Virus record (IMG/VR): IMGVR_UViG_3300044641_004856
Span: 1-64,000 of that record
DNA: 64,000 nucleotides
Strand: one strand, 5' to 3'
DNA from: a virus
Shown here: in pieces, positions 1 through 64,000 of the stretch
Layout: each line of letters begins with the position of its first letter
Position numbering within the stretch: the first letter of the stretch is position 1
Position numbers and translations under genes: made by a program
Notes under the pieces: model-generated
What the model was told of the DNA's origin: nothing
The model's input: the letters and a program-made list of their open reading frames with translations, nothing else
Databases searched by the model: none

Positions 1-1
1 T

Positions 2-196
2 GGTACAGGGTTTGTTGGTAATGGTTTCTATTGGGGAATGTATCCCACATCTACAAACTCAACAAGTGGTTACGGTGGATACTTAACTACCGTTCAAAAC
101 CCACCCGTCTCAGACTCAGACAGGGGTGCTTCAGTAACAGGAGATGCCTCTGGTTCCCTAGGTGCTGGTGACGTTGGTGGAAGCGGTGGCTTTTAA
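2..196 (+). CDS. C-terminal fragment of glycine/serine-rich protein (5' truncated)
   Basis: An open frame runs from the left window edge to a TAA at 194-196, giving 64 residues. It is rich in Gly, Ser, Thr and Tyr and ends in GDVGGSGGF. The composition resembles the glycine-rich tails of the large virion proteins further downstream, so a structural or adhesin role is plausible, but no domain can be named. The start lies outside the window. A long hairpin begins three bases after the stop. Confidence 0.6.
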   Translation, partial: GTGFVGNGFYWGMYPTSTNSTSGYGGYLTTVQNPPVSDSDRGASVTGDASGSLGAGDVGGSGGF

Positions 197-198
197 AT

Positions 199-253
199 AG
201 GTCCCTGGTTTCTCCCCGAAAGACGTATAAGCACGCCGAAAAACCAAGGACCT
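199..253 (+). terminator. long hairpin after truncated gene
   Basis: Arms 199-211 and 241-253 pair at 12 of 13 positions (AGGTCCCTGGTTT against AAACCAAGGACCT) around a 29-nt loop. No T-run follows, so it may be a factor-dependent terminator or an mRNA-stabilising structure rather than a simple intrinsic terminator. Confidence 0.45.
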
Positions 254-258
254 AACTT

Positions 259-280
259 CTTTTAGCGGAAGCACTAAAAG
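259..280 (+). terminator. second small hairpin
   Basis: CTTTTAG (259-265) pairs with CTAAAAG (274-280) around an 8-nt loop, followed by an AT-rich stretch. It stands just after the 55-nt hairpin. The rest of this gap up to 343 holds TGACT-CA-AGTCA, a small inverted repeat at 309-320 that could be an operator; no clear promoter was seen. Confidence 0.3.
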
Positions 281-343
281 ATTATCATACTTCTTTTGCC
301 AAGGCAGTTGACTCAAGTCATTTAGTCAGGTTATTCTGCTGCT

Positions 344-628
344 ATGACTATAAACCCGAAATTAGTTATACCCCTATTAGTTCTACCCCTATTAACTGGG
401 TGTTCAATGAATGCCCCTATGGACATAACAGTCCCAGTCGATGTACACGACAACACTTTTAATAATGGTCCTGGAACAAGTCTTCCAAATGGAAACAATG
501 GTCAGACCACTATTGAAAATCCTATAGACGATGTAGACCCAAATGCACCACAAGATATTCCAGATGCATGGAGTGAAGATAGCGTAGACACTCCAGAACC
601 AATTCCGTTACCAACCCCACAAGGTTAA
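344..628 (+). CDS. small predicted lipoprotein
   Basis: This is a 94-residue protein with a hydrophobic N-terminus ending in a lipobox, LLTGC, so Cys20 would be lipidated and the mature chain anchored to the outer face of the host membrane. The mature part is acidic, Asn/Pro-rich and probably unstructured, ending in TPEPIPLPTPQG. Phage lipoproteins are often superinfection-exclusion factors or lysis accessories; which of these applies here cannot be told. The gene is a one-gene unit closed by a strong terminator. No good ribosome site is visible upstream of the ATG. Confidence 0.6.
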   Translation: MTINPKLVIPLLVLPLLTGCSMNAPMDITVPVDVHDNTFNNGPGTSLPNGNNGQTTIENPIDDVDPNAPQDIPDAWSEDSVDTPEPIPLPTPQG

Positions 629-631
629 TTT

Positions 632-672
632 AAATAACTTGTAGGTTTAACTCACCTACAAGTTATTTTTTT
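632..672 (+). terminator. strong intrinsic terminator
   Basis: A perfect 15-bp stem (632-646 with 654-668) around a 7-nt loop runs into seven T bases up to 672. The AAA on the left side makes it potentially bidirectional. It isolates the lipoprotein gene from the large exported protein. Confidence 0.9.
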
Positions 673-761
673 GCTTCAATTAGGTTCTAACTTACACAAT
701 ATGTAACTTAATTCTTAGCACTAACTCGACACTACGCACATTAGTCGAGGGAGTTTTTTAA

Positions 762-3200
762 TTGCTGAAGAGAGCAATCGCGGTATTTTTTACTACCGCC
801 CTATTTGTATTTATCTACTCCATTTTAGGTATTGATACCGCTTCTGCAGAAGAACCTGTAGTAGTTCAAACTACTCCTGCATCGGATACAGTTCTTGCTC
901 AAATCGATACAGCAACAGCCGTTATAGCAGTTGCTCAAGAAAAAATAGTCAGTGCTAACACAGAAGTAACAGCAGCAGCATCAACCCTCAATACAGCAAC
1001 CACAACTGCTGCTCCTTCTGTTGTTGCAGAACCTACTGTAGTTGCTGCTGTTGAGACAGCACAAACTGCTGTAGTAGAAGCAAAGACTGCTGTAGTCGCT
1101 GCAGAATCAGCAACAGCCGTAGCAGTGACCGCAGTAGCAGCAGTTGAGTCACAAACAGCAGTAGTAGCCGTAGTAACGCAGGACGTTACTACTGCAACCG
1201 CAGTTGTTGCTACAGCCACAGCAGCAGTTGAGTCACAAACAGCAGTAGTAGCAGTTGCAACAACTAACCTAACTAATGCTCAAACTACACTGACCGCTCT
1301 TCAGAATACCCCTTCAGATAGCAAAACCTATACAACCGAAGGCTATGTAGCCCCTGTTGCTCCTGAAACCCCAACAGTTACTACAACAACGCTTCCAGTC
1401 ATGTACGACGGCTTTACAAAAATTAACACGCCTTTTGACATAAAAATGGGTAACACAGTTTATGAAGGTCAAGGAACAAACAGCCAAATTTATGTGACTT
1501 CAAAAGCAACTATTACCTTTGGTAATGGCGACTATAACTGGTGGGATTTTCCAGCAGGAGCACATATCTCAGTCTTTGGTAGCGACTTTCAAAGTGCTGG
1601 ACCTAACTCATCTACAGTAGTAAAGACTACTGAAACTACTCTAGAAGTTGACTGGAATCTACATAGATTTGCAGACCCAAATAGCCCTATTACAAATGTA
1701 AATTGGAAGATGACAGTCAATCCAACAACAGGGGAATGGACTGGTGTAGGAACCGTTGCGGGAAACACAACACAACTGCATAACGGTCCTCGTATTGGTG
1801 TTCGTGAAGCAGCAGGTCAAGCAGTAAAGCCAATGACTAATGTAACCAATGAAACTTTAACGGCTCAAATTGAAAGCCAAACAGCAGTAGTCGCTGATAA
1901 AACAGAAGTTAAAGCGGTTGAAGTTGCTGTGCTTACGTCTCTTACAGAAGTGAAAACAACAGCAGAGACAGCACTTGCAACAACTCAGACCACACTAACA
2001 GCAGAAACTCAAACACTAAGCACTCTCCAATCGACAAAAGAAGTAGCAGTTGCTACTGCCAGTACGTTAGCAGATGTAGCAGTTGTTAAAGCAGAGGTCG
2101 CTACTTCCACAGTCGCTTCTGCCGTTGCCGTAATTGCTTCAGTTGTGCAGTCCCAAGTCGTTCCGCCCACTCCCGCTCCCACTCCCGCACCAGAACCAGA
2201 GCCACAACCACTCCCACAACCACAGCCAGAGCCAACCCCACCAACACCCCAAGAACCAAACCCTGTAACACCTGAACCTCCTGCTCCTGAACCAGAGCCA
2301 GAGCCTACACCAGAGGAACCTCCTGCTGAAGAGCCACCTGCTGAGGAACCACCAGCAGAAGAGCCACCAGCAGAAGAACCTCCTGCTGAGGAACCACCAG
2401 CAGAAGAACCTCCTGCTGAAGAACCTCCTGCTGAAGAACCACCAGCAGAAGAACCTCCTGCTGAAGAACCTCCTGCTGAAGAGCCACCAGCAGAAGAGCC
2501 ACCAGCAGAAGAACCTCCTGCTGAAGAGCCACCAGCAGAAGAACCTCCTGCTGAAGAAACTACTGCCGAAGAGGTAGAGGCTGTTGTTGATGACCTTCTT
2601 TCTGATGGCAAGTTATCTGCTGCTGATGCAGATGAAGTTCTTGATGCTTTAAATGCCGATGGCGAAATCTCTAAAGAAGAAGTGAACTCTTTATCAGAAG
2701 CACTTGCTGCAGATGGAAACCTTACTAATGCAGAAAAAGAACTTGTTGCAGAAGCATTGGTTGAATCTGTTGCAGCAGGAGAAACTCTTACATCAGAACA
2801 AATACAAGAGGCTGGAATTGAGTTTAAAGACTTACCAGCAGAAACTCCTGTTGATGTTAGAACTGACGAAAATGGAAATGCTGTCATAATTACTGCAGAA
2901 GTTGCTGCTGCACTTGTCGTGCTAGAAAATCCCGCAGAACTAATTGGTGCACTATTTGAAGACCCAGGTCAAGTGTTACTTGCATTGGGCAGCATTGGTG
3001 CTGACATGTCAGAAGAAGAACGTGAAGAAGCAACTGACATGGTTGTTGCCACTGTAGTTGCAGCAGGTGCTGCTATGAACGCCGTTGGTGCTGCAGCAGG
3101 TGCTGCTGGTTCTACTGGTGGTTCTACTGGTGGCGGAGGAAGTTCTGGTGGCGGAGGTCCATCAGGTGATAGTAAAGGTGTTAGGAGACGGAAACCTTGA
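762..3200 (+). CDS. large exported repeat protein with EF-hand-like region
   Basis: The protein has 812 residues and a TTG start preceded by GAGGGAG at 747-753. Residues 1-29 form a signal peptide or membrane anchor with a likely cleavage site after TASA. Ala/Thr/Val-rich, probably coiled-coil stretches flank a beta-rich central domain at about 196-385 with several Trp and aromatic residues. A Pro-rich part and 16 exact EEPPA units (residues 518-597) follow. Next comes an acidic helical region with DGKLS, DGEIS and DGNLT loops resembling EF-hand or dockerin calcium sites (about 605-660), then a Gly/Ser-rich linker and a basic tail, RRRKP. This looks like a surface-exposed or wall-spanning protein made from the phage. 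The genes after it are holin-like, so a role at the host envelope is likely. No enzymatic domain was recognised. Confidence 0.75.
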   Translation: MLKRAIAVFFTTALFVFIYSILGIDTASAEEPVVVQTTPASDTVLAQIDTATAVIAVAQEKIVSANTEVTAAASTLNTATTTAAPSVVAEPTVVAAVETAQTAVVEAKTAVVAAESATAVAVTAVAAVESQTAVVAVVTQDVTTATAVVATATAAVESQTAVVAVATTNLTNAQTTLTALQNTPSDSKTYTTEGYVAPVAPETPTVTTTTLPVMYDGFTKINTPFDIKMGNTVYEGQGTNSQIYVTSKATITFGNGDYNWWDFPAGAHISVFGSDFQSAGPNSSTVVKTTETTLEVDWNLHRFADPNSPITNVNWKMTVNPTTGEWTGVGTVAGNTTQLHNGPRIGVREAAGQAVKPMTNVTNETLTAQIESQTAVVADKTEVKAVEVAVLTSLTEVKTTAETALATTQTTLTAETQTLSTLQSTKEVAVATASTLADVAVVKAEVATSTVASAVAVIASVVQSQVVPPTPAPTPAPEPEPQPLPQPQPEPTPPTPQEPNPVTPEPPAPEPEPEPTPEEPPAEEPPAEEPPAEEPPAEEPPAEEPPAEEPPAEEPPAEEPPAEEPPAEEPPAEEPPAEEPPAEEPPAEEPPAEEPPAEETTAEEVEAVVDDLLSDGKLSAADADEVLDALNADGEISKEEVNSLSEALAADGNLTNAEKELVAEALVESVAAGETLTSEQIQEAGIEFKDLPAETPVDVRTDENGNAVIITAEVAAALVVLENPAELIGALFEDPGQVLLALGSIGADMSEEEREEATDMVVATVVAAGAAMNAVGAAAGAAGSTGGSTGGGGSSGGGGPSGDSKGVRRRKP
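2313..2552 (+). repeat. 16 tandem 15-bp units encoding EEPPA
   Basis: 240 bases encode EEPPA sixteen times without interruption. Individual units differ at synonymous positions (GAA/GAG, CCT/CCA, GCT/GCA), so the peptide repeat is kept while the DNA repeat is partly scrambled. This would form an extended, negatively charged rod or spacer. Confidence 0.95.
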
Positions 3201-3364
3201 AAATAATTAAGGACATGATTGACCAACTATGGACACTTTTAGGCATGTTTATTGCCTGGGTAGTCCTTGATGGAAGTGCCAAAACCATTGTTGGCTACGC
3301 TATTGTTGGAACACTTCTTGCTTGGGCTATCACTTACCCAATCAGAAACCGAGAAGACGACTAA
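3197..3364 (+). CDS. small membrane protein, holin-like
   Basis: This 55-residue protein starts at a TTG that overlaps the TGA of the large exported protein (TTGA), with GGAG at 3184-3187 as ribosome site. It has one long or two short membrane segments (FIAWVVLDGS, then VGYAIVGTLLAWAITYPI) and an acidic/basic tail, NREDD. Size, overlap and the holin-like gene after it make a lysis or envelope role likely. A later in-frame ATG at 3215 has its purine-rich site too close, so the TTG is preferred. Confidence 0.6.
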   Translation: MKIIKDMIDQLWTLLGMFIAWVVLDGSAKTIVGYAIVGTLLAWAITYPIRNREDD

Positions 3365-3404
3365 AATATCAATAGTGTCTATCTGACACATTTAGGAGAT
3401 GTAC

Positions 3405-3686
3405 ATGAATAAAGCAGCACTCGAATCGTACTTACGCAATTTACTTGGTCAAGTAATTGCAGCAGTAATGATTGTTATGCAAACAAGCAACGCAGCAACA
3501 CCTTTGGACTTTGGACAATCTGAATGGCTACTCGTAGCAAACGCTCTATGGGGTTCACTAATCCCAACAGCACTACGTTGGGCTAATAAGAAGGACCCAG
3601 CCTTTGGTCGTCTTGCAGAAGTTGCAGCAAAAGAAGTTTCAAAAAAACTTGCTACAAAGCCAGTAAAGTCAGTTAAAAAGAAGTAA
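3405..3686 (+). CDS. putative holin
   Basis: The 93-residue protein is read from the ATG at 3405, six bases after AGGAG; an ATG at 3399 abuts that site and is unlikely. A hydrophobic helix (about residues 14-27) and a second one (about 41-56) are followed by LRWANKKDPAFG, a pattern common in small holins of actinobacterial phages, and by a Lys-rich tail. The arrangement of two membrane segments with a basic C-terminus fits a pore-forming holin. No endolysin gene lies beside it in the window. Confidence 0.6.
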   Translation: MNKAALESYLRNLLGQVIAAVMIVMQTSNAATPLDFGQSEWLLVANALWGSLIPTALRWANKKDPAFGRLAEVAAKEVSKKLATKPVKSVKKK

Positions 3687-3706
3687 CTACAAAAAGGACC
3701 CTAGAA

Positions 3707-4075
3707 ATGTCGAAGATAGAAACTATTTCAATTCTTGTTGGAATCGCGTTAGGAGGCGGGGCAATTCTAGGGTTCTTTATAAACAAACTTAATAAGTTGT
3801 TTGCAACGTGGGGAAAATTTATTAGAGACTGGGAAGGGGAAGAGGCTTCTGAAGGTAGAGATGCTGTTCCAGGGGTTATGGCTCGTCTTAATAAACTTGA
3901 TGGCGAACTCTCTCACAATGGAGGTAAGTCTATAAAAGACATGGTTTTCCGCATGGAGGTCAGGCAAGACCGCTTAGAACGTAAGATGGAAGAAGCAGAG
4001 ATTGTCCGCCAACAGAATCAAGTTATTTTACTTGAAGCAATAAAGACGCTTAACACACAAATACAGCCAAAGTAG
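3707..4075 (+). CDS. membrane-anchored coiled-coil protein (DUF2746-like)
   Basis: 122 residues: an N-terminal membrane helix (ILVGIALGGGAILGFF), then a soluble part with an acidic stretch, a LNKLDGELSHNGGKSIKD motif and a C-terminal coiled coil. This layout matches the small membrane proteins (DUF2746 type) encoded next to holins in actinobacterial phages. A second holin or a lysis regulator is the likely role, inferred from neighbours. AAAGGA lies nine bases before the ATG. Confidence 0.55.
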   Translation: MSKIETISILVGIALGGGAILGFFINKLNKLFATWGKFIRDWEGEEASEGRDAVPGVMARLNKLDGELSHNGGKSIKDMVFRMEVRQDRLERKMEEAEIVRQQNQVILLEAIKTLNTQIQPK

Positions 4076-4089
4076 GGAAAAATACTCTT

Positions 4090-4692
4090 ATGGCCCTAAA
4101 TCAAATTCAGTTCGGTGCTCCCCCAGGTGGACCAGGAGCAGACATTGTTGCACGTATCGGTGGTCTTGTTAACAAAGGCATCGAAGGCAAAAAAAATTCT
4201 CAAGGTAATGCACAGTCAATTGTTGCACAGCACGTTTTATCTAGTGTTCGTGCCGAAAGACAACACGGTTATGACTTAGAGAAGATGGGTGTAAAGCACT
4301 CACAAACTCGCGAACTTCAAGATGCTGGAGTTGCTGCAAAAGCAGCCTCTGAAAAAGCAGGTCGTCGTCACGAAACACGCATGACAAGGTTAACTCAAGG
4401 ACATGAGATTGCAAAAATGGGAGCAGCCTTCGCTGGCATTGGTCAGTTAAGTGAAAGCGGGAAAGTTGCTGAGTTTAAAATTGGTGACATGAGTGGAAAG
4501 TTTAACGCTCCTCGTGAAACACCAGCACCAGTTGCTATGCCAACTGTTCCAGATACAACACCTCCTCCTGTAACTTCTACACCAAGTGCTTCTGGTGGTC
4601 GCGTAGGACGTGACCCAAAGACAGGTCGTGCCGTAAGTTTAAAGAGTTCAACCCCACCTCCAGCAAAAAGAGCAACGGGTAAAAAGAAGTAG
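4090..4692 (+). CDS. hypothetical protein, Ala/Lys-rich
   Basis: A 200-residue protein of unknown function. It begins with QIQFGAPPGGPGADI, continues with a charged helical middle (residues 40-130) and ends in a Pro/Ser/Thr-rich and then Lys-rich tail (RATGKKK). It lies in a tight run of small genes after the holin-like set. The helical middle with a disordered tail suggests a minor virion component, but nothing identifies it. Confidence 0.6.
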   Translation: MALNQIQFGAPPGGPGADIVARIGGLVNKGIEGKKNSQGNAQSIVAQHVLSSVRAERQHGYDLEKMGVKHSQTRELQDAGVAAKAASEKAGRRHETRMTRLTQGHEIAKMGAAFAGIGQLSESGKVAEFKIGDMSGKFNAPRETPAPVAMPTVPDTTPPPVTSTPSASGGRVGRDPKTGRAVSLKSSTPPPAKRATGKKK

Positions 4693-4694
4693 TA

Positions 4695-4958
4695 ATGGCA
4701 AAATCAGCAGCGTGGCAACGTAAAGAGGGTAAGAACCCAAAAGGCGGTCTTAACGAAAAGGGGCGTAAAGCCTACGAACGTGAGAATCCTGGTTCAGATT
4801 TAAAGCCACCTGTTTCAAGAGAAAGAGCACAACGCTCACCTAAAGACGCATCACGTCGTAAGTCGTTTTGTGCACGTATGGGTGGCATGCCAGGACCAAT
4901 GGAGAAAAACGGAAAACCAACACGTAAGGCACTAGCATTACGTAAGTGGGATTGTTAA
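4695..4958 (+). CDS. DUF6321-like small basic protein
   Basis: 87 residues, strongly basic. It carries AWQRKEGKNPKGGLNEKGRKAY near the start, NPGSDLKPPV, then RRKSFCARMGGMPGPM and KPTRKALALRKWDC at the end. That set of blocks is the signature of the DUF6321 family found in many marine and freshwater phages; no function is known for it. The gene starts two bases after the previous stop. Confidence 0.75.
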   Translation: MAKSAAWQRKEGKNPKGGLNEKGRKAYERENPGSDLKPPVSRERAQRSPKDASRRKSFCARMGGMPGPMEKNGKPTRKALALRKWDC

Positions 4959-4975
4959 TTACTAAGGAGCAATAA

Positions 4976-5275
4976 ATGGCAACTAAAAAAACGCTAGAAA
5001 TTGTTTGCGTTAACTGCAACAAACCAGGCTTTTATCTTTATAAAGTTAATAACGCGGTTCAATATTGGTATTGCCGTCAGTGCCTACCTGGATTTTTGTA
5101 TGCTCAAAGAGACGCTGGTAACTTGGTTACATCCGATGCCTTAGATTCTTTTCAACAAGAAGCAATTGACATTCTAAAGACTGACATCCCTCCATATAAG
5201 GAAGAAGAGGCTCCTGTAAAGGAAACCCCTTCCGCCACAAAAAAGAAAATAGCAGTTGAGCCTGATGAAGAATGA
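4976..5275 (+). CDS. small zinc-ribbon protein
   Basis: This 99-residue protein has two CxxC pairs near the N-terminus (CVNC at about 11-14 and CRQC at about 33-36), which would hold one zinc ion. An acidic, Lys-rich disordered tail follows. It starts after a good AAGGAG site. Its role is unknown; it could bind nucleic acid or a partner protein. It overlaps the next gene by ATGA. Confidence 0.6.
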   Translation: MATKKTLEIVCVNCNKPGFYLYKVNNAVQYWYCRQCLPGFLYAQRDAGNLVTSDALDSFQQEAIDILKTDIPPYKEEEAPVKETPSATKKKIAVEPDEE

Positions 5276-5505
5276 AACTTATAAGAAAATTTGCAATACA
5301 GGGACACCCCGTTCCTGCAAGTTCAAGTAGGCCTCTAGGACCCTTTCCCCCTGAAGTTTTAAGTCAACCCCAGGTCGAATACGGTAACGAACATTCGGAC
5401 TCTTTACACGAAGCACTCGATACCGTTCGTCTTTTCAGATGTCGCGACTGTGACGAGGTTCTTTATAGGGACCAACTTGATAACCACACATGTGAGGAAA
5501 TATAA
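5272..5505 (+). CDS. small protein with possible zinc finger
   Basis: 77 residues, started by an ATG that overlaps the previous TGA. The C-terminal part has CRDC followed by DNHTC, giving a CxxC...HxC arrangement that could bind zinc. The N-terminal half is Pro-rich. Function unknown; the coupling suggests it is made together with the zinc-ribbon protein just upstream. Confidence 0.55.
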   Translation: MKLIRKFAIQGHPVPASSSRPLGPFPPEVLSQPQVEYGNEHSDSLHEALDTVRLFRCRDCDEVLYRDQLDNHTCEEI

Positions 5506-5508
5506 ACA

Positions 5509-6189
5509 ATGGCAACAAATAACAACGGGAATCTTCTTGATTCCGCAGGAGAAGTCGCAATTGATGCGGTGTGGGGCAACATGCCACCACAACCAAACGA
5601 TGTGCGTACAACTCGTCTAGATTTAACACTTGGAGACCACATCAACCTTGAATCAGGTTGGGGCGGATACCCACAGTTCACAGCAGGTTCAACAGGTGCT
5701 GACGTAGTAGGTTCAACTGACTATGTACAGGTTTCTGATGTTCGTGGCTTCACAACAGCACTTGCAGAAGATGCTCTTAGAGACAATGGTCTTACAGTAA
5801 CAACTGCAACAGCAGCAGCAAACTCTAAGACTAACATCACACGCATCAACGCAACAAGTGCAACAGTTGCGGTAGTTTATGCAACAAGTGCAGACACTAA
5901 CTATCCAGTTGGCACAAAGGTTCAAATCTTTGCAGGAACTGCAGCAGCAGAGTCTCCAGTTGCCGTACCAGCAGCCCTAGTTGGCTCTTGGACAGTAACT
6001 GCTAGTGCTTCTGGAAACATTACAATCTCAGGCACAGGATTCTCAGTTGCTGATACCACTGGTATCAATGCAACAGGAACTCTTGCTGGTCTTGCTGGAA
6101 CAATTAAGACTCAATCAATTGCTGGCAATGCTGCAACAACTGCAGTCGGTGCAGCAGTAACAATTACACCTTGGGCAACAGCGTCCTAA
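5509..6189 (+). CDS. hypothetical Ala/Thr-rich protein, likely virion component
   Basis: 226 residues with GAGGAA upstream. The N-terminus is specific (LLDSAGEVAIDAVWGNMPPQ), followed by a predicted beta-rich region dominated by Ala, Thr, Val and Gly, with no Cys and few Lys. Such composition is typical of head-decoration or fibre proteins. Its place just before the packaging genes is compatible with a head protein, but this is inference. Confidence 0.5.
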   Translation: MATNNNGNLLDSAGEVAIDAVWGNMPPQPNDVRTTRLDLTLGDHINLESGWGGYPQFTAGSTGADVVGSTDYVQVSDVRGFTTALAEDALRDNGLTVTTATAAANSKTNITRINATSATVAVVYATSADTNYPVGTKVQIFAGTAAAESPVAVPAALVGSWTVTASASGNITISGTGFSVADTTGINATGTLAGLAGTIKTQSIAGNAATTAVGAAVTITPWATAS

Positions 6190-6202
6190 TTAAGGAGTAA
6201 TA

Positions 6203-6967
6203 ATGGCTCGGGTTACCTCCACAGGTGGTAGTGACGATAGACAAAGAAATGTTCTACGTGCTAGAACATCTTCTGATGAACTATCAGCATTACTAGACCC
6301 GACCCGCGAACTCTATGGAGTTGGCGAACGAGAAGTAAAAGGCATGGCAAAGATGCTGGGGGTGACTCCACAAACGGGACGTATTAATCCGTTTCAGTCA
6401 CTCCCAGTATCGCCAGGCTCTGAGTTTTATGATGCTATTGAAATTTTTGAGGGCGATGACGAAGAAGAAGCGGGTGAGTTTTATGACCCTACTCGTTACT
6501 CAAACTATGCAGATGAGCCGTTAGATAACTACGATGCTCCTGCACCATTAACCGTATTACCTACATCAACTACTAATTATCAACGTCCTAGAACAGTTGC
6601 TGCAGGATATGACCCAAAGCGTGAAACATTAACCGTTGTCTTTAGAGACGGGTTGTTCTATAACTATTACGATGTTAAGCCATCAACTTGGAGTGCTTTT
6701 AAAGCAACGATTTCTAAAGGGCGTTTTATTCGCCAATACTTAGATAGCCATGCTCGTGGAGATGCTGCTATGGGTCAACTACCTACTTATGCTAGAGAAA
6801 CCCTATATCGAATTGTTCGTACTAATCAGATATACTTTGAAGGTCGTCAAAGTCTTGTACCTACCTCTAAGACTGGTTACGGTGTTACTAAAAAGCCAAG
6901 AACTCAAGCAAATAAGCCTAAAACCACAGCACTAAAATCCAGTCGGGGTAATAAAAAGAAACGGTAA
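6203..6967 (+). CDS. KTSC-domain protein
   Basis: 254 residues. Residues 130-185 match the KTSC domain: a YDPKRETLTVVFRDG strand, YYDVKPSTWSAF, then SKGRFIRQYLDSH. KTSC domains are small phage and bacterial modules of unknown but probably RNA- or protein-binding role. The N-terminal 120 residues are acidic and probably disordered; the C-terminus is very basic (GNKKKR). It has an AAGGAG site and sits in the run leading to the terminase. Confidence 0.65.
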   Translation: MARVTSTGGSDDRQRNVLRARTSSDELSALLDPTRELYGVGEREVKGMAKMLGVTPQTGRINPFQSLPVSPGSEFYDAIEIFEGDDEEEAGEFYDPTRYSNYADEPLDNYDAPAPLTVLPTSTTNYQRPRTVAAGYDPKRETLTVVFRDGLFYNYYDVKPSTWSAFKATISKGRFIRQYLDSHARGDAAMGQLPTYARETLYRIVRTNQIYFEGRQSLVPTSKTGYGVTKKPRTQANKPKTTALKSSRGNKKKR

Positions 6968-6970
6968 CAA

Positions 6971-7279
6971 ATGCCAAAGGCGCACAACATTGGAACAGAA
7001 CGATTCGTACAAGTTATTAAACAGCCCCTTACGTGGGGTAATAAACTCGTAGTCCATGGCTGGACCCAAGAAATTGAAGAACCATACCGTTTTGCAACTC
7101 CACTTATGGTTAGACTACCCCTAAGCCGTATTCTTGTTTTAGGAAAATGGCAAGGAACAAAGTCTGAAGAAGAAGCACTCAACAGTGCAATTTCGAGAAG
7201 GGATGTAACTTACGATGATTTTAAAGAAGAAAAAGGATGGGTACCAGCCCCAGACGAAGATACAGAAGCGTATATCTAA
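6971..7279 (+). CDS. hypothetical protein
   Basis: 102 residues beginning three bases after the previous stop. The sequence is mixed alpha/beta with WTQEIEEPYRFATPL and RILVLGKWQG, and ends in an acidic tail. No family recognised. Its last 65 bases overlap the start of the next gene in another frame. Confidence 0.55.
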   Translation: MPKAHNIGTERFVQVIKQPLTWGNKLVVHGWTQEIEEPYRFATPLMVRLPLSRILVLGKWQGTKSEEEALNSAISRRDVTYDDFKEEKGWVPAPDEDTEAYI

Positions 7280-7445
7280 GTTACCTACTCCAGAGTTAAT
7301 TGGATGGGTTGAGGCTTCTTTATTTGCTATAGGCAGAGATACTTTTGCTTGGCAGAAGTCAAACGAATCAGTATTGCTAGATGAGTTAGAAATGGGTGCA
7401 GAAGCACTTTTAGAAATCATGCGAGAATTAAAGAGAAGGTCGTAA
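7215..7445 (+). CDS. hypothetical helical protein
   Basis: 76 residues. The ATG at 7215 has AGAAGGG at 7196-7202 and is the only usual start codon before the conserved-looking core, so a 65-base overlap with the previous gene is implied. The core TPELIGWVEASLFAIGRDTFAW...ALLEIMRELKRRS is a compact alpha-helical protein. Function unknown. It is the last gene before the terminase hairpin. Confidence 0.6.
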   Translation: MILKKKKDGYQPQTKIQKRISKLPTPELIGWVEASLFAIGRDTFAWQKSNESVLLDELEMGAEALLEIMRELKRRS

Positions 7446-7489
7446 CTTAGTGATAGAATTAACCGTCTCCCTCTCTCAGACGCGGGGTT

Positions 7490-7505
7490 GCCCACTTCGG
7501 TGGGC
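7490..7505 (+). terminator. GCCCAC-UUCG-GTGGGC hairpin before terminase
   Basis: A perfect 6-bp GC-rich stem closed by a UUCG tetraloop lies in the 79-base gap between the small helical protein and the terminase gene. It is followed by TTCTCTGTTT. It can end transcription of the small-gene run or shape the terminase leader. Confidence 0.6.
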
Positions 7506-7524
7506 TTCTCTGTTTAGGAACTAA

Positions 7525-9123
7525 ATGTCTATTGATTTTAATGATGAGAAGTTTGAGGAAATTAATCCCGAACTTTACGCAGCAGAAGATGAAGAAGTTC
7601 CGCTACCCCCTGAAGAAAATGACTTAGATGAACTCTCGATTCAATTTGTTGAAAAACTAATAAATAAAATCTTAGAGTTTCAAGAAGTTCTTGTTGGGTA
7701 TCCTCTACACCCCTATCAACTTCCGTTAGCACGTCGTGTAATTGAGTCAGTTTTAATTAATGATGGTGAAGAAATTACAGCCCTTGCAGCACGTCAGTCA
7801 GGTAAATCTGAAACAGTTGCAAATACTGTTGCAACATTAATGATTCTTCTTCCACGTCTTGCAAAGTTATACCCAGATTTATTAGGTAAGTTTAAAGATG
7901 GACTTTGGGTTGGTTTGTTTGCACCAACAGAAGGTCAGGCAGAAACACTCTTTGGTCGTACTGTTACACGACTTACATCAGAGCGTGCATTAGAAATTCT
8001 TGGTGACCCTGAAATTGATGACTCTGCTGCACGTATTGGTGGAGTAACTCGAATGATTAAACTAAAGAAATCTGGCTCAACAATTACGATGATGACTGCA
8101 AACCCCCGTGCAAAAATTGAGTCTAAGTCTTTCCATTTGATTGTTATTGACGAGTGCCAAGAAGCAGATGACTTTGTTGTATCTAAGTCAATTTCCCCAA
8201 TGCTTGCTTACTATGCGGGAACTATGGTTAAAACAGGCACACCAACAACTAGCAAAAATAACTTTTATAGGGCTATTCAATTAAACAAGCGTCGTCAAAC
8301 AACTAGAGGTGCTAGACAAAACCATTTTCAATGGGACTGGAAAGATGTTGCTAAGTTTAATGAAAACTACTCCAAGTTTATAAAGAAAGAAACTTTGCGT
8401 ATTGGAGAAGATTCAGACGAGTTCCAAATGTCTTACAACTGCAAGTGGCTTCTTGAACGAGGTATGTTTGTAACTTCTGGAGTTATGGACGAACTAGGTG
8501 ATACTTCACAAGAACTAGTAAAGGTTTGGCACAAGACACCTGTGGTAGTTGGCATTGACCCTGCACGTAAGATGGACTCAACAGTTGTTACTGTTGTATG
8601 GGTTGACTGGGATAGGCCAGATGAGTTCGGTTATTTTGAACATCGAGTCTTAAACTGGCTGGAGTTACAGGGAGATGACTGGGAAGAACAGTACTTCCAA
8701 ATCGTTAACTTCTTAAGTAACTACGATGTTTTAGCAGTTGGTGTTGACGCTAATGGTGTTGGAGATGCTGTTGCACAGCGTCTTAGACTTTTATTGCCTA
8801 GAGCAGAAGTTGCTTCTATTACCTCTAGTGCTACTGAACAGTCACAAAGGTGGAAACACCTTCAAGCGTTAATCCAAAGAAAATTATTGGGTTACCCTGC
8901 CCACGCAAAAACACGTCGTTTAAGAACGTGGAAAAGGTTTTACCAACAGATGGTAGATGCTGAGGTTCAGTACAAGGGTCCTAACTTCCTTGTGGCTGCT
9001 CCTGATGAGTCTTACGCCCATGATGATTACGTTGATAGCCTCTCTATTGCCTGTGCTTTAACTAAGGACTTAGTTATGCCAGAGGTGGTTTTAACCAGTA
9101 GCCCGTTTTTCAGTAAAAATTAA
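7525..9123 (+). CDS. terL: terminase large subunit
   Basis: 532 residues, the usual size for the DNA-packaging motor. The ATPase has a Walker A-type loop ARQSGKSE (residues 89-96) and Walker B LIVIDE (D209, E210). The C-terminal RNase-H-like nuclease shows GIDPARK (D345), GVDANG (D408) and HDDYVD (about 499-504), which would bind the catalytic metals. It cuts and pumps DNA through the portal encoded two genes downstream. A small terminase subunit was not recognised; it may be one of the small upstream proteins. Confidence 0.95.
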   Translation: MSIDFNDEKFEEINPELYAAEDEEVPLPPEENDLDELSIQFVEKLINKILEFQEVLVGYPLHPYQLPLARRVIESVLINDGEEITALAARQSGKSETVANTVATLMILLPRLAKLYPDLLGKFKDGLWVGLFAPTEGQAETLFGRTVTRLTSERALEILGDPEIDDSAARIGGVTRMIKLKKSGSTITMMTANPRAKIESKSFHLIVIDECQEADDFVVSKSISPMLAYYAGTMVKTGTPTTSKNNFYRAIQLNKRRQTTRGARQNHFQWDWKDVAKFNENYSKFIKKETLRIGEDSDEFQMSYNCKWLLERGMFVTSGVMDELGDTSQELVKVWHKTPVVVGIDPARKMDSTVVTVVWVDWDRPDEFGYFEHRVLNWLELQGDDWEEQYFQIVNFLSNYDVLAVGVDANGVGDAVAQRLRLLLPRAEVASITSSATEQSQRWKHLQALIQRKLLGYPAHAKTRRLRTWKRFYQQMVDAEVQYKGPNFLVAAPDESYAHDDYVDSLSIACALTKDLVMPEVVLTSSPFFSKN

Positions 9124-9148
9124 AACTGAGTTAACCCTTACTTATAGT
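9120..9148 (+). promoter_or_regulatory. candidate sigma70-type promoter
   Basis: TTAAAA at 9120-9125 and TATAGT at 9143-9148 are 17 bases apart, matching the consensus at 4 and 5 of 6 positions. It lies in the 91-base gap after the terminase gene and could drive the head genes. The gap also holds a 5-bp inverted repeat GGAAT-AGGCC-ATTCC near 9174. Confidence 0.3.
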
Positions 9149-9214
9149 AAAAAATCAGAGAAAATCATCTTTGGAATAGGCCATTCCGTCTTACTAACCT
9201 TATAAGGAGTCATA

Positions 9215-9610
9215 ATGACACTAGCACCAAACCCACAGTTCCCTGAGAAGGGTTCAAATGTTTACGAAATGAAAGAGGCAGGAAACGCATCACGTCGTGG
9301 TCCTCTTCGTTTTGAAGAAGGTATCGCAACTGATACTGATGTTCCAAATGATTTTGAACTAGGAATGCAGCAAGGTTTTGCTGCTGCTGCAGGTCGTCCA
9401 AACCGTAATGCTCCAGTCTGGCAAAAGACTGCTGCAGAAACTATGCAGGCACGTGCCCATGTTGGCTCTGCTGCATGGACAGAAGCACCAACATTCCTTG
9501 CTGAGTTCTCACACGGGTCTTTCACAGACTATGCAGAACAAAAGACTGAGGTTGTTGCACGCTCTGGTGGACGTACACAACGTACTTCTCCAACCGTAGT
9601 AAACGACTAA
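9215..9610 (+). CDS. hypothetical head-region protein
   Basis: 131 residues with a good AAGGAG site. The C-terminal half has SAAWTEAPTFLAEFSHGSFTDYAEQ, which looks structured, and the last 20 residues are Arg/Thr-rich. It is closed by a very stable hairpin, so it may be expressed at a different level from the portal. No family is known to me; a minor capsid role is possible because of position only. Confidence 0.55.
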   Translation: MTLAPNPQFPEKGSNVYEMKEAGNASRRGPLRFEEGIATDTDVPNDFELGMQQGFAAAAGRPNRNAPVWQKTAAETMQARAHVGSAAWTEAPTFLAEFSHGSFTDYAEQKTEVVARSGGRTQRTSPTVVND

Positions 9611-9623
9611 AAGAGTTTTTTGT

Positions 9624-9659
9624 CTTTGACCCCCTAGGATTGTCCTAGGGGGAACAAAG
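9624..9659 (+). terminator. very stable hairpin lacking a 3' T-run
   Basis: CCCCCTAGGA (9630-9639) pairs perfectly with TCCTAGGGGG (9643-9652) around a 3-nt loop, extended by CTTTG (9624-9628) with CAAAG (9655-9659). A T-run lies before the stem, not after it. It could be a terminator of non-standard type, an RNA-processing site or a stabiliser of the upstream mRNA. Confidence 0.6.
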
Positions 9660-9676
9660 TTGTAAAGGAAATAACT

Positions 9677-9958
9677 GTGGCTGAAAAACCTGCAAATCCA
9701 AAACTTTGGGAAATGGTGATTGCTCAAGCAAGAGCCAAATACTCAACGTACCCAAATCCTGCAGCAAGTCACTGGGTTCGAGAGAGATACACTCAAAGTG
9801 GTGGTAGATTTATAGACTCAAATAGTCCTATAGAACAAACAAAAAAACTTAATGAAAAACAATTTGCAAAACTGCAAAAAGAACGTGGAACTAAAAAAGA
9901 CGCAAAAGACGTGAAACGTAAAAAGGATAAGGGCGGAAAAAAGAGTGACACTAAGTAA
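9677..9958 (+). CDS. small basic protein before portal
   Basis: 93 residues, GTG start with AAAGGA ten bases upstream. The first half has KLWEMVIAQARAKY and NPAASHWVRERYTQSGGRF, a helical block resembling small phage proteins of the DUF5872 type. The second half is a Lys-rich tail (KRKKDKGGKKS) that may bind DNA. It starts after the stable hairpin and is followed ten bases later by the portal gene. Role unknown. Confidence 0.55.
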   Translation: MAEKPANPKLWEMVIAQARAKYSTYPNPAASHWVRERYTQSGGRFIDSNSPIEQTKKLNEKQFAKLQKERGTKKDAKDVKRKKDKGGKKSDTK

Positions 9959-9967
9959 GGTCATACG

Positions 9968-11707
9968 ATGAGTTTTGTTGACTTTTCTCCTCCCTCATAC
10001 AGAGCAGCCTCCTCTGATTTAACTATTTCAATTTCTCCACTTGGTTTAGTGGAACTAGCAGACGAAGAATTTGAAGTTCATGGTCCGCGTTTAAATCGCT
10101 ACTCTTTAAATTGGGCGATGTATTTAGGTCATCACTGGGGTTATCGCCGTGAACAAGGCGAAATGCAAATTGCAGTCAACTACTACAGAGCATTTACAGA
10201 CTATCTTTCTAGATTTACATTTGGCAAGGGAATTGGTTTCCGCAGCCCTAAAGCAACTGAAGCAATTGTTCCAGACCGTTTGCAACGAGTATGGGAAGTA
10301 GATAACGACAAAACTAGAGTTCTTTTAGAAATGGCACAACAAGGTGGAATCTCTGGAGATTGTTTTGTAAAAGTAGCCTATGAAGAACCGTGGACTGATG
10401 CAATTGGTCGAGTACACCCAGGAAAAGTTCGAGTTCTTCCTCTTAACTCCTCTTTCTCATTCCCAGAGTTTCATCCACACGACCGCAATCGTCTTTTAAG
10501 ATTTAAGCAGAAGTACCGTTTCTGGGGAACTTCTTTAGAGGGAACAAGACAGGTATTTACTTACACTGAGATTCTTACAGATGACCTTATTGAAGAATAC
10601 ATTAACGATGAACTTATTGACTCTCGTCCAAATCCCCTAGGAACAATTCCTGTTGTACATATTGCAAATATTCCTGTTGCTGGTTCTCCTTGGGGTTTAC
10701 CTGATTGCCATGACATTATCTCTATTAACCGTGCATACAATGAAATTTCAACAGATGTTGCAGACATTATTAACTACCACGCTGCACCTGTAACAGTTAT
10801 TGTTGGTGCAAAGGCTTCTAACCTTGAGAAGGGTCCCAAGAAAGTTTGGGGAGGTCTTCCTAAAGATTCACAGGTATTTAACCTAGAAGGTGGCGGAGCA
10901 GGAATCGAAGGTGCTCTAAAGTATCTTGAACTATTAAAGCGTTCTATGCACGAGTTAATGAACGTTCCAGAGACAGCACTGGGTCAAGTCCAACCAATTT
11001 CAAATACATCTGGTGTTGCACTTTCAATTCAGTATCAACCGCTTATGAATCGTTGGACTCAAAAGACGGCTCAGTATGGAATCGGCCTTGAGAAGATTAA
11101 TGAACTTATTATTTTAAACTTGGCAGTTAAAGAGCCAGAAACAATGATGTACAACCCAGATGAAGACGGTCCAATCAAAGAAGGTCAAATGGTTAAACTT
11201 GACCCTAACGACTCTCTTACCTATCAAAACAGCGTTCAGTTCCCACCTCCTCTTCCACTAGATAAGTTAATTATCCTTAACGAAGTACAAACTAAACTTG
11301 GCATGGGTCTTGAGTCTAAAGAAGGTGCTTTACGCACTTTGGGAGAAGAGTTCCCAGAAGAGAAACTACAAGAGATTCGTGAAGAACTTAAAGCGGAAGC
11401 ACTTTCAGATGGTGCTCTAACCTTGTTAAAGGTGCAGATTCAAAAAGAAATTCAAGATATGACTGGAATGATGCCAGGTCCTGGAGGAGATGGAGCAGTT
11501 CCACTGCAACCTACTCAACTAGGTGATGGCGACATTATGGGAGATAACCTCTCAGGTGCTCCAACCCCAGAAAATGCTGCCGACCCTGCTGCCCAAGAAA
11601 TGGCTATGACAGAGGCTAGTATGGAGATGGATATTCGGAACAAACTGCTGACCGAATCCTATGGAACGAAAATTCCACAGAGAAGAGCAGTAGATAGAAG
11701 TCAATAA
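9968..11707 (+). CDS. portal protein
   Basis: 579 residues. It forms the dodecameric ring at one capsid vertex through which DNA enters. Evidence is the position between terminase and scaffold/capsid genes, the length, and typical segments: an alpha/beta core with LYxxHW-like LGHHWGYRRE, YYRAFTDYLSRF, GGISGDCFVKVAYEEPW, then the IPVVHIANIPVAGSPWG turn and a long helical stem (MHELMNVPETALGQVQ...SGVALSIQYQPL) as in SPP1 gp6-like portals. The C-terminus is acidic and Met-rich. Confidence 0.85.
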   Translation: MSFVDFSPPSYRAASSDLTISISPLGLVELADEEFEVHGPRLNRYSLNWAMYLGHHWGYRREQGEMQIAVNYYRAFTDYLSRFTFGKGIGFRSPKATEAIVPDRLQRVWEVDNDKTRVLLEMAQQGGISGDCFVKVAYEEPWTDAIGRVHPGKVRVLPLNSSFSFPEFHPHDRNRLLRFKQKYRFWGTSLEGTRQVFTYTEILTDDLIEEYINDELIDSRPNPLGTIPVVHIANIPVAGSPWGLPDCHDIISINRAYNEISTDVADIINYHAAPVTVIVGAKASNLEKGPKKVWGGLPKDSQVFNLEGGGAGIEGALKYLELLKRSMHELMNVPETALGQVQPISNTSGVALSIQYQPLMNRWTQKTAQYGIGLEKINELIILNLAVKEPETMMYNPDEDGPIKEGQMVKLDPNDSLTYQNSVQFPPPLPLDKLIILNEVQTKLGMGLESKEGALRTLGEEFPEEKLQEIREELKAEALSDGALTLLKVQIQKEIQDMTGMMPGPGGDGAVPLQPTQLGDGDIMGDNLSGAPTPENAADPAAQEMAMTEASMEMDIRNKLLTESYGTKIPQRRAVDRSQ

Positions 11708-11838
11708 ATTTCAGATGAAAAATCTGATTTAGCCTGACAAACACTTCGAAATGTTGTGCAATTATCAGGTAAGAAATGTGGGACACGCGGGTAAAACCGC
11801 ATTCGGACAATAACCAAGGAAACGGATACGCAATTACT
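11708..11838 (+). promoter_or_regulatory. structured leader between portal and scaffold
   Basis: This 131-base gap holds TCAGAT-GAAAA-ATCTGA (11711-11727) followed by TTT, then a larger fold closed by CCTGA and TCAGG (about 11733-11772) with an inner TTCGAA. It could combine a weak terminator with a leader that sets scaffold and capsid expression. No good promoter hexamers were found. Confidence 0.35.
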
Positions 11839-12597
11839 ATGGAAAACACTGAAGTACAAGAAGTACAGATTGAGTCAGTAGTGCAAGAGACTGCTACTCC
11901 TATCGTGGAAAGTAAGGCTTCTAAGGAAGCAACTGACTTTGGCTTTTCAGCCGAAGACCTATCTCGTGCTCGTGCACAAGAAAAGGAAAAGTTGTATCCG
12001 CAAATGGAAAAACTAAAAGAAGAACTTGCTACCTTGAAGAAGGAGCGCGATGAGAAGGCAGAGCAAGAAGAAATTGCTCGTCAACAGCAGGCTGAACTTG
12101 AGGAAAAGAAACTAGAAGCAGACATGGACATCCGTCAACTTCTAGAGAAAAAGGAAAAAGAATTTCAGACTCAGTTAGAAGCAGAGCGTCTCGAAAGAGA
12201 ACGAGCATTTGCTCTACTTGAGCAAGAAAAACATTTTCAAGAAGTAATGCAGTACCGTCAACAAAGAATTGAGCAGGAGCGTGAAAACGTAATTCCTGAA
12301 CTCATTGATTTGATTGAGGGTAACAACCGTGATGAAATCGAGCAGAGCATCGCGTCATTGAAAGATAAATCTGCTCGTATTCTCGACTCTGCACAGCAGG
12401 CTTTACAGTCTACTCGCAGGGAAATGGCAGGAACACGTATTACGTCTCCTGCATCAGGACCTCTCGATAATGATTCGGAACAACGTTCGTACTCTCCCGA
12501 AAGTATTCGGGAAATGTCATTGGCGGATTACGCGAAGCAACGAGCCAAACTACTTGGCGAAGCAGCAGGTAATCGTGGTAAGGGACTGTTCGGGTAA
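11839..12597 (+). CDS. capsid scaffold protein
   Basis: Read from the ATG at 11839 this is 252 residues. An upstream in-frame ATG at 11776 would add 21 residues but falls in the structured leader; CAAGGA at about 11815 lies nearer the later ATG. Residues 60-170 are a long, highly charged coiled coil (EKEKLYPQMEKLKEEL...), and the C-terminus ends in SPESIREMSLADYAKQRAKLLG, a helix of the type that binds coat protein. Scaffolds guide procapsid assembly and then leave. It directly precedes the major capsid gene. Confidence 0.75.
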   Translation: MENTEVQEVQIESVVQETATPIVESKASKEATDFGFSAEDLSRARAQEKEKLYPQMEKLKEELATLKKERDEKAEQEEIARQQQAELEEKKLEADMDIRQLLEKKEKEFQTQLEAERLERERAFALLEQEKHFQEVMQYRQQRIEQERENVIPELIDLIEGNNRDEIEQSIASLKDKSARILDSAQQALQSTRREMAGTRITSPASGPLDNDSEQRSYSPESIREMSLADYAKQRAKLLGEAAGNRGKGLFG

Positions 12598-12646
12598 AAC
12601 CAAACAAACTAGATTATCCAACTAACAAGAAAGGACTGATACCAAC

Positions 12647-13771
12647 ATGGCATCAGCGATTACAGGCACCAGTGAATTAGCAGGAGCACCTACCGCATAT
12701 AGTGGTTCAAACTCCAGCCTATCCACAGCAATTCAGACCATCTGGTCTAAAGAAATTTTATTCCAAGCAATGCCAATTCTGCGTTTCGAGCAGTTTGCAG
12801 TTAAGAAGACTGAACTAGGTGTAGCACCTGGTCTTCGTGTGAACTTCCTACGTTACAAGAACTTTGCTGTAGACCCAGCACCACTTACAGAAGGTGTACG
12901 TCTAACAACAAACGCTCTTACAGCAGAACAAATTGCAATCACAGTTGCAGAACACGGCTACGCAGTAGCAGTTTCTGAACTACTTCTTAACGCATCATTC
13001 GATGACGTTATGGCATCATCTTCACGTCTTCTAGGTCGCCACATGGCACAGTACCTAGATGTACAGGCACGTAACACACTAGGTGCTGCAACATCTGCAG
13101 TATTTGGTTACGACCGTACAGGCGTATCAGCAGGGTCACAGTCATTCTACGACGAAGGCTCAAAGGCAACATCAATCTCAACCATCACAGCCAACCACAA
13201 GTTGACTACTGGTTCTGTCAAGGATGCTGCACTTACCCTTGCTTCAAAGAACATTCCTCGCTTAGGTGAGACATACGTAATGTTCATCAATCCAAAGCAG
13301 TCACGTGACATTCGTTCGAACCCAGAGTTCATCGAAGTTACAAAGTACGCTGCTCCAGGAAACTTCATGCTAGGTGAAATCGGTCGTCTATACGACGTAG
13401 TATTCATCGAAACAACTCAGGTTAAGTCATACGCATCAGGAGCAGTTGTTAACGAGACTGCAAACGTTGGTGCACCTGCTGACCAGACTGAAGTTCCAGT
13501 AAAGGCAAACACAAACCCAGGTTCAGGTGGAAACCCAACAGGTTCAACTTCACCAAACCCTGCTGGTTCATCTGCTGGCACTGCAGCAACAACTGTCTAC
13601 GAGTCAATCATGATTGGTGACAACGCATTCGGTCACGCAATTTCCCTTCCAGTTGAACTTCGCGATGGTGGCGTTCTTGACTTCGGTCGTGAGCACGCTC
13701 TTGCTTGGTACGCAATTTGGGGTCTTGGCGTAATCACAGACCAAGCAATTTGTAAGGTCTTCACCGCTTAA
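12647..13771 (+). CDS. major capsid protein
   Basis: 374 residues in the usual place after portal and scaffold. Blocks such as TSELAGAPTAYS, LRFEQFAVKKTELG, LTAEQIAITVAEHGYAVAVSELLL, LDVQARNTLGAATS and DIRSNPEFIEVTKYA...GEIGRLYDVVFIETTQV match the N4-gp56-type branch of HK97-fold coat proteins. A Gly/Pro/Asn-rich stretch at about 280-310 could be a surface loop. No protease gene was seen between portal and capsid, which fits this branch. Codon choice is conspicuously uniform, as expected for the most abundant virion protein. Confidence 0.88.
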   Translation: MASAITGTSELAGAPTAYSGSNSSLSTAIQTIWSKEILFQAMPILRFEQFAVKKTELGVAPGLRVNFLRYKNFAVDPAPLTEGVRLTTNALTAEQIAITVAEHGYAVAVSELLLNASFDDVMASSSRLLGRHMAQYLDVQARNTLGAATSAVFGYDRTGVSAGSQSFYDEGSKATSISTITANHKLTTGSVKDAALTLASKNIPRLGETYVMFINPKQSRDIRSNPEFIEVTKYAAPGNFMLGEIGRLYDVVFIETTQVKSYASGAVVNETANVGAPADQTEVPVKANTNPGSGGNPTGSTSPNPAGSSAGTAATTVYESIMIGDNAFGHAISLPVELRDGGVLDFGREHALAWYAIWGLGVITDQAICKVFTA

Positions 13772-13787
13772 TTAAATAAGCATTGGT

Positions 13788-13824
13788 CGGAAGAGTCCCA
13801 TACTCCTTCTTTGGGACTCTTCCG
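13788..13824 (+). terminator. 13-bp hairpin after capsid gene
   Basis: CGGAAGAGTCCCA (13788-13800) pairs perfectly with TGGGACTCTTCCG (13812-13824) around an 11-nt loop. It is followed by CCACAAAAATT rather than a T-run. It probably attenuates or protects the capsid message. Confidence 0.7.
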
Positions 13825-13864
13825 CCACAAAAATTAACAAAACAAACACAAGGAGAAATACATC

Positions 13865-14236
13865 GTGGCAAACAAAGCAACTAGTCCTTTGGACGCAACA
13901 GGGCGTGCACAGGAACAAGCAACTAAAGAAAATGCAGAAGCACTCCGTAAGCGTAAGGAAGAAATTTCTACCGCAAACAGAGTTGAGGCTGAACTTCTGG
14001 AGACTGCGGTCTTTGACCCAAAGAGTCCAGAGAAACCAATTGTTCTAGACGAAATCGTAGAAGTTGGCGTAACACTTGCAAATGATAAAGTTGTTATCCG
14101 AACCATCACAGACATTGAAGAAATGACTTGGGGCGTAGGAAACACATACAACTTTAAAGCAGGAGTTAAGTATTCAGTTCCATCAGAACTGGCTAACTAC
14201 CTTGAAGGTCTAGGTTATATTTGGCGACCAAACTAA
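13865..14236 (+). CDS. hypothetical head/neck protein
   Basis: 123 residues, GTG start with AAGGAGA upstream. The N-terminal 50 residues are a charged helix (EQATKENAEALRKRKEEIS). The C-terminal 70 residues form a beta-rich unit with TDIEEMTWGVGNTYNFKAGVKYSVPSELANYLEGLGYI. A gene of this kind after the capsid gene often encodes a capsid-associated or connector protein; that is inferred from position. It is bounded on both sides by hairpins, so it may be made in a set amount. Confidence 0.55.
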   Translation: MANKATSPLDATGRAQEQATKENAEALRKRKEEISTANRVEAELLETAVFDPKSPEKPIVLDEIVEVGVTLANDKVVIRTITDIEEMTWGVGNTYNFKAGVKYSVPSELANYLEGLGYIWRPN

Positions 14237-14251
14237 ACAATCTGTTTAGTT
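14231..14251 (+). terminator. hairpin over the stop codon
   Basis: AACTAAAC (14231-14238) pairs with GTTTAGTT (14244-14251) around 5 nt. The stem includes the TAA of the preceding gene, so it may affect termination or mRNA decay. Confidence 0.35.
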
Positions 14252-14265
14252 GTCGTCAATACTCT

Positions 14266-14312
14266 GGTTACTCCTCTAGTTTCTGCCCTCCTCCTAGAGG
14301 AGTAACCTTTTT
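14266..14312 (+). terminator. strong intrinsic terminator
   Basis: GGTTACTCCTCTAG (14266-14279) pairs perfectly over 14 bp with 14294-14307, and TTTTT follows at 14308-14312. It closes the capsid transcription block. The following 63 bases up to the next start hold a GGAGGAT ribosome site but no clear promoter. Confidence 0.9.
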
Positions 14313-14375
14313 AATGCTGATTAAATCTGGTTAATACGGAATCATTAGCATCTAGAGTTTAAGCACGGAGGATAC

Positions 14376-15431
14376 GTGGCAACAGCGTCTAACTTAGCCG
14401 AAATGGTTAGGTCCGAAATAGGAGACTCCTCTAAGTCTTTTGTTATGCAGTTTATTGCAGATGGTACAACAAATAGATTTGGTCTTCACTACTCTCCAGT
14501 AGATGCAGCAAGCCTGTACGTAAGATTTGATGATTCCAATGTTTCCAACGATGTTTCCGTAGAGGAAGCAACAGGAGTTTTAGTAACAGATGTGATTCCA
14601 CCAGATGGCACTGAAATCACAGTTGCTGGTAATTACTTTAGATACTTTACACCAGCAGAAATTAATCGCTTTGTAGAAAACGCTGTATTGCAGCATTCAA
14701 ATAATAGAACAGACTCTTTAGGAAGAATTCAAACTCTTGAAAATCTTCCTCCAGTAGAGGTTTATCCAGTATCTCTTCTTGCAAGCACACTTGCTCTTTA
14801 CACTTTAGCAACTGATGCTTCATTCGACATTAACGTCTTTGCTCCAGACGGTGTGACAATTCCACGTTCTGAGCGTTACCGTCAATTAATGGATATGATT
14901 CAAGCACGCAAAGACCAATACCGCGAACTATGTGTTCTGCTTGGTATCGGTATGTATCGTATTGAGGTATTTACATTCCGCAGAATTTCTAAGACAACAA
15001 ATCACTACGTACCAGTTTATCGACCACAGGAGGTGGATGATTACTCTTACCCAGAAAGAATCGAACTTGCCCGACCTACCTATGGCGACCAGCCCTCAGA
15101 ACGACCTTATGACTCTGTGGACCTTACTGCCTATCAAGATGTGGCGTTTACGTACTCTATTCCGTTCGTCGGAAGCCTCGTCACACGAGGAGTAGTAGCA
15201 AATATTCGTTGGAAAGCAGGAGTTTTACAAAGTCACATGCCGTTTACTGTGACAGTTACTACCTCTCCAACCGATAATACAAGCCATACGATTACTTTAA
15301 GTTTGACCAAGGACCAGACCAAAAGACTTGCACAGCGTATGTACTGGGACATCGAGTTAGTTAGTGATAACGGAACTCGAGAAACATACAAGGCTGGCAA
15401 ACTATTTACAGTGCGTGAGGTGACAACGTAA
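14376..15431 (+). CDS. virion protein, possible head-tail connector or fibre attachment protein
   Basis: 351 residues with a GTG start behind GGAGGAT. The N-terminal 180 residues are mixed alpha/beta ([39 protein letters not shown]), as seen in adaptor-like proteins. The last 130 residues form an Ig-like beta unit ([27 protein letters not shown]...). The stop overlaps the start of the collagen-like fibre gene (TAATG), so the two are coupled. A role in anchoring the fibre to the virion is possible but unproven. Confidence 0.5.
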
Positions 15432-17575
15432 TGCCTATTGACCCAAATAGCCCTCTCTATCCAGAGATTGACCCTGCACTTTTACCTGGAGTTCCTACAA
15501 CTCGAGGACCTCGTGGTTATCAAGGACCAACAGGACCAACAGGTCCACAAGGTCCTGCAGGTTCTGCTTCTGCAACTGGTGCAACTGGTGCAACAGGAGC
15601 AACTGGTGCGACAGGTGCAACAGGACCACAAGGTCCTACTGGTGCAGTTGGTCCACAAGGTTTAACTGGATTTACTGGTCCACAAGGTGCAACTGGTCCT
15701 ACTGGTGCTGACTCTCTTGTAACTGGTCCTACTGGTGCTGCAGGAGCAACAGGACCTACTGGTGCGATGGGTTCTACTGGTGCTACAGGTGCAATGGGTG
15801 CGACAGGACCAACAGGTCAACAAGGTATTCAAGGTCCACAAGGTATTCAAGGTGTAACTGGTCCGACTGGTGCATCTGGTGTTGCTGGTAATACAGGAGC
15901 AACTGGACCAACTGGTTCACAAGGTATTCAAGGACCAACAGGACCTACTGGTGCTACTGGTGCTGCTTCAACAGTAACTGGACCTACAGGTCCGACTGGT
16001 GCACAAGGTGCACTTGGTTTTACTGGACCTACAGGTTCTACTGGACCTACAGGACCAACAGGTGCTGCTTCAACAGTTACAGGACCTACAGGTAACACAG
16101 GACCTACAGGACCTACAGGACCTACTGGTGCACAAGGAACTGCTGTAACAATTAAGGGTGAGTATGCCGATGAAGCAACTTTACTTGCTGCTCGTCCTAC
16201 AGGAAATTTTGGCGATGCTTATTTAATCGCAAGTGGTGATTTGTATGTTTGGACTCCAAACTCAACTCCACCAAACTTTGGTACATGGAATAACGTTGGA
16301 AACATTCAAGGACCAACAGGACCTCGAGGTTTTACTGGACCAACTGGTGCTGAAGGTGCTGCTTCAACAGTAACTGGACCAACAGGTTCTACTGGTCCTA
16401 CAGGAGCCACTGGTGCTACTGGTGCTGCTTCAACCGTAACTGGTCCTACAGGTGCAACAGGTCCTACTGGTGCAACTGGTCCTACTGGTGCTACTGGTGC
16501 TGCTTCAACCGTAACTGGTCCTACAGGTTCTACTGGACCAACAGGAGCAACTGGTGCAGCCTCAACTGTTACTGGTCCAACAGGTGCTACTGGACCAACA
16601 GGTCCAACTGGAGCAACTGGTCAAGATGGTACATCTATTAACCTTAAGGGAACTGTTGCAGCAGTTGAGAATCTTCCTGCAACAGGAAATACAAATGGTG
16701 ATGCTTACCTTGTAACTGCAACAGGAAATATTTGGATTTGGTCAGGAAGTGCTTGGACAGATGGTGGACCATTCCGTGGTCCAACTGGTGCGACTGGACC
16801 TACTGGTCCAACTGGAGCCACTGGTGCTGCCTCTACTGTTACAGGACCGACTGGTGCTACAGGACCTACTGGTGCTACTGGACCAACAGGTGCACAAGGC
16901 CCAACAGGTGCACGTAACGGAACAACCTTTAAGATTACAAATAATGGTGCGGGAACACAATTTTTAGTTGAAGGTATTCCAGGAGACACACCAACACTTG
17001 ATGTTGTTCGTGGAGAAACTTACTACTTTGATTTAAGTGCTGTGCCTATTACAGACTCTTTCACAATTCGCTTTAACTTAACAGATACTGCAAACCCAAT
17101 TCCTGGAATGGTTGGAAACAACATTTCTACAGGAGCCTACGGTGGCAGTACTCCAAACATTATTACCTACACAGTTCCTCTTGATGCTCCAGCAAACTTA
17201 GTTTACCGAAGCGTTCAAGATGCAACTCAAGTTGGTGTCATTGCTATCTATGATAAGCGTGGTCCTACAGGACCTACTGGTCCACAGGGTGTAACTGGTC
17301 CTACGGGTGCAGCATCAACCGTTACGGGTCCTACGGGTCCTACAGGTCCTACTGGTCCTACTGGTCCTGTTGGTCAATTCACTGCCTCAGAAAGTGCTCC
17401 TACTGTTGAAAGTGCAGAAGCAGGTGATGCTTGGTTTAACACTCAAAATGCAAAAACTTACGTATTCTTTAATAATGCGTGGGTAGAGGTTGCTTCAGGA
17501 AACCTTGGTCCTACTGGTCCACAAGGACAGGCTGGTTCATTAGCACTATCTACAATGTGGTGGTTAGGAGCATGA
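15431..17575 (+). CDS. collagen-like fibre protein 1
   Basis: 714 residues. Five blocks of Gly-X-Y triplets, mostly GPT and GAT, alternate with globular modules: about 236-293 ([24 protein letters not shown]), about 399-450 (a related module, [22 protein letters not shown]), about 495-610 (a cupredoxin-like beta sandwich with no Cys, His or Met ligands) and about 648-690 ([20 protein letters not shown]). Collagen repeats form trimeric rods, so this is probably a flexible fibre that carries binding modules. Start overlaps the previous stop; the stop overlaps the next micro-gene. Confidence 0.85.
15506..17535 (+). repeat. Gly-X-Y collagen repeat tracts in fibre 1
   Basis: Triplet tracts lie at about 15506-16143, 16310-16628, 16778-16918, 17261-17370 and 17506-17535, broken by the globular modules. 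The nine-base theme GGTCCTACT/GGACCAACA recurs with synonymous changes, giving a DNA landscape prone to unequal recombination. Confidence 0.9.
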
Positions 17576-17649
17576 TGTTTACACAGTTAAATACAAAATT
17601 ACTTAGTAAAGTATGCAAGATGATTACAGAGAAGGATGGTCGTAACTAA
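17572..17649 (+). CDS. possible 25-residue micro-protein
   Basis: A frame from ATG 17572 to TAA 17647-17649 encodes a short basic peptide with a helical pattern ([21 protein letters not shown]). Its ATG overlaps the TGA of the collagen gene (ATGA), and its TAA overlaps the ATG of the next gene (TAATG). This double coupling is how neighbouring genes are joined here, which supports translation. It may serve only to carry ribosomes across the gap. Confidence 0.4.
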
Positions 17650-20354
17650 TGCCTGGTTTTCTTGGTGGTAGTAGTGGAGGAAGTACAAGTTCTTCTGGTG
17701 TAGGCGGAGAAATCCAATTCCCATCGCAGTTTATTGACCCAGTAACTAAACTCCGTGTTTCACAACCTGAAACACTGATTGATACTGACTTTGAATATGG
17801 TCTACAGCCTACTAAGTGGGAAACTGTTGAACTTATTAACAACACTCCATCGTTCTTCTCAAAGAGCGGTGATACAACTATTCCTAACATTTCATCGATT
17901 TTATCTACAGAGCAATCTCGAGAAATTAAAGTTATTACCTCTCTTGCTCATGGACTTGCTGTTGGTATTCCTATCAACGTTGCTGGAACAAAGTCACTTA
18001 CAGCAAATGGTTCTTTCATTATTAACTCTGTCCCAACACCAACATCTTTTACTTATCTATGTAAGCAAAACCAAGCACAAACTGCTTCTATTGAAGACCT
18101 TTACACATCTGTTATTACAGGCGAGTTTTTCCAAGGTTCTCAGATTAGAATTTCAGACTCTGAAGGTATTAAAACAGATGCTGGAACTATCTCTACCCTT
18201 ACAGTTAAGACAGACAGCCCACATGGTTTTGGTTTAAACACTCCGTTTTACTTCCTTAACCTAAACTCTTCTATTTCTCAAGAGTTTGACTCATCTAATA
18301 CAACTGGTAAGTCTTTCGATGCTTCTAACTCATCTACTGCACAAACATTTGACGGCTCAAACACCTTAAACTACTTACCTATTAATGTCGATAACAAGGC
18401 AAGTACTGGAAATATTACAAGCAGTATTCTCTCTGTTGATACATCACAAGATACAATTACCGTCTCACACCAGACTGGCGAAACATTTGTAAACGCTGTT
18501 ATTGGAACTCCTCTTTACTACAACGTAGTTGCGGGTTCAGGTTACTTCTTTACCAATCCTCGCGGAGTTGTTTTTGTAAAATCAACAGGCACTCTCAGTG
18601 CGTCAACTGCTACATTTTCCGTAAGTGAGATTCCAAACGGAACTACTATTGACATTGTTGGTTCAATGACAGGAACTTTTCAATTAGCAAACCTTGCAAA
18701 AACATTTGCTGGAAATAACCAAGGATTAGAAGCACCTGTTACAGTCCAACTTGGAGACCCAAAGTCATTTGATGGTGCAAACACTGCGGGTGGCTCTGGA
18801 ACTATTTCATCATTTAGCGGTTCTTTGGTGAGTATGCTTTCCGACTCTGGAATCTCAGACCTTGATTGGTATAACGGCACTATGGTGCAGTACACCACAA
18901 CAGGAAATGCTGCTACAGGTTTGACAGCAAATGGAACTTACTTTATTGACACATTCTTCTTTAACAATACTCCTGGTCAATATTTCTTTACACTAAAGAA
19001 CTTACCAGGAACAGCAGGAAGCCCTATCACCTCCATGTCAGGTGGAACTGGAACTCAGAAGTTTAGACAAATTGGTGTTTCAGCAGACCTTGACATTGTT
19101 CACGTAAAAAATAATGGCTTTGTTGATAAGCAGATGATTAAATACACTTATCCATCAGGTGGTCGTTTTTCTACTCCAGGTACTGAAGCAAAAGATTTCT
19201 ACTTTGTGACTAATAAATACGATGACCACAACTTTAAGATGAATCACTTGTTGGCATCTATTCTTCCTCTTACTGCCTCAATTACTGGAGAAGCGGTAAC
19301 TAACAATATTGTTGCTGGTTCTCAGCAGACATTGACTGCTCAAGGATATACAGGGGCAGTGTCTTACACTATTTCCCCAGCATTGCCTTCAGGTTTAACA
19401 ATGAGCACATCTACAGGATTAATTAGCGGAACTCCTACTGGTGCTTACGCAATTACGCACACAATTACAGGAACAGACTCATCTGGTGCTCAAGCATTCC
19501 AGACAGTTAACATCAACTTTACTGCTCCGCCTCCACAGGGACAGACTCTTTACTCTTCCCCTGGAACATACACATTTACTGTCCCTGCCCGTACATCAAC
19601 GCTTTCTGCAGTTGCTATTGGCGGTGGCGGTGGCGGTTCTTACGTATGGTCTCGTGGTCCTGGCGGTGGCGGTGGTCTTGCTTGGGCAAGAGATATTGCT
19701 GTAACTCCAGGTGAAACATTTACAGTTGTAGTCGGTCGTGGCGGTAACATGTGGAGTTACTGGAGTGGTGATGGCTATGGGGATAACTCTTACCTACAAC
19801 GTAACTCTGGCGGTCAAATAATTTGTCGTGGTTACGGCTCTGGTCGTGGTGGTCCAAACTCTAACGGCGGAGCATCAGGTGGTTTTGATTACACTGGAAC
19901 TGGTGGTGGCGGTCGTGGTGGTTACACTAACTGGGAATGGAGTTACTCTGGTGCTGGTGCTGGCGGTTATGAGGGTCGTGGTGGTGAAGGCAGTTACGGT
20001 TATAACCCAGGTTATGGTGGTGGCGGTGCTGCTGGTACTACTTACTCCTCAACATGGGGAACTCCAGGTGGTGGAGGAACAGGAATTAATGGTCAAGGTG
20101 CTGACGGCGTAGGTCGCGGTTCAGGCGTAGGCGGTGGAGGCGGTTCTGGCGGTCAAAACGGCCAAAATGGTGAGCCTTACTACTCCTATTCACGTGGTCA
20201 TATTTACGGCGGTCAATACGGTGGCGGTGCTGGCGGTTCTGGCTCACAGTGGTACGGTGGCGGAAACGGCGGAGTTGGTGGAGTTCGTATTATTTGGGGA
20301 CCAAACCGCTTCTACCCAGCAACCAATACCCAAGACGTTACACCAACAAGTTAA
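17649..20354 (+). CDS. large adhesin with Ig-like and glycine-rich domains
   Basis: 901 residues. The first 550 are beta-rich with a unit AHGLAVGIPINVAGT...NGSFIINSVPTPTSFTY (about 95-140) that recurs in other tail proteins here, and an unusual EFDSSN/SFDASN/TFDGSN run near 215-240. Residues about 553-627 form a putative Ig domain of the He_PIG type (ISPALPSGLTMSTSTGLISGTPTG). From about 632 an initial beta strand, GTYTFTVPA, leads into a glycine-rich domain (GGGGGG clusters) to the end. Glycine-rich tips act as receptor-binding parts in several tail fibres. A host-binding role is therefore likely. Confidence 0.65.
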   Translation: MPGFLGGSSGGSTSSSGVGGEIQFPSQFIDPVTKLRVSQPETLIDTDFEYGLQPTKWETVELINNTPSFFSKSGDTTIPNISSILSTEQSREIKVITSLAHGLAVGIPINVAGTKSLTANGSFIINSVPTPTSFTYLCKQNQAQTASIEDLYTSVITGEFFQGSQIRISDSEGIKTDAGTISTLTVKTDSPHGFGLNTPFYFLNLNSSISQEFDSSNTTGKSFDASNSSTAQTFDGSNTLNYLPINVDNKASTGNITSSILSVDTSQDTITVSHQTGETFVNAVIGTPLYYNVVAGSGYFFTNPRGVVFVKSTGTLSASTATFSVSEIPNGTTIDIVGSMTGTFQLANLAKTFAGNNQGLEAPVTVQLGDPKSFDGANTAGGSGTISSFSGSLVSMLSDSGISDLDWYNGTMVQYTTTGNAATGLTANGTYFIDTFFFNNTPGQYFFTLKNLPGTAGSPITSMSGGTGTQKFRQIGVSADLDIVHVKNNGFVDKQMIKYTYPSGGRFSTPGTEAKDFYFVTNKYDDHNFKMNHLLASILPLTASITGEAVTNNIVAGSQQTLTAQGYTGAVSYTISPALPSGLTMSTSTGLISGTPTGAYAITHTITGTDSSGAQAFQTVNINFTAPPPQGQTLYSSPGTYTFTVPARTSTLSAVAIGGGGGGSYVWSRGPGGGGGLAWARDIAVTPGETFTVVVGRGGNMWSYWSGDGYGDNSYLQRNSGGQIICRGYGSGRGGPNSNGGASGGFDYTGTGGGGRGGYTNWEWSYSGAGAGGYEGRGGEGSYGYNPGYGGGGAAGTTYSSTWGTPGGGGTGINGQGADGVGRGSGVGGGGGSGGQNGQNGEPYYSYSRGHIYGGQYGGGAGGSGSQWYGGGNGGVGGVRIIWGPNRFYPATNTQDVTPTS

Positions 20355-20367
20355 GGAGTGAGTAGAT

Positions 20368-23300
20368 ATGCCAATTAATATTACCGCAGCAGGTTTAACA
20401 GGAACTCATACCTTTACACCTACAAACATCAACACTGCTGACTACTACCTTTACTACCCAACCAATACGCTTGGTCAACCAACTATTCCTGAAGCACTTA
20501 GAGATGGTTCTGCCTTTATTTACAATACTGGTCTAGGAACAATTAATGGGCTTAGTGATAGCAGTTTGTATTACATCAAGCGTGTTGGAACTGCTCAAGT
20601 ATTTTTTAGCACAACTGCAGGTGGTTCTGATGTAGCACTAACAACTCCTACTGCAGGAACTGCGTTTTTTAATGCTCCTTATGTATACCAAAATAAACTT
20701 TCTATTGAGGCAACTCTTTCAGATAACCAAGCGGTTCGTTATGTAACAGATGGAACAGCAATTGGTGGGCTTACAAAAAACAACGTTTACTTTATTAAGA
20801 CCTCAAACACAGGTTTTGGTACAGCAAATGCTCTCTACACATTCTCCTCATTTATCTTTACAACTGCTGGAACTACTGGAAACGTAGGACCATCAATTTC
20901 AACTATTAAAGCGCACTCTAGTTATAGTGCTGCTTCTTGGAAGACAGACTACCTACAAGCAGGTAACTTCCAAGGTTATCAAGACTGGACAGTTCCAACC
21001 TCTGGTACCTACACATTTAACGTTCGTGGTGCTGCAGGTCTTAATGGTTCTGGTTCTGGTGCTGCAGGTCGTGGTGCGATTGTTCAAGGAAGAGTCTTCC
21101 TGCAAAAGGGAGAAGTCATTACTATTGTAGTTGGACAACGCGGAACTGCTGCTCGTTCTGGTTCAACTTACGGTGGTTCAGGTGGTGGTTCTTGGGTTGT
21201 TCGTAAATCAGGAAACGTCCCTCTTTTTGTGGCGGGTGGAGGTTCTGCAGATGCAGATACTACTAACGGTCGAGATGGTGCTCTTACAACTGCTGGTGGT
21301 CAATCTTCTGCTAGTGCTGATGGTGGCTCAAATGGTAATGGTTCAGTTGCAACTGGAGGTAACTCTGGTGGTGGCGGTGGTTTTTCTACCGATGGTTCTA
21401 ACGCAACTAACGGTGTTAAGGGCGGTGGCTCTTTTGCTACAGGTTTAACAACAACTGGTGGAGGAACTGTTGGTGGATTTGGTGGATTTGGTGGCGGTGC
21501 ATCTGCTGACGGAGACACAACTGGTCAATCTGGTGGTGGCGGTGGCTACTCTGGTGGTGCTGGTGCTCGCTCTAATGCTGCACGTGTTGCAGGCGGTGGC
21601 GGTGGTTCATTCATCGTAACTTCAGCAACAAACGTTGCAACCTCAACTGGTTCTTTCAACGGCTCAACATCTTGGGGAACAGAAACAATTACAAACCTCA
21701 ACTCTTGGAATGCTGATGCTGATGGTCAAGTAACAGTAACTTTAGTTGCTGCTGCTGCTGCAACAGTTACTTTGCACCCAACTGCAGTTGATGCAAATGA
21801 CGGAACAAACGGAATTACTTTAACTGCTGGGGGAAGCAAGTATCACGCTTTAGTTCCTCTACAGGTAGACTTAGTAAGTAATACTTTTTACTCACCATCT
21901 TTGCATGGTTTGAGTAACGGTGAAGCAGTTAAGTTTGTTACCAATGGAACTACTCCTGGTGGCATCACTGCAAACACAGCGACTTACTACGTCAATAAAG
22001 TTGACAATTATTCTTATAAATTAAGTACAACTCCGTCTCCATCATTTACTGATGTTGATGTGACAAGCCCTGGTGCTGCAAGTATTGAGCGTTTTGACAA
22101 AATTATTGTTAATACTGCAACCAATACGATTACTATTAACAACCACGGTTTCTTGGCTAATCAGCCTGTTAAGTATGCAGTCAATGGTGGAACTGTTATT
22201 TCTCCACTTGTTGATGGTGCTACTTACTACGTAAAGACAGTAGTAGATGCAAACCGCATTATCCTAAGCCAATCTTTGAATGGCCCAGATTTAGATTTAA
22301 CATCTGCAGGAACTGGAACTGGACACTCCTTTATCTTCGTTACAGTTAACGTTGAAGAAGACAGCCTTTACATTCCACAGCACGACCTATCAACTGGTCA
22401 AAGAGTTGTTTACTCAAGTGGTGCTGGAACAGTAATTGGCGGGCTTACAAACGGTGCTGCTTACTTCGTATTTAGAGTAGATGCCAACATTATCAAGTTG
22501 TCTACTGTTAAAACAGGAGCAGCGATTGTTAACCTAACAGGTCTAGGTACAGGAACTCACACTCTGACTGTTAACTCAGTTGATTTGACTACTGAAACAA
22601 TCACAATTCCAAACCACGGATTTACTACAGGTGAACTTGTATCTTACGATACAGCAGGACAAACACCACTAACAGGACTTGTTTCTGGTTCTCCTTACTA
22701 TGTAATTGCACCAAATGGTGATGAAATTAAGTTGGCAACAACTTATGACAACGCTATTAATGGAACAGCGATTAACTTAACAGGTGTTGGAGTTGGAAAG
22801 CACAGACTTTACTCACTCATCCGTACACCAGATGGTATCTACACAGTAGATGCAATTCCATCTACAACAACCTTTAATGTTAAAGCAAATGGTCTTGTAC
22901 CACTTATTATTAAAGAGTTTGTTCCTCGTTCTACTGTAGATACACAACAGAACGTATTTAAGATTCTAGGTCACGGTTTTATTACTGGAACCAAGGTTGC
23001 CTATAATTCAGGTGGAGGTTCATCAATTGGTGGACTTACTTCAGGAACTGACTACTATGTAATTAACGTAAATAAGGATTACATTAAACTGGCTTCTTCT
23101 GCAGATAATGCAATTTCTGGTACCCCTATTACTATCTCTGACTTTGGTTCTGGAAACAGCCACCACTTTACATCTGCCCAGATTAACGGACAGATTGTTG
23201 GTGCAGGTACAGTTTCTACTGAATCAGGCTCCGTATTGGTAGCAGGTTCTGGAACAGCCTTTGCTAAGATTCTAAAGGTGGGAGACAAGTTCCGCGTATT

Positions 23301-25962
23301 CCCATCCAATACAAACAAGTCCAACACCTTTGCAAGTGCTGCCTTTAATGCATCAACTAACGTTATTACAATCACTAGCCATGGATATTTAACTGGTGAC
23401 GTTGTTACTTACACAGCAGGAGCAGGTGGTGTTGCACCAACTGGTCTTGTTACAACATATAACTACTATGTTCGTCGTATTGATGCATCAAGCATTACCC
23501 TTCACAACACTTTAACTGATGCAACAAACAATACAAACCAGGTTGACTTTACAAACCAAGGAACTGGTTCTGCCCACAACCTAATTAACGTAGTTCCAAG
23601 AACTCCGATTATTAGAACAATTACTGCTATTGGTTCTGACACTCAGATTACAATTGACAGACCTTATAGCGAGGCTTACACAGGAGTTTCATACTCTTAC
23701 CCAACATTTATCTATGTTCGTCCTGAAGGATACTCTCTACACAGACCATTTGATGGTGGTGTGGAAATGTCCACAGGTGTAGGAACATCCTTCTCTCAGA
23801 TTGTTCGTCAGACTCGTAAGTACTTCCGTTACCAGTCAGGTAAAGGTATTCAGGTATCGTTTGCTATTAACTTTAAACCATCAATTGACCTTGAAACACT
23901 AACTAAGATTAGTGCGACAACTATTCAAGGTAAGACTCGTCGTCCACACGGCTTGTTAAATGGTCTTACAGTTGCAATTAAGGATGCTCTAAAGCCAGAC
24001 GGCACGATGAGCACTGTCTACAACGGTCTGTTCCAAATCTCCGTATTAGACCCTTACACCTTTACCTACATCTCTCCTGCAGCAATTCCTGCGGGTCAAG
24101 AAAAGTCTTATGGCTTTGCACACCTCTATGTAAACGCATGGCAAAATGGTGCTGTTCGTTCAGGTATGTTTGACTTCCAGAACGGTATGTACTTTGAGTT
24201 TGATGGACAGAAGATTTATGCAGTGCGTCGTTCTTCTACCCAACAGATTGCTGGAGTTGCTGCAGCACAACAAGGTTCTGAACTAGTATTTGGAACTGGA
24301 ACAGCATTTACCTCTCAACTAGCAGCAGGTGACATGATTGTTATGCGTGGTCAGTCTTACAAGGTTGCTAATGTTACAAGTGACACTCAAATTACTATTA
24401 AGCCTGAGTACAAAGGTGCATCAGGACCTATAAAAGAGTTTAATCCGCAAACAGTTGTTAATGCTACTGCTGACACCTTCACTATCTTAGGTCACGGTTT
24501 TGTTGAAAACCTTGCTGTTACCTACGACTCAATTGACGGCGTTCCAGTCGGAGGTCTTATCAACGGACGTACTTACTACATTAAAGTTATAGACAATAAT
24601 ACCTTTAAGTTAATGGGTACACCAAACTCTGTTTCAACGGTAGCACTTGCTGATACAGGTTCAGGAACTCTGCACTCATTCCAGCCTTCAAAGGCAGGTA
24701 TTATTATTACTAAGACTATCGATACAAGAGTTCCACAAGAGTCTTGGAATATCGATGTCTGCGATGGAACTGGCCCAACAGGTTATGTTCTTGACCTAGC
24801 AAAGATTCAAATGGCTTACATTGATTACTCTTGGTACGGTGCAGGAAAGATTCGTTTTGGATTTAAAGATGCAACAGGAACAGTCAAGTATGTTCACGAA
24901 TTTAAGCACAACAACGTGTTGTATGAGTCATACCTACGTTCAGGTAACTTGCCTGCACGTTATGAAGTAACCACTCTTTCTAACCCAACATACATCCCTT
25001 ACCTATTCCACTGGGGTACTTCGGTTATCATGGATGGTCGCTTTGATGATGACAAGGCATACCTCTTTACAGGAACTAGCCAGACGCTACAGATTCTTGG
25101 TACTACAGCCAAGTCATTTGGTTCAAGGGCTATTAACGTTTCAACTAACCGCGTTAACATCCCAACACACGGTTTCTCTAGCGGAGATGCTGTGACATTC
25201 CAGGGCTTTACCTCAGCAGGTATTGCTGGTGTAGTAAGTCAGAACCCAGGAACTGTAAACAACGTAGGCCATCCGTTCTCTCAAATGCAGAATCAACGGA
25301 CCTACTATGTTTGCCGTCAAGATGCTGACAACATTACCTTCCACAATACTCAAGCAGATGCTATTGCAACGTCTGGTACTTCACCAAACATTGTTCTTGG
25401 CACAAATCCTATTGATATTACTACTACAGGTAACACTCAGTACACCTTCTTTATCTACCCACTAGGTGCTGCAAATAACACCTCTGGTATTAACTACCAG
25501 CCACTTCTATCAATTCGCCTCTCTCCTTCAGTATCTGAAGGTTTGACAGGTAAGTTGGGTGACCGTGACGTTATTAACCGCATGCAGTTGACTATGAGTG
25601 AAATTGGTATCCAAACAACTCAGTTGGTGGATGTTAAGTTACTTCTCAACGGACGTTTGAACAACTTGAACTTCCAAGGAGTGCCACAGCCTTCTCTAAC
25701 TCAGACAATTCAACACACATCAAATGACACTATCTCTGGTGGTGTTCAGGTTTACAACTTCCGTGCATCAGGTGGTGCTTCAGGTAGTGAGAACTCAACT
25801 ACAGTTGATATTAGTGAGTTGTTCGAACTTTCAAACTCTATTCTAGGAGGAGACTCCGTGTACCCAGATGGTCCAGACATTCTAACGATTGCTGTGGCTC
25901 GTCTAACAGGTAACACCACTCTAACTTCTGCTAAATTATCATGGCGAGAAGCACAAGCCTAA
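20368..25962 (+). CDS. giant beta-repeat tail/adhesin protein
   Basis: 1864 residues, the largest gene here, with an AAGGAG site. About residues 190-430 form a glycine-rich domain preceded by TVPTSGTYTFNVRGA, like the tip of the previous protein. Then about eight or nine units of 75-85 residues share the theme HGF-x3-G-x2-V-x-Y ... GGL-x2-G-x-YYV ... IKL ... GTGxxHxF. Between units lie segments with GSELVFGTGTAFTSQLAAGDMIVMRG, a short repeat also seen near residue 975. The C-terminal 450 residues include FGFKDATGTVKYVHEFKH. The design suggests a long fibre or an extended surface protein. No enzyme motif was found. Confidence 0.7.
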   Translation: MPINITAAGLTGTHTFTPTNINTADYYLYYPTNTLGQPTIPEALRDGSAFIYNTGLGTINGLSDSSLYYIKRVGTAQVFFSTTAGGSDVALTTPTAGTAFFNAPYVYQNKLSIEATLSDNQAVRYVTDGTAIGGLTKNNVYFIKTSNTGFGTANALYTFSSFIFTTAGTTGNVGPSISTIKAHSSYSAASWKTDYLQAGNFQGYQDWTVPTSGTYTFNVRGAAGLNGSGSGAAGRGAIVQGRVFLQKGEVITIVVGQRGTAARSGSTYGGSGGGSWVVRKSGNVPLFVAGGGSADADTTNGRDGALTTAGGQSSASADGGSNGNGSVATGGNSGGGGGFSTDGSNATNGVKGGGSFATGLTTTGGGTVGGFGGFGGGASADGDTTGQSGGGGGYSGGAGARSNAARVAGGGGGSFIVTSATNVATSTGSFNGSTSWGTETITNLNSWNADADGQVTVTLVAAAAATVTLHPTAVDANDGTNGITLTAGGSKYHALVPLQVDLVSNTFYSPSLHGLSNGEAVKFVTNGTTPGGITANTATYYVNKVDNYSYKLSTTPSPSFTDVDVTSPGAASIERFDKIIVNTATNTITINNHGFLANQPVKYAVNGGTVISPLVDGATYYVKTVVDANRIILSQSLNGPDLDLTSAGTGTGHSFIFVTVNVEEDSLYIPQHDLSTGQRVVYSSGAGTVIGGLTNGAAYFVFRVDANIIKLSTVKTGAAIVNLTGLGTGTHTLTVNSVDLTTETITIPNHGFTTGELVSYDTAGQTPLTGLVSGSPYYVIAPNGDEIKLATTYDNAINGTAINLTGVGVGKHRLYSLIRTPDGIYTVDAIPSTTTFNVKANGLVPLIIKEFVPRSTVDTQQNVFKILGHGFITGTKVAYNSGGGSSIGGLTSGTDYYVINVNKDYIKLASSADNAISGTPITISDFGSGNSHHFTSAQINGQIVGAGTVSTESGSVLVAGSGTAFAKILKVGDKFRVFPSNTNKSNTFASAAFNASTNVITITSHGYLTGDVVTYTAGAGGVAPTGLVTTYNYYVRRIDASSITLHNTLTDATNNTNQVDFTNQGTGSAHNLINVVPRTPIIRTITAIGSDTQITIDRPYSEAYTGVSYSYPTFIYVRPEGYSLHRPFDGGVEMSTGVGTSFSQIVRQTRKYFRYQSGKGIQVSFAINFKPSIDLETLTKISATTIQGKTRRPHGLLNGLTVAIKDALKPDGTMSTVYNGLFQISVLDPYTFTYISPAAIPAGQEKSYGFAHLYVNAWQNGAVRSGMFDFQNGMYFEFDGQKIYAVRRSSTQQIAGVAAAQQGSELVFGTGTAFTSQLAAGDMIVMRGQSYKVANVTSDTQITIKPEYKGASGPIKEFNPQTVVNATADTFTILGHGFVENLAVTYDSIDGVPVGGLINGRTYYIKVIDNNTFKLMGTPNSVSTVALADTGSGTLHSFQPSKAGIIITKTIDTRVPQESWNIDVCDGTGPTGYVLDLAKIQMAYIDYSWYGAGKIRFGFKDATGTVKYVHEFKHNNVLYESYLRSGNLPARYEVTTLSNPTYIPYLFHWGTSVIMDGRFDDDKAYLFTGTSQTLQILGTTAKSFGSRAINVSTNRVNIPTHGFSSGDAVTFQGFTSAGIAGVVSQNPGTVNNVGHPFSQMQNQRTYYVCRQDADNITFHNTQADAIATSGTSPNIVLGTNPIDITTTGNTQYTFFIYPLGAANNTSGINYQPLLSIRLSPSVSEGLTGKLGDRDVINRMQLTMSEIGIQTTQLVDVKLLLNGRLNNLNFQGVPQPSLTQTIQHTSNDTISGGVQVYNFRASGGASGSENSTTVDISELFELSNSILGGDSVYPDGPDILTIAVARLTGNTTLTSAKLSWREAQA
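21880..25480 (+). repeat. tandem degenerate beta-domain units
   Basis: Units begin near 21886, 22126, 22357, 22597, 22957, 23359, 24475 and 25147, each with an HGF/HGY-type turn, a GGL turn, a YYV strand and a closing GTGxxH motif. Divergence between units is high at DNA level, so duplication is old. Confidence 0.75.
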
Positions 25963-25974
25963 AAAGGAGCACAA

Positions 25975-26511
25975 ATGGCAATTATCAGACTGGGGGTTGT
26001 TAACCCTTCTGCAAACGTGGCGACTATTGCGTCCACGGTGGCTAACTCCCACCTTGTTTCCGTGATTATTGCTAACAGGTCTCTAAATGCTTCGCCTGTA
26101 ATGAAAGCAAACGTGTGGGTTGCTCCTCAAGGGGCTACCACTGTTTCTCAATACGCCTACGTCTGTGCTAACTTAATTGTTGGCCCAGGGCAATCTTTTG
26201 AAACATTTAGGTTTGCACTAAATGCAAACGATGTGCTTTATGTTTCATCAAATACTGATGATGCCTCCTTCTCTGTTTATGGACTTCTGCAATCAGAAGA
26301 TGTTGGTCCTGGAGATGCTTTCCAAACATTTAGAAACAAAACAATTCGCGGTAATGCAAACGTTATTTATGTAGACAAGGGCACAACTGCTCAACGTGAT
26401 AACACTACAGAGGTTGGGTATATTAGGTTTAATACCGATTTGAATAATGGCGAAGGAGCACTAGAAGTGAAGACAACAACTGGTTGGAAAACAGTAGGGT
26501 GGGATGCATAA
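25975..26511 (+). CDS. fibre-associated beta protein, paralogue of next gene's N-terminus
   Basis: 178 residues behind an AAGGAG site. The first 110 residues (IIRLGVVNPSANVATIASTVANSHLVSVIIANRS...[23 protein letters not shown]) align by eye with the start of the next protein, so the two arose by duplication. The C-terminal part has GTTAQRDNTTEVGYIRFNTD and TGWKTVGWDA, a pattern seen in fibre and head-spike proteins. Probably a virion adaptor or short fibre. Confidence 0.6.
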   Translation: MAIIRLGVVNPSANVATIASTVANSHLVSVIIANRSLNASPVMKANVWVAPQGATTVSQYAYVCANLIVGPGQSFETFRFALNANDVLYVSSNTDDASFSVYGLLQSEDVGPGDAFQTFRNKTIRGNANVIYVDKGTTAQRDNTTEVGYIRFNTDLNNGEGALEVKTTTGWKTVGWDA

Positions 26512-27990
<1,479 letters not shown>

Positions 27991-28012
27991 CATCACTACA
28001 ACTGGAGCATAA

Positions 28013-28591
28013 ATGACGGACTACCCAAACTGGTTTAAAGCAGGCGGAGCAGAAGCAAACTTTGAAAAGTTTCTCTCTTCTTATAAAGGCAAGCCTTTGT
28101 CATGCTTGCAAATTGGTGCGTATACAGGTGATGCTACTCAGTGGTTGTTCAGTAATGTGCTAACCCATGAAGAATCAACTCTTACTGATGTGGACACTTG
28201 GGAAGGCTCAGAAGAGCCAGACCATGCAGAGATGAACTGGCATAGCGTAGAAGAAACCTATGACTTAAGAACTCTGTGGCATCAAAATGATGAACGTCTT
28301 TATAAACGCAAAATGACTAGTGATGAGTTCTTTAGCAGGAATGTATCTTCTTTTGACTTCATCTACATTGATGGGGACCACAGGGCCATGTCAGTGCTTA
28401 AAGATAGTATGAACGCTTTGCTTTGTTTAAAACCTAACGGCATTTTGGCTTTTGACGATTATATGTGGTCTCTTGGTAAAGAGCCTTTCTATGACCCTAA
28501 ACCTGCAATTGACGCAATTCTTTCTTGCGTACCATCTCACGAATTCACGTTGTTAGAAAAGGGGCTACAAGTATGGATACAAAAAAACTAA
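28013..28591 (+). CDS. SAM-dependent methyltransferase
   Basis: 192 residues with the class I fold. Motif I is LQIGAYTGD (residues 32-40), the acidic end of strand 2 is TDVDTW (58-63), FIYIDGDHRAMSVLKD (116-131) is the motif typical of the Methyltransf_24 group, and LKPNGILAFDDY closes the core. It transfers methyl groups from S-adenosylmethionine; this group often acts on sugars or small hydroxylated molecules. It overlaps the glycosyltransferase gene by 19 bases, so the pair probably act on the same product. Sited right after a Thr-rich collagen fibre gene. Confidence 0.8.
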   Translation: MTDYPNWFKAGGAEANFEKFLSSYKGKPLSCLQIGAYTGDATQWLFSNVLTHEESTLTDVDTWEGSEEPDHAEMNWHSVEETYDLRTLWHQNDERLYKRKMTSDEFFSRNVSSFDFIYIDGDHRAMSVLKDSMNALLCLKPNGILAFDDYMWSLGKEPFYDPKPAIDAILSCVPSHEFTLLEKGLQVWIQKN

Positions 28592-29634
28592 AAATTGCTG
28601 TTTATGCAATTGCATTAAATGAAGAACAGTTTGTAGAGCGTTGGTATAACGCTGCTAAAGAAGCAGACTTCCTTCTGATTGCAGATACTGGTTCAACAGA
28701 TAAGACTATTGAAAAAGCCAGAGCATTAGGAATTAACGTTGTTGAGATTGCTATTGTTCCTTGGAGATTTGATGATGCACGAAATGCAGCCGTTGCTGCA
28801 ATTCCTAGAGACATGGACTATTGCATCGCACTAGATATGGACGAAGTTTTTGTGGCGGGATGGCGTGAAGAGTTAGAGAAAGTCCCTGAAGGGATTACTC
28901 GTCCACGTTATAAATACACATGGTCTTGGAATGCAGATGGTTCTGAAGGATTAACTTACAGTGGAGATAAGATTCATTCACGTAAGGGATACAGGTGGAC
29001 ACACCCTGTGCATGAAGTTATGCGAAATTACGGGATGGAAGAGACTCAATCATGGACTGGATTACAGATTCATCATTTCCCAGACAACACTAAGTCTAGA
29101 AGTCAATACTTCCCTTTGTTAGAAATGGCTGTAGCAGAAAGTCCAAACGATGACAGAAATGCACACTACCTAGGTAGAGAGTATTACTTCAATGGAATGT
29201 GCGACAAAGCAAAGGCAGAGTTACAACGACATCTTTCGTTGCCAAATGCTGTTTGGAAACCAGAACGTGCTGCATCAATGCGTTACATTGCTCGTTGTTC
29301 TGAAGGTGCTGAAAAAGAAGAGTGGCTAATGAAAGCACAAGAGGAATACCCTGAATCTAGAGAAGCCTTAGTTGAACTATCTGAGTATTACTACAGCATC
29401 AGTGATTGGCATGCTTGCCTTCGAATGGCAAAGAGAGCCTTAGACATAAAACAACGACCACTTGAATACTTAACAGACCCTAAAGCATGGGGTTACACAC
29501 CATACGATATGGCAGCAATTTCTTCTTATCACTTAGGTTTTAAAGAGGATGCCCTGACATTTGGACAAGAAGCACTTAACATAGAACCTAATGATGAACG
29601 TCTAAAACGTAATTTAGAGTTCTATTCTGCTTAG
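28573..29634 (+). CDS. family 2 glycosyltransferase with TPR-like tail
   Basis: 353 residues from the ATG at 28573, which has AAAAGGGG eight bases upstream; an in-frame ATG at 28525 lies deep inside the previous gene. The GT-A domain shows IALNEEQFVERW, ADTGSTDKT (37-45) and the metal-binding LDMDE (D88, D90). From about residue 195 the chain is a series of helical hairpins (NAHYLGREYYFNG, REALVELSEYYYSISDW, AISSYHLGFKEDALTFGQEAL) typical of tetratricopeptide repeats, which usually grip a protein substrate. It probably adds a sugar to a protein, maybe a virion fibre. Confidence 0.85.
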   Translation: MDTKKLKIAVYAIALNEEQFVERWYNAAKEADFLLIADTGSTDKTIEKARALGINVVEIAIVPWRFDDARNAAVAAIPRDMDYCIALDMDEVFVAGWREELEKVPEGITRPRYKYTWSWNADGSEGLTYSGDKIHSRKGYRWTHPVHEVMRNYGMEETQSWTGLQIHHFPDNTKSRSQYFPLLEMAVAESPNDDRNAHYLGREYYFNGMCDKAKAELQRHLSLPNAVWKPERAASMRYIARCSEGAEKEEWLMKAQEEYPESREALVELSEYYYSISDWHACLRMAKRALDIKQRPLEYLTDPKAWGYTPYDMAAISSYHLGFKEDALTFGQEALNIEPNDERLKRNLEFYSA

Positions 29635-29642
29635 GAGAGTTC

Positions 29643-30269
29643 ATGCGGGGAAGTAGATTACAGGGTCGCTTTGACCTTGAGTATGAACAAAAGCGGATGT
29701 ATGAAAGCATCAAAGAAGATTTACAACACCCTGTTGGTGTTGAAGTTGATTGGTTCCGTTGGAACAACGATTGGTATGAAGAAAACGTTGCCACTGTAAG
29801 AGACCCTCTTTACGACGTTTCAAACTCTGGTTATGTAGGAACAGGTAACGTTGGAGGTCGACGTTGGATTCCTCCCTTTAGTCTTCCTGCTATTACTGCT
29901 CAAATTATTCGTGGTAGCAATGACCTTAATGAGCGAGGCTTCTACGTAGTCGACACTTTGCGATTAGTTCTTAACGTAGGAGATGTTGAAAAACTTTTGC
30001 CTGGTATGTTGCTAGACCCATCAGACCATTTAAAAGACAGAGTTGTTTATCGTGGGAATGTTTTTAGTCCTTCTAGAATTAACCCTAGAGGACATTTTGG
30101 CTATAACTGGGCTGTTGTAACTGTTGATTTGACTGAAGTTAACTCAGAAGAATTAGTAAATGACCCTCAATTCCAGTATTTGGCACTAAAAGGTCAGCGA
30201 GAAATGATACCTTACGAAGAGTTGTATTACGGATTTAATGGATATGGAGAAGGAAAATATGGTAACTAA
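29643..30269 (+). CDS. hypothetical virion protein
   Basis: 208 residues with AGGAG eight bases before the ATG. Segments HPVGVEVDWFRWNNDWYEENVATVRDP and RRWIPPFSLPAI, then GDVEKLLPGMLLDPSDHLKDRVVYRGNVFSP, suggest a compact alpha/beta protein. Its place among neck and fibre genes hints at a head-closure or adaptor role; I cannot name the family. It overlaps the next small gene by 11 bases. Confidence 0.5.
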   Translation: MRGSRLQGRFDLEYEQKRMYESIKEDLQHPVGVEVDWFRWNNDWYEENVATVRDPLYDVSNSGYVGTGNVGGRRWIPPFSLPAITAQIIRGSNDLNERGFYVVDTLRLVLNVGDVEKLLPGMLLDPSDHLKDRVVYRGNVFSPSRINPRGHFGYNWAVVTVDLTEVNSEELVNDPQFQYLALKGQREMIPYEELYYGFNGYGEGKYGN

Positions 30270-30411
30270 CGAAGAGCGTGAAGTTTTAGAAGCACAAAAG
30301 ATTGTTCTAGAAACCGACATTGCTGATTCTCAGTCTTGGCGAGGTGCTCGTGAGTTAGCAGCAATGGGCGATGCTCTTGCAAAACTAACAGCGAAACTAG
30401 ATAGCGAGTAA
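30259..30411 (+). CDS. small helical protein
   Basis: 50 residues, ATG at 30259 behind AGAAGGA. The chain is acidic and almost wholly helical (EEREVLEAQKIVLETDIADSQ... ELAAMGDALAKLTAKLDSE), probably a coiled coil. It overlaps the previous gene by 11 bases in another frame. Role unknown. Confidence 0.55.
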   Translation: MVTNEEREVLEAQKIVLETDIADSQSWRGARELAAMGDALAKLTAKLDSE

Positions 30412-30414
30412 CCC

Positions 30415-30933
30415 TTGCCTCTCAATCTTCCCAAGCGTGGAGATAACAACTGGGACACGCCACTTAATGCTGCCTTAGTTGACTTAGACACTCGAGTAAC
30501 TACGCACACTCACCCTGCATCTGCAACTGCTTATCCAAGCCCAATTGCTTACACACCTGTGTGGTCTGGAACTGGTTTAGTGCAGTCTTCTAACCTTGCT
30601 ACAGGAACATACTTTGATTATGGTCAGATGGTTGTTGTGCAAATTACAGTTCCGATGACAAACGTTACTCATTTTGGTACTGGTGCTTACTCGGTAACTC
30701 TTCCAAAACAATCAGCACTTCATGCAAATGCTTGGGGTGGAACTATTCACGACACAAGTCTAAGTAAGTTCTACAGTCTTAAGGGGCACTTAGAAGCAAA
30801 CAGTAACGTTTGCAGTCTTTGGTTTATAAACCAAGCCACTCAAGACCAAACATTTGCTGCAACCACACCTTTTGTTCTTGCTACAGATGACCTGTTCCAC
30901 ATCAACTTTATTTACCAGGCTAAATCTGCGTAA
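30415..30933 (+). CDS. small fibre/tail-tip protein
   Basis: 172 residues. The start is a TTG three bases after the previous stop, giving PLNLPKRGDNNWDTPLNAALVDLDTRV, an N-terminal motif common in phage fibre proteins where it joins a fibre to its base. The rest is a beta-rich domain of the kind found at fibre tips (YTPVWSGTGLVQSSN...TGTYFDYGQMVVVQITV). Its TAA overlaps the next ATG. Confidence 0.6.
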   Translation: MPLNLPKRGDNNWDTPLNAALVDLDTRVTTHTHPASATAYPSPIAYTPVWSGTGLVQSSNLATGTYFDYGQMVVVQITVPMTNVTHFGTGAYSVTLPKQSALHANAWGGTIHDTSLSKFYSLKGHLEANSNVCSLWFINQATQDQTFAATTPFVLATDDLFHINFIYQAKSA

Positions 30934-31199
30934 TGGCTGAAAAAAAGAAACCTGTTAAACCAGAGAAGCCAGTAACTATTGCTATTGGAGTTCCTGGTCG
31001 TAAGGCTCATATCTCACATAAGGTCACCAAAAATAAAAAAGGCGATGTTGTAGTAGAGCACACAAACTCAAAGCAGGGTAAATACGATAAGATTAACCTT
31101 ACTAAAAAAAGCCAAGGCTCAATAAAGTCTGTGGCTCAAGGAGTCAAGGGCGTAAAAGAATGGCATAAGAAAAATCCGCACACGAGTAGGAGTACGTAA
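30933..31199 (+). CDS. small Lys-rich protein
   Basis: 88 residues, very basic (about one in four residues is Lys). A short beta segment (VTIAIGVPGRKAHISHKV) is followed by GDVVVEHTNSKQGKYDKINLTKK. ATG overlaps the previous TAA and the TAA overlaps the next ATG. Nucleic-acid binding or packaging with the DNA is possible; there is no direct evidence. Confidence 0.55.
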   Translation: MAEKKKPVKPEKPVTIAIGVPGRKAHISHKVTKNKKGDVVVEHTNSKQGKYDKINLTKKSQGSIKSVAQGVKGVKEWHKKNPHTSRST

Positions 31200-31345
31200 T
31201 GGCGACTAAAGTTGCTGCAGACCCTTGTTGGAAGGGATATGTTCAAGTAGGTATGAAGACCAAAAACGGCAAAAAAGTGCCAAACTGTGTTCCTGAAGGT
31301 TCTGGAAAGAAAAAAGTAGCAGCCCCCAAGAAAGGCAAAAAATGA
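31199..31345 (+). CDS. micro-protein with conserved WKGY...KKVPNCVPE motif
   Basis: 48 residues, coupled on both sides (TAATG before, ATGA after). The core DPCWKGYVQVGMKTKNGKKVPNC is a motif seen in small proteins of many aquatic phages and sometimes at the ends of virion proteins. Two Cys residues flank it and the C-terminus is Lys-rich. Function unknown. Confidence 0.6.
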   Translation: MATKVAADPCWKGYVQVGMKTKNGKKVPNCVPEGSGKKKVAAPKKGKK

Positions 31346-31623
31346 ATTTAGCATTTGAATTAGACTTAGTTGTGAGGGGATTAATTGAATTCCCTGAAAA
31401 TGAGCACAACGCTGCAGCATTAGCGGAGGTACGACCAATTGCTGCAAAACTAACTATTTTAAAAGACCAGGTAACAGAAGACGTTCTTTCTAAAGAACAA
31501 GTTATTACTTCTTTAGAAAACGTAAAGGGAGAGTTAGATGTCCTTGATTCTATTTTGCCTTTTGTTAAAATTGCTGCTGCAGACCTACTGCGGTTTGTTA
31601 ACCTACTAAAAGAAAGCGAGTAA
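31342..31623 (+). CDS. small helical protein
   Basis: 93 residues, ATG overlapping the previous TGA. Predicted all-helical with alternating Leu/Ile/Val (LAFELDLVVRGLIEF, AEVRPIAAKLTILKDQVTEDVL, LDVLDSILPFVKIAAADLLRFVNLL). Could oligomerise as a helical bundle. No family recognised. Confidence 0.55.
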   Translation: MNLAFELDLVVRGLIEFPENEHNAAALAEVRPIAAKLTILKDQVTEDVLSKEQVITSLENVKGELDVLDSILPFVKIAAADLLRFVNLLKESE

Positions 31624-31627
31624 GAGC

Positions 31628-31759
31628 ATGTGTGCTGTATGCGGATGCGGTAAGAAAAAGGGTCAGGCTGGATTTGGTAAAGGTAAAGGCTCTGCTATGG
31701 ATGACAAAAAGAAAGCCTCTATGCTAAAGGGCAAAGACAAAGACAAGAAGAAGAAGTAA
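31628..31759 (+). CDS. Cys/Lys-rich micro-protein
   Basis: 43 residues. It begins MCAVCGCGKKK, a dense CxxCxC motif able to bind metal, and continues as an almost uninterrupted Lys/Gly-rich chain ending in KDKDKKKK. It lies four bases after the previous stop. The sequence would be disordered and strongly positive; nucleic-acid or metal binding is only inferred. Confidence 0.5.
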   Translation: MCAVCGCGKKKGQAGFGKGKGSAMDDKKKASMLKGKDKDKKKK

Positions 31760-31764
31760 CCCCT

Positions 31765-31926
31765 ATGGCTAAAGAACTCTCACCTAAACAAAAGCAAATT
31801 GCTAAAGTTGCTGGAAACCCTAAAAAAATTGAGGGTAAAGACTTCCAAGCGTTAAAGGCTATGAAAAAAGGCTCTGGCGTAAAAGGTAAGACTCAAAAGC
31901 AATTGCCTCGTAAAAAGGGTATGTAA
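31765..31926 (+). CDS. Lys-rich micro-protein
   Basis: 53 residues: AKELSPKQKQIAKVAGNPKKIEGKDFQALKAMKKG then a basic tail. The first part (SPKQKQIAKVAGNP..I...DF..L) resembles the short helical SPKQ...DF motif of other small phage proteins. It is the last gene before a strong terminator. Confidence 0.55.
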   Translation: MAKELSPKQKQIAKVAGNPKKIEGKDFQALKAMKKGSGVKGKTQKQLPRKKGM

Positions 31927-31947
31927 TCCTTAAAAGAATTAAAGTTT

Positions 31948-31970
31948 AAGCCCCCGACTGGGGGCTTTTT
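31948..31970 (+). terminator. strong intrinsic terminator
   Basis: AAGCCCCC (31948-31955) pairs with GGGGGCTT (31960-31967) around a GACT tetraloop and continues into a T-run. It ends the adhesin/small-protein block. Confidence 0.93.
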
Positions 31971-31985
31971 CTTTATCCTTGTCTT

Positions 31986-32014
31986 AGCAAGAACCATGCG
32001 GGTCTTGCTGTTTT
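31986..32014 (+). terminator. second hairpin after the terminator
   Basis: AGCAAGA (31986-31992) pairs with TCTTGCT (32003-32009), with CC/GG able to extend the stem past a bulged A, followed by GTTTTA. It backs up the terminator 20 bases upstream or acts in the leader of the neck genes. Confidence 0.5.
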
Positions 32015-32039
32015 ACTTGCTGATTTAACTGCTGCTTTA
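32004..32039 (+). repeat. three tandem 12-bp repeats
   Basis: CTTGCTGTTTTA, CTTGCTGATTTA and ACTGCTGCTTTA follow one another without gaps and end directly before the AAGGGG ribosome site of the next gene. They may be a protein-binding array or a leader element. Confidence 0.6.
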
Positions 32040-32050
32040 AGGGGATGTCT

Positions 32051-32239
32051 ATGTCTACTCCATGGTACGAACAGGTTGCTGAGATGCAGTCTGCCAGTGA
32101 GCGTGATGAGTTTGTAAAAGGTATGTACGGTTTTAAACCGCATAATCAGCATAATTTTGTAATTGGTCTTTTGGCTGGGTATGTCGGAACTAAACTACTT
32201 TTTAACTCAAAGAAGTCACGCCGTGAGACAAATAACTAA
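32051..32239 (+). CDS. small membrane-associated protein
   Basis: 62 residues from the ATG at 32051, six bases after AAGGGG; an ATG at 32045 touches that site. The N-terminal half is polar, then FVIGLLAGYVGTKLLF forms a membrane helix, and the tail is basic (KKSRRETNN). First gene of the neck/tail transcription block. Role unknown. Confidence 0.5.
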   Translation: MSTPWYEQVAEMQSASERDEFVKGMYGFKPHNQHNFVIGLLAGYVGTKLLFNSKKSRRETNN

Positions 32240-32543
32240 ACTCAAGCCAGCATTTATAAAAGCAGCCCGTCAAACCGCTCAATTCATGACGCTTGAATTG
32301 CGTAATGAAACACGAGCCAGTGGTTGGAACCCTGATGTTGTTGACGCTATTAAAGTCTCCTATTCCAACAACCACCTAAGTATTAACATCCCTGCAAAAT
32401 ATAAGCCGTTGGCAGATAACTGGGAGTTTGGTACTCCTAATCGCCAACCTACTGGGGCAATCCGACGTTTCTCAAATCGCCCAGAAGAGGCAGAGAAGTT
32501 TCTTTTAAAAAGCGTTAAGACTTCTTTAAGAGGTGTCCTATGA
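32223..32543 (+). CDS. neck / tail-completion protein (gp10-like)
   Basis: 106 residues if read from GTG 32223; the frame is open further up, to a TTG at 32163 inside the previous gene, so the start is uncertain. FIKAARQTAQFMTLELRNETR and YKPLADNWEFGTPNRQPTGAIRRFSNR have the layout of HK97 gp10-like proteins, which join tail to head. It ends in ATGA overlapping the next neck gene. Confidence 0.55.
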   Translation: MRQITKLKPAFIKAARQTAQFMTLELRNETRASGWNPDVVDAIKVSYSNNHLSINIPAKYKPLADNWEFGTPNRQPTGAIRRFSNRPEEAEKFLLKSVKTSLRGVL

Positions 32544-33184
32544 CACTAGGTCCTTTATTTTTAGAAGAAGACAACATGCTCAAAGAAAAACTTAAAGGCA
32601 TTCTTGTCCATGACCAACGAGCAGACAACGAAAAAATTGGTCGTCCTGTGCAGGTATGGTTTGGTCAACCTGACGTTGAACTTAGAGACCAGACTTACCC
32701 ATTTATTACTATTGACTTAATTGACATTCTTGAGGACCGTGCTCGCTCACATAGAGGCAAGGTTAACAAAACTACCGCTCCATATTTAGAGCCTGCAAAT
32801 TTTCCTGTTAACAAGGCTTGGGAAATTGATTACCCAATTCCAGTAAACCTTGATTACCAAGTAACGACGTATTCACGTCAACCTCGACATGATAGAGAAA
32901 TTCTTGCTGAACTTCTCTACTCAAGATTAAAGTTTCGCAATGCGACTTTAATCGGTAATGACGATACCGTCCGTCGTCTTGATGTTCTCGATGTCTCAAA
33001 ACGAGATGTTGTAGAACAGGCTAAACGCCTGTTTGTAAATGCAATTACTGTGCGTGTTTCAAGTGAAATTCCACAGGATATGTATGAAGAGTTCTACAAG
33101 GTGCAAAAAGTTAAAGTCACTGGTTCCGCTCCTGCTCCAAGGCAGAGGATTATCGGAGTCAACTACGAACAAACATCTCGCTAA
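32540..33184 (+). CDS. tail terminator / neck protein
   Basis: 214 residues, ATG overlapping the previous TGA. Mixed alpha/beta: VQVWFGQPDVELRDQTYPFITIDLIDI, then YPIPVNLDYQVTTYSRQPRHDREILAELLYSRL, which is the strand-helix pattern of tail terminator proteins that cap the tail tube and sheath at the neck. Placement directly before the sheath gene supports this. Confidence 0.6.
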   Translation: MTLGPLFLEEDNMLKEKLKGILVHDQRADNEKIGRPVQVWFGQPDVELRDQTYPFITIDLIDILEDRARSHRGKVNKTTAPYLEPANFPVNKAWEIDYPIPVNLDYQVTTYSRQPRHDREILAELLYSRLKFRNATLIGNDDTVRRLDVLDVSKRDVVEQAKRLFVNAITVRVSSEIPQDMYEEFYKVQKVKVTGSAPAPRQRIIGVNYEQTSR

Positions 33185-33223
33185 TAATCGGACCCCCTAC
33201 CAACAACCTAGATAGGAGAAATC

Positions 33224-34747
33224 ATGGCAGTTTATAAAAGACCAGGAATTTACATCAGTGAAGTCCTGCTCCCTGCTCCAATTACTAACTCCATAACAGC
33301 ACAGGCTGCTGGTATGGTCGCTGCACCATTTGCCCAAGGACCAACAACATTAACCTTGGTTAACTCATGGTATGAATTTACAAAGCATTTTGGTGGTTAC
33401 AATTCATTGTTCCCAGCCACATTTGCTGTCTCTCTCTTTTTCCAAAATGGTGGAAGAGAGTTGTATGTTAAAAGAATTATGGGCCAAACAGCACAGGCTG
33501 CAACTGGCGTAGTTCCTCGTGCTTCTGGTGCTGGAACTGTTTTAACACTAACTGCAAAAAATAAAGGAACTGACGGTAATAACTACCGCGTTCAAATGTC
33601 AAACGGAACTGCTGTTGGAAACTCTCTAAATATTGCTATTTACAAAGAGGGAGTTCCTGGAACTTCTACTAGCATTCAAGACGATATTTTAGTTGAACAG
33701 TACGACAACGTTTACACAGATGAACCACTTTCTAATAGTTACGCACCAACAGTGATTAACTCAGTTTCACAACTTTTTACTTGTACTGTTAGTGATAACA
33801 CAAACCTTCCAAGTGTTAACGTTGTGCCATTTACTGGTGGAACTAATGGAAATGCAATAATTGATACCGACTACTCTAGTTCAACAGATGGCGTAATTGC
33901 ATCCATTGCAACTATTGACCGTCCTTTGGTAGTGTTTTTACCTGGTCTTTATGATTTGTTGACCGCAAACGCAGCAACACAAATTCAACTTGATGTTGCT
34001 GCTGCATGTGAGAGTTCACAAAAGAACTTCTACGTTGGAGAAACTCAAAAAGACCGTACAGTTACACAAGCGTTGACTACTGCCGATTCACTTGGTGGTG
34101 GTAGAAGTTTTGCTGCTGTTTACTATCCTCACGTATTTGTTTCTGACCCTCTTGGTGTAGCCACAGGTGCTACACGTAAGGTAGGTCCTGCAGGTGCAGT
34201 TGCTGGTTTGTTCTTAAGAACTGATGCAACTGTTGGTCCATTCAAAGCCCCTGCTGGTTTAACAGCAAACCTTGTTGGAGTTGTTTCTACAGAAAAGACA
34301 TTTACTACTACTGAGTTAGATACTTTAAACTCAAGTAAGTATCCAATTAACCCTATTCGTCAAATCCCAGGTGCGGGTATCTCAGTAATGGGTGCACGTA
34401 CTCTGCTACAGGACGGAACAGCAAACAAGTATGTAAATATGCGTCGTTCTCTTATTTACATCCGCAAGAGTTTGCAAAACCTAACAGAGTTTGCGCTATT
34501 CGAAAATAACAATGAGCAGTTGTGGGGTCGTATTACTACAACCCTTAACACCTTCTTAAATGAATACCGCAATCAAGGAGGATTACGTGGAAATTCTCCA
34601 TCAGAAGCGTACTTTATTAAGTGCGACGCTGAAAACAATACTGCTGCCTCTATCGCTAGTGGCGAAGTTCGCATCGAAGTCGGTGTGGCTTTGCAGTACC
34701 CTGCGGAATTCGTGGTTATTAACCTTAGCCAGAAGACCTTAAACTAA
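33224..34747 (+). CDS. tail sheath protein
   Basis: 507 residues with an AGGAG site. The start AVYKRPGIYISEVLLPAPI and the middle FAQGPTTLTLVNSWYEFTKHFGG...FFQNGGRELYVKRIMG are the hallmark of contractile sheath proteins. The C-terminal third (IPGAGISVMGARTLL...YVNMRRSLIYIRKSLQN...NTFLNEYRNQGGLRG) matches the polymerising core domain. Subunits wrap the tube and contract on infection, driving the tube through the host wall. A beta-rich insert at about 100-230 probably faces outward. Confidence 0.95.
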   Translation: MAVYKRPGIYISEVLLPAPITNSITAQAAGMVAAPFAQGPTTLTLVNSWYEFTKHFGGYNSLFPATFAVSLFFQNGGRELYVKRIMGQTAQAATGVVPRASGAGTVLTLTAKNKGTDGNNYRVQMSNGTAVGNSLNIAIYKEGVPGTSTSIQDDILVEQYDNVYTDEPLSNSYAPTVINSVSQLFTCTVSDNTNLPSVNVVPFTGGTNGNAIIDTDYSSSTDGVIASIATIDRPLVVFLPGLYDLLTANAATQIQLDVAAACESSQKNFYVGETQKDRTVTQALTTADSLGGGRSFAAVYYPHVFVSDPLGVATGATRKVGPAGAVAGLFLRTDATVGPFKAPAGLTANLVGVVSTEKTFTTTELDTLNSSKYPINPIRQIPGAGISVMGARTLLQDGTANKYVNMRRSLIYIRKSLQNLTEFALFENNNEQLWGRITTTLNTFLNEYRNQGGLRGNSPSEAYFIKCDAENNTAASIASGEVRIEVGVALQYPAEFVVINLSQKTLN

Positions 34748-34767
34748 GAAAAGGAGCCTAACTAAAA

Positions 34768-35376
34768 ATGGCATTCGTAGATAAAAACAGGTCAAGTCTT
34801 GCGACTGACCCAATTAGAAACTTTAGGTTTTTGGTCAGATTTCTTCCTCTGAACTCAAATGACACTAATCTTTCTGATTTAAGTACAGCAACTATGGGCT
34901 TTACTTCAGTTTCAGGAATGGCTGTAACCACAGACTCTATTCCTTATCGTGAAGGTGGCTACAATACTACTGTTCACCAAATTCCTGGACAAACTTCTTT
35001 CCAGCCAGTTACTCTTCAAAGAGGCGTACTTATTGGAAATAAGCAAGGCTGGAACTGGATGAAGAACATGTTCTACACAGTTCAAAATGGTGGAAACAGA
35101 ACTATCAATCAAAACTTCCGTTGCGATATTGAAATTTCTGTTCTTCCACACCCAATATCAAATCAAACAATTGCTGCAGGTGCACAAGAAGACACTGCAA
35201 TGAGGTTTAAGTTTTACAACTGCTGGCCTACAGCAATTGCTTACTCAGACCTTAACGCTGGTGACAACTCTCTCCTTGTTGAACAAATGACAATGGTGCA
35301 TGAAGGATTCGATACATCGTTTGCTTCATTTGATGCTGCTAAGAAGTTTGTTTCTGCACCAGCAGTTGACGCGTAA
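34768..35376 (+). CDS. tail tube protein
   Basis: 202 residues. FRFLVRFLP, GFTSVSGMAVTTDSIPYREGGYNTTVHQIPGQTSFQPVTLQRGVL and FKFYNCWPTAIAYSDLNAG are the conserved blocks of gp19-type tube proteins, which stack as hexamers inside the sheath. It follows the sheath gene, the standard order. AAGGAG lies upstream with a somewhat long spacing. Confidence 0.92.
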   Translation: MAFVDKNRSSLATDPIRNFRFLVRFLPLNSNDTNLSDLSTATMGFTSVSGMAVTTDSIPYREGGYNTTVHQIPGQTSFQPVTLQRGVLIGNKQGWNWMKNMFYTVQNGGNRTINQNFRCDIEISVLPHPISNQTIAAGAQEDTAMRFKFYNCWPTAIAYSDLNAGDNSLLVEQMTMVHEGFDTSFASFDAAKKFVSAPAVDA

Positions 35377-35399
35377 CTAACTAACTAAAGGAAAATAAA

Positions 35400-36206
35400 A
35401 TGACTACTCAAACCGTAAAAGCATCTGAAAATCCAGACCTTGTAAACCAAATGGTTGCCCAAGCACTGGCCGAACCTGAAAAACAACAAGAATCAGTTGT
35501 AGTTACTCCTCCTTCTGATGTTCACGTTACTCTCCCTGGCGGATTTATAAATTCTGCTGGGGAGAGTGTGACAACAGTTGAGGTTCGTGAATTAACTGGA
35601 AAAGACGAAGAAGCAATTGCAAGAGCACAGAATCTTGGCAAGGCTCTTCTACAAGTACTAAGCCGTGGAACTGTCAAAATTGGAAAAGAACCTGCTACTG
35701 AAGATGCACTAGATGCAATGTTGGCTGGCGACAGAGATGCTGTCATGCTAGGTATCTACAAAGCAACTTTTGGTAATACACCAGAACTACAAGGTTTTTG
35801 TGGCGGATGCAACGCATTTAAGCCAGTTACCATTAACCTAAATGAAGATATTAAAGTAAGAACTTTAGTAGATGAGCCTAGTTTTGTTGTAAACGCTAAA
35901 TGTGGAGAAGTAGTGGTTACCCTACCAACAGGTTACTGTCAAAAAGAGTTAGTGAATAACTCAGATAAAACTATGTCTGAGTTGACAACGATTCTTCTTG
36001 AGAACTGCATTCTTAAGATTAACGGTCGTCCCGTTATTAGTAAAGGACAGATTCAAAACTTAGGCATTAGTGACAGACGCTTAATTGGCGAAGCAATTAA
36101 TAAACACGCAATTGGCCCAGTTTTTGAAGATATTTCAGTTACTTGTCCTGACTGCGAAGGTGAGGTAAACACTCCTATTAACTTAGGAAGTTTGTTTCGC
36201 TTTTAA
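35400..36206 (+). CDS. tail assembly chaperone, short form
   Basis: 268 residues between tube and tape-measure genes, where tail assembly chaperones lie. The chain has VTTVEVRELTGKDEEAIARA and FGNTPELQGFCGGCNAF, with two CxxC pairs (CGGC and CPDC) that would hold zinc, as in myovirus baseplate/chaperone proteins of the T4 gp26-like group. It ends in CGC-TTT-TAA. Just beyond, the +1 frame stays open for 46 more residues, so a longer form is likely. These chaperones coat the tape measure while the tube polymerises. Confidence 0.8.
   Translation: MTTQTVKASENPDLVNQMVAQALAEPEKQQESVVVTPPSDVHVTLPGGFINSAGESVTTVEVRELTGKDEEAIARAQNLGKALLQVLSRGTVKIGKEPATEDALDAMLAGDRDAVMLGIYKATFGNTPELQGFCGGCNAFKPVTINLNEDIKVRTLVDEPSFVVNAKCGEVVVTLPTGYCQKELVNNSDKTMSELTTILLENCILKINGRPVISKGQIQNLGISDRRLIGEAINKHAIGPVFEDISVTCPDCEGEVNTPINLGSLFRF
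36201..36206 (+). other. predicted +1 programmed frameshift site (UUU-UAA)
   Basis: The zero-frame Phe codon TTT (36201-36203) is followed by stop TAA (36204-36206). Slipping forward one base lets the same tRNA re-pair perfectly with TTT at 36202-36204, and translation continues from AAA at 36205. A slow stop codon in the A site and a slippery P-site codon are the classic +1 arrangement, as in the release-factor-2 gene. Confidence 0.7.
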
Positions 36207-36345
36207 AATTTCTCAATATCCAGTTTTGATGGCTGAATGGTTAGCCTTATCAGAGAGACATCAAGGATGGACCCTTACTGAAATAAAAGAACTTTCAGTA
36301 AGAGAACGAAAAAATTGGTTAGAACTTGCTAAAGAAGGTTACTAA
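36205..36345 (+). CDS. tail assembly chaperone frameshift extension
   Basis: In the +1 frame 46 codons run from 36205 to the TAA at 36343-36345, ending nine bases before the tape-measure ATG. The peptide KISQYPVLMAEWLALSE...GWTLTEIKELSVRERKNWLELAKEGY is helical with conserved-looking aromatics, as in the second part of gpG/gpT-like chaperones. The only internal ATG (36229) has no ribosome site, which favours frameshifting. The fusion would be 314 residues. Confidence 0.65.
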   Translation, partial: KISQYPVLMAEWLALSERHQGWTLTEIKELSVRERKNWLELAKEGY

Positions 36346-36354
36346 GGAGTTGAC

Positions 36355-39069
36355 ATGGCAGAATTAAACGATTCGTTAAAACAAACCGACGAATTGTTAT
36401 CCAGCATTGTCAAAAGTCTGACCTCTGCTGAGCAAATAACTAAACGCCTTGAAGGTTCTATGGGTGGAGTTGCTGGAAAAGCAAAGTCTGCTAAGGGTGG
36501 TGGTGACCGACATATCGGTACGGGTCAACATAGCCAAATGCCACACATGGACAAAGTAACTTTTAGTGGACAAGAAAAAGTTGATAGCACTGCAGAAATT
36601 GCTATGCGAGAGGGTATGGAGGCCACTAGATATGGCTTAACCCCTACTCGTGGTCAAAAATTATTGGGAGTTGGTCAAGGACTTGCACAAGCAACCTTTG
36701 GTATTGCTGCTGGAGCAATGGCTGCAATGCCAGGAGTTGCCGAAGTTGGTGCAAGTGCTGGTAACTATTACGGAGCATCTATTCGTTCTAATATGAGCCG
36801 TACTTCAATAATGAATGCCACTTTTGGTGGTTTAGCAGGTGGAGTTACGAGCACTCTTTCTTCTTCAAATATTGCAAGTATTGCTGCAGCAAGAGGCATT
36901 ATGCCAGGAAGTGCTCAATACAATGCTTTAGTTGCAGATGTTGGTGGTGCTGCACGGTATATGAACATGGCAAATGAAAACGCTATGGTTGCCATGTCTG
37001 GTTTTACTCAAGGAGACTTTTCCTCTCGTTTATACAACATTGGTGTTAGCACTTACGATTCAAAAACTGGTAAGGCTCGAGGCCAAGATGAAATTTTTGG
37101 TCAACTCTACGGTCGTCTCACTCAAGGTCAAGGAAAAATGAGTGTAGAAGAGACTATGAATAGTTTTCAAGCAGGTGGTTTTAACAAAGCAGTTACTGAT
37201 TTAGGAATGACAGAAGACCAAAGACAACTTTTTATGCAATATTCTGTTGATAGAGCAGCAGGAAAACCAACTGATTTATCTAAACTAGGGTACGGACAAA
37301 ATCCTCTAGCGGATAAAATGCGTATTACCGCATCTGATACATCGGTTTTAAATACGTACACCGAACCCGTATTAAAAGGACTTAAAGCAGCAGCCGATTT
37401 AATTGAGACCACAGTTAATCCTGCATTAGAAAAATTGGCTGGTACTGCAGGAGTGGCATCAGGATTTTTAGGTGGTATGGGTGAATCACGTGCAGGAATG
37501 GGCATGGGTATCGCTGGTGGTGGAATTGTTCAAGGATTGATGACTGCTGGTGGTGCTTTCTTAGGTGCTAAAGGTGCTCAAGGTCTTTTAGGCAAAGGCG
37601 GTTCTAGTGGGGTTAAAGCAGGAGGTTTTAAAGGTCTTTTAGGAAAAGCAGGACTTGCTGGATTAACCTACATGGGATTAGAGCAAGTACAAAAGTTTTT
37701 TAACAAAGCAGATGTTCCAGATGAAATGCGTTATATCGCAAACCTTTTATTTGACGCAGGTCAAGGTGGGTTGACTGGATTAGCAACAGGAAACCCTTAT
37801 GCAGCCCTTGCTGGTACAGTCGCAGGCACTGCTGGTGGTGTTGCAAACCCTTACGGTGGTAAAGGCGGTGGTACTCCAGGATTTGGTGCTGCTTTTGGTT
37901 CTAGTGGCGTAAATAGTGCAAACCCCTCTTCACCAATTACTAATGGTGGTGTAGGAACACCTTACGGTGCTACGGGAAGTTTATGGTCTGGGGGAAGTCA
38001 CACAGGTCAAGATTACCCATGTGCTGTTGGAACTCCTGTTCACGCATCATTAGGTGGAATGGTTATTAATACAAACCCTGGTTCAGATTACGGTAAAACT
38101 GTAGAAATTGACCACGGAAACGGTTATCAAACTTTGTACGGACATTTATCGGAAGTACTGGTCAAAGTTGGAGACACTGTTACGCAAGGACAGTTAATTG
38201 CAAAAAGTGGTGACACTGGAAAAGTTACAGGTCCTCACTTGCACTATGAAGTACGTAAAGGAAAAAATAACCCAGTAAATCCTGATGAATTAAGCAAAGC
38301 AGGAGGTTCTGGTTTAGCAGGAGTTCTGGGTGCAAGTGGCAATAATGGAACATCTACTAACGGGCAACAGTTATCGGCTATGGTTGGTTCTAAATCTTTA
38401 CAAGAATTACTAAGTGGGGGTATAGGAAATCTTCCTGCTGAACTTTTGGGTAGTGCTAGTAGTAGTAGTGCTACAAGTGGTGGAGCAAAGGTAATCCTTG
38501 GAACTGGTAGTGAAAAAGAATGGGCTACTGGTCTTCTTCAAAAAATGGGTGCTCCAGTCAGTGATGCTTCTATAAATGCTCTTACTACATGGATGCGTCA
38601 TGAAGGTGGACACTGGAAAAACTCTGCTCACTACAATCCTTTAAATACCACATTAGACATGAGTAACAATGAGTCTATGAATAGTGTGGGAGTAAAACGC
38701 TACAAATCTTGGGAAGAAGGATACGCAGCAACTATAGGAACGTTGACAGGAAAAAATGCTGGGGACCGTGGGTATACAGCAATTGTAGATGCTTTAAAGT
38801 CAGGTGCTTCGACAGATGCTATTTTAGCAGCAGTAAATAACTCAGCATGGATGACTGGTAAAACGGGAAAAAACCCTTATAAGTTCCAAGGTGGAGGCTC
38901 ACCTTCAGTTGCAACACTTAACTCTTCAGCAGGACTAAATATATCTCCGTCTATCACAATTAATGTAAGCGTTCAACAAGCATCTTACGCTGAGGCTATG
39001 AGTCTTGTTGAAATTGTTAAAACTCAACTTGAAAAAGAAAATTTACTTAGAATAGTAGGTGGGAAATAA
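36355..39069 (+). CDS. tape measure protein with M23 peptidase and lysozyme-like domains
   Basis: 904 residues after an AAGGAG site. The first 480 are helical and Gly/Ala-rich with hydrophobic stretches (GIAAGAMAAMPGVAEVG, GLLGKAGLAGLTYMG). Residues about 535-650 form an M23 endopeptidase with H549-x3-D553 and H628-x-H630 as zinc ligands and the fold motif YGKTVEIDHGNGYQTLYGHL. Residues about 715-845 form a lysozyme-like domain (TTWMRHEGGHW, Glu750 as likely acid; HYNPLNTT). It sets tail length and then digests peptidoglycan as the tube enters. The gene overlaps the next by one base. Confidence 0.85.
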   Translation: MAELNDSLKQTDELLSSIVKSLTSAEQITKRLEGSMGGVAGKAKSAKGGGDRHIGTGQHSQMPHMDKVTFSGQEKVDSTAEIAMREGMEATRYGLTPTRGQKLLGVGQGLAQATFGIAAGAMAAMPGVAEVGASAGNYYGASIRSNMSRTSIMNATFGGLAGGVTSTLSSSNIASIAAARGIMPGSAQYNALVADVGGAARYMNMANENAMVAMSGFTQGDFSSRLYNIGVSTYDSKTGKARGQDEIFGQLYGRLTQGQGKMSVEETMNSFQAGGFNKAVTDLGMTEDQRQLFMQYSVDRAAGKPTDLSKLGYGQNPLADKMRITASDTSVLNTYTEPVLKGLKAAADLIETTVNPALEKLAGTAGVASGFLGGMGESRAGMGMGIAGGGIVQGLMTAGGAFLGAKGAQGLLGKGGSSGVKAGGFKGLLGKAGLAGLTYMGLEQVQKFFNKADVPDEMRYIANLLFDAGQGGLTGLATGNPYAALAGTVAGTAGGVANPYGGKGGGTPGFGAAFGSSGVNSANPSSPITNGGVGTPYGATGSLWSGGSHTGQDYPCAVGTPVHASLGGMVINTNPGSDYGKTVEIDHGNGYQTLYGHLSEVLVKVGDTVTQGQLIAKSGDTGKVTGPHLHYEVRKGKNNPVNPDELSKAGGSGLAGVLGASGNNGTSTNGQQLSAMVGSKSLQELLSGGIGNLPAELLGSASSSSATSGGAKVILGTGSEKEWATGLLQKMGAPVSDASINALTTWMRHEGGHWKNSAHYNPLNTTLDMSNNESMNSVGVKRYKSWEEGYAATIGTLTGKNAGDRGYTAIVDALKSGASTDAILAAVNNSAWMTGKTGKNPYKFQGGGSPSVATLNSSAGLNISPSITINVSVQQASYAEAMSLVEIVKTQLEKENLLRIVGGK

Positions 39070-40397
39070 TGCCTGACGTAAAGGGTTTAGGTGCTAAAGC
39101 AGACCAAGAAAAAAGGTTGGCTGCTTCTCTTAAGGCTGCAGAAGATGCAAATGAGAAAGCAAAATTTGCTAAAAGCGTAGCGGAAAGGGCTAAGTCTAAA
39201 GAAACAACCTTAAAAGGACTAATAGCACAACTTGATTTGCTGCAGGCTGAAAAAACAAGGCTTTCTGGTTTAAGAACTTTCTATCAAAACAACCTTAATA
39301 ATTTAATCCTTAGTAATGCCAGTGAAGCAAACATTGCTGCTGCTAAAAAACTTTGGGTTGATACAGATAACTCTATTAAAAAAATTGACACTAATATTGC
39401 AAAAAAGGCTAAAGAATACGGAGATGCAGCCAATAATGGTAAAGTTTCTGCACGAGCAGGGGCTGCACAGTTTCGAAAAGAAGCCAAGGTTAGGCAACAA
39501 TTAGCAAAGGCTAAAAACGACAAAGCCAATCCTAATGGAAGTAAAAATACTAAAGAAGATACTGATGGTGCAAATGAAAACCCTATTAGATTTAATGCTC
39601 CTATGGTTAGGTCAGCATACTTTGGAACAAACCACCATTCAACTAAGTATTTAACCGCTAAAGGAGCATTACCGCCTGCTGCTTCACAACTTCTTGCTGA
39701 CCTCGGTAACTTTGGTGACGGACAAACTAACAGAGGGTTTATTATTCCAAACAAAAGGTCACAAGAGGCAGCCTTGTCTAAACTAGATGCTAAAGATAAA
39801 GCAATAGTTGGTGGGTATAAAGTTCCTTACGGATTTAGGTTTCATTACAATCCTCAATTTGTAACACAATCTTACGGTTCCATAACAGGTATTTCCCCAG
39901 AATTACTTGAGTCTGGAAAAGACAAGACAAACATGATAACTACTCCTGCTTCTAGTAGTTCAATTTCAATTACCTTGTACTTAAACAGAATTGAAGACAT
40001 GAACGCTTTGGCAAACTTTAACGTTAAAGAACCAAGTTATTTTGCTCCCATTAACTCTGATGAGAAATCTCTAAAGTACTACCCAGAAATAGTTTCAGCA
40101 TCAGACCGTAAACTAATTAAAGACTTTGGAACAATGTACGATTTAGACTTTCTTTTTAAAACAATAAACGGTGATATGGGTGGATACAAAAGCCCATTGC
40201 GTGGAATACAAACTGGCGATGTTGGCTGGTTAAACGGTATTGCAGTTGAGGTTCACATGGGAAGAAAACTAAGATATTTAGCAAGAGTAACAAACATCAG
40301 CGTTAATCATGTTCAGTTCACTGAAAATATGGTTCCAACATTAACTACCGTAGTTCTTACTATGGCACGGTTTCATGATGCAATGGTTAAGGATTAA
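39069..40397 (+). CDS. baseplate / tail adaptor protein
   Basis: 442 residues, start overlapping the previous TAA. The first 160 are a Lys/Ala-rich coiled coil (ANEKAKFAKSVAERAKSKET...). From about 220 a beta domain appears: VPYGFRFHYNPQFVTQSYGS, ISITLYLNRIEDMNALANF, then GWLNGIAVEVHMGRKLRYLARVTNISVNHVQFTENMVPTLTTVVLTMARF. This is the pattern of tail-tube-end adaptor proteins that sit between tube and hub in contractile systems. It precedes a LysM-like gene, as is usual. Confidence 0.6.
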   Translation: MPDVKGLGAKADQEKRLAASLKAAEDANEKAKFAKSVAERAKSKETTLKGLIAQLDLLQAEKTRLSGLRTFYQNNLNNLILSNASEANIAAAKKLWVDTDNSIKKIDTNIAKKAKEYGDAANNGKVSARAGAAQFRKEAKVRQQLAKAKNDKANPNGSKNTKEDTDGANENPIRFNAPMVRSAYFGTNHHSTKYLTAKGALPPAASQLLADLGNFGDGQTNRGFIIPNKRSQEAALSKLDAKDKAIVGGYKVPYGFRFHYNPQFVTQSYGSITGISPELLESGKDKTNMITTPASSSSISITLYLNRIEDMNALANFNVKEPSYFAPINSDEKSLKYYPEIVSASDRKLIKDFGTMYDLDFLFKTINGDMGGYKSPLRGIQTGDVGWLNGIAVEVHMGRKLRYLARVTNISVNHVQFTENMVPTLTTVVLTMARFHDAMVKD

Positions 40398-40399
40398 AA

Positions 40400-40681
40400 G
40401 TGATTCCTTTATCTAGTAGATACGCTGATGGCCTTTTGTTAAAGGCTTACCACCCAGTCAAATTAAGTTTTGAAGTTGGTGTTTATCGTGTTTTCCCTAA
40501 TAACGTCTCTGGAGTTTTTTACTACTCTTGGGTAGAAGGTGACCGCCTTGATATTTTAGCAAGCAGATTTTTGGGTGACTCTCGTCTTTGGTGGGTTATC
40601 ATGGACTATAACGATGACATCCATAGTCCTTTTGAATTAGTTCCTGGTCAACAGTTAAGGATTCCAGTTCATGTCTTATAA
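40400..40681 (+). CDS. LysM-like baseplate protein (gpX/gp53-like)
   Basis: 93 residues, GTG start two bases after the previous stop. GVFYYSWVEGDRLDILASRFLGDSRLWWVIMDYNDDIHSPFELVPGQQLRIPV is the LysM-related motif of tail protein X and gp53-type wedge proteins: WWVI-DYN followed by PG-LRIP. It links hub and wedge. It overlaps the hub gene by 11 bases. Confidence 0.8.
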   Translation: MIPLSSRYADGLLLKAYHPVKLSFEVGVYRVFPNNVSGVFYYSWVEGDRLDILASRFLGDSRLWWVIMDYNDDIHSPFELVPGQQLRIPVHVL

Positions 40682-41918
40682 TCAAAAGTATTCTTCACGT
40701 GAACACAACTCTTTTTCTGTAGAGTTTCCTGATTATCCAACTTTTGGTTTTTCTGCTGACAATATAACGTTAGAACAAAAAGTTAATACTCACGACGTTC
40801 TTACTATAGCCTTTACAAATTTTAATTTGGCTATGCTAAAAGGGCTAAAAACACAATCGCCAGTAGTCGTTAATTGGAAAACTTCTAATCAAGTACGTGG
40901 AACTTTTTATGGGGTTGTTTACGGAGTCCAAAGAACTCATGCTGTTCAATCCAGCAAAGACGTTCAAATTATTTGTTTAGGGTTGACTTTTTTAATGAAA
41001 GAGTCGAGGTCTGGTATTTGGACAAATAAAACAATTAATGAAGTAGTTAGTATTGTTGCAAAAAGAAACAAACTAAAAGCAGTAGTTAGTGGTCATCCAG
41101 CAAGATACTCTCAGATTACACAACAAGGAGAAAGTGATTGGGAGTTTTTACAAAGACTAGCGGATGATAGTGGCTATACCATCGCTATTAAAGATAAAAC
41201 TATTCTCTTTAGAACCATTGACGAAATTGTTTCTGAGTCTATTGGTGGAATGCCTATTTTATACCAAGAGCAAACCTTTATGCCAGCATTTTCTAGCCTA
41301 CAAGAACAAACACTAGATAGACTGACTCCGTTGTATGGAGACTACTTAGAAAGCCCTGACTTGCCTAACAACTCTAACAAAATTACTAGAGGTGTTGACC
41401 CGATAAAAGCACTTACGTTTACTTCTACTGAGTCACCAAAAAATAAACAACAAACAAGAAAAGTTAAATCTGACCCCATTTTCAACCAAGAACTTACTAA
41501 CGTAGTTGTTAATACAAAAGAATTCTCTCAATCTGTAGCAAAAGCAAAGGCTGCTAAAGCACGTTTTAACATACCTGCAAAATTTAAAAGCCAAGGTGAC
41601 CCACGAATAGTTCCAAATTCTTTGGTAGAAGTTAAGGGGATACTAGGAGATGCCGATGGCTATTGGTTAGTACACAAGGTTACTCACTACATAAACGTTA
41701 ATGGTGTGTACCAATGTAACGGCACTTTGCTTAGTGACGGTAAAGAACAAAATTATAGAAAACAACCTAACACAAATACACAGCCTGATAGTCCGTATGT
41801 AAACATACAGGCTGTACTAAAAAACCAAACCGCAACAAAAAATAAACCTTCGTATACCGCACCAACAATTTTGTTTAAAAATGGAAAAGCCACAACACTA
41901 ACTGGGAAATGGAGTTAA
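40671..41918 (+). CDS. baseplate hub protein (gpD/gp27-like)
   Basis: 415 residues. The two-barrel hub fold is indicated by FSVEFPDYPTFGFSADNITLEQKVNTHDVLTI near the start and by the typical QQGESDWEFLQRLADDSGYTIAIKDKTILFR (about 150-180), the line that defines GPD/VgrG-type hubs. A C-terminal part has PNSLVEVKGILGDADGYWLVHKVTHYI. The hub is a trimer holding the spike. It overlaps the genes on both sides, consistent with co-production. Confidence 0.8.
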   Translation: MSYNQKYSSREHNSFSVEFPDYPTFGFSADNITLEQKVNTHDVLTIAFTNFNLAMLKGLKTQSPVVVNWKTSNQVRGTFYGVVYGVQRTHAVQSSKDVQIICLGLTFLMKESRSGIWTNKTINEVVSIVAKRNKLKAVVSGHPARYSQITQQGESDWEFLQRLADDSGYTIAIKDKTILFRTIDEIVSESIGGMPILYQEQTFMPAFSSLQEQTLDRLTPLYGDYLESPDLPNNSNKITRGVDPIKALTFTSTESPKNKQQTRKVKSDPIFNQELTNVVVNTKEFSQSVAKAKAAKARFNIPAKFKSQGDPRIVPNSLVEVKGILGDADGYWLVHKVTHYINVNGVYQCNGTLLSDGKEQNYRKQPNTNTQPDSPYVNIQAVLKNQTATKNKPSYTAPTILFKNGKATTLTGKWS

Positions 41919-41920
41919 GC

Positions 41921-42325
41921 ATGTCGTATGAATCCGCAATAAGTTTTCCAATTCGCTTAGACAGTTATGGGAATCTTGCAACCACGGTTGACCCTAGTAA
42001 AATTTGGGCTGATAGAGTAACCTCTGTAATCGGTACTATGGTTGGTGAAAGAATCAATCGTCCAAATTTTGGAACACGTATTGCTCGTCAATGGATGAAT
42101 GGATTGAGCGGTATTCAAGGGGATATAGAGTCTGAAATTCAACAGGCGTTTATATCGTTTCTTCCTTTACTAAACTTGCTTGAAACTTCTTTTGAACACG
42201 ACGATGCAAATGGGTCTCTTAAAGTTATACTTACCTACGCACTACCAAACGATAAGGAAGAGTCTACTGTAATTGCTCTTGTCAGTATTGGCAATAAACA
42301 ACCTCAGTATCAGGAGAACATCTAA
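41921..42325 (+). CDS. baseplate wedge protein gp25-like
   Basis: 134 residues from the ATG at 41921, seven bases after GGAG; an earlier ATG at 41909 contains that site. FPIRLDSYGNLATTVDPSKIWADRVTSVIGTMVGERINRPNFGTRIARQWM contains the ERxNRPNFG core of gp25/GPW proteins, which nucleate sheath assembly at the baseplate. The stop TAA shares its A with the next ATG. Confidence 0.88.
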   Translation: MSYESAISFPIRLDSYGNLATTVDPSKIWADRVTSVIGTMVGERINRPNFGTRIARQWMNGLSGIQGDIESEIQQAFISFLPLLNLLETSFEHDDANGSLKVILTYALPNDKEESTVIALVSIGNKQPQYQENI

Positions 42326-43878
42326 TGGCAATTAATCAAATCCCAATAACAATTGACTATACAAGCAGGGACTATGAAGCCCTTCGTGAAGAATTAGTTG
42401 CTCGAATTAAGGAACGAATTCCTGAATGGAATGGTTCCGATAATGGTGACTTCGGCGTAGTTTTAGCAGAAGCATTTGCTTACATGGGAGATGTTGCAAA
42501 CTACTACATTGACCGAATTGCTAACGAGTCTTTTTTATCAACAGCAACTCAACGCGAAAGTATTTTAGCAATTGCGGAGACGTATGGTTACGTGCCTTCT
42601 GGGTATAAAAATGCTTCAGTCGATGTTGTTTTTTATAATAACTCTGCTTCTGCTGTAACTATTCCAGCAGAAACTCGTATAGATGGCGAAGTAATTGCAA
42701 ATGACACGGTAGAAACAGTCACTTTTACAACAACAGACAGCCTTATAGTTCCACCATTTTCTAATCAAGCACGAGGTGAAGCCACAGTTCTTGCGTATCA
42801 AGGAAAGTTAAATACTGTTGAAGCAAACGATGTTTATGGTGTTCTACTCGGAACCTCGGATGCAGAACCTTCTCAAACTTTTATTATTGATGACTTCCCA
42901 GTTGTAACTAATAGCGTTGAAATATACGTTCAGGGAGGAACTGCTTGGAAAAAATGGCAGAGAGTAACTCATTTAATTGATTTTAGTGCAAATGATGCAG
43001 TCTTTACTACGCGTTTAACACCAGATAATGAAGTAATCGTTCTTTTTGGAGATGGTATCTCTGGAGCAATTCCTACATACCAATCAGCAATTAGAGCAAA
43101 ATATGTTGTAGGTGGAGGAAATTCAGGGAATGTCCCAAGCGGTACTTTAATTAATATTGCCCGTGTTCCTGGTCTTTCACAAACACAGGTTTCTGCTTTA
43201 AACGGTGTAATAGACGTTAATAACGTAAATGCTGCTGTTGGAGGAAACGAGCCAGAAGATAATGAATCTATTCGTGCTGGTGCACCATTATTTTTACGCA
43301 CTCAAAACAGAGCAGTAACCCTCGATGATTTTCAAAATTTAGCCTTGTCTGTCGAAAATTGCGGTAAAGCAAAAGCAGTTGGAACATCTGCTACTGCTGT
43401 AACTTTGTATGTTGCTCCATACCGTGATTTTTCTGACTTTGATGCTACTCCTGGTATTGAAATAATCAGTAACGTACCAACTGCAACTCTTGAGTGGAAC
43501 CTGTTAAAAACAGACGTACAAAACTTTTTAGCAAATAAAATGCTTGTTGGAACAACTTTAAGTGTTGTTAAGCCTGTTTACGTTCCAGTAACAATGAACC
43601 TTCAATACACTCGAGAGCCAGAATTTAGCCAAACTGTTGTTGAAAAATCAATAAAAGCAGCAATCGTTGAAAACTACTCGTATAACTTTGTTGATTTTGG
43701 ACAAGAACTAACTATTCAAAATGTCGAATCTCTTCTTCAAACCGTTGAAGGTGTAAAATTTGCTAAATGTAGGTTTCTTTATAAAACAGGTGGAACCCCA
43801 AGTTTAGCAGCCATTTCTGCTTTACCGAATGAAATATTTACTTTTGCTGAACCAGATGTGGTGCTTGAGGTTCTTTAA
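42325..43878 (+). CDS. baseplate J-like protein
   Basis: 517 residues. The start IDYTSRDYEALREELVARIKERIPEWNGSDNGDFGVVLAEAFAYMGDVANYYIDRIANESFL is the conserved beginning of baseplate J/gp6-like wedge proteins. Further blocks are IPAETRIDGEV, FGDGISGAIPTYQSAIRAKYVVGGGNSGNVPSGT and AGAPLFLRTQNRAVTLDDFQNLA. It forms the ring of the baseplate and interacts with gp25 and tail protein I. Coupled to both neighbours. Confidence 0.92.
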   Translation: MAINQIPITIDYTSRDYEALREELVARIKERIPEWNGSDNGDFGVVLAEAFAYMGDVANYYIDRIANESFLSTATQRESILAIAETYGYVPSGYKNASVDVVFYNNSASAVTIPAETRIDGEVIANDTVETVTFTTTDSLIVPPFSNQARGEATVLAYQGKLNTVEANDVYGVLLGTSDAEPSQTFIIDDFPVVTNSVEIYVQGGTAWKKWQRVTHLIDFSANDAVFTTRLTPDNEVIVLFGDGISGAIPTYQSAIRAKYVVGGGNSGNVPSGTLINIARVPGLSQTQVSALNGVIDVNNVNAAVGGNEPEDNESIRAGAPLFLRTQNRAVTLDDFQNLALSVENCGKAKAVGTSATAVTLYVAPYRDFSDFDATPGIEIISNVPTATLEWNLLKTDVQNFLANKMLVGTTLSVVKPVYVPVTMNLQYTREPEFSQTVVEKSIKAAIVENYSYNFVDFGQELTIQNVESLLQTVEGVKFAKCRFLYKTGGTPSLAAISALPNEIFTFAEPDVVLEVL

Positions 43879-44348
43879 TGAATAACGAGTACACGGGAAC
43901 TTACCGAGGTGTCGTTACTAAAAATAAAGACACTGATGGTCACAGGCGAATTAAGTGTAAGGTTCCTCAATTATTTGGTGACGCAGAACTAAATTGGGCA
44001 TGGCCTTTAGAAACATCAAGCCTTAAAACACAAGTTCCAGATGTTGGTGAAGGTGTTTGGATTGCCTTTGAAGGTGGAGACCCAGGCTACCCAATTTGGA
44101 GTGGCAACTTTGGAAAACCAAAAAACGGTAAGCGAGTAAATGTTAAGGTCTTGTCAGACTCCGTTTCTTTAACTGGACTGACCCCTTATTTTAAAACCGA
44201 ACGTACTGCAAATGGGACTACAGAGATTGACCTTGTTGCTACCTTACTAGCCATGGCTGCTGCTTTAAAAGACCACGAAACACGCATTGCTACCTTAGAA
44301 ACTCAGATAACTCAGAAAGCAAACGTTAGCCACAGCCATCCTGCCTAG
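43878..44348 (+). CDS. baseplate spike protein with OB-fold (gpV/gp5-like)
   Basis: 156 residues. The N-terminal 85 residues are an OB-fold: YTGTYRGVVTKNKDTDGHRRIKCKVPQLFG, GEGVWIAFEGGDPGYPIWSGNFG, as in gp5 and VgrG central spikes. A short beta/coiled-coil segment follows, and the chain ends in SHSHPA. An HxH motif at the very tip binds iron in other central spikes. TAATG overlap with baseplate J. The spike is the first part to contact the membrane. Confidence 0.75.
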   Translation: MNNEYTGTYRGVVTKNKDTDGHRRIKCKVPQLFGDAELNWAWPLETSSLKTQVPDVGEGVWIAFEGGDPGYPIWSGNFGKPKNGKRVNVKVLSDSVSLTGLTPYFKTERTANGTTEIDLVATLLAMAAALKDHETRIATLETQITQKANVSHSHPA

Positions 44349-44367
44349 TCATTCATAGCCTGTTTAG

Positions 44368-44386
44368 GGAGTCAAACTCCTTGTTT
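44368..44386 (+). terminator. weak hairpin
   Basis: GGAGT (44368-44372) and ACTCC (44376-44380) around three bases, followed by TTGTTT. It lies in the 76-base gap between the spike gene and the next fibre gene and may attenuate transcription. Confidence 0.3.
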
Positions 44387-44424
44387 AACGTCAAAATTGA
44401 CCTTAGTCGTTTAGGAGAATAATT

Positions 44425-45093
44425 ATGCCCGCTTCGTATCCCGCAGGTGTCAAAGGTTTTACTACCAAGGTTGACTTTACCGACCTCGTATTAGCCGACC
44501 ACGTTAATGCTCTACAAGATGAAGTTCGTGCTCTACAAGCAACTATTGGCACAGACCCACAAGTAAGTAGTGGTTGGGTTGGAACTCTCGATAAAACAAC
44601 CCAAACTTGGGCAACGTTAAAAGCACGTATTGCAAATCTTGAGTACGGAGTAGTTAACGACTCACACACCCAGTACACACATAACACTGGTGGAGATACT
44701 ATTCAGGCTAATGGTGCAACCATTATTCCTCTTAAACTAAAAGGTTTTACTAGCCAAACAGCAGACTTACTAAGATTTGAAAACTCAGCAGGAACAACCT
44801 TAACTAAAGTTGATAAAGACGGAAAACTTTTCATTAACAATCAAGAAATCAAACCTGTTCTTCATCAACAGGCTCAACCAGATGGTGTGGCATTAGGATT
44901 ACCTCAAGGAACTCTTTGGGTAGATTCTGATTCAAACCCTGCAGTTTTATCTGTGGACACAACTATTCAAATTACTGGTGGAACCCTAACTGGTGACCAA
45001 GCATTGACTTCCCGCCTTCGTAATATCACCGTGTCTACTTCTGACCCAACTGGCGGAAATAACGGAGATATTTGGCTTAAGTACACTGTGTAG
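44425..45093 (+). CDS. tail fibre protein
   Basis: 222 residues behind AGGAG. YPAGVKGFTTKVDFTDLVLADHVNALQDEVRALQATIG is a fibre-base motif with a coiled coil, followed by beta strands with LPLKLKGFTSQTADLLRFENSAGTTLTKVDKDGKLFIN, a repeat unit common in trimeric fibres. The end SDPTGGNNGDIWLKYTV is a frequent fibre terminus. A short fibre or attachment protein. Confidence 0.65.
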   Translation: MPASYPAGVKGFTTKVDFTDLVLADHVNALQDEVRALQATIGTDPQVSSGWVGTLDKTTQTWATLKARIANLEYGVVNDSHTQYTHNTGGDTIQANGATIIPLKLKGFTSQTADLLRFENSAGTTLTKVDKDGKLFINNQEIKPVLHQQAQPDGVALGLPQGTLWVDSDSNPAVLSVDTTIQITGGTLTGDQALTSRLRNITVSTSDPTGGNNGDIWLKYTV

Positions 45094-45104
45094 GTCTAGG
45101 TACT

Positions 45105-46421
45105 ATGCCTATTCAGATTAAAGTCGCCAACAATTACGTTTCTTCAGGCTCTGCGTTTTTTAAAAGCGGTGGTGCTTGGATAAAGGCTAAAGAAGGTTAC
45201 GTAAAAGTTGAAGGCACTTGGCGTAAGTTTTTTGTGTCGGAGTTTAAAGACTTCTTTGAAAGAGCAAACGCTTCAACATTAGGCACTTCTCCTACTGGAC
45301 AAGCCTGGACAGTTGGTAGAGGCACTTGGAACATACTTGATGGTAAAGCACAAATTGCTACAGCAAAGTCAACATACCCAATTGCTTTAGTTGATGTTGG
45401 ACTAACAGATTTTGAACTACAGGCAAATGACATGGTTCCAGGAGTTGGCGTAATAATTAGGGCAGAGTCTTCTACTACTTGGTGGGGCTTAGTTGGTTGG
45501 AATAACCAAGTTGCTTACACATATTCTTTTTGCCCACAAGCACTCGTTAATCAAGGCTACTGCATTGTAGATAATATTTGCCAGCAAACAATTTGTCCTG
45601 GTGGGTATCAAACAGGGCAAAATTGTTCCCAAGGTCCTTGTTTAGTGCGTGAGCCAGACCAATTAGTTGGTATTGATTGTACGTATGCTTACTATCCAGG
45701 AACAACAACCTGTACTCCCGTCTCTACGCCACAAACAACTTGCCAAAACGTATGCATTAAAAACTGTACTAAAACAACTTGTACACCAGGAAAAACAACC
45801 TGTACCAACTACCCTAAATGGGGAAGACAGTGTTACACCAGTGAACCAACCTGTACCTCTTCCTCTTTCTGTTGTGATAGAGATACGGTATGCAGTACAA
45901 CAATTGTTATAACGCAATCTTGCACAACATCAGCAGGTAGTTATCGAGAAACGTGTGCTGGGTACTCTAGTCAGCAAGGAGCGTGTACCTCCTATGGTGC
46001 AGACGTTTGTACATCTTTTTCAACTTGTCCTGGTGGAACTACAACTCAAAACGTTGTCTGCGGTTACCCAGACTGTGCACAACTAGGTTCACGTCAAGTA
46101 TGCCCAGTTGCAGAACAAACGGCGACTGGATACAATTACTTCTATAAACTTTACCTAATTAAGTCTGTAAATGGCGTTATAACCGTAGAACAACAATTTG
46201 ATATTGGGGAAAACTTCAAGGCTCTTGGTGTGCTTGGAGTCGGTCCTAACTTAGCAGTAAACGTGTATAGAGATAACGCCTATAACGACCAGATTAAGGT
46301 GTTGAGTTACTCGTCGTTTACCTCCCCAGCAGGAAGTAACTTCGGTATATTTGGCTATCCTTCAAATTACCAAGAAGGTAATACAATTGGTTCAATACAA
46401 GTAAAGCAACCAGGAGCATAA
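45105..46421 (+). CDS. tail protein with 26-cysteine insert in a lectin-like domain
   Basis: 438 residues. The start (IQIKVANNYVSSGSAFFKSGGAWIKAKEGYVKVEGTWRKFF) is a fibre-attachment module. Residues 48-140 and 340-402 look like two halves of a jelly-roll/laminin-G-like domain (DFFERANASTLG, WTVGRGTWNILDGKAQIA, DFELQANDMVPGVGVIIRA... YNYFYKLYLIKSVNGVITV). Between them residues 143-333 contain 26 Cys and many Thr, Gln and Ser, with none elsewhere in the protein. Such density suggests a disulfide-stapled extension formed outside the cell. It probably binds the host surface. Confidence 0.65.
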   Translation: MPIQIKVANNYVSSGSAFFKSGGAWIKAKEGYVKVEGTWRKFFVSEFKDFFERANASTLGTSPTGQAWTVGRGTWNILDGKAQIATAKSTYPIALVDVGLTDFELQANDMVPGVGVIIRAESSTTWWGLVGWNNQVAYTYSFCPQALVNQGYCIVDNICQQTICPGGYQTGQNCSQGPCLVREPDQLVGIDCTYAYYPGTTTCTPVSTPQTTCQNVCIKNCTKTTCTPGKTTCTNYPKWGRQCYTSEPTCTSSSFCCDRDTVCSTTIVITQSCTTSAGSYRETCAGYSSQQGACTSYGADVCTSFSTCPGGTTTQNVVCGYPDCAQLGSRQVCPVAEQTATGYNYFYKLYLIKSVNGVITVEQQFDIGENFKALGVLGVGPNLAVNVYRDNAYNDQIKVLSYSSFTSPAGSNFGIFGYPSNYQEGNTIGSIQVKQPGA

Positions 46422-46422
46422 T

Positions 46423-46704
46423 ATGAGTGAAAAAAGTCCGTGGCAGTTATGGAAAGAAAAAAACCCAGGTGATGCTGTTCGTCCATGGGATTTACTAAAT
46501 CCTAATGTAAAGCGAGTCGACGATGAAACTCGGGATTACCGACTTAACCATTGTCTAGGATGCAAACATTTAATTAAAGCCACTAAAACATGTACTAAAT
46601 GTGGCTGTTTTATGACAGAAAAAACTAAATTAGCCCATGCTTCATGCCCCATTGGACTATGGGGTGCTGTTACTATAGAACCTACAAACACAGAAGGAGA
46701 ATAA
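46423..46704 (+). CDS. DUF6171-like zinc protein
   Basis: 93 residues beginning just after the previous stop. CLGCKHLIKATKTCTKCGCFMTEKTKLAHASCPIGLW has the six Cys and CPxGxW pattern of the DUF6171 family, a small zinc-binding group common in aquatic phages near fibre genes. Function unknown. The N-terminal 40 residues are charged. Confidence 0.7.
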   Translation: MSEKSPWQLWKEKNPGDAVRPWDLLNPNVKRVDDETRDYRLNHCLGCKHLIKATKTCTKCGCFMTEKTKLAHASCPIGLWGAVTIEPTNTEGE

Positions 46705-46705
46705 A

Positions 46706-46891
46706 ATGGCGGAGAACCAAAGATTTTTAGCGTTTGTCCTTGATGGAGAAGTAGCAGAAATACTTCAGACCGATGACAAACTTGCTGCTATTTTTCTAAG
46801 TCAACCAAAAGTAGTTGAATTTGATAGAGAAAAAGACGGTGTTGTTGCTGGTATGAAGTACGACGGCACGAAGTTTAGTAACCCTGAGTAA
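46706..46891 (+). CDS. small conserved phage protein
   Basis: 61 residues with an AAGGAG site. FLAFVLDGEVAEILQTDDKLAAIFLSQPKVVEF is a compact unit resembling small proteins of T4-like aquatic phages that also lie between fibre genes. Function unknown. Confidence 0.6.
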   Translation: MAENQRFLAFVLDGEVAEILQTDDKLAAIFLSQPKVVEFDREKDGVVAGMKYDGTKFSNPE

Positions 46892-46893
46892 AA

Positions 46894-47331
46894 ATGCCTA
46901 CATATAGAGAAGTATACGTTTGGAATGGGAACGCTTGGGACTCCCTTGCTATTGCCCTACCCGATTTAACTTCCTATGCCTCAAAAGTTGCTGACAATAC
47001 CTTTTCAGGTGCTCAAACTTTTTCTGGAAGAATTACTCGAGAAGGACAAGTTCCTTACGCTATTGAAACAGGGACAGTCAACCTCACTACAACAACTACT
47101 GGTGACCAATTAATTATTGGAACTAGAACTTTTGGAGTAGGGCGATTTACTTCAACACCTCTCGTATTTCTACAAGTTCGATACGGAACAACTGTTAAAA
47201 ACGGTTATGCAACAGCAAAGGCAGTTAGTTCAACTCAGTTTGGTTACGAAGTAGTTATGAACGTTGCCATTACAGATTCACAAAGTCCTATAACACTATT
47301 TGTTGATTATCTCGCTATCCAGATGGTCTAG
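46894..47331 (+). CDS. fibre-tip protein
   Basis: 145 residues two bases after the previous stop. The N-terminus REVYVWNGNAWDSLAIALPDLTSYASKVADNTFSGAQTFSG is a fibre-base and hinge motif, and the rest is a small beta domain (GRFTSTPLVFLQVRYGTTVKNGYATAKAV). Probably a short receptor-binding fibre. Confidence 0.6.
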   Translation: MPTYREVYVWNGNAWDSLAIALPDLTSYASKVADNTFSGAQTFSGRITREGQVPYAIETGTVNLTTTTTGDQLIIGTRTFGVGRFTSTPLVFLQVRYGTTVKNGYATAKAVSSTQFGYEVVMNVAITDSQSPITLFVDYLAIQMV

Positions 47332-47342
47332 GAGGTGAACCA

Positions 47343-49535
47343 GTGGCAAAATATGCTGGTTCCATTTATCGTGGAGCGTATTATGGTAACTCTCCGCGTC
47401 TTGTTTACAATGTTACCCCCTTCCTTGCTTCTGCATTAACTTACGACAAAGTACAGTTATTTTGGCAATTACCTCAAGGAGATTTTTCTCAATTTAGGCT
47501 TGTTAGAAATAATACTAACTTTCCTGAAAGTGCTGAAGATGGAACAATCGTTTGGCAACAAGTTTCTGCCACAAATATCAGTGGTCAAGTATCTAGAAAC
47601 TCAATTATTGATGGTGAAGATAACGTTAGCGAAACTTATTACAAAGGCCTTATTCCTGGTCAATTTATTTACTATACCGTATTTCTTTACACTTCAACCA
47701 AGGTTTGGGTTGCTGCGGGTTCTACCTACGTCCTGATACCTAAAAAGTTAAGCAGCACAGACACTTTGTACAACATGCTTCCTAGAATCTTTACTACTAA
47801 AGACGGAAGTCCTACAGGACCAATGGAAAAAGATACTTTTCTGTATAATTTCTTAGATTCTTTTGGGTTTACTTACGACCAGATATTAACTTATGCCGAC
47901 TTAATTAAACCTTCTTTTGGAGAGTCTAAACTTCCCCCTCAATTTTTAGGGTATAAGTTTTTAAGTTATGGTCTTTATTTAGAACGAGGATTAGCCTTTA
48001 AAAACCAAAAAAAGTTAGTTCGTGAATCGGCTAGACTTTTTGCATTAAAAGGAACTGAACTAGGCATCAATAACTACATAGAGTCTTTAAGTGGCTATGC
48101 ACCTGTTTTAGTAAAATCTCCTAACCTACTTTTAGATATGCAAGATGCCACTTTTAAAAATGGTTTTGGTCGTTGGATTGCAACGGCAGGAACTTTAACT
48201 GCGGATAACACACAGACTTTAGCAACGGGAACCAACGCTATTGACACAGTTTGGTCTGGAAAAGTAGTAACCATTTTGCCAACAGTTACCTTTAAACAAA
48301 GGTTGAATGACGTGGCTCAGTTAACAACTAACGTAGCCCACGGTTTAGAAGTTGGTGATACCGTTACTGTTGCAGGTGTAGATGCTAACTACAACGGAAC
48401 CTTTACTGTTACAACAGTTCCAACACCAACAACTTTTACTTATGCAAGTGTCAACGCTCCAATGATTCCAACTGCTGCAACAGGAACTGCTGCTGGGGGA
48501 ACTGCTATCTCTCTAGGTCGAGATGCTCCTATTACTAAAGGAATTCCAGTTACACCTCAAACTGCTTATACGCTATCTTTTTATGCAAAAACTGTTGCCA
48601 ACGGAACTTTAACACCTGCTTTATACTGGTATGACGAACTAGGTAAAATAATTGGCTCTAGAGTTATGGGCACAGAACTCGGAACAATTGGTCAAGTTCA
48701 AAGAACAACTTTGGCTGCAACTTCACCAGCAGGTGCTGCTTATGCTGGAATTAGGATTTACTTAACCACTACAGGAACTTACTATATTGATATGGTTCAA
48801 TTAGGAAAAACCATAGACATAACTAATTACGACGAACCACGTAGTATTGATGTATTTTTAGAGCCAAGGAAAGTAAATTTAATTAGTAACCCGTCTTTTG
48901 AAACAAACGGCAATTTATGGACTACTAACTCTTCAAAAACCCTGGTTGCAGATGTTCCAACGGGTGTTCCAGGAGCACAGTCTCTTCGACTTAGTGGAAC
49001 AAACGCACTTTCTGTAACAACTACCTGTGCAACCTCTTCAACTTACACAATTTTTGATGACAATAACTATGTGTTTTCTATTTACCTAAAGGCAAGTGCC
49101 CCTTGCACTGTAAACATAACTTTAGGTGTTACTGATGAAACAGGGACAGATGCGGAAAGTGCTGTTCAAACTTGTAACTTAACCACTGATTGGCAAAGGT
49201 TTTACACTACTGTGTATATTCCAATTGACTTTTCACCCCAAAATACTATTACAATGACTGCAAGTGTTTCAGGAACATTGACAGGGCAAACAGTTACATT
49301 AGACAACGCTCAGGTAGAACGTGGTTACCAACCATCAGAATATTTTGACGGTTCTATGCCGTCCGATTACGGTGTTGTATGGTCAGGAACTGCCCATGCT
49401 TCAAGGTCATTCTACTATACAGACAAAAACATTAAAATCCCTAGACTTCTTATAAGCCTTCCAGATTGGATTCCACGGCATATTCCTTACCGTATCAGAA
49501 GTTACGCTGGTGTCGAAGGAAGTTACGCTCCATAG
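47343..49535 (+). CDS. tail protein I with carbohydrate-binding-like domains
   Basis: 730 residues, GTG start with AGGAGGT. A fibronectin-like domain (about 25-135) is followed by a gpI-type region (about 140-260: DTLYNMLPRIFTTKDG, FLYNFLDSFGFTYDQILTYADLI, LVRESARLFALKGTELGINNYIESLSG), which links fibres to the baseplate. Residues about 320-370 carry AHGLEVGDTVTVAGVDANYNGTFTVTTVPTPTTFTY, a unit shared with the adhesin at 17.6 kb. Two jelly-roll modules of the CBM4_9 kind follow (NPSFETNGNLWTTN...). A polysaccharide-binding role at the baseplate is likely. Confidence 0.75.
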   Translation: MAKYAGSIYRGAYYGNSPRLVYNVTPFLASALTYDKVQLFWQLPQGDFSQFRLVRNNTNFPESAEDGTIVWQQVSATNISGQVSRNSIIDGEDNVSETYYKGLIPGQFIYYTVFLYTSTKVWVAAGSTYVLIPKKLSSTDTLYNMLPRIFTTKDGSPTGPMEKDTFLYNFLDSFGFTYDQILTYADLIKPSFGESKLPPQFLGYKFLSYGLYLERGLAFKNQKKLVRESARLFALKGTELGINNYIESLSGYAPVLVKSPNLLLDMQDATFKNGFGRWIATAGTLTADNTQTLATGTNAIDTVWSGKVVTILPTVTFKQRLNDVAQLTTNVAHGLEVGDTVTVAGVDANYNGTFTVTTVPTPTTFTYASVNAPMIPTAATGTAAGGTAISLGRDAPITKGIPVTPQTAYTLSFYAKTVANGTLTPALYWYDELGKIIGSRVMGTELGTIGQVQRTTLAATSPAGAAYAGIRIYLTTTGTYYIDMVQLGKTIDITNYDEPRSIDVFLEPRKVNLISNPSFETNGNLWTTNSSKTLVADVPTGVPGAQSLRLSGTNALSVTTTCATSSTYTIFDDNNYVFSIYLKASAPCTVNITLGVTDETGTDAESAVQTCNLTTDWQRFYTTVYIPIDFSPQNTITMTASVSGTLTGQTVTLDNAQVERGYQPSEYFDGSMPSDYGVVWSGTAHASRSFYYTDKNIKIPRLLISLPDWIPRHIPYRIRSYAGVEGSYAP

Positions 49536-49558
49536 AAATTTAGGTCTAAGATACACCT

Positions 49559-49813
49559 ATGGACCTACTTATAGAACTACTTGTAATCTCTTTTGCTGTT
49601 GCATATTTTACTGAAGCAATTCAAGCCTTCTACGATTTAAAAAAACTACGTGGGTTTGTTGCCTTGCCATTTGCTGTTTTGTTTTGTTGGTTGTTTGGTT
49701 ACCCATGGATAGAAACAGCACTGTTTGCTCCCGCTAGTTCTTTCTTAGCCTTAGCAATTACAATGTTTATTACTAAAGAAGAAGTAAGTGTTCAACCAAT
49801 TCGACGATACTAG
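49559..49813 (+). CDS. small multi-pass membrane protein
   Basis: 84 residues, largely hydrophobic with three likely membrane helices (LLIELLVISFAVAYFTEAI, FVALPFAVLFCWLFGY, FLALAITMFIT) and a short basic tail. The size and topology fit a class I holin or an anti-holin; it stands at the end of the tail genes, where some phages keep a holin. Not certain. Confidence 0.5.
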   Translation: MDLLIELLVISFAVAYFTEAIQAFYDLKKLRGFVALPFAVLFCWLFGYPWIETALFAPASSFLALAITMFITKEEVSVQPIRRY

Positions 49814-49822
49814 GAGTATAAA

Positions 49823-50290
49823 ATGACGCGATTATTAATTGTTGGTAGTGCTGATGACATAGATGTAACAGTTGGTTTGCGACAGTTGTTGGATAAAAGA
49901 GTCATTGCAGAGATTGTTCTTCCCTCTAGTGAACCAAATGAAACACAAGACCAAATCATCCTCACTGCTTCTGAAAAAGGCATTCCTGTTAGCACGGGAG
50001 GAGATTTAGATACGTTGATGGAAGTTTTTGTTGCGGATGATATTTTGGCAGTTGCATGGGATGAATCAGATGAGTGCTTTGAGGCTATTGAATGGGCACA
50101 TGACAAAGGCTTAGATATATGGGACATTTCAAATGGCTTAAATATCGTTGATACACAGACAGAGGCTTTGGAAGAACACCTAGATGAAGTGCTTGCAGAC
50201 TTTACTGAATCCTTGTCAGCATTGATTTACAAGATGGTGATGGACCAAATTAACGGCGATGGTAAGCACAAATACCGTCGCTCTGAGTGA
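49823..50290 (+). CDS. hypothetical nucleotide-fold protein
   Basis: 155 residues behind AGGAG. It starts with a Rossmann-like strand (RLLIVGSADDIDVTVG), followed by alternating strands and helices (IAEIVLPSSEPNETQDQIILTASEKGIPV, DDILAVAWDESDECFEAIEWAHDKGLDIWDI). This suggests a small sensor or nucleotide-like fold without clear catalytic residues. It leads the replication block and overlaps the next gene by GTGA. Confidence 0.5.
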   Translation: MTRLLIVGSADDIDVTVGLRQLLDKRVIAEIVLPSSEPNETQDQIILTASEKGIPVSTGGDLDTLMEVFVADDILAVAWDESDECFEAIEWAHDKGLDIWDISNGLNIVDTQTEALEEHLDEVLADFTESLSALIYKMVMDQINGDGKHKYRRSE

Positions 50291-51252
50291 GCCTTTCATC
50301 TCGGCTGCTCGACGCGAATTTAAGCCATTTTCAATTTCGTCTCTTCGTTACACTGTGGTCCTTAGCGACCTCTGACGGGGTGGTAGAGCAGTCAATGGAT
50401 ACTCTCGGCTGCTCGACGCAGGCTAAATCTAGGAACACCGTCAGAGAGGCTATACGAGCCTTAGAGGACAAGGGGCTACTTGAAACACAACGCAAAAAGC
50501 GTGGGCGAGGGTTCTATTCTGGGAACACATACCAGTTGTTATGCCCTCTGTGGGAGGCATCAGTATGCCCTGCAGAGAGGGCATCTACAGATAGAGCAGA
50601 TAGTAACTATGACTACCTAGTTAATAGACTATTAGTACCTAATAGTCATATTAGTCAAACTAGTTATGAAAATATAAAAATACAAAAAGTAAGTGAGGAA
50701 TCAATGAATAAAAGTTGGCGTGAAGAACAAGCCAAGGATGATTCCATTGGTGGTATTGGAAAGTTGGAGTCAGAGACACCGAGGACACCGCCGAGCAAGA
50801 AAGACACTAAGACACGAGGACTGCGACCAGAGGCAGAATGGACAAGTCGCGATGTAGCAGCAGAGTTTTCTTACCTTGTTGGCAAGAAGTTTCCCTGGCT
50901 TCCAGGAACTGTCAACGTCGGTCACCTTGCAGGAGCACTCGCCAAGCAACGCAGCCAGTATCAGACGACAGCCCTGGTCGAACTAGAGTTGTTAAAGATG
51001 TTTATGGCTGACCAAAAGAACTTTATAGGTATCGGCAACGAGGCTCCTTATCTCTATAAGAAGTTTCTCCAGATGTTTAGGACCCACCTGGTCAAGGCGC
51101 ACAACAATCTTGGGATAGTCCTGCCGAATGTCGAGGGCGTGTCAGAAGAGATTAATACCGATGTCGTCTATGCTTCTGACGGAAGAACATTCGACAACAC
51201 GATTGCAGGTCGGTCTGCGCTAGAAAGGTATGAGAAAAAGTTAAATGCCTAA
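50287..51252 (+). CDS. winged-helix replication-initiation-like protein
   Basis: 321 residues, GTG start overlapping the previous TGA. The N-terminal 90 residues form a winged helix (HFQFRLFVTLWSLATSDGVVEQSMDTLGCSTQAKSRNTVREAIRALEDKGLLETQRKKRGRGF), as in phage initiators and primosome helpers. A disordered linker rich in Ser/Lys/Thr follows, and a helical C-terminal domain (RDVAAEFSYLVGKKFPWLPG, EAPYLYKKFLQMFRTHL) may contact the helicase loader. DNA composition here is more GC-rich than in neighbours, and a 17-bp sequence is present twice in its 5' part. Confidence 0.6.
   Translation: MSLSSRLLDANLSHFQFRLFVTLWSLATSDGVVEQSMDTLGCSTQAKSRNTVREAIRALEDKGLLETQRKKRGRGFYSGNTYQLLCPLWEASVCPAERASTDRADSNYDYLVNRLLVPNSHISQTSYENIKIQKVSEESMNKSWREEQAKDDSIGGIGKLESETPRTPPSKKDTKTRGLRPEAEWTSRDVAAEFSYLVGKKFPWLPGTVNVGHLAGALAKQRSQYQTTALVELELLKMFMADQKNFIGIGNEAPYLYKKFLQMFRTHLVKAHNNLGIVLPNVEGVSEEINTDVVYASDGRTFDNTIAGRSALERYEKKLNA
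50299..50419 (+). repeat. two copies of a 17-bp direct repeat (possible iterons)
   Basis: TCTCGGCTGCTCGACGC occurs at 50299-50315 and at 50403-50419. The copies are 104 bases apart, so they fall in different reading frames (SRLLDA in the first, TLGCSTQ in the second). Protein conservation therefore cannot explain the identity. Two sites inside an initiator-like gene resemble iterons of phage origins such as lambda O. Confidence 0.55.
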
Positions 51253-51415
51253 GTATGATTTTAAATGCGATACCTGCGAAGGCAGTCTTGTAGAAATGCA
51301 CTTGACTTTTGAATCTACTGAGCGACCTAACTGTGACCGTTGTGGCAATGCGATGAGCAAAGTATTTACACCACCTGCAGTTCAATTCAAAGGCGGAGGA
51401 TGGGGAGGTCAGTAA
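51245..51415 (+). CDS. FmdB-like zinc-ribbon protein
   Basis: 56 residues. MPKYDFKCDTCEGSLVEMHLTF then RPNCDRCGNAMSKVFTPPAVQFKGGGWGG is the FmdB-type zinc ribbon: two CxxC pairs and a Gly-rich tail with a conserved FKGxGW. ATG lies inside the end of the previous gene; its TAA overlaps the next ATG. Many phages carry such a protein in the replication region; the role is unknown. Confidence 0.75.
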   Translation: MPKYDFKCDTCEGSLVEMHLTFESTERPNCDRCGNAMSKVFTPPAVQFKGGGWGGQ

Positions 51416-51579
51416 TGCAGTGTGTTGCTAAAACCGCTACAGGTAAACCTTGCAAAGTAGTTGGGGAAGAATCTCGAGGCGGTCTGTGTCATGTCCATGA
51501 CCCAAATGGAAAGTATCAAGTGCAGCACCCTAAATTTGCAGAAGCAGTTAAAAGAATTCAGGAAAAGGAATTAACATGA
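51415..51579 (+). CDS. small Cys/His zinc-binding protein
   Basis: 54 residues, starting at ATG 51415 that overlaps the previous TAA; an in-frame ATG at 51340 lies within the zinc-ribbon gene. MQCVAKTATGKPCKVVGEESRGGLCHVHDPNG has C-x9-C...C-x2-H spacing, a finger found in small phage proteins. Overlaps the next gene by ATGA. Confidence 0.6.
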   Translation: MQCVAKTATGKPCKVVGEESRGGLCHVHDPNGKYQVQHPKFAEAVKRIQEKELT

Positions 51580-51659
51580 ATCTTGCACTCATCATCGGAA
51601 TCTTAATTGGTATTCCTATTGGAATGCTCATACATGCCTGGGTAGAAAACGATGGCTAA
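51576..51659 (+). CDS. 27-residue single-pass membrane peptide
   Basis: ATG 51576 overlaps the previous TGA, and the stop lies past the start of the next gene. The peptide MNLALIIGILIGIPIGMLIHAW is a single hydrophobic helix with two GxxxG-like steps, followed by VENDG. The overlaps on both sides argue for translation. Function unknown. Confidence 0.5.
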   Translation: MNLALIIGILIGIPIGMLIHAWVENDG

Positions 51660-51855
51660 AAAGAAAAAAGATTTACCCGTTTTTGCTATTGTCACTATGC
51701 CCAAGTGGAAGTCTAAAATTTTAGATGTTATTGTCGGCATCTTGTTTCCAGGAGAGTTGTATTTTGTTTTAACAATCCAAGAAACAGGTATGACTACAAA
51801 CGGTAAAGGCAAATACACCGACGACAGAGGAGTATCAGTTGACTTATCAGATTGA
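51652..51855 (+). CDS. small hypothetical protein
   Basis: 67 residues. A Lys-rich start (AKKKKDLPVF) is followed by VIVGILFPGELYFVLTIQETG, a hydrophobic strand or re-entrant segment, and a polar end. It overlaps the membrane peptide by 8 bases and the helicase loader by 17. Not recognised. Confidence 0.5.
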   Translation: MAKKKKDLPVFAIVTMPKWKSKILDVIVGILFPGELYFVLTIQETGMTTNGKGKYTDDRGVSVDLSD

Positions 51856-52561
51856 ATCGTTATCTCCTTTCAAACGACATTGGATACTCCGTAATTCAAA
51901 TATCCCCCGACGTTTTCTTGGGTTAGAACCTTCTGACATGTTGTCTGAGTTTCCAGAAACAGTCGTTGATTGGCTGGACGAGATAGTAACGGGCAACGTT
52001 ATTAAGCAGGTTGGTGGTCTTGGTTTAACAGGCGTTGGGTTACTTTTTGATGGAGGACCAGGACTTGGCAAAACAACTCACGCAGTTGTAGCAGCCATGG
52101 AGTTTGTTAAGAATTTACCTGACGATGAAGACACTGCTAAAAAAGTTCTTGAATACAAGTCAGGCTCAGATTACGGAATGTTATCTCGCCCTATTTATTA
52201 CTTAACCTATCCTGAGTTTCTGTCTCGCAAAAAGGCTATGTTTGACGCAGATGCTGATGAAAAGCGTGAGATGAACCGTGAAATGGAGGGGTTTCACGGA
52301 CGTGCAAAAGAAGATTGGTTAAACGTTAGGTTGTTGATACTTGACGACTTAGGTAAGGAATACGGCTCTAACTACGACAACACTTCTTTTGACGAGATTT
52401 TACGCAGTCGATACGACAGAGCATTGCCTACAATAGTAACTACCAACGAGATGCTGGAAAATTGGGGAGCCAAATACAGCAACGCGATGGCGAGTTTTGC
52501 TAATGAGGCATTCCAAAGAGTTCGCCTAGTTAACAAAGACTTACGGAAGGCACGAGCATGA
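51839..52561 (+). CDS. DnaC/IstB-like helicase loader
   Basis: 240 residues, TTG start with AGAGGAG six bases upstream. An AAA+ ATPase: Walker A GGPGLGKTT (72-80), Walker B LLILDDLG (165-172) and a sensor-like TIVTTNE (198-204). The order and the short N-terminal part fit loaders that place the replicative helicase on DNA. The helicase gene follows two genes later. It overlaps the next gene by four bases. Confidence 0.8.
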   Translation: MTYQIESLSPFKRHWILRNSNIPRRFLGLEPSDMLSEFPETVVDWLDEIVTGNVIKQVGGLGLTGVGLLFDGGPGLGKTTHAVVAAMEFVKNLPDDEDTAKKVLEYKSGSDYGMLSRPIYYLTYPEFLSRKKAMFDADADEKREMNREMEGFHGRAKEDWLNVRLLILDDLGKEYGSNYDNTSFDEILRSRYDRALPTIVTTNEMLENWGAKYSNAMASFANEAFQRVRLVNKDLRKARA

Positions 52562-52860
52562 AGAAAGGCTCAAATTTGGAGACGTGGAGAACGGTCCAGT
52601 TATTTCTCTCGACTACGGGGGTGTACGAGGTACAACTACGCCCTGGTGATACGAATGCGAAATGTAACTGCCCTTCTTACCGAGTTAGAAGCAAATGTAA
52701 ACACACCGAATTTATTCAACAGCGCATGCTAGAAAACTCTGGGCAGTACGCTATTTTAGTTCCTGAAGACGTGCCAGAAGATGAGGCTGCTAAAGCCAAC
52801 GATTCTGCAGACGCGTTTAGAAATTTTATTTTAAAATACGCGAGAGTAGAAGTGTTGTGA
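52558..52860 (+). CDS. SWIM-type zinc-finger protein
   Basis: 100 residues. CNCPSYRVRSKCKHTEF has the CxC-xn-CxH spacing of the SWIM finger. Before it, WRTVQLFLSTTGVYEVQLRPGD forms the strands that usually precede SWIM. SWIM domains bind DNA or proteins and often belong to recombination partners. The gene is tucked between loader and helicase genes. Confidence 0.75.
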   Translation: MKKGSNLETWRTVQLFLSTTGVYEVQLRPGDTNAKCNCPSYRVRSKCKHTEFIQQRMLENSGQYAILVPEDVPEDEAAKANDSADAFRNFILKYARVEVL

Positions 52861-53273
52861 GAAATGGCGACATCTCTAATGAAACACCTTCGCGTTTAAT
52901 TGTTCTTGCAGAAGTTGTTGCCCAAACTGAAGAAGTAAAAGAAAAGAAACTTTTTAAATCTTCTACATATCTTCGCATTAGTAACATAAATAAAGAAGCA
53001 GTTGCACAGTTATGGATTTTAACTAACAAATACGGTTTGTCCGTAGAACTTGCAGGTATTGAGGAAAGTGGTTTAGATAAATCTGACTTAGACCACATTA
53101 TGGAAATTCTTGACAGGAGAGGAGGTAACCCGTTTAATTTTGCACAGATTTACATGACGACACAGGAGTTAGTAGATGACTTGCCCTATCGCGTAAATCT
53201 AAAAGGTGTGATAGACATTCCCCCTAGATTGGGAAGATATGGTTCTTGGGGTATTGAATTAAATCGTTTATGA
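52857..53273 (+). CDS. hypothetical replication-region protein
   Basis: 138 residues, GTG start overlapping the previous TGA (GTGA). Mixed alpha/beta with LIVLAEVVAQTEEVKEKKLF, INKEAVAQLWILTNKYGLSVELAGIEE and FAQIYMTTQELVDDLPYRVNLKG. No family recognised. Its position between a SWIM protein and the helicase suggests a part in replication. Confidence 0.5.
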   Translation: MRNGDISNETPSRLIVLAEVVAQTEEVKEKKLFKSSTYLRISNINKEAVAQLWILTNKYGLSVELAGIEESGLDKSDLDHIMEILDRRGGNPFNFAQIYMTTQELVDDLPYRVNLKGVIDIPPRLGRYGSWGIELNRL

Positions 53274-53288
53274 GAGGAGAATAAATTC

Positions 53289-54542
53289 GTGGCAGCAGAT
53301 AATGAACACAGACTAGTAAGTAAAGTAATTCGTGACCGCGACATTCTCCCAGTATTACAACGCGGAGTTACATTTGATTGGTTTTTAGATGACGACAATT
53401 CTCGCGTATGGAAATTTGTTGTAAAGCACTATGCAGAGTATTCAGAAGTTCCAACTGCTGTAACTGTTAAAGACCATTATCCAACATACAAAATTTTAGA
53501 TGTTCAAGATTCACTTGAGTTTTTAGTTGACCAAGCCGTAACGTTTAGAAGAAAACTTCTTGTAAGACAGGGTTTAGAAAACTCTGTTCAAAAATTAACA
53601 GAGAATGACCACGAAGGTGCTTTGGTTGCTATGGAAGCAGCCATTACTCGTGTTAACTCACAGGGTGTTCAGGGAACTAACGAACTTGATTTAACAAAAG
53701 ATGCGGAAGCAAGATTTGCTGAGTATCAAGCATTAGCAAACCAAACAATGCTGGGAATTCCAACAGGCTTCGACAAAATTGACGAGGCAACTGCTGGATT
53801 ACAGGGTGGGCAGTTAGTGACAGTTATTGCTCCTCCTAAAACAGGTAAGTCACAAATAGCACTAGCAATAGCGATACACGTGCATCGTGACGGCAAAGTG
53901 CCAATGTTCCAGTCTTTTGAAATGACTAACAGAGAACAACAACAACGGCATGACTCAATTCGTGCTCAAGTTTCTCATGGTCGTCTTCGTCGCGGAAAAC
54001 TCTTTCAAGATGAAGAGACTCGTTATATTGATATGTTAAAAGGCATGGACGGAATGAAAGAATCGTTCCATCTTGTTGACGCTGTAAATGGGTTAACAGT
54101 TGCCTCTTTATCTGCCAAGATTTCAAAGTTACAGCCAGACATTGTGTTTGTTGATGGTGTTTATCTCATGATGGATGAAATGACTGGTGAGATGAATACG
54201 CCACAATCTATTACAAACGTAACGCGAGCATTGAAACGTCTTGCTCAACGTCACGACATTCCAGTAGTTGTAACTACTCAGACTTTGTTATGGAAGATGA
54301 AGGGCGGGAAGGTAACTGCAGACTCTATTGGTTACTCCTCATCATTCTTCCAAGACTCAGATGTCATCCTTGGTTTAGAACCCGTTCCAGATTACGACGA
54401 TTTAAGAACTTTAAAGATTGTTGCAAGCCGTAACTGTGGTCCTAGTGAAACAAGTTTGACATGGAAGTGGGAGACAGGGTGTTTCCACGAAGAATCAAAA
54501 AACTCAACTTGTGCTGTTTGTAAGAGAGGCTTAGTAATATGA
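53289..54542 (+). CDS. DnaB-like replicative helicase
   Basis: 417 residues, GTG start with GAGGAG. A short N-terminal domain precedes the RecA-like motor: GIPTGFDKIDEATAGLQGGQLVTVIAPPKTGKSQIA with Walker A APPKTGKS (181-188), the DnaB signature PMFQSFEMTNREQQQR (about 205-220), and Walker B DIVFVDG (D289). It unwinds DNA at the fork. The end has CAVC, possibly half of a zinc site. Coupled to the primase gene (ATGA). Confidence 0.88.
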   Translation: MAADNEHRLVSKVIRDRDILPVLQRGVTFDWFLDDDNSRVWKFVVKHYAEYSEVPTAVTVKDHYPTYKILDVQDSLEFLVDQAVTFRRKLLVRQGLENSVQKLTENDHEGALVAMEAAITRVNSQGVQGTNELDLTKDAEARFAEYQALANQTMLGIPTGFDKIDEATAGLQGGQLVTVIAPPKTGKSQIALAIAIHVHRDGKVPMFQSFEMTNREQQQRHDSIRAQVSHGRLRRGKLFQDEETRYIDMLKGMDGMKESFHLVDAVNGLTVASLSAKISKLQPDIVFVDGVYLMMDEMTGEMNTPQSITNVTRALKRLAQRHDIPVVVTTQTLLWKMKGGKVTADSIGYSSSFFQDSDVILGLEPVPDYDDLRTLKIVASRNCGPSETSLTWKWETGCFHEESKNSTCAVCKRGLVI

Positions 54543-55501
54543 CGGTTGTAGATGTTGTTAAAGTTTTGGATAAATTAGGTGTATTTATCATAAGAGAACG
54601 TGGCGATGAAATGCTTGCTCATTGTCCTGGTCATGAAACTCGGACTGGACAAAAAGATGTTAACCCTTCTTGGTACATCAACCAACGAACAGGTGCTCAC
54701 ATGTGTTTTTCTTGTGGATTCAAAGGAAACTTATTCTCTTTAGTTGGGGAAGTCCAAGGCTTCTACATTTCAGAGGACATTGATTACAGCGCAGTTAGTA
54801 AATGGATTGCACAGATTGAAAACATTACTCCACAAGAATTGGCTGCTCGTCTAAAAGAAGCACCGCAGTATGTAGCACCAAAACAAGAATTACCTATGGA
54901 CGATTCACGATTGGCTTTATTTACAGAGCCTCCAGCATGGGCTTTAGAATCTAGAGGCTTAACAGCCGAAGCATGTCGTAAGTATGAGGTGCTGTGGGCA
55001 AAAGAAGATACGTGGATACTTCCAATTAGAAACCCACATGACCACACTTTATGGGGTTGGCAAGAAAAGCATTCGAAGCAACGTTTGTTTAGAAATAGAC
55101 CTCTAGGTGTTACAAAATCTCGCACATTATTTGGTGCACACGAAGTAACTCCAGAGCAATCAATTTTAGTTGAGTCACCTCTTGATGCTGTACGAATTGC
55201 TTCTGCAGGAGTAGTAGGGGGAGTGGCTGCCTTTGGAGCACAGGTAAGTGAGTCTCAACTTAAACTCCTACGGTATTCCGATGTGGTCATTGTTGCGTTA
55301 GACAATCCAAAAGTCGACCCTGCTGGAAAAAAAGGTTGCGAAGCATTTTTACAAGGGGCTAAGAAGTTAGGCATTACTGCTAAGTTCTTTAACTACGCTT
55401 CAACAGGTTTAAAGGATGTTGGCGATATGGCTAACGAACAAATTCTTTGGGGCATAGAGAATGCTATTGACATGATTTATGGGGAGAAGGCGTATCTCTA
55501 A
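54539..55501 (+). CDS. DnaG-type DNA primase
   Basis: 320 residues, shorter than bacterial DnaG and lacking its C-terminal helicase-binding part. The zinc domain has CPGH (C29, H32) and CFSCGFKGN (C56, C59). The TOPRIM domain shows ILVESPLDAVRIASAG (E212) and VVIVALDNPKVDPAGKKG (D255 and D260). It lays down RNA primers. It directly follows the helicase, and its TAA overlaps the next ATG. Confidence 0.85.
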   Translation: MTVVDVVKVLDKLGVFIIRERGDEMLAHCPGHETRTGQKDVNPSWYINQRTGAHMCFSCGFKGNLFSLVGEVQGFYISEDIDYSAVSKWIAQIENITPQELAARLKEAPQYVAPKQELPMDDSRLALFTEPPAWALESRGLTAEACRKYEVLWAKEDTWILPIRNPHDHTLWGWQEKHSKQRLFRNRPLGVTKSRTLFGAHEVTPEQSILVESPLDAVRIASAGVVGGVAAFGAQVSESQLKLLRYSDVVIVALDNPKVDPAGKKGCEAFLQGAKKLGITAKFFNYASTGLKDVGDMANEQILWGIENAIDMIYGEKAYL

Positions 55502-57081
55502 TGTTTACAGGCACTTTAAAACCGTATCAAGTTGAAGCCGTTGAACGTATGGCAAAGCAAAAGAAAATGCTGGTTGCCTATGAGATGGGTTTAGGAAAAA
55601 CTTGCATGACGATTGCAGCACTTGAAGAGTTGCGGGAAAGAAAAGAAATTACCCAACCCACATTAGTTATTGTGTTAGCAAGTTTAAAGTATCAATGGGA
55701 AGCAGAGATAACAAAGTTTTCAAACGCCACAGTTACCGTCGTAGACGGGTCAAAAGCAGTACGAACTAGGCAATACGTAGATGGCACATACACGGACTAC
55801 ATAGTGACTAACTACGAGTCTATTGTTAATGACTGGGAGTTCCTAAAAGGTTTGCTATTTGACGCTATTGTGTGTGATGAGGCTACTGCTATAAAAGGTT
55901 TCCGTTCTAAAAGAAGTAAGAAGGTTAAAGAACTCGCAACAAAAATTCCCGTTAAGTATGCATTAACTGGCACACCTATTGAAAATGGAAAGCCAGAAGA
56001 GTTGTATAGCATTATGCAGTTTGTTGAACCATCGATGTTAGGTCGTTTTGATTTATTTGATAAAACCTTCATTGTAAGAAATCATTTTGGCGGGGTACAG
56101 AGATACCGCAATCTTCCGTTACTACACGAGAAGATTAAAGAAGCGTCGGTTAGGAAGGCTCAGTCAGACCCTGATGTTGCCCCCTACCTACCCGCCACTA
56201 TTCATTTAAGCCCTATCAAGGTTCGCCTAAACAAACCTGCTCGAACTCTGTATGACAAAATTAAGTTAGATTTAACAACTGACTTAGAAGAAGCCCAATC
56301 TCTTTTTGGAGGGGGTTTTTCTTTAGACGCAATTTATGGGCAAGGACAAGCCTTTGGCGGACCTGTAGACGCAATGCGTGGGGCTATCATGTCTAAAATT
56401 ACTGCGTTGCGTATGGTGTGTGACAGTCCTTCGTTACTTGTTGATAGTGCGACAAAATACAAATTAAACCAAGGCTTAGGAGGTAGTTCGTATGCTTCTT
56501 ACCTTGACGATGAGGGTTATCTAGAAAACTTAGACTTAGGTGCGTCTAAGTTAGATGCCGTAGTGAGTTACGTAGTTGACCACTTAGAAACAGACGAACT
56601 TTCTAAGGTTGTAATTTTTACAAGTTACATTGGAATGTTGACGTTGCTCCAAAACGCTTTGGCAGAAAAGAAGATAAAAAGCCGTATTTACTCAGGACAA
56701 CTGAATGCTAAAGAAAAAGAAGATTCAAAACTAGATTTCCAAAACTCAAAAGAAGTTAGGGTTTTAATCTCTAGTGATGCTGGAGGTTACGGCGTTGACT
56801 TGCCTCAAGCAAATTTACTGGTAAATTATGATTTACCTTGGTCAGCAGGTAAAGCGGTTCAACGTAACTCTCGAATACGACGTGCGTCAAGTAAATGGCC
56901 TTCCGTTATTATTCAAGACTTCTTAGTGTTAAACTCGATTGAAGAACGCCAGTTTGAAATGCTAAACCAAAAAAATTTAGTAGCAGATGCTGTTGTTGAT
57001 GGGACAGGGATTAACATTAAAGGAGGCGTTGACTTAACAGTCGGCAGTCTTTTGAACTTTTTATTAAACGCAACTATTTAA
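55501..57081 (+). CDS. SNF2-type DEAD/DEAH helicase
   Basis: 526 residues. N-terminal motor: LKPYQVEAVERM, Walker A YEMGLGKTCM (27-36), DEAT (126-129), TGTPIEN (156-162). C-terminal motor: VVIFTSYIGMLTLLQNAL, SSDAGGYGVDLPQANLLVNYDLPW and QRNSRIRRASSKW, an arginine-finger motif. Such phage proteins move along double-stranded DNA and assist replication or recombination. It overlaps the primase stop and is followed by a coiled-coil protein. Confidence 0.88.
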   Translation: MFTGTLKPYQVEAVERMAKQKKMLVAYEMGLGKTCMTIAALEELRERKEITQPTLVIVLASLKYQWEAEITKFSNATVTVVDGSKAVRTRQYVDGTYTDYIVTNYESIVNDWEFLKGLLFDAIVCDEATAIKGFRSKRSKKVKELATKIPVKYALTGTPIENGKPEELYSIMQFVEPSMLGRFDLFDKTFIVRNHFGGVQRYRNLPLLHEKIKEASVRKAQSDPDVAPYLPATIHLSPIKVRLNKPARTLYDKIKLDLTTDLEEAQSLFGGGFSLDAIYGQGQAFGGPVDAMRGAIMSKITALRMVCDSPSLLVDSATKYKLNQGLGGSSYASYLDDEGYLENLDLGASKLDAVVSYVVDHLETDELSKVVIFTSYIGMLTLLQNALAEKKIKSRIYSGQLNAKEKEDSKLDFQNSKEVRVLISSDAGGYGVDLPQANLLVNYDLPWSAGKAVQRNSRIRRASSKWPSVIIQDFLVLNSIEERQFEMLNQKNLVADAVVDGTGINIKGGVDLTVGSLLNFLLNATI

Positions 57082-57091
57082 GGAGAACATA

Positions 57092-57535
57092 ATGGCAAAA
57101 GCGATAGATGAACCAAGAGACTTTCTTGGAGACGATAGCCTTGAAGGACAGGTAAAAGAGTATGCCTATCTAAAAGGCGTTGTTGATGATGCTGAAAAAC
57201 GCCAAAAAACTCTGAAGGAAAAACTATTTGCGTATATTGAAGAAAATGGTTTTGAAGACGGTAAGGGGCATTGGTGGTATGAATTTACTGAGCCTATTGA
57301 AGGAGTCAACTCTGTTCAGAAAGAAAAAAGAGTTTCTCGTACAAAAATTGACGACTTAGTTGCTGACAGAATCATTGAAGAAAAAGGACTTGCAGACAGA
57401 CTGTATAAAACAGTCCAAGTAGTTGACGAAGATGCACTATGGGCAGCCTTGTACGAGGGCGTATTGACTGCAGAAGAGGTAGATGCAATCTTCCCTCCTA
57501 AAGTTGTTTGGGCACTAAAGTTAAGTAAGAAGTAA
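57092..57535 (+). CDS. hypothetical protein with coiled-coil start
   Basis: 147 residues behind AAGGAG. Residues 15-55 form a charged helix (EGQVKEYAYLKGVVDDAEKRQKTLKEKLFAYIEEN), and the second half has GHWWYEFTEPI and RLYKTVQVVDEDALWAALYEGVLTAEEVDAIFPPKVVWAL. Proteins of this type are found in actinobacterial phage replication regions. Function unknown; nucleic-acid or polymerase partner possible. Confidence 0.55.
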   Translation: MAKAIDEPRDFLGDDSLEGQVKEYAYLKGVVDDAEKRQKTLKEKLFAYIEENGFEDGKGHWWYEFTEPIEGVNSVQKEKRVSRTKIDDLVADRIIEEKGLADRLYKTVQVVDEDALWAALYEGVLTAEEVDAIFPPKVVWALKLSKK

Positions 57536-57537
57536 TC

Positions 57538-58017
57538 ATGGCTGGATTGCGTAGCGATGATGAGATTGAAAAAGCATTTGCGGATTTGAAATACAAGCCT
57601 GGTTCTAAACAACAAAGACGGGCTATAAATCCAGAAGTTTCTAAAAAACGAAAGGCTAAAGAAGAATCTCCTTGGGATTCTTTAGCCATAAAGAAACAAC
57701 TGAATGGAAAAGAAACAGAGGTTTTCACGATTGGTGCTATGGCTCAAGCATTAGAAAAGAGCATCATTAGTATCAGGTCGTGGGAAAAACGAGGGTATCT
57801 ACCGAGAGCACCTTATCGTTTGCGGTCCAAAACTCTTAACGGAGTAAAAGTTGCAGGCAATAGGGTCTACACAAGAAGACTCATAGAAATAACTATTGAA
57901 GAGTTCTCCAAAAGAGGGCTTTTAGGAGTTTCTCGTGTAGAATGGTCTAAGCACCATGATTTAACTATTGCGATAACTTCGCGGTGGAAAGAACATGTTG
58001 CTAACGAGAGTCAGTAG
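57538..58017 (+). CDS. MerR-like HTH regulator or DNA-binding protein
   Basis: 159 residues. FTIGAMAQALEKSIISIRSWEKRGYLPRAPYRLRS (about 62-96) is a MerR-type winged helix-turn-helix. The N-terminal 60 residues are basic and disordered, and the C-terminus has ITIEEFSKRGLLG...LTIAITSRWKEHV. It may regulate replication genes or act as an excisionase-like architectural protein. Starts two bases after the previous stop. Confidence 0.65.
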   Translation: MAGLRSDDEIEKAFADLKYKPGSKQQRRAINPEVSKKRKAKEESPWDSLAIKKQLNGKETEVFTIGAMAQALEKSIISIRSWEKRGYLPRAPYRLRSKTLNGVKVAGNRVYTRRLIEITIEEFSKRGLLGVSRVEWSKHHDLTIAITSRWKEHVANESQ

Positions 58018-58064
58018 ACCTCAAATCCAACCGAGAGCGTAAGCCTCATAACCGAAAGAAGAAC

Positions 58065-58715
58065 ATGTCAATAACCAATCCAACAGTAAATGCTGCATCG
58101 TATTTAGATGTAGATAACGAAGATGCAACACCAAAAGTCGGAACAACCGTTCAATCTGGTTGGGATTCAGCCGATGCCCTATTACGTCAAGACACAACAG
58201 AGTTCCCAACTGATTTTAAATTCAGTGAAGAACCTCAACTTATTAAATTCCTAGAAGACGGTCCATTCCGTGTGTATGAACAGCACTGGATTGAACGAAC
58301 TGGGAAAAAGTCATTTGTTGCTTTAGAAACCGATGACCCCTTTACAGATTTACTTGGAAGCAAACCAAGAGCACGTTTTGCGTTTAACGTTATTGCATTG
58401 AGTGGTGACACACACACCGTTCAAATCCTTACCGCTCCTCCTTCATTTGCACGTCAAATTCGTCGTGCACACGAAGATGAGAGAAAGGGACCTCTAAGTA
58501 AAGAGTTTTGGGAAGTTTCTCGAATGGGAAATGGTCCAACTACTCAATACACTTTAAATTATGTACGTGGTCGTGACTTGGAAGAGGAATGGAATCTCAG
58601 CCTCGAATCAGTTAACGCCATTTTAAAAGATGCTGTTTGTTTTACACCTGACGTTATCAAGGAGACACCTCGAGAAGAGATGTTAAAAATTGCCCGTGAA
58701 GTAGCAGGCGCATAA
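58065..58715 (+). CDS. probable ssDNA-binding protein
   Basis: 216 residues. A polar N-terminus precedes FPTDFKFSEEPQLIKFLEDGPFRVYEQHWIERTGKKSFVAL, then ARFAFNVIALSGDTHTVQILTAPPSFARQIRRAH, which has the strand order and aromatic/basic residues of an OB-fold or T4 gp32-like ssDNA-binding core. Position between helicase and polymerase fits. It is closed by a 12-bp hairpin, suggesting high, separate expression, as expected for such a protein. The exact family is not established. Confidence 0.6.
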   Translation: MSITNPTVNAASYLDVDNEDATPKVGTTVQSGWDSADALLRQDTTEFPTDFKFSEEPQLIKFLEDGPFRVYEQHWIERTGKKSFVALETDDPFTDLLGSKPRARFAFNVIALSGDTHTVQILTAPPSFARQIRRAHEDERKGPLSKEFWEVSRMGNGPTTQYTLNYVRGRDLEEEWNLSLESVNAILKDAVCFTPDVIKETPREEMLKIAREVAGA

Positions 58716-58727
58716 CTTACTGAATAA

Positions 58728-58757
58728 GGGGAGTCTGTGCCGTCACACAGACTCCCC
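58728..58757 (+). terminator. 12-bp hairpin before polymerase
   Basis: GGGGAGTCTGTG (58728-58739) pairs perfectly with CACAGACTCCCC (58746-58757) around six bases. ACTTCTATAAC follows instead of a T-run. A GTG in the stem (58737) is in frame with the polymerase but is not a plausible start. Confidence 0.7.
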
Positions 58758-58778
58758 ACTTCTATAACAAGGGGCATT

Positions 58779-60791
58779 ATGAATATCATTACAACGGCTA
58801 TTGCTTTACAGGAAATGGTCGATTACTACTTAGACCAACCTGCTTTTGCTTTTGACGTAGAAACAGTTGGACCTGATGACTTTTCTCGCCTTCATCCCAT
58901 GCTAAATGAAATCACTTGGATTTCTTTTGCTACAGAAGGACGTGTTGATGTTATTCCAATGGGACACCCAAATGGAGAGTTTTTGCACTGGAATAAACCT
59001 TTATTAAGTTCTGCACAGGCTAGAGCAGATGAGGGCTTAGAAATCCGTGAACAAGATTTTTCAAGACGTGAAACAAGTTGGACCCCAGTATTTGATGTTC
59101 CACCAGAACAACTATTACCAGGAGAAGTTTTTGCAGCCTTAAAACCTTTAATGTTTAGCGATAAACTAAAAATTGGCCATAACTTAAAATTTGATTTAAA
59201 GGCTATAGCCAAATATTACCGTGGAGTTGTTTGTTCCAAACCTTACTTTGACACTTTGATGGCTGCTTTTATTATCGATAACAGAACAAAAAACGGCTTA
59301 TCTTTAGATGCTTGTGCTGCTCGTGAACTTGGCATAGAGGTCACTAAAGGAATTGGAAAAGCAGTTGAGCGTCATTCTTTTAGCGATGTTGCTAACTACG
59401 CTGGAATTGATGCAGAAACAACTTGGAAATTATACAAAGCGTATGAACCTAGACTAAAAGATTACAACTTACTTACAGTATGGCGTTTAGAGATGGACTT
59501 GCTTCTAGTTCTTGCAGACATGGAACTAACTGGAGCACACATGGACGAAAATGAGTTAAGTCTTTTAGCAAAAAGGTTAGAAAAAGACTTAATTGAAGTT
59601 ACTGGTAACGCTTACCGATTAGCGGGAAAAGAGTTTGCATTGAACTCAATTCCTGAAAAACAAGCCTTGTTATTTACACCTAAATCCGAAGGCGGACGAG
59701 GAATTAGACCAAATACTAAGATTAAGATTGCTCTAACTCCTAAAGGACTAGAGGCTTCAAAGAAGGGTGAAGAGTTAACAACTCGTCATTACTCAACTAG
59801 TGCAGAAGCACTCGAGTATTACAGAGAAAAAGACCCTTTAGTTGCAGAGATTTTAAAATATCAAGATTTAAATAAGATAATGACAACTTACGTAACTCCC
59901 TATACAGGGGGTGAAATTACGAGAACCACGGCTGGTAAGTCTAAAACTTCTGAAAAGCACAGTTTGCTAGTCAATGGAAAAGTTCATACAAACTTTAAAT
60001 CTCATGGAGCCGAGACTGGTCGTTTTTCCAGTAGTGAACCAAATTTACAAAACATTCCAACCGATGGAGCCTACGGTAAGTTAATTAGAAATCTATTTAT
60101 TGCTCCTCCAGGACATAAGTTAGTAGTTGCTGACTACTCACAAATTGAACCAAGAATTATCGCTTCTTTTTCTAAAGACCCTGAGTTCGTAAAAAACTAC
60201 TTAGACGGAGGAGACATTTACACAACCATTGGAGAACGAATGGGTGTAAATAGAAAAGCAGGGAAGGTTTTAGTTTTAGCAATTGCTTACGGAATTGGTC
60301 CAGAAAAAATTGCAGACCAACTTAGTTGTACTGTAAAAGAAGCACACCAACTCATGGACTTGTTTAATGATAGGTTTAGAGATATTAACCGTTATAGGCA
60401 TCAATTAATTCGCCTTGCATCACAACAACGACCTATACCTTATGTGTCTACTGTGTTAGGAAGACGACGCTATATTCCAGAGATTCTAAGTAAAGACCTT
60501 GGGCAAAAATCACGTGCCGAACGTCAAGCGTTTAACACGGTTATTCAAGGTTCGGCTGCAGACTTAATTAAACTAGCCATGGTTAGAGCACACTCATGTT
60601 TTATAAATGAGCCTACGGTTAACGTTATATTGACAGTTCATGATGAACTAGTAACAGTTACTCCCGACGCATTAGCCGAACAAGTTGGCGAAGCCATAAA
60701 AGAGTCCATGGAGGGAGTAAGATTGCCTGATATGGTGGTTCCGCTTATTGCGGATATGAAAATTGTGGAAAAGTGGGGTCAAGCAAAATGA
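58779..60791 (+). CDS. family A DNA polymerase
   Basis: 670 residues from ATG 58779, which has AAGGGG just upstream; the in-frame GTG at 58737 lies inside a hairpin. A 3'-5' exonuclease domain has FDVETVG (D26, E28), KIGHNLKFDLKAIAKYY and YAGIDAETTWKLY. The polymerase part has motif A VVADYSQIEPRII (D452), motif B NRKAGKVLVLAIAYGIGPEKIA and motif C TVHDELVTV (D622, E623). It copies the phage genome. No 5' nuclease domain is present. Confidence 0.93.
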   Translation: MNIITTAIALQEMVDYYLDQPAFAFDVETVGPDDFSRLHPMLNEITWISFATEGRVDVIPMGHPNGEFLHWNKPLLSSAQARADEGLEIREQDFSRRETSWTPVFDVPPEQLLPGEVFAALKPLMFSDKLKIGHNLKFDLKAIAKYYRGVVCSKPYFDTLMAAFIIDNRTKNGLSLDACAARELGIEVTKGIGKAVERHSFSDVANYAGIDAETTWKLYKAYEPRLKDYNLLTVWRLEMDLLLVLADMELTGAHMDENELSLLAKRLEKDLIEVTGNAYRLAGKEFALNSIPEKQALLFTPKSEGGRGIRPNTKIKIALTPKGLEASKKGEELTTRHYSTSAEALEYYREKDPLVAEILKYQDLNKIMTTYVTPYTGGEITRTTAGKSKTSEKHSLLVNGKVHTNFKSHGAETGRFSSSEPNLQNIPTDGAYGKLIRNLFIAPPGHKLVVADYSQIEPRIIASFSKDPEFVKNYLDGGDIYTTIGERMGVNRKAGKVLVLAIAYGIGPEKIADQLSCTVKEAHQLMDLFNDRFRDINRYRHQLIRLASQQRPIPYVSTVLGRRRYIPEILSKDLGQKSRAERQAFNTVIQGSAADLIKLAMVRAHSCFINEPTVNVILTVHDELVTVTPDALAEQVGEAIKESMEGVRLPDMVVPLIADMKIVEKWGQAK

Positions 60792-61210
60792 AGTTCTTTA
60801 AGAAGAAGAAGCAGGCTTCTTTTGATATTGACGCTTTACACGCAGAGATAATGTTTAGAATCCGTGCTTTATTTTTAGACTCTGGCATGGAAGACCCTTG
60901 GGGTATGAGTGTTATGGCTGGAACGTCTTTCACCAGTAAAGAAGTTGCAGATATGGAAGAACTAGAAAGCAAACTTCGAGTTTCAAAAATCATTCACTTA
61001 TTCCCTTTGCTTATTGCTCATGCAACTACCCTCTCAAAGGGAACAACAGAACTGCAAAGAACTAAAAATATTGAAATGCAAATGCCTGAAGAATTTTGGG
61101 ATAAGTTAGAGGAAATTCATAAAGAAGTTGCTTTTTCTGCTATCTGTGGTTCACTGGCTCAATTAGTAGATTTACAATTAATTTCAGTTGGACCAAGGAG
61201 ACCAAAATGA
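60788..61210 (+). CDS. hypothetical helical protein
   Basis: 140 residues from the ATG that overlaps the polymerase TGA (ATGA). A basic start (KFFKKKKQ) leads to an alpha-helical body (ALHAEIMFRIRALFLDSGMEDPWGMSVMAGTSFTSKEVADMEELESKLRVSKIIHLFPLLIAHATTLSKGT). Not recognised. Coupling to the polymerase suggests a part in replication. Confidence 0.55.
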   Translation: MKFFKKKKQASFDIDALHAEIMFRIRALFLDSGMEDPWGMSVMAGTSFTSKEVADMEELESKLRVSKIIHLFPLLIAHATTLSKGTTELQRTKNIEMQMPEEFWDKLEEIHKEVAFSAICGSLAQLVDLQLISVGPRRPK

Positions 61211-61584
61211 GTTCAGACTGGTGGGCAAAAAAACTACAAGGACAAGCACCTGCTGTTGGAAGACCTGACCCAACACCACCGATGCCTCCTTCGCAACAAC
61301 CTATGACACGCTATGTTGCCCCTGTAGTTCAACCCCCTGCTCCTTCTAAAGCACAAAGCGTGAATCAAACACAGCAATGTCCTGAATGCGGGTCAAACAA
61401 TTACTTAGCGGTCAACGCAAATGTCGCACCCCGTTGCTACGATTGTGGTTATCCGATTTCTCAATCAGGAAGTCGTTACGGCTCTTTAACTGGAGCACAA
61501 GTAGAGGGAACAACAAAAATGGCAGCAGGTAATGAACTCGGTAACAATTGGAATCCCCAAGGGATTATAGGAAGAGTGGATTAA
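61207..61584 (+). CDS. zinc-ribbon protein with disordered ends
   Basis: 125 residues. A Pro/Gln-rich N-terminus is followed by QCPECGSNNYL and RCYDCGYPI, one zinc ribbon, then a Gly/Asn-rich end with GNELGNNWNPQGIIGRVD. It overlaps both neighbours. Function unknown; a nucleic-acid-binding partner of the recombinase encoded next is possible. Confidence 0.6.
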   Translation: MSSDWWAKKLQGQAPAVGRPDPTPPMPPSQQPMTRYVAPVVQPPAPSKAQSVNQTQQCPECGSNNYLAVNANVAPRCYDCGYPISQSGSRYGSLTGAQVEGTTKMAAGNELGNNWNPQGIIGRVD

Positions 61585-62597
61585 TGAACGATGAAGCAAA
61601 GAAAATCGTTGCACAACTCAACAAGAAATTTGGCAACAACGTCGTGGTTTGTGCTTCTGACATTAGGGCTGACCTTATTCCTCGCATTACCAGTGGTTCT
61701 ACTACATTGGATTACGTCCTTGGAGGAGGATTTCCAGGAAACCAGTGGAACGAATTAATTGGTGAGTCTTCTCACGGTAAAACTGCTGTTGCTTTAAAAT
61801 GTATTGCTGCTAATCAAAGACTAAATCCCGATTACACAACTGTGTGGGTTGCTGCAGAGCAATGGGTTCCCGAATACGCAGAAATGTGCGGGGTTGATGC
61901 AAGTCGCGTTATTGTTATTGAGACAAACATTATGGAAGAGGCGTATCAAGCAGTAATTGATTTTGCTGAATCCAAATCAGTAGATGCAATAGTTATTGAT
62001 TCCCTCCCAGCACTATCTCCATTACCTGAAATGGAAAAAAACATGGACGAAATGACTGTCGGTAGAGGTGCTTTGCTAACAAACAAGTTTTTTAGAGTTG
62101 TTGGTTCTGCCATGAAAAGAAGTTTAGTTGAAGACGAAAGAGCCGTATTAGGTTTGATTATTAATCAATACCGTATGAAAATTGGCGTAATGCATGGTGA
62201 CCCACGCACTACCCCTGGTGGAGAAGGTAAGAATTATGCTTTCTTTACTCGCTGTGAAGTTAGAAGAGATGAATGGATTGAGATTGGCCCTAGTGGAAAT
62301 AAAATCCGTATTGGGCAAACTATCAAGGTTCGTAGTCTAAAGAATAAAACGGCACCTCCTCAACGAGTTGCTTACTTTGATTTTTACTTTGCTCCTGGCG
62401 GTGACTGCACTCCTGGCGAATATGACTTCGCTAAAGAAATTGCAGCCATGTCAGTAGTCCACGACATTGTAGAAAGAAAAGGTGGCTGGTACTACTACGG
62501 TGAGAGAAAATGGCAAGGAAACGAGTCCTTAATCGCCAGTATTAGAGAAGAAGTCGACCTAAAAGAAGAACTGTCTAAAAAGGTATTATCATTATGA
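61584..62597 (+). CDS. RecA-like recombinase
   Basis: 337 residues from ATG 61584, overlapping the previous TAA; a longer reading from 61548 begins inside the zinc-ribbon gene. RITSGSTTLDYVLGGGFPGNQWNELIGESSHGKTAVAL contains Walker A GESSHGKT (60-67); VDAIVIDSLPAL has Walker B (D139). A RecA-type loop is suggested by LGLIINQYRMKIGVMHGDPRTTPGGEG, similar to the L2 region. It catalyses strand exchange, probably in replication-linked recombination. Confidence 0.85.
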   Translation: MNDEAKKIVAQLNKKFGNNVVVCASDIRADLIPRITSGSTTLDYVLGGGFPGNQWNELIGESSHGKTAVALKCIAANQRLNPDYTTVWVAAEQWVPEYAEMCGVDASRVIVIETNIMEEAYQAVIDFAESKSVDAIVIDSLPALSPLPEMEKNMDEMTVGRGALLTNKFFRVVGSAMKRSLVEDERAVLGLIINQYRMKIGVMHGDPRTTPGGEGKNYAFFTRCEVRRDEWIEIGPSGNKIRIGQTIKVRSLKNKTAPPQRVAYFDFYFAPGGDCTPGEYDFAKEIAAMSVVHDIVERKGGWYYYGERKWQGNESLIASIREEVDLKEELSKKVLSL

Positions 62598-62914
62598 GGT
62601 CTGAGGGACAAAAACAATCTCAAAAGCACGAAAAGCGTTTAGCCAAAAAAGTTGGTGGAACACGAACTGCTGCTTCTGGGGCATTCTGGTCAAGAAAGGG
62701 AGACGTTCGTTCTAAAGAACTTTTAATTGAGCATAAGTGGACTGGTAAAAAACAGGTCACTATCAAGTCCGAAGTTCTAAAGAAGATTACGAGAGAGGCA
62801 ATACTAGATAGCCGAATACCCGTGCTCGGCTTACATTTAGATGGGGAGAACTACGTGGTTCTTCTTGAAGACGATTACTTGGAAATGAGAGAGACCGTTG
62901 AAAAGGAATCGTAA
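62594..62914 (+). CDS. Holliday-junction-resolvase-like nuclease
   Basis: 106 residues, overlapping the recombinase stop (ATGA). HEKRLAKKVGGTRTAASGAFWSRKGDVRSKELLIEHKWTGKKQVTIKSEVL has the PD-(D/E)xK pattern: GDV with Asp, then IEHK with Glu and Lys, as in phage Hjc-like resolvases. It would cut branched DNA before packaging. Partner genes RecA and polymerase agree. Confidence 0.7.
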   Translation: MRSEGQKQSQKHEKRLAKKVGGTRTAASGAFWSRKGDVRSKELLIEHKWTGKKQVTIKSEVLKKITREAILDSRIPVLGLHLDGENYVVLLEDDYLEMRETVEKES

Positions 62915-62917
62915 AGC

Positions 62918-63235
62918 ATGGATGAACCGTCTTACACATGGCGGTATAAAGCAAAGTGTCGCGGAGAAGATACTGACACCTTTTACCCACCTCGTGATAA
63001 AGAAAAGTACACAATCATTGCAGATAGAGCAAAGACGTTTTGTTTTGGAGCCACAGGGAACAAGCCCTGTCCAGTTCGTTTAAATTGTCTGTGGGATGCT
63101 GTAGAAAGGGATGAGCCACATGGAATTTGGGGAGGCCTGTCTCATCGAGAAAGAAATGCTCTAATTCGCAAATGGAAAAAGAAGTACAAAAAAACTATGT
63201 CGTTAGAACAATACATTAAAGAACTAGAGGATTAA
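62918..63235 (+). CDS. WhiB-family iron-sulfur regulator
   Basis: 105 residues. TWRYKAKCRGEDTDTFYPP, AKTFCFGATGNKPCPVRLNCLWDAVERDEPHGIWGGLSHRERNAL is the WhiB layout: four Cys for a 4Fe-4S cluster, the GIWGG turn (69-73) and a basic DNA-contact tail. Here the Cys are 14, 42, 51 and 57, so the central pair is C-x8-C instead of the usual C-x2-C. WhiB proteins bind the principal sigma factor of Actinobacteria, so this protein probably changes host or phage transcription. Strong evidence for an actinobacterial host. Confidence 0.88.
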   Translation: MDEPSYTWRYKAKCRGEDTDTFYPPRDKEKYTIIADRAKTFCFGATGNKPCPVRLNCLWDAVERDEPHGIWGGLSHRERNALIRKWKKKYKKTMSLEQYIKELED

Positions 63236-64000
63236 ATGAACGCAGAGTTAAAGAGGTTTCTAGAGGCTAAGAAGACTAACCCTAGACTTGTAGGGGATGT
63301 TGAACGGCACTTGCTTTCTAGAGCACCCGAACCACGGTCTACTACCGTCTTACACCCTTCGGAGATGGTAAAAAAAGATTGGTGTTTACGAGCCTCTTAC
63401 TTTGCATTAACTGGAGCGACTGTTAAAAAAGAAGCCCCAAACCTACGTTTGCAATCCATCTTTGATGAAGGCCATTTTATTCATCACAAATGGCAGACAT
63501 GGTTTCGAGAAATGGGTGTATTGCACGGACAGTGGCACTGCATGGTTTGTAGCAAAGAGATGTTTGCTACCTCCCCAATTGTTTGTTTAAACTGTGGTGC
63601 TAAAAGTCTGTTCTTAACTTACAGTGAAGTCACTTTGGCTGACCCTGAAACAAGAATTCAAGGTCACACAGATGGCTGGATAAAAGGTATTGGCAACGAT
63701 TGTTTAATTGAAATAAAATCAATTGGTGCAGGAACTCTACGCTTTGAAGCCCCTGACTTGTTAGCCAAGAACGAGGGAGATGTACAAAAAACGTGGCGGT
63801 CAATTAAGCGTCCGTTTAATACACATTTACTTCAAGGTCAAATTTACCTAGAACTTATGCGACGAATGCTACAGCCAGTAGACGAGATTGTTTTTCTTTA
63901 CGAGTTAAAGGCTGACCAAGATTATATGGAATTTACTATAAAAGCCGACTTTGGCATGGTTGAGGAACTATTTGAAAAAGCAAAAATAGTCTGTGCTGCG
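63236..64000 (+). CDS. Cas4/RecB-like exonuclease (3' truncated)
   Basis: 255 codons are present from the ATG one base after the WhiB stop; the frame is still open at the window edge. HPSEMVKKDWCLRASYFALTG, FDEGHFIHHKWQTWFREMG, then GHTDGWIKG (D146) and LIEIKSIG (E159, K161) form the PD-(D/E)xK nuclease core. A zinc ribbon CxxC...CxxC (102-120) is inserted. This matches the Cas4/RecB-like family of phages, used in DNA end processing. No CRISPR genes or arrays are seen nearby. Confidence 0.75.
   Translation, partial: MNAELKRFLEAKKTNPRLVGDVERHLLSRAPEPRSTTVLHPSEMVKKDWCLRASYFALTGATVKKEAPNLRLQSIFDEGHFIHHKWQTWFREMGVLHGQWHCMVCSKEMFATSPIVCLNCGAKSLFLTYSEVTLADPETRIQGHTDGWIKGIGNDCLIEIKSIGAGTLRFEAPDLLAKNEGDVQKTWRSIKRPFNTHLLQGQIYLELMRRMLQPVDEIVFLYELKADQDYMEFTIKADFGMVEELFEKAKIVCAA

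Follow-up and report, generated by a model that had tools for sequence, protein, structure and literature searches.

A predicted disulfide-zipped beta-hairpin arm in a putative baseplate appendage of a freshwater contractile-tailed phage

In the ultralong bovine CDR H3, a loop of a beta domain extends into a long two-stranded stalk bearing a Cys-rich variable end (PMC5994613, PMC8602281). This architecture is shared by the phage protein described here, in which a far-reaching two-stranded stalk is likewise predicted to spring from a beta-domain loop. The disulfides of the bovine loop lie in its knob, whereas those of the phage arm would be spread over the full length of the stalk, and in different phages the arm has 118-202 residues, against up to about 70 in the antibody; we claim no homology between the two. 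A second likeness is to the cystine-ladder peptides, which are secreted, stand-alone molecules of ~18 residues holding two or three disulfides. Those of the theta-defensin and gomesin class combine antiparallel strands with stacked disulfide cross-links as the phage arm would, but the arm is ten times longer and embedded in a tail protein. A third is to the long hairpin stems of lysenin and aerolysin, the top Foldseek matches to the model (E 2.6e-3, TM <= 0.14; VIA Z <= 3.4), where the likeness is in shape alone, with neither sequence resemblance nor any sign of a pore function. To our knowledge, the giant hairpins of such beta-pore-forming toxins have no disulfide ladder. Phage fibres, for their part, are usually regarded as trimeric assemblies built from beta-helices, coiled coils or collagen. 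The literature covered here, seen in part and including few subscription papers, describes no such arm for any phage tail.

The window, by which we mean the whole 64,000-base stretch analysed, corresponds to bases 1-64000 in the 92,874-base record of a freshwater phage and carries the genes of a contractile-tailed phage, including terminase, portal, major capsid, sheath (33224) and tube (34768). A 904-aa protein (36355-39069, + strand), carrying a metallo-endopeptidase/endolysin domain around residues 530-650, occupies the place of the tape measure. Further downstream lie a baseplate J/wedge protein (42325..43878, +; PF04865, E 2e-9; phrog_219, E 5e-50), a gpV-like baseplate spike OB protein (43878..44348, +; PF04717, E 4e-14) and a 222-aa fibre protein (44425..45093, +), whose C-terminal 25 residues match phrog_14064 (tail fiber) at E 3e-5. 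The arm gene (45105..46421, +) comes directly after the last of these and is part of the tail/baseplate module, downstream of the genes for the sheath, the tube, baseplate J and the gpV-like protein. Directly 3' of it, a 93-aa protein with Cys pairs (46423-46704, +) matches phrog_13558 at E 3e-15 and, weakly and below the cut-off, DUF6171 at E 1e-4; it is possibly zinc-ribbon-like. A further host-binding candidate is the 730-aa tail protein at 47343-49535 (+), which contains a carbohydrate-binding CBM_4_9 domain (E 1e-9). Collagen-like tail fibre proteins are encoded at 15431-17575 and 26512-27990 (+), the latter 63% identical in its C-terminal part to a fibre of Prochlorococcus phage P-SSM2. 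A beta-1,4-glycosyltransferase-like gene (28525-29634, +; phrog_13126, E 5e-116) closely follows a fibre gene.

Aligned from end to end, the major capsid protein shares 59-61% identity with those of Streptomyces phages LuckySocke, BRock and their kin, which are also the best-ranked matches of baseplate J (27-28% identical). As both proteins are nearest to those of Streptomyces phages, the host is likely to be an actinobacterium. LuckySocke resembles the window in tail gene order, but neither it nor BRock has the arm protein (tblastn).

The arm protein has 438 residues, and, as the preliminary description had noted, all of its 26 cysteines are confined to residues 143-333 (exactly 45531-46103). 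They stand at positions 143, 153, 159, 164, 174, 179, 192, 203, 213, 217, 221, 226, 233, 243, 250, 256, 257, 263, 273, 284, 294, 302, 308, 319, 324 and 333. Elsewhere in the window, 48 + strand ORFs together contain 73 Cys in 17,869 residues (0.41%), a background rate at which the probability of 26 or more in 438 residues is 9e-22. The arm is rich in Thr (15%) and Cys (12%) and poor in Lys (1%) and His (0.2%); as Phe, Leu, Trp and Met together make up 4%, there would be little other than the cysteines to hold it together.

On either side of the arm are residues 45-142 (45237..45530, +) and 334-438 (46104..46418, +), both conserved, the former across 18 aligned relatives. The flanks can be aligned throughout all 18 rows, the arm being the variable part. 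The earlier proposal that the stretch is inserted within a loop of a beta-rich domain is supported. The two flanks would form a single beta domain that presents the arm. That this domain is a lectin-like jelly-roll, as had also been suggested, could not be confirmed: the joined flanks gave no match to a curated Pfam family at the cut-off, to a PHROG or to a PDB sequence, and AlphaFold2 modelled them poorly (pLDDT mostly < 60). The N-terminal half looks like part of a jelly-roll by eye only, and the flanks may resemble concanavalin-like or LamG folds. Residues 1-44 (45105..45236, +; GGAWxKxxxGYVKVxGxW) constitute a probable docking adaptor, which, judging by its position and variation, may dock the protein at the baseplate region. 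It is the only part of the protein to match PHROGs (phrog_25859, E 4e-4; 5e-8 for the relative L103), and the same module recurs at the start or in the middle of two unrelated tail fibres (L180, L181) and in Rhizobium phage proteins. This short GGxWKK...GYVKVxGxW module may be a general docking tag of phage fibres.

Searches of IMG/VR with the window protein recovered 18 loci, one of them (L001) identical. A scan with baseplate J, from which the best 80 of its 349 relatives were used, revealed a wider set occupying the corresponding position in the gene order, and scans with family alignments enlarged it; flank HMMs defined 32 distinct relatives with both flanks, carrying 31 distinct arms. Among isolated phages, the window protein had no relative in phage records at E 1e-5, and relaxed searches of these records returned only the N-terminal adaptor, its surroundings, chance-level stretches or no match; by tblastn the arm protein was absent from all 50,697 phage records. 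The genome contigs searched held no host or prophage copy, and a search for arms on other protein scaffolds, with the DNA pattern of the conserved node described below (CIKxC-7-CCDRD), matched only four contigs, all of the arm family. Flank HMMs found no match among a further 36 loci (L109-L144), and in all seven of these that were inspected (L109, L119, L128, L133, L138, L140 and L142) the arm gene is missing, with the fibre gene leading directly into the downstream tail genes. The baseplate J proteins of these arm-less phages are 46-47% identical to that of the window. One distant relative, L227 (gene from about 595, +), carries in the same loop a very different 118-residue insert, whose 24 Cys stand in CxC and CxxC runs and which may represent another type of Cys-rich insert; the loop looks like a hot spot for such insertions.

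The distribution of the cysteines across the family points to their pairing. Their number is even in all 32 distinct proteins (range 16-32), a count that includes two N-terminally truncated proteins with whole arms (L005, L034) and omits partial sequences at contig ends (L017/L036, L018/L063/L078/L226, L094/L209, L099/L161/L203, L102/L152/L189, L178 and L179). The flank tree, built from 29 proteins without L034, L227 and L005, requires a minimum of 12 changes in this number. Within the group to which the window protein belongs, 13 arms, the partial L017 among them, have 14 variable Cys columns, and all six variable mirrored pairs show an identical pattern of presence across these arms: 159-319, 174-302, 189-287, 224-252, 226-250 and 229-248 in window numbering, with sums of 476-478. 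Shuffled patterns reached six matches in 16 of 200,000 trials with the 12 paired columns and in 1 of 200,000 with all 14, in tests that, like those of mirror symmetry below and including the choice of mirrored pairs, were designed post hoc once the pattern had been noticed. The two remaining columns reflect a single Cys that in L016 and L017 sits two residues away. Similar joint changes occur elsewhere: the mirrored pair 227 and 258 is present in L206/L207 and missing altogether from L096/L204, and in L090 a partnered pair, position 157 and one Cys of the vicinal CC, has disappeared jointly.

The invariant cysteines obey the same mirror, in which paired positions add up to ~476 (143-333, 153-324, 192-284, 203-273, 213-263 and 233-243), with 164-308 and 179-294 slightly off it and the spacing as a whole is imperfect (sums 472-478). 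Within a tolerance of 3-4 residues, all 13 pairs of the window protein nest about one centre, which none of 200 shuffles equalled at tolerance 4. In 29 of the 31 arms, the observed pairing was equalled by 0-2 of 60 shuffles; the symmetry of L090 is weak (9 of 60 equally good), and that of the L227 arm, which does not fit a hairpin, is not significant (15 of 60). The vicinal Cys 256-257, which lie opposite 217 and 221, cannot be part of a plain ladder. In L087 and L100, the counterparts of 221 and 257, rather than 256, have been lost jointly, which fits either crossed pairing or a rearrangement.

AlphaFold2 runs on the full-length protein and on residues 118-360 both returned mirrored strands, 154-163/313-321, 169-175/301-307, 179-182/294-297, 186-190/286-290, 193-197/279-283, 200-227/249-276 and 231-236/240-245, with strand ends adding up to 475-477 from one end of the arm to the other. 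In the second run, pLDDT is 82-93 in the middle of the arm; pTM was low in both (0.31 and 0.23), with shallow alignments of 11 and 13 rows. These models are not independent of the covariation, since both are built on sequences of the same family. Fold libraries gave a sole match under E 0.001, the uncultured Caudovirales phage protein A0A6J5KM36 (E 3.5e-5, TM 0.21-0.27), which was not among the best 50 matches of the arm-only model. Solved structures yielded only weak shape matches, VIA-align counting, among the folds that it lists, 25 chains at Z 2 or more and none of Z 5.

The covariation, the mirrored nesting and the modelled strands therefore lead us to read the insert as one giant antiparallel beta-hairpin, itself a prediction. 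It would protrude between two neighbouring strands of the beta domain, with an outgoing strand at residues 143-237 (45531..45815, +) and a returning strand at residues 238-333 (45816..46103, +), each of ~95 residues and with 13 Cys. An extended strand spans ~0.33 nm per residue, so that the fully extended hairpin would by arithmetic measure roughly 30 nm. Approximately 13 disulfides would link the strands: 143-333, 153-324, 159-319, 164-308, 174-302, 179-294, 192-284, 203-273, 213-263, 217/221 with 256/257, 226-250 and 233-243. We consider it probable that the arm is such a disulfide-zipped hairpin on a baseplate appendage of a contractile-tailed actinophage, with a swappable tip that likely touches a receptor, although disulfide formation, location in the virion and receptor binding are all inferred.

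The case for a binding end comes from the far part of the hairpin. The outgoing strand carries a conserved node, C-x-N-x-C-I-K-x-C (residues 213-221; 45741..45767, +), whose cysteines are invariant in the 13 arms and which recurs in L090, L093, L096, L156, L204 and L206. Opposite it, on the returning strand, is CCDRDTVC (residues 256-263; 45870..45893, +), 100% identical in the 11 members compared. In L090, L093, L106 and L156 the node is itself the tip, with a seven-residue closure, while in the window protein 34 residues lie beyond it (222-255; 45768..45869, +), forming a tip of the PKWGR type that is also found in L002 and L004. Tip types are discordant with the flank tree. A REDRITR tip is shared by L003, with flanks 92% and 90% identical to those of the window, and L016, with flanks 53% and 50% identical; the similar REDGITR tip is found in L096 and L206. 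The tips of L011 and L016 are 79% identical, although the mean flank identity of L016 to the group is 55% (N-terminal) and 49% (C-terminal); conversely, L011 and the window protein have tips 36% identical between flanks of 88-89%. Within a group of ten proteins with flank identity of at least 80%, tip identity falls to 18%. The flank tree, with poor support at several forks within the window's group, requires a minimum of five switches between tip types. The tip behaves as a swappable cassette, the pattern that an exchanged binding end would show. As to a diversity-generating retroelement, the record, which may be incomplete, has no PF00078 domain, and its 92.9 kb hold no second copy of the arm DNA.

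The arm proper, however, varies as well as the tip, and some relatives dispense with the gene. Both observations would suit a disulfide hairpin that acts as a protective or structural spacer, for instance by interlocking neighbouring fibres, and binds no receptor. We regard this as possible though rather unlikely, since tip cassettes common to proteins with distant flanks are what a binding end would be expected to show. Less probable still is a disulfide-rich chain of small Cys-rich modules with local disulfides in place of one hairpin. A brief internal similarity (C-PGG-x-C-x(4)-C; residues 164-179 and 308-324), a weak match to the tick inhibitor RaCI3 (E 0.13) and the L227 arm, with its many CxC/CxxC pairs and no mirror signal, would speak for such modules, but the covarying partners are far apart and mirrored rather than adjacent, and the models show long strands and no knots.

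The preliminary description had left open a disulfide-rich or a metal-binding arm, and of these only the former fared well. A string of zinc or iron-sulfur sites would accord with synthesis in the reducing cytoplasm, the general rule for phage tail proteins, and with the small Cys-bearing DUF6171-like protein encoded next door (46423-46704). Against it, the cysteines vary in twos and not in fours, with mirrored partners 19-160 residues apart, totals such as 18, 22 and 26 are indivisible by four, and His is nearly absent; the insert searched alone matched no Pfam or PHROG family. A zinc-binding Cys-rich domain was rejected on the same counts. The paired, mirrored gain and loss of cysteines, their even numbers and the low His content therefore favour disulfides, and metal binding appears very improbable to us. 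An assembly error or non-coding artefact has a negligible chance of being the explanation: the frame is uninterrupted and genuine, 31 distinct homologous arms from many contigs being open from end to end, and dN in the arm is well below dS (NG86-type counts) in five of six sequence pairs (0.28 against 1.00 for the window and L002), the sixth (L009/L012) being too similar to be informative.

Returning to the disulfide-zipped hairpin, we propose that the protein is a baseplate-attached tail appendage whose tip beyond the CCDRDTVC node is the part most likely to contact the host receptor. Phage tail proteins are assembled in the reducing cytoplasm, and profile searches of the record, with working controls, matched no thioredoxin, glutaredoxin or DsbA; for these reasons the bonds would probably form at or after lysis into oxygenated water, by way of host enzymes or oxygen. 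More speculatively, the arm might be a redox-armed, single-chain fibre, unzipped in the cell, stiffened into a ~30-nm ladder after lysis in lake water and competent to bind only once free, with tip cassettes exchanged like antibody loops.

Tail appendages as such are well known; what appears novel is a single-chain disulfide-zipped hairpin arm, for which the curated families searched offer no counterpart. If our reading is true, this fibre would be one folded-back chain held by 8-16 disulfide staples, a different solution to the building of fibres and a design unusual among virus parts made inside a reducing cell. It raises the question of where so many disulfides come from in a virus built in such a cytoplasm. 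The arm would also offer a natural scaffold of tunable length with an exchangeable tip, and it may act as a determinant of host specificity in freshwater actinophages, a group with few cultured members.

Follow-up and report, generated by a model that had tools for sequence, protein, structure and literature searches.

A probable replication origin within the linker-encoding DNA of an O-like initiator gene in a family of uncultured tailed phages

In phage lambda the replication origin sits centrally within the initiator gene, where imperfect inverted repeats of about 19 bp have an A/T-rich tract alongside (PMC7466680). In the account given there, which cites Dodson et al. 1986, two of the repeats together with the A/T tract were described as the minimal unwinding unit. 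In SPP1, oriL is found inside gene 38 and has direct repeats and an A/T-rich unwinding element, with gp38 working together with the loader gp39 and the DnaB-type helicase gp40 (PMC6316719). Furthermore, in the PLE satellites and ICP1 (RepA, Odn) it was described that the initiator DNA-binding domain and the origin repeats are exchanged together, and that a nuclease is joined to an initiator-type DNA-binding domain (PMC8263062).

The window analysed here is a 64,000-base stretch (positions 1 to 64,000) of the 92,874-base IMG/VR record IMGVR_UViG_3300044641_004856, and the phage is marked as a myovirus by the presence of a tail sheath gene. Two genes of the structural region (15431-17575 and 26512-27990) carry long repeats with a 9-base period and are collagen-like (Gly-X-Y). 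The replication genes and the domains of the initiator are:

50287..51252, plus strand: replication initiator gene, 321 aa, with a GTG start overlapping the stop of the preceding gene (open reading frame; PHROG)
50287..50556, plus strand: N-terminal winged-helix DNA-binding domain, residues 1-90 (Pfam, AlphaFold, weak fold matches)
50845..51249, plus strand: conserved, mainly helical C-terminal domain, about residues 187-321 (invariant columns; model helices)
51839..52561, plus strand: DnaC-like helicase loader (PHROG 50, E 5e-23)
53289..54542, plus strand: DnaB-like replicative helicase (PHROG 19, E 1e-57; Pfam DnaB_C)
54539..55501, plus strand: DNA primase (PHROG 47, E 3e-32)
58737..60791, plus strand: family A DNA polymerase (Pfam E 6e-89)

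A SNF2-type helicase and RecA are also encoded downstream of the initiator. The best match of the initiator protein was to the PHROG 'replication initiation protein' (PHROG 270, E 7e-11), and the O-like PHROGs 391, 678 and 345 matched the winged helix and the linker with E values of 3e-5 to 2e-4; the C-terminal part was left without a match. Pfam HTH_36/GntR matches to the winged helix were below the curated cut-offs. In an AlphaFold model built from an alignment of 27 sequences, which was of moderate overall confidence (mean pLDDT 71), residues 1-90 formed a block with a pLDDT of 74-93, and disorder was predicted for the linker (pLDDT <50 at residues 93-114 and 122-141). Fold matches to solved structures were weak and involved the winged-helix part; they included the plasmid initiators 4pql/4pt7 and the O protein of a lambdoid phage. 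Judged from profiles and model, the protein is O-like, with a winged helix, a disordered linker and a helical C-terminus, the last of which presumably contacts the helicase loader. The original prediction of a winged-helix protein leading the replication block was thus borne out by the profile matches, the model and the gene order, and an initiator with a DNA-binding domain at the head of a block with a loader and a helicase is one of the marks of an in-gene origin.

The same prediction had drawn attention to an exact 17-bp repeat placed in two reading frames of this gene, and had proposed that the two copies are initiator sites and that the origin may lie among them:

50299..50315, plus strand: 17-mer copy 1, exact repeat, probably not functional
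50403..50419, plus strand: 17-mer copy 2, exact repeat, with six mismatches in relative L017; probably not functional and derived in the window's clade

The positions of TCTCGGCTGCTCGACGC and the 104-base spacing were confirmed. Both copies lie within the one gene, 50287-51252, and a search of the whole 92,874-base record gave no third copy. The codons are TCT CGG CTG CTC GAC GC in copy 1 and acT CTC GGC TGC TCG ACG C in copy 2, so that the frames differ. With as many as 3 mismatches allowed, 0.02 matches would be expected by chance in the window, and none of 1000 synonymous reshuffles of the initiator gene produced an exact repeat of at least 17 bases. Repetitive low-complexity genes aside, this was the only such pair at most 300 nt apart in the window, and none of 60 simulated windows had such a repeat pair within 300 nt. 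The repeat is real and beyond chance.

It was this exact two-frame repetition, together with its retention in the nearest relatives, that spoke for the copies binding the initiator, with an origin at 50299-50419. Among 13 distinct near relatives of the window gene (95-98% identical in protein) both copies persisted wherever sequence was available, with at most one change per copy: one synonymous C/T change in either copy, and in L008 an amino-acid change in copy 1. However, in L017 (71% identical in protein) copy 1 had one mismatch and copy 2 had six, although this relative retains the linker repeats and the A/T-rich element described below, and in L021 (about 50% identical) neither copy was present. 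There was therefore no conservation beyond the closest relatives, largely the outcome that had been named in advance as speaking against initiator sites. Nor was synonymous diversity in the nearest clade lowered at the copies, with values per codon of 0.089 and 0.043 where the gene as a whole has 0.113; 47% and 33% of six-codon windows were as low or lower, which makes these values unremarkable. Codon identity between clades around copy 2 was at background (0.31 vs 0.27), both copies lie in DNA that is stabler than average (z about -1.5 to -2), and no inverted repeat inside the 17-mer was listed by the repeat scan. Since the codons of L017 at copy 2 are closer to those of the outgroup L021 than the window's codons are, copy 2 seems to be the newer of the two, for which short templated copying of copy 1 is a possible source. 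The pair lies outside the origin proposed here and looks like a patch that arose in the window's clade and was kept through ordinary descent. In view of the poor conservation, the ordinary synonymous diversity and the stable DNA, the 17-mer is probably incidental, and we regard it as highly unlikely that its copies are initiator sites marking the origin.

A different part of the gene, the DNA that encodes the linker, has the features expected of an in-gene origin:

50541..50560, no strand assigned: proposed initiator site (iteron) 1, dyad ATGCCCTCTGTGGGAGGCAT (synonymous diversity, dyad score)
50565..50584, no strand assigned: proposed initiator site (iteron) 2, dyad ATGCCCTGCAGAGAGGGCAT (same tests; counterpart in L017)
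50593..50700, no strand assigned: DNA-constrained A/T-rich element of the proposed origin (codon identity between clades; within-clade diversity 0.014)
50617..50716, no strand assigned: proposed DNA unwinding element, the least stable 100 bp of the record
50632..50645, no strand assigned: invariant core TTAGTACCTAATAG, the first 12 bases of which are codons for Leu-Val-Pro-Asn

The dyads ATGCCCTCTGTGGGAGGCAT and ATGCCCTGCAGAGAGGGCAT repeat at 24 bp directly before the A/T-rich element. Their two-site dyad score was higher than in all of 1000 synonymous reshuffles and 999 of 1000 codon-order shuffles; as this score was devised after the sites had been seen, conservation is the stronger argument. 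In the nearest clade the dyads were nearly invariant (synonymous diversity 0.010, compared with 0.113 for the gene), the variable bases being confined to the dyad centres and one of them being an amino-acid change. L017 carries GCTATGCCCT twice, likewise at a spacing of 24 bp. Of five occurrences of the half-site ATGCCCT in the window, three fall within the repeat pair. Predicted sites of the repeated initiator type are therefore found inside the initiator gene.

Constraint on the DNA itself was also seen in the A/T-rich element. When the window was compared with three clades whose DNA identity to it was just 0.47-0.57, synonymous codon identity reached 0.71-0.93 at 50599-50682, against 0.34-0.40 expected, and was near expectation over most of the initiator gene outside this interval; within the nearest clade the synonymous diversity of the element was 0.014, as opposed to 0.113 for the gene. 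The core codons TTA GTA CCT AAT (TTAGTACCTAAT) were present in 66 of 66 distinct genes, which had been collected via protein patterns. When viral contigs were scanned for the core, 116 matches were examined, of which 98 were in recognisable family members and a further four in members truncated at the end of a contig, with the remaining matches scattered in unrelated places; because these loci were selected by the core motif, they were not counted towards its conservation. One match with several CTAATAG repeats around it (L133) is not located in an initiator gene and was disregarded. In the same between-clade comparison, synonymous conservation was again in excess, though more weakly, at 50347-50418 (up to 0.62 vs 0.27), and an inverted repeat, CTCTGACGGGGT / ACACCGTCAGAG, is located near it at 50370-50381 and 50435-50446.

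The constrained element overlaps DNA that should be easily melted. By nearest-neighbour energy, 50617-50716 had a z of +4.09 and ranked first in the 92.9-kb record, while the initiator gene elsewhere was mostly stabler than average. Of 76 related loci, 49 had their least stable peak at the homologous site, and in 69 this site was among the top three. The proposed unwinding element begins about 30 bp past the second dyad, and an easily melted tract so placed is a further mark of an in-gene origin.

Could the fixed codons simply follow a fixed peptide? LVPN is indeed invariant as a peptide, but fourfold and sixfold codons are fixed here that are free to vary at other invariant residues of the initiator, and the core codons are not fixed elsewhere in the gene, which contradicts a codon preference. 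Moreover, the constrained DNA coincides with the linker that the model predicts to be disordered (residues 93-114 and 122-141), and constraint on the protein alone is to us scarcely credible as an explanation. A role in transcription or translation in place of an origin, with the linker DNA acting as an internal promoter, an autoregulation operator or an internal start at 50704, also has points in its favour: a Shine-Dalgarno-like AGTGAGGA (50692-50699) stands ahead of an in-frame ATG at 50704, an A/T-rich tract can host an unusual promoter, and operators also look like dyads. Nevertheless, scans found neither a sigma-70 promoter nor a terminator at the element, the spacing between the core and the TTAAAAGA that follows it is not constant in some relatives (30, 36 or 39 nt), and an element in mid-gene over the DNA of lowest stability is the known arrangement of in-gene origins, so that a purely regulatory role is improbable. 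Apart from this question, AGTGAGGA and the ATG at 50704 could be an internal start giving a separate C-terminal initiator product.

Since the initiator gene, the dyads, the adjacent low-stability tract and the frozen synonymous sites match the in-gene origins of lambda and SPP1, we place the putative origin at about 50536-50716. The idea that the origin lies inside the initiator gene was hence right as to its kind, an in-gene origin with an O-like initiator being very probable, and wrong as to its place, the marks of an origin lying in the linker DNA at 50541-50716 and not at the 17-mers. With lambda O and ori-lambda the locus shares the in-gene position, dyad-type repeats and a flanking A/T tract, in addition to the O-like PHROG and the lambdoid O fold match; it differs in having two repeats and not four, in the repeat sequence, in a DnaC-like loader and in the helicase and primase being phage-encoded. 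The likeness to SPP1 is one of arrangement, as repeats and an A/T element lie within the initiator gene and a loader is found with a DnaB-type helicase, whereas SPP1 possesses oriR as a second origin beyond the gene, of which no counterpart was identified in the present phage.

Other signals that are often consulted in locating origins were also examined. No DnaA boxes were found at the element, and TTWTNCACA occurs in the window just twice, at 53138 and 60764, so that this is not an origin of the DnaA type, with boxes near the melted region. Cumulative GC skew, which had been suggested as a check, was flat to about 49.5 kb and rose after it, a change of slope near 49.5-50 kb, but in this linear record, the ends of which are unknown, the absolute minimum was at 2.6 kb and the detrended minimum at 28 kb. 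Fourfold-site skew near 50 kb changed weakly, from -0.27 to -0.12, and reverted further on. GC skew is not decisive and neither supports nor refutes the site. At about 78.2-78.5 kb of the record (L025, about 14.2-14.5 kb) the gene strand flips from plus to minus and cumulative GC skew peaks.

Relatives of the initiator are encoded in 211 IMG/VR contig stretches; there were none among 50,697 records of cultured phages and none among 84,980 bacterial and archaeal species, each represented by one genome. At the place of the window's dyads, other family members have AATGTCC or GGACATT, two copies of CCTCTACAGAGG, or AATTACCGCAC, the last in up to three or more copies. The repeat type (for example AATTACC or AATGTCC, and the ATGCC-type in the window) agreed with the type of recognition helix (SD vs E and others) in 81 of 81 sequences. 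When the C-terminal part was used to build a tree, about eight helix/repeat switches were placed on it, of which five independent pairs stood on well supported branches and were all concordant; a sign test on these gave a p of 0.0625, and 0.05 is unreachable with five pairs. The sequences thus show recognition helix and repeats behaving as a co-inherited cassette, as would be expected if one binds the other. As the two are adjacent in the gene, joint switching speaks for co-inheritance and not for binding itself, and it can reflect the transfer of one segment.

In one clade of the family, clade 3, a hairpin follows the A/T element, for example:

L053:3355-3406, no strand assigned: clade-3 hairpin
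L088:3382-3433, no strand assigned: clade-3 hairpin
L127:4966-5017, no strand assigned: clade-3 hairpin

At least six Watson-Crick pairs were formed in 96% of 53 distinct sequences, compared with 5.5% of synonymous reshuffles, the pairs being counted from the loop outwards, as the MAFFT alignment leaves stems of different length unaligned. There were 27 distinct stems, with compensatory changes and loops such as GAA, AAA and GTA. The covarying hairpin is absent in the window's clade. In three relatives the initiator contains an in-frame HNH endonuclease domain, located after the winged helix and ahead of the origin repeats (Pfam HNH, with E values of 3e-10 for L196 and 5e-8 for L110; recognised by eye in L208). 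This domain may have come in as a homing-type insertion or may be a fused nuclease directed at the origin. Going by published descriptions, the joint exchange is like that in PLE and ICP1, and the nuclease fusion there recalls these HNH insertions in L110, L196 and L208; unlike in the present family, the origin in PLE and ICP1 is intergenic, and the nuclease there is made as a protein of its own.

We consider it very probable that the replication origin lies in the O-like initiator gene, in the DNA encoding the disordered linker, and propose that the dyads are bound, the A/T element melted and the helicase loaded there. The anatomy of the locus, the constraint at the DNA level, the instability and the joint switching of helix and repeats are established. 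We infer from them that initiator binding, melting, loading and initiation would all take place at the linker DNA. The winged-helix domain, probably as dimers, would bind the ATGCC-type dyads at 50541-50560 and 50565-50584, and this binding would strain and melt the adjacent A/T-rich element at 50593-50716, including the core TTAGTACCTAATAG. The C-terminal domain, together with the DnaC-like loader whose gene lies downstream, would put the DnaB helicase on the melted strand, upon which the primase and polymerase of the same block could act. More tentatively, it is possible, if doubtful, that the family has a fixed module for melting or loading, made up of the invariant TTAGTACCTAATAG core and, in clade 3, a hairpin beside it kept by compensatory change. 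This module would be read by the C-terminal domain or the loader, and cassettes of winged helix plus repeats with differing specificity would be swapped onto it, an HNH nuclease having entered the cassette next to the origin in some members.

An origin of this kind, the in-gene kind of lambda and SPP1, is already known; the one proposed here belongs to a large uncultured family with an invariant core, a covarying hairpin in one clade and cassette exchange. Unlike lambda, this family has the invariant core throughout and no relative was found among cultured phages. From synonymous-codon constraint the proposed origin was placed to about 180 bp, with sequence as the sole source, in this group of uncultured tailed phages. 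Recognition helix and repeat occur across the family in many natural pairs, alongside an invariant core and, in one clade, a covarying hairpin, so that the bases read by the initiator and the entry of the helicase could be tested by simple swaps. If the reading of swapped cassettes on a fixed module were true, the core would be a sequence-specific signal for melting or for helicase loading.
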